Shown here in pieces: positions 1 to 7,406 of a stretch of 7,406 nt of DNA (position 1 is its first letter; each line of letters begins with the position of its first letter). The DNA is taken from positions 1 to 7,406 of the forward strand of contig JABIQT010000254.1 in assembly GCA_018667995.1 (NCBI GenBank). Reading direction: 5' to 3'. The notes below the pieces were generated by a model. It was not told where the DNA came from and did no database searches. It saw only the letters and a program-made list of their open reading frames with translations. Source of the stretch: Candidatus Latescibacterota bacterium. GTDB lineage: Bacteria > JAAXHH01 > JABIQT01. The translations under genes and the position numbers were made by a program.

Positions 1-362
1 GATAGCTTTCCAGCCAGCAAGATAGTCCCGAACCAACGCCTGCCTTTGCCCCCCCTGATATCTGGTAGAATTTCTCAACCAGTTCATCTTTCGGATATCA
101 TGGTTTATGGTGCGGCGACGGCACGTGTAGGGGCCCATTTCCGTGCAAACTGTGACCTCGTACAAGAATCCCCTTCTCCCACCCGCATTTCCGGCACGCG
201 TAAGAAGATGATCTTGGTGCAGTGGGAGTATGTGCTACAGTGAATGTGACCACCCGCTTACAGCATTACGCTCCATGTCTTCCCGGATGTAGTCCGATGA
301 ATCGTGCATTTCGAGAAAACCATGACCGACCAACCCTATGTACGTCCACAAGGAATCCGCAA
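1..362. other. Region without a convincing gene
   Basis: No gene here can be defended. A plus-strand frame is open from the left edge to a TGA at 241-243 (80 codons), but it has no evident ribosome binding site, and its composition (rich in Pro, Ser and Arg, no clear domain) does not look strongly protein-like. One short stretch, QPVHLSDIM at 76-102, recalls the PVxLxDIMPT segment near the C-terminal half of sulfatases, but the text after it does not continue like a sulfatase. It could be the end of a decayed gene or chance. The minus strand shows nothing recognisable. The last 60 bases carry the ribosome binding site of the next gene and a short overlapping reading frame. Confidence 0.4.
350..355 (+). 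promoter_or_regulatory. Ribosome binding site deciding the start at 363
   Basis: AAGGAA lies 7 bases before the ATG at 363. No comparable purine-rich site precedes the earlier in-frame ATGs at 222 and 297. The residues upstream of Met at 363 are Cys/Arg/Pro-rich and look non-coding, so the site supports the shorter 298-residue product. Confidence 0.6.
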
Positions 363-1259
363 ATGAAATGGACTTCCGTTCTCGAGCTTGATGCGGAACG
401 AGACATTATTTCTGGGGGCGAGCACGAACTTTGCGAAGCCATACGTGGTGGCGCCGATCTGCGGGTCTATACAGAGTTTCGCCACAATGAGCATATCGAA
501 GTTTCTTCGGACAGTAGCGAATTGGTCAAGGAGGTCTCGGAATTCCCCGTAACGTGCCTGCTGGACGACTGCTGGACGGCGGGATTCATGACGCTCAGGC
601 AACCTGTATCGCTACCCGATGCATTCGGACCGCGAGCCTCCATGTCTTTCTTCCTCTACAATCAGAATGGACAGCAGGCCATCGCACGACCGCATCTTGA
701 CGGACCGCCTGCCTGCGGCTTGCCTGGTGTCTCCCCTTTGGACGAGGCGAATGATCTTATGCCCAAGTATCACCAGCATGACAGTTGGGACGCCGAAACC
801 AATGCGCCAAGCAGCAACTTCGTCTACGATTTCGAGAAATACCGATTCCATGTACGCGACGACTGGCAAGAAGTGTTTTCGCACGCTAGGAACGGGGCTG
901 CACATTCCGGCTCGATCAGGCAGCTCTCGGAAGCTTTCTGCGACGGGTGTGAGATAAAGGTTGGAATCAGAGGGTTGTACCAGGATCTGGATCCAAATGC
1001 CACGGGTCCCGGTCATGAGGTATTTGTGAGGACACACTCGGGTTACTATTATTCGGAATCAGAACGCTTTATCGCCGGTACCCATCCGCTGGTGCGAGTT
1101 CGACCAGCTATTCCTCTTGCCTACGCATCCCACGCCTGGGATTTCGGATGGATCGTTGTTCGTACCGACGGATTTGCAGCTAGGTTGTTGTATGATCCAT
1201 ACTCGCTGAGGCCCGTCCGGAGCGAAGCAAGGTATGAAATGCGTTGGTTCGTGCGATAG
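363..1259 (+). CDS. Uncharacterised 298-residue protein
   Basis: The function is unknown. The frame is open from 222, but the ATG at 363 is preferred: an AAGGAA site precedes it, and from there the protein starts MKWTSVLELD and reads well throughout. No signal peptide or transmembrane helix is seen, so a cytoplasmic location is likely. The protein is rich in Trp, Tyr, Asp and His. Marked segments are EFRHNEHIEV (38-47), a LLDDCW segment (66-71), SMSFFLYNQNGQQAIARPHLDG (93-114), MPKYHQHDSWD (133-143) and a beta-rich C-terminus with GYYYSESERFIAGTHP (227-242), WDFGWIVVRTDG (259-270) and a terminal RWFVR. I recall similar unnamed proteins from environmental bacteria but can name no family. The regular hydrophobic/polar alternation suggests a mostly beta fold. 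It stands alone on the plus strand and converges on the patatin gene 89 bp away. It is probably intact. Confidence 0.85.
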   Translation: MKWTSVLELDAERDIISGGEHELCEAIRGGADLRVYTEFRHNEHIEVSSDSSELVKEVSEFPVTCLLDDCWTAGFMTLRQPVSLPDAFGPRASMSFFLYNQNGQQAIARPHLDGPPACGLPGVSPLDEANDLMPKYHQHDSWDAETNAPSSNFVYDFEKYRFHVRDDWQEVFSHARNGAAHSGSIRQLSEAFCDGCEIKVGIRGLYQDLDPNATGPGHEVFVRTHSGYYYSESERFIAGTHPLVRVRPAIPLAYASHAWDFGWIVVRTDGFAARLLYDPYSLRPVRSEARYEMRWFVR

Positions 1260-1333
1260 CCGTGGATTGTCTGGCGAGATGGCAAGTGCGGGGTCGAATC
1301 AATTCTCAATCGTGGTGACAGGGCAATAATCCT

Positions 1334-1356
1334 TCAGTCAGGCATAGATCAGTCAG
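1334..1356. repeat. Two copies of an 8-base direct repeat
   Basis: TCAGTCAG occurs at 1334-1341 and again at 1349-1356, in the 89-bp space between the two convergent genes. The second copy contains the patatin stop codon. No GC-rich hairpin with a T run was seen in this space on either strand, so no intrinsic terminator is called. The repeat may be chance. Confidence 0.3.
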
Positions 1357-2677
1357 CCAGAATGCAGCCCGACTTTTCGCAATCGTGCCCCTCCGCTTCC
1401 TGTTCGCCCCGGGCTATCAACGACTCAATGCGGTCTTGGCCGAAGTTGAGCAGGCCGAGCACGCCACTCAAATCCTCTGTCGGATGATAGCGGTGAACTT
1501 GCAGTTTTCTGTATGGACGATTAGAGGCTGCCTGACGTCGAATTACGTGGCCGGCAGATTTTATGAATGAACGTGTTTGGGTATCGTCCGACGTGGATGC
1601 TCCTGCAATACCTACATCAAGTGCCGCTAGTCCATCGTTGATTCTGCCAATTTGCTCTATATCGCGGTTGATGTTCATGGCAAATTGGATAGTAAGCATC
1701 CGATCGAACGTATCCAGCGTGTTGCGGAAGCGTGCCAGCGGGATCTCTCCCACGTCTGGGTCCATGTAAATCATGTGTATGATATCGGCTTCTGCCTCTA
1801 TGGCTGGCATGGTGGGCGTGTTCATGACCAGTCCACCATCGCAATAGGTACGCCCGCCAATCGATACGGGCGGGAAGAATCCAGGTAGCGCCGTAGAGGC
1901 CAGAATTACAGCATGACCCATATCATCATTGAGTTGATTTTGATCGAATACGGCAGCTTCGCCGGATTCCCAGTCCGTGGTCACAATCTTGACACGCATA
2001 CGCGACTGCCGCAGGCGTTCGAGGGGAATCGCCTCTCGAATGACCCGCTGGAGAGGCTCTGTGGATACGAATGAACTCAGATCGACCATCTCCATAGCTC
2101 GATGCTCCAGAGGTTCCCCGGATTGAAGCATCCCAATACCCCGCTTGATCCAGTCTCGGGTCAGAAACATACTGTCCTCACCGAATTGCGTAAGAAGCTC
2201 CAGCGGATGGCGCGCCATATGCTCTGGGTGTTTCCATGCGAGGGCCGGCGGTCTGAACCGATACACTCCGTTTCCGCCCTGGCCCGAATGGTCCGCAATC
2301 CGATCCACCCACAGACGTTCCAGGTTTTCAACCGCCCGAACAGGTTTCTCGTACAGTGCCATGCAGGCGGCGTTGAATGCGCCGACAGATGTGCCGGTTG
2401 CAATATCAATGGGCAATGGGGTATGATTGGTGGCGGGCGATCTTCCGTTAATCAGGGCTTTCAATACACCCACCTCGAATGCGCCGAGAGCGCCGCCGCC
2501 GGACAGTATAATAGCATTCTTTGGGTGTTTCTTTCCTGGTCCATCCTCAGAGGGACGGGTAGGCTCGACGCGGCCTTCCTCATCGGTACGGGAATCGGAT
2601 ATCCAGTCGAGCGAGTCCGCTACCGCGCCAGGGGGGCTCTGTCCTAGAGGATCTTTCCCCAGACGTGATTTCTTCAC
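1349..2677 (-). CDS. Patatin-like phospholipase with basic N-terminal extension
   Basis: Predicted serine lipid acyl hydrolase using a Ser-Asp dyad. From the GTG at 2677 it has 442 residues. Residues 1-52 are a polar, Pro/Gly/Lys/Asp-rich extension starting MKKSRLGKDPLG. The patatin domain follows, with the oxyanion loop GGGALG (60-65), nucleophile elbow GTSVG (Ser97) and a DGG motif supplying the dyad Asp280. All key residues are present. The C-terminal ~140 residues look helical and are not assigned; the very end carries two Cys (CEKSGC). No signal peptide or membrane helix is seen. A GTG at 2707 is also possible (452 residues), but the 2677 GTG overlaps the ParA stop as GTGA and has GAGAGGG 7 bases upstream, which indicates coupling. 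It is the second gene of the parA operon. No nucleotide cyclase of the CBASS type is in the window, so a defence role is not supported. The natural lipid substrate is unknown. Confidence 0.92.
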   Translation of the reverse strand: MKKSRLGKDPLGQSPPGAVADSLDWISDSRTDEEGRVEPTRPSEDGPGKKHPKNAIILSGGGALGAFEVGVLKALINGRSPATNHTPLPIDIATGTSVGAFNAACMALYEKPVRAVENLERLWVDRIADHSGQGGNGVYRFRPPALAWKHPEHMARHPLELLTQFGEDSMFLTRDWIKRGIGMLQSGEPLEHRAMEMVDLSSFVSTEPLQRVIREAIPLERLRQSRMRVKIVTTDWESGEAAVFDQNQLNDDMGHAVILASTALPGFFPPVSIGGRTYCDGGLVMNTPTMPAIEAEADIIHMIYMDPDVGEIPLARFRNTLDTFDRMLTIQFAMNINRDIEQIGRINDGLAALDVGIAGASTSDDTQTRSFIKSAGHVIRRQAASNRPYRKLQVHRYHPTEDLSGVLGLLNFGQDRIESLIARGEQEAEGHDCEKSGCILAD

Positions 2678-3435
2678 TTTTCTGCCCTCTCTACCATCTC
2701 GGCACACACCGCACGGAAATCCTTCGCGCCATTGCTGCGTGCCCGGTACTCAAAAATCGTTTGCCCGTGTCCAGGAGCCTCGGCGAGGCTTACGTTATCC
2801 CGAATGACCGTGCGGAAGAGTTTATCGCCAAAATACTCTCGAATCTTCTCGACAACTTCTCGATTCAGTGTCTTGCGATTGTCGTACCTGGTCGCAATGA
2901 TTCCGCCGAGAGCCAGTTCTCTGTTGAGACGTTTCTGTATCACTTCCACCGTCTGAATCAGCGAGCTCATACCTTGAAGCGCCAGGAACTCAGTTTGCAC
3001 TGGAATGTATACCTCATTGGCTGCGGTCAAGGCATTGATGGTCAGAAGGCCAAGAGACGGGGGGCAATCAATCAAGATATAGCCGGGCTCATGTGCCAGT
3101 GTCTCTAAGGCTTCTTTGAGCAGGAATTCGCGTCCGGCAACGCTGGACAGGGCCATCTCTGCGCCGGACAGATTCAGTGACGAGGGAATTACGCGGAGGT
3201 TTTCGGCTCGTTCCACGATCACTTCTTTAAGTGGTGTCTCTTCCTTAAGTAGATCATATACCGTTACATCAAGTTCGTGTGCCGGCAGACCCAGCGCATA
3301 GGTTAAATGGGCCTGTGGATCCAGATCGATCAAGAGCACTTCGTGCCCCAGCTCTGCCAATCCCGCACCCAGATTTATGGTGGTCGTGGTCTTACCTACG
3401 CCACCCTTCTGATTTATGAGTGCGATAGTTTTCAC
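2674..3435 (-). CDS. parA: ParA/Soj-family partitioning ATPase
   Basis: Predicted ATP-dependent dimerising, DNA-binding ATPase of the ParA/MinD superfamily, which positions DNA or protein cargo over the nucleoid. It has 253 residues, the usual length for chromosomal Soj proteins, with no N-terminal helix-turn-helix extension. The deviant Walker A is KGGVGKTT (10-17) with signature Lys10 and Lys15. Walker A' is IDLDPQ (36-41) and Walker B is ILIDCPPSLG (120-129, Asp123). The C-terminal part has the family segment RDNVSLAEAPGHGQTI (212-227). It starts at a GTG (3435) with GTAGGAGA upstream. It is the first gene of an operon with the patatin, overlapping it by 4 bases. No parB follows, unlike soj-spo0J loci, so its partner may be the patatin itself or encoded elsewhere. 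The gene symbol reflects the family and not proven chromosome segregation. Confidence 0.93.
   Translation of the reverse strand: MKTIALINQKGGVGKTTTTINLGAGLAELGHEVLLIDLDPQAHLTYALGLPAHELDVTVYDLLKEETPLKEVIVERAENLRVIPSSLNLSGAEMALSSVAGREFLLKEALETLAHEPGYILIDCPPSLGLLTINALTAANEVYIPVQTEFLALQGMSSLIQTVEVIQKRLNRELALGGIIATRYDNRKTLNREVVEKIREYFGDKLFRTVIRDNVSLAEAPGHGQTIFEYRARSNGAKDFRAVCAEMVERAEK
2685..2691 (-). promoter_or_regulatory. Ribosome binding site for the patatin gene
   Basis: GAGAGGG lies inside the last codons of parA, 7 bases before the GTG at 2677. Together with the GTGA stop-start overlap it favours the 2677 start over the upstream GTG at 2707 and implies translational coupling. Confidence 0.6.
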
Positions 3436-3442
3436 GGCGAAA

Positions 3443-3450
3443 TCTCCTAC
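3443..3450 (-). promoter_or_regulatory. Ribosome binding site for parA
   Basis: GTAGGAGA, a strong Shine-Dalgarno match, ends 7 bases before the GTG at 3435 and fixes that start, from which the canonical MKTIALINQKGGVGKTT opening follows. Further upstream a weak promoter-like pair on the minus strand, TTGCTT, 17 bases, TTTATT, lies between about 3479 and 3507. It is too poor a match to call with confidence. Confidence 0.6.
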
Positions 3451-3532
3451 GGTTTCGGTTCGGTATCTGTCTCACAGCAATAAAGCCGCGGCACCTTTGA
3501 CAAGCAAGGTAATCCGGTAGGATCTTCAAACG

Positions 3533-3841
3533 TTATCTCGGCCATCTCTCGACCAATACGGGTAAAGTTGGATAAGGACAGTGGGGTTCATTCTGATACC
3601 AATAGGCTACTGAGGCAATGTCATCGGACAGAGGCTGATTACGTCCGTTGGGCCACCATCTCCGTGCCCGGATGGTCACACGAAGGTCTTGCTGGAAACA
3701 CACCGGATCCATGATGTGCCAGCGGTACAGGCTCCATTTCGCAGGTCCATTGTCACCTGGATGGTCCAGCACATTGCCGACGTAGAGCGTACTATAGGTC
3801 TCCGGGAATCCGTAGCTGCCGCAGAAGTGATCTTCCGTCAC
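3533..3841 (-). pseudogene. C-terminal fragment of a DUF2961/GH172-family protein
   Basis: About 102 codons match what I know of the C-terminal part of DUF2961 proteins, a beta-jelly-roll family now placed in glycoside hydrolase family 172 (the studied member acts on difructose dianhydride/fructofuranosyl linkages). Landmarks are TEDHFCGSYGF (2-12; family norm GTGTEDYF), SLYRWHIMDPV (37-47), QDLRVTIRA (51-59) and DDIASVAYWYQNEPH (73-87), ending in ERWPR and a TAA. Whole family members run to several hundred residues. Here the glycine-rich lead-in to the TED motif is missing, and the frame is closed by a TAA at 3881-3883, with only a poor GTG start at 3841. The N-terminal core (the segment usually rich in GWWGEGE-like text) was not found in any upstream frame. 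It lies on the same strand as its neighbours, between dapH and parA. It is most likely a relic of a catabolic gene and not functional. The family call is from memory of the motifs. Confidence 0.75.
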
Positions 3842-4224
3842 GTGGAGCGCGTATCGATTCTTAAATCGAACCAGTGGATTTTACAGTGACTGGGACCAAT
3901 TCTAAGATAAATGAAAGCGGGTTGGCAATCAATAGGCAGGAGTTCAAAGAATTCGACCTGTGGGAAATGGAAGGTATCGTGCTGATCTGATCTTGTAGCG
4001 GAGTTCTACTTATCTGAACCGCCGACACCGATAGAGTCTGTGCTGTCCGCTTCAATGTCGTAATCAGCGAATTATCTGGAACTATGCCGCGTAGATAGAA
4101 TGATTAGAGGATCAATTAATGGCGGGGCTCAGCTATGGAGATTGCCCATGGCTGACGCTGGACCCAAGTTGAATGTCACTCTGGCCAGATAGCCGATCGG
4201 TCCTGTATTGATATTGTCAATCTA
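3842..4224. other. Gap between the GH172 remnant and dapH; possible coding debris
   Basis: No intact gene. On the minus strand one frame is open at 4071-4009, stops at a TAG (4006-4008), and is open again to a TGA at 3838-3840. The second piece includes VEFFELLPID and KIHWFDLRID, a beta-rich pattern of the sort that closes carbohydrate-binding jelly-roll modules. No start codon with a ribosome binding site precedes it, so it would be a relic if real. Just after the dapH stop an ATTGA-CAATA-TCAAT hairpin of 5 AT-rich pairs is too weak to be a terminator. No tRNA was seen. Confidence 0.3.
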
Positions 4225-4962
4225 TCATTTATCTTGAGTCGGTAGCGCCCTGAGGGCATCGACAATCTGCGTCTTGGATTTCGTGTTTTCATCCATATGT
4301 TTCATCATTCGGGCTGGTATTCCCGCTACTACGGTATCCGGCGCGACGTCGTCAATCACTACAGCTCCGGCTGCTACGACGGAACCGCGTCCGACTTCAA
4401 TTCCCTCCACGATTACGGCATTGGCACCCACCAGCACGTTGTCCCCTACGGTGACAGGTTTTGCGCTGGGCGGTTCAATGACGCCTGCCAGCACGGCACC
4501 GGCTCCGATATGGCAATCGACACCGACGATGGCTCTGCCTCCGACGACCGCGTTCATATCAATCATGGTGCGTTCACCAATTACAGCGCCGATGTTGATT
4601 ACCGCTCCCATCATGATAATGCATCCCGCGCCGATTTCTACGTGGCTACGAATCAAGGCTCCTGGTTCTATTCGGGCCTCGATTTCTCGATAGTCCAAGA
4701 GTGGCACAGCTGAATTCCGCCGATCATATTCCACGTGAATATCGTCGACTGTGGCCTTGTTAGATTCAAGAAGCGCTTGCACCTGGTAAAGATCACCGAT
4801 TACGACGGGATCCTTGTCTGCATGGAAGATCTTTACCTCCCGCGCGCTCACCGGAGTAGTCTGGATTGATCCTTTAACGTATACTTTGACGGGAGTGGTT
4901 TTGGAGCTCTCCTGAATAAAACTGATAAGGCCTTCTGCGGACATCAGATCAGGCGTGGCCAT
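4225..4962 (-). CDS. dapH: Tetrahydrodipicolinate N-acetyltransferase DapH
   Basis: Transfers an acetyl group from acetyl-CoA to tetrahydrodipicolinate, giving N-acetyl-2-amino-6-oxopimelate, the committed step of the acetylase branch to diaminopimelate and lysine. It acts in the cytoplasm, and family members are trimers. The 245 residues fit DapH (about 235-245), not the succinylase DapD. Residues 1-85 form the DapH N-terminal domain. Residues ~95-215 are a left-handed beta-helix of hexapeptide repeats, including IGAGCI, IGAVIG, VGGRAI and IGAGAV. The family-typical [18 protein letters not shown] spans 153-170, followed by [12 protein letters not shown] (176-187) and VVAGIPARM (211-219), with a KSKTQI tail. 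The ATG at 4962 has GGAG 7 bases upstream. It lies 142 bp after dapB on the same strand and may be co-transcribed or have its own promoter. The hexapeptide repeats create long shadow frames on the plus strand, which are not genes. Confidence 0.95.
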
Positions 4963-5105
4963 AGTTTTTCTCCGTTGTTGATATGGAAATTCAGCCGATA
5001 TAGTTAGTGCCTACCACACGATGTAGTCAGGGCGAGCCATTATGGAGCTAACGTGCATCCGCGCGATGGAGACCGGCAGATCGGCCGAGTTGCAGCCCTA
5101 CTATG
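4963..5105. other. Spacer between dapB and dapH
   Basis: This 143-base spacer holds the dapH ribosome binding site (GGAG at 4970-4973, minus strand). A minus-strand CATAAT at 5039-5044 matches a -10 box at 5 of 6 positions, but no -35 box lies at the right distance. One minus-strand frame is open for about 25 codons and ends MARPDYIVW before a TAG. It has no ribosome binding site and is not called. No terminator was found. Confidence 0.35.
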
Positions 5106-5921
5106 TCAATCGGTGGATACATTCATGGTGCTTCTGATCACATCCATCATCGTATAGAGCCCTGCTGGCCGATCCTGGAGGAATCGGATAGCGTGAAGAG
5201 TGCCGTGTGCAAATGTATCAACGCTCTGGACTCGGTGAGTGAGCTCGATGCGCTCACCTATACTTCCAAAGAGGACGGTATGCTCTCCCGAAATGTCTCC
5301 GGCACGGATAGAGTGAATACCGATCTCTCGGTTCGTCCGCGGGCCGCTCGAAGGAGCTCTGCCGTAGACGGCTTTATAGACTTGGCGCCGTCCACGAAGA
5401 ATGCTCTCCGTCAGGTCTTTCGCAGTTCCGCTTGGTGCATCACGTTTGAACCGGTGATGTGACTCAATGATCTCAATATCTGCATCCGCATCGACCAACC
5501 GAGCGGCATATTCTGTTAGCAGGAAGAGTAGGTTTGCACCAAGCGACATGTTAGATCCAACAAGGCAGGGAATATGTTCCGAATACTTTCGTATCACCTC
5601 CACCTGGGAATCGGTGAACCCCGTAGTACCTATAAGGAGTGGCAAACCCATGTCACTTACCTGTTCCGCATGGGCGATTGAAGCTTTGGGCGTCGAGAAT
5701 TCCACCCAGGTCCGCCCGGGTTGCAGTACGGATCCCACATTTCCTTCAATCACGATGCCCTGAGTTCCAGTGCCTAATTGTTCTCCAAGATCATGCCCTG
5801 TATAGGGTCGATTTGGCGGTCCCAGAGCCCCCGCTACACGAATATCATCCGAGGTTGCGACCGCGCGACCTATTGCCACTCCCATACGTCCTGCGACACC
5901 ACTCAACGTGATCGCTATCAT
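5106..5921 (-). CDS. dapB: 4-hydroxy-tetrahydrodipicolinate reductase DapB
   Basis: NAD(P)H-dependent reduction of the DapA product to tetrahydrodipicolinate, in the cytoplasm. The 271 residues are a full-length DapB. Residues 4-14 contain the dinucleotide-binding loop (GVAGRMG, 8-14). GTTG is at 98-101 and SNMSLG at 123-128. The DapB signature IESHHRFKRDAPSGTA is at 152-167, with His155/His156 and Lys159 as the substrate-binding/catalytic residues. GEHTVLFGSIGERIELTHR (212-230) and the GLYTMMDV end (254-261) are also family-typical. The ATG at 5921 overlaps the dapA stop as ATGA, so translation is probably coupled. No terminator-like hairpin follows its TGA, which is compatible with read-through into dapH. 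Nothing is missing or unusual in the active-site motifs. Confidence 0.96.
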   Translation of the reverse strand: MIAITLSGVAGRMGVAIGRAVATSDDIRVAGALGPPNRPYTGHDLGEQLGTGTQGIVIEGNVGSVLQPGRTWVEFSTPKASIAHAEQVSDMGLPLLIGTTGFTDSQVEVIRKYSEHIPCLVGSNMSLGANLLFLLTEYAARLVDADADIEIIESHHRFKRDAPSGTAKDLTESILRGRRQVYKAVYGRAPSSGPRTNREIGIHSIRAGDISGEHTVLFGSIGERIELTHRVQSVDTFAHGTLHAIRFLQDRPAGLYTMMDVIRSTMNVSTD

Positions 5922-6805
5922 GCTGATGCCATATTTAGAAGTCCATACGTCCTCAGGAAATCAGTGAGTTGCACCCGCTGTTCCTCTAACATAGATACCA
6001 GGGGCAGGCGCATCTCATCTGTGGCCAGTCCGAGGATCGCGGCTGCTGTTTTTACCGGAATTGGGTTCGTTTCAATGAACATGGCTTTGCTTAACGGAAG
6101 AAGACGGAGAAATGCTCGCAGTGCGTCAGCGTGGCGTCCGGCGTTGTAGTGCGCGAGCAAGTCCGATACATCCTGGGGAACAATGTTTGCGACAACGGAA
6201 ATGACGCCCTTGCCACCCACCGAGAGAATGGGAAGTGTCAGGGTGTCATCTCCCGATAGGATCGTTATCTGCTCGCCACAATACGCGCTGATCAGCCCAA
6301 TCTGCTCAAGATCGCCACTTGCTTCTTTCACAGCAACGATTGTCTCGATTTGAGAGAGCTCTGCCATGGTCTCAGGCAGCACATTACCTCCTGTGCGGCT
6401 GGGGACATTGTACACTACCAGAGGCAAGTCCACTTTGCGAGCTATTTGAGTATAATGGGCAACAAGTCCACGTTGTGTCGGCTTGTTGTAATACGGCGTT
6501 ACAATCAGTGCTCCATCTGCGCCTGCAGATTGAGCATACCGTGTCATTTCAATCGTCTTCACCGTATCATTGGTGCCTGTGCCAGCAATCACCGGTATCT
6601 TGCCTTTAGCTTCATCAATCGTCACTGAGATGACATGTTCCCATTCCTGCCGGGTAAGTGTAACTGCCTCGCCAGTTGTGCCACACGGAACAATACCATC
6701 TGTGCCATTGGCGAGGTGAAAACGAATTAGATTCCTTAGCGCCAGTTCGTCCACCTGGCCATTTTGAAAAGGTGTAATAAGCGCAACTATGGATCCGGTA
6801 AACAT
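5918..6805 (-). CDS. dapA: 4-hydroxy-tetrahydrodipicolinate synthase DapA
   Basis: Class I (Schiff-base) aldolase condensing pyruvate with L-aspartate 4-semialdehyde, the first committed step to diaminopimelate and lysine, in the cytoplasm. The 295 residues match the usual length of about 292. The TIM-barrel motifs are all present: GTTGE (42-46) with the catalytic-triad Thr43, YYNKP (105-109), VVYNVPSRTG (130-139) with Tyr132 and Arg137, and VAVKEASGDL (157-166) with the Schiff-base Lys160. Also present are SGDD (184-187) and the ETNPIPVK segment (245-252). The ATG at 6805 has GAGGGA 5 bases upstream. It is the first gene of the dapA-dapB overlap pair. No lysine-riboswitch core (AGAGGTGC) was seen upstream on the coding strand, so feedback is likely at the enzyme or by other means. 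A related pyruvate aldolase (for example NanA-type) is unlikely, given the direct linkage to dapB and dapH. Confidence 0.96.
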   Translation of the reverse strand: MFTGSIVALITPFQNGQVDELALRNLIRFHLANGTDGIVPCGTTGEAVTLTRQEWEHVISVTIDEAKGKIPVIAGTGTNDTVKTIEMTRYAQSAGADGALIVTPYYNKPTQRGLVAHYTQIARKVDLPLVVYNVPSRTGGNVLPETMAELSQIETIVAVKEASGDLEQIGLISAYCGEQITILSGDDTLTLPILSVGGKGVISVVANIVPQDVSDLLAHYNAGRHADALRAFLRLLPLSKAMFIETNPIPVKTAAAILGLATDEMRLPLVSMLEEQRVQLTDFLRTYGLLNMASA

Positions 6806-7406
6806 GTAGTTCCCTCTGTGTTATGGTACAATATGATTAGGTCTTTCATCGCGAAAAACAAGAGGTCCGCCGCTTAGCCTATAACAGGTGTGCGCTCGGT
6901 GATGTCATTTCTGGCTGAGCTCCAATAGATCAACTCTCCCTCCATCGGCTGAGGAAATGTTTGCGCTCAATTTGCCGGTAGAAACGTAGGACGGGGCAGA
7001 TTGTAAGGTGCGGATTCGAATGGGTATCGGTGGGATCCAATGTTGAATTGGTAGAAGATGGAATTGACGTTATCGAACCGTAGCCCATGTGTCAATCACG
7101 AGGCCAAAATGCCCCAAAACTGGCACACGGCTGAATCGGTTATCGTAGAAAACTCATGCGTGTTGACTAACGTTATCAATGACGAGGTTGGCTACGTCGA
7201 TTTATGCCTCTGACTTCTCATTACTGTGTCCCCTACAGGGAGATAGTGTCAAGTTCCTCTTTGATTAGATGATGCCACGGGGTCGGATCCCCCGCTAAGG
7301 CGAGAGATGTAACGTGCGGCCTTGGGCTGGGCCAACCTGCCTACCGGAATCACACATACTCTCTACCGGATGCGCGAGCGGATGGTTCACCGATCTGATA
7401 GGAAAA
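6806..7406. other. Gap upstream of dapA; possible decayed coding pieces
   Basis: No intact gene on either strand. On the minus strand short open pieces follow one another with frame changes and stops: 7198-7157, 7153-7073 (including GHFGLVIDTWATVR), then in another frame 7095-6970 (including RFDNVNSIFYQF and FESAPYNLPRP), then back in the first frame to a TGA at 6905-6907 (including STGKLSANISSADGGRVDLL). Their beta-rich text resembles laminin-G/DUF1080-like sandwich domains or glycosidase C-termini, and they might be remnants of one gene broken by frameshifts. This is weak evidence. Around 6811-6890 lies the dapA leader, with GAGGGA at 6811-6816; no promoter there is convincing. An imperfect hairpin lies at 7223-7247. 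Confidence 0.3.
7223..7247. repeat. Imperfect 10-base inverted repeat
   Basis: ACTGTGTCCC (7223-7232) and GGGAGATAGT (7238-7247) are inverted copies matching at 8 of 10 positions around the 5-base loop CTACA. No T run follows on either strand, so it is not a typical intrinsic terminator. It could be a regulatory hairpin, the end of an old mobile element, or chance. Confidence 0.35.

Follow-up and report, generated by a model that had tools for sequence, protein, structure and literature searches.

A patatin-like phospholipase gene coupled to a plasmid-type parA encodes an N-terminal tail resembling those of RHH-type ParA partners

The window analysed here, the whole 7,406-nucleotide contig JABIQT010000254.1 of a Candidatus Latescibacterota bacterium, carries on its minus strand a parA gene (3435-2674) followed by a patatin gene (2677-1349, 442 codons), whose predicted product opens with a short peptide of the kind found on the DNA-binding partners of small ParA proteins. 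We propose, with a probability of roughly two in three, that an enzyme has taken the place of the DNA-binding part in a ParA partner whose ParA-contact tail was kept, which would make lipid hydrolysis a ParA cargo. This reading is based on the overlap of the two genes, a tail homologous to those of RHH partners, the ancestry of the ParA, the intact motifs of both ParA and patatin, and the failure to detect an RHH domain in the latter.

Results

The two genes overlap by the tetranucleotide GTGA (2674-2677), in which the start codon of the patatin gene meets the stop codon of parA. Upstream on the same strand lie dapH (4225-4962), dapB (5106-5921) and dapA (5918-6805), assigned with NCBIfam. The dapA gene is 72% identical to that of another genome of the same order (G011), and the order dapA-dapB-dapH recurs in a second one (G001), there without parA and patatin. 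The contig is therefore native to the phylum, contamination as its origin is ruled out, and the parA-patatin pair is best seen as an addition to a conserved neighbourhood. The 789 bp separating dapH from parA (3436-4224) hold no supported gene and only short two-copy repeats, with no centromere-type repeat array. On the plus strand, a 345-residue open frame (222-1259) converges with the patatin gene and is unmatched in Pfam, NCBIfam and PADLOC. The host genome also has an ordinary parA-parB pair on a separate contig (C697); at the window, the place that a ParB gene takes behind parA in canonical chromosomal ParABS systems is occupied by the patatin gene instead.

The ParA is a 253-residue ATPase of the small, deviant-Walker-A type (type Ib). 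It matches Pfam AAA_31 (E 6e-60), aligns with RHH-partner ParAs, and has an intact deviant Walker A motif (KGGVGKT, residues 10-16, 3408-3388), A' motif (DLDPQ, residues 37-41, 3327-3313) and Walker B motif (ILIDCPPS, residues 120-127, 3078-3055), with no N-terminal HTH domain. Its closest relative by sequence among the 84,980 species genomes scanned is encoded at a Caenarcaniphilales locus (L062; 65% identity, with the runner-up at 52%), and further parA/partner pairs were gathered with the L062 ParA and a ParA alignment as queries. In a tree of 114 rows, built by a quick method without bootstraps, the window ParA pairs with that of L062 at a support of 93, which lies below the starred level, and both fall inside a set of 55 rows (support 95) made up mostly of plasmid and phage ParAs with RHH partners. 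The ParA genes of the window's own phylum group with ParB-coupled ones, away from the window ParA. Related ParA and RHH pairs also occur in Lawsonia, Tenacibaculum and Flavobacterium on named plasmids, where the tails are of the type NFTGGLNSLLG and similar. The simplest history is that a plasmid- or phage-type cassette of parA and partner was captured and its RHH part replaced by a patatin.

The patatin protein begins, from the GTG codon at 2677-2675, V(M)KKSRLGKDPLGQSPPGAVADSLDWISDSRTDEEGRVEPTRPSEDGPGKKHPKNAIILSGGGALG. Its first 30 residues (MKKSRLGKDPLGQSPPGAVADSLDWISDSR, 2588-2677), which open MKKSRLGKDPLG and end in DWISDSR (residues 24-30, 2608-2588), form the ParA-partner-like tail, with RLGKDPL at residues 5-11 (2665-2645). 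A coupled GTG start opening into a basic peptide, as the preliminary description had it, is borne out by the GTGA overlap, by a Shine-Dalgarno-like GAGAGGG 7 nt before the GTG (2685-2691), and by four K/R against one D/E among residues 1-12. A polar linker (residues 31-58, 2504-2587) joins the tail to the GGGALG loop of the catalytic domain and is without counterpart in other patatins. It had been called disordered-looking, which is fair as a description of composition, the hydrophobic fraction being 0.19 for residues 1-58 and 0.33 for the patatin domain, but gains no structural support from a single-sequence model of the protein, which is uninformative (pLDDT 32 throughout). In total, 58 residues precede the GGG motif, compared with mostly 6-24 in patatins of other genomes whose start can be placed; among the exceptions, one has 81 residues with a hydrophobic, signal-peptide-like beginning and another is a spurious frame.

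The tail was compared with the N-termini of proteins encoded next to related parA genes. The gene right behind the L062 parA, which was reached via its ParA and not via tail similarity, encodes 109 residues, made up of MSKERLGSDPFSWIKDSREDEKVE (opening MSKERLGSDPFSWIKDSREDE), a linker and an RHH-like domain. Other ParA partners begin MSDKRLGRDPLDWIGK (L223), MKKKKLGRDPLTEKPLSFIKDTRD (L138 and L222), MSNKDNRKMGTDPLAWINQ (L145 and L246), MSRIKNDPLDWINK (L221), MKKTGLGRDPLKWIQ (L301) and MKKTGLGKDPLSWIQ (L300), and shorter tails of the type MSKALGNNPLF also occur. In an unselected test, in which residues 1-45 of the patatin were locally aligned with the N-termini of 203 genes behind parA and of 8,417 other genes from the same loci, the top four of the 8,620 all belonged to ParA partners (scores 72, 63.5, 57.5 and 51.5; best background 51.0). 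Shuffled tails gave a mean best score of 41 against the partners, and none of 1,000 reached 72. The best match, the L062 partner, is encoded beside the very ParA that is closest to that of the window. When the window was left out of a profile of partner tails, that profile found the patatin as its best non-training sequence among 11,216, with an E-value of 5.2e-7 that is optimistic because its ten tails were chosen by motif, so that the unselected pairwise alignment is the fairer statistic; all profile matches under E 0.1 were N-termini of ParA partners. The likeness of the patatin tail to ParA-partner tails is thus far above chance. By sequence, the motif is the [K/R]-x-LG-x-DP-[L/F]-(n)-[W/F]-I of RHH-type plasmid and phage partners, although the patatin carries 12 additional residues separating DPL from DWI, where partners have 0-5. 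Counts of this motif were made post hoc. The suggestion of a ParA-interaction tail with a ParB-like LG motif consequently holds as to the tail, whose identity as a ParA-partner peptide is supported by the partner tails, both searches and the L062 match, but not as to the motif, which differs from the canonical LGxGL of ParB.

These results also bear on the idea that the resemblance arose by chance or that the true start lies downstream, the ParA and the patatin being mere neighbours. The motif is short and GTG is a less usual start codon; the unselected test and the profile, however, argue against chance, and no in-frame ATG is present in the patatin frame ahead of the catalytic loop. An alternative in-frame GTG does exist upstream, at 2707, but the start at 2677 is favoured because at L138, L300 and L301 the partner gene overlaps parA by the same 4 nt (offset -4) and the tail begins at the equivalent residue, which speaks equally against a start further downstream. 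We consider mere neighbourhood very improbable.

In the L062 partner, an AlphaFold model based on 22 aligned partners is unsure for the tail and confident for the C-terminal domain, with most values above 90 in residues 70-106. A Foldseek search of the PDB with this model placed CopG at the top, followed by ParG (the partner of ParF), also returned Arc, and gave RHH proteins in nearly all top rows, at individual E-values of 0.3-0.6, none below 0.29, and probabilities of 0.92-0.99; VIA-align to RHH proteins gave Z values as high as 7.0 for residues 63-109. Related partners match PHROGs as Arc-like, weakly (E 7e-5 to 7e-3), and Pfam has no model for them. RHH is thus a consistent, though not high-scoring, assignment for L062-type partners. 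The patatin gene resembles these partner genes in lying immediately downstream of parA and being coupled to it, and its product appears, from the sequence match to partner tails, to share their basic N-terminal tail. No RHH domain was detected in its 442 residues with Pfam, PHROGs or curated models, patatin being the sole domain found; it therefore falls outside the RHH partner family, although it would work like a member.

Other arrangements around parA were observed alongside these loci. At L302 (799-978 and 1489-2739; G070), a ParA is fused to a CheY-like receiver domain, with a ParB-like gene and a 59-residue peptide, MQRKKRLGNESLNWIKDTKE, immediately upstream; the peptide resembles the patatin and partner tail family (E 0.007). 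In two genomes of different families (L382:5199-6319, G565; L383:6929-8067, G428), parA is followed by a protein with an MKKTGLGxDPLxWIQ tail beside a gene that, read by eye, is shikimate-dehydrogenase-like; this is apparently a conserved chromosomal ParA-partner pair. At L305 (G640), parA is overlapped by the gene of a 503-residue protein that was judged PilM-like by eye and has a basic stretch at its N-terminus (MRVGKKSGLSKDVSSILNE); this ParA may serve a pilus system. At L306 (G523), parA precedes the gene of a 207-residue protein with apparently TPR-like repeats, the N-terminus of which (NVLGKGIEAIFKK) resembles the tails of canonical ParB proteins. In Planctomycetota, a cysteine-desulfurase-looking gene without a partner tail recurs directly behind ParA (L067, L072-L075, L078, L085-L087).

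The catalytic part of the window protein (residues 57-293, 1799-2509) is a patatin-like phospholipase domain of PF01734, which it matches at 119.3 bits (E 3.2e-34; curated cut-off 27.7) with the GGG, GxSxG and DG[GA] motifs intact: the SGGGALG oxyanion loop (residues 59-65, 2503-2483), GTSVG from residue 95 on with the nucleophile S97 (2395-2381), and DGG with D280 (1840-1832). In the C-terminal part (residues 294-442 and stop, 1349-1798), no second domain was detected. Among the closest curated models are CBASS effector phospholipases, namely the cGAMP-activated lipase NF041079 (55.2 bits) and PADLOC PDLC00758 (E 3e-15). This would suit a nucleoid-gated switch for abortive infection, in which ParA-ATP on an intact nucleoid binds the tail and holds the lipase off the membrane, and loss of the nucleoid or of ATP, for example under phage attack, releases it to damage the membrane; physical contact via the tail would fit such a switch just as well. 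The score, however, is far under the CBASS lipase cut-off of 200 bits, which places the protein outside that family, the matches are limited to the shared catalytic segment, and the window has no sensor or other defence gene, its neighbour being a housekeeping dap cluster. We regard such a switch as unlikely.

No close relatives of the patatin were found by a DNA-pattern scan of genome contigs and viral contigs, in the phylum's other 15 genomes, or in phages. Plasmid matches covered part of the protein and stayed below 30% identity, and the best patatins among 384 genomes are about 30% identical and lack the tail wherever the N-terminus is readable, so that a tail-bearing patatin is found in one case, in a single genome. 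At another locus (L220; G087, contig C31), a ParB-type parA is preceded at a distance of about 1 kb, on the same strand, by a patatin gene whose product has an ordinary N-terminus and no tail. The patatin and parA genes of the Rickettsia plasmid pRF were considered as a parallel and rejected, pRF03, pRF11 and pRF23 being listed in the published description as separate, non-adjacent entries (PMC1800911). The occurrence in a single genome with no orthologue, and the mobility of this type of cassette, would also suit a fusion scar, that is, a deletion through which a patatin gene became fused to the 5' end of a gene for a ParA partner, leaving a tail without a role. Several features argue against such a scar: the 442-residue frame is open and its catalytic motifs are intact, the tail keeps the family residues even though the ParA is only 65% identical to its nearest relative, and the overlapping start and Shine-Dalgarno-like site are retained. 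A scar of this kind seems to us quite unlikely. A stand-alone RHH partner was not found at E 0.1 in the host genome with a model that detects such proteins in three control genomes; a separate partner could be missing from the assembly, which is 85% complete.

Discussion

Short basic N-termini activate the ATPase of ParA/MinD proteins in several systems, and such tails have been argued to be modular, 'grafted' onto diverse interaction domains (PMC7993993, PMC10241942). For an RHH-type ParB, a peptide of residues 1-27 stimulates the ATPase of its ParA at a low level, and clustering on parS is needed for full activity (PMC9499535). Considering these studies, we propose the following hypothetical scenario, in which (i) a plasmid- or phage-type cassette of parA and RHH partner came to sit beside the chromosomal dap genes; (ii) the partner gene of the cassette now encodes a patatin that would retain the N-terminal ParA-contact peptide; (iii) the nucleoid would be covered by ParA-ATP dimers, as the analogy to systems already studied suggests; (iv) the basic LGxDP(L)...WI tail would dock on the ParA dimer and promote ATP hydrolysis; (v) docking would tether, space or cluster the lipase, with any bound lipid surface, along the nucleoid. 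Because RHH-ParB peptides achieve little stimulation of ParA unless clustered on parS (PMC9499535), a soluble lipase would depend on oligomerisation or surface binding, and clustering of the patatin could come from either oligomerisation or a lipid surface.

Since it begins with the short peptide of DNA-binding ParA partners, the patatin is the protein that this ParA probably holds or moves; its binding to ParA, stimulation of the ATPase and positioning are what we infer by analogy. It also appears reasonably probable that a plasmid-derived ParA positions a membrane or lipid-body lipase, or senses the nucleoid for it, the lipase being both its own partner and its cargo. Counting against replacement of the DNA-binding part by an enzyme are the single case, with no orthologue to show selection on the tail, the 12-residue insertion, and the 85% completeness of the assembly. 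If it is correct, the window would hold a natural instance of a basic tail grafted onto a catalytic domain, with the RHH plasmid-partition protein that donated it still recognisable, suggesting a route by which plasmid machinery is recruited into cell organisation. Searching for the LGxDP[LF]...WI tail would offer a way to spot the partners of orphan ParAs, and spatial control of bacterial lipid hydrolysis would become directly testable. In the open-access literature searched, we found no enzyme, patatin or other, in the role of a ParA partner.

Compared with known systems, the window protein shares its catalytic domain and motifs with patatin-like phospholipases such as PlpD and CapV/CBASS lipase (PF01734), from which it differs in the length of the region before GGG, the partner tail and the sub-cut-off CBASS score. 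With RHH-type partners, including ParG of TP228, omega of pSM19035 and those at L062, L223, L138/L222 and L145/L246, it has in common the position directly behind a small parA and a basic tail at the N-terminus with a linker behind it, the tail motif being shared with L062, L223, L138, L300 and L301. Its C-terminal part, in contrast, is a lipase and not an RHH DNA-binding domain, so that no DNA cargo is expected. In pairing a ParA-family ATPase with a short charged partner N-terminus, the locus resembles McdA/McdB of carboxysomes, PpfA/TlpT, ParC of chemotaxis arrays and PomZ/PomX (PMC7993993, PMC10241942). Whereas the partners in those protein-cargo systems are scaffolds or adaptors, the putative partner here is a lipid-acting enzyme, and its ParA is of the plasmid and phage type that works with RHH partners.
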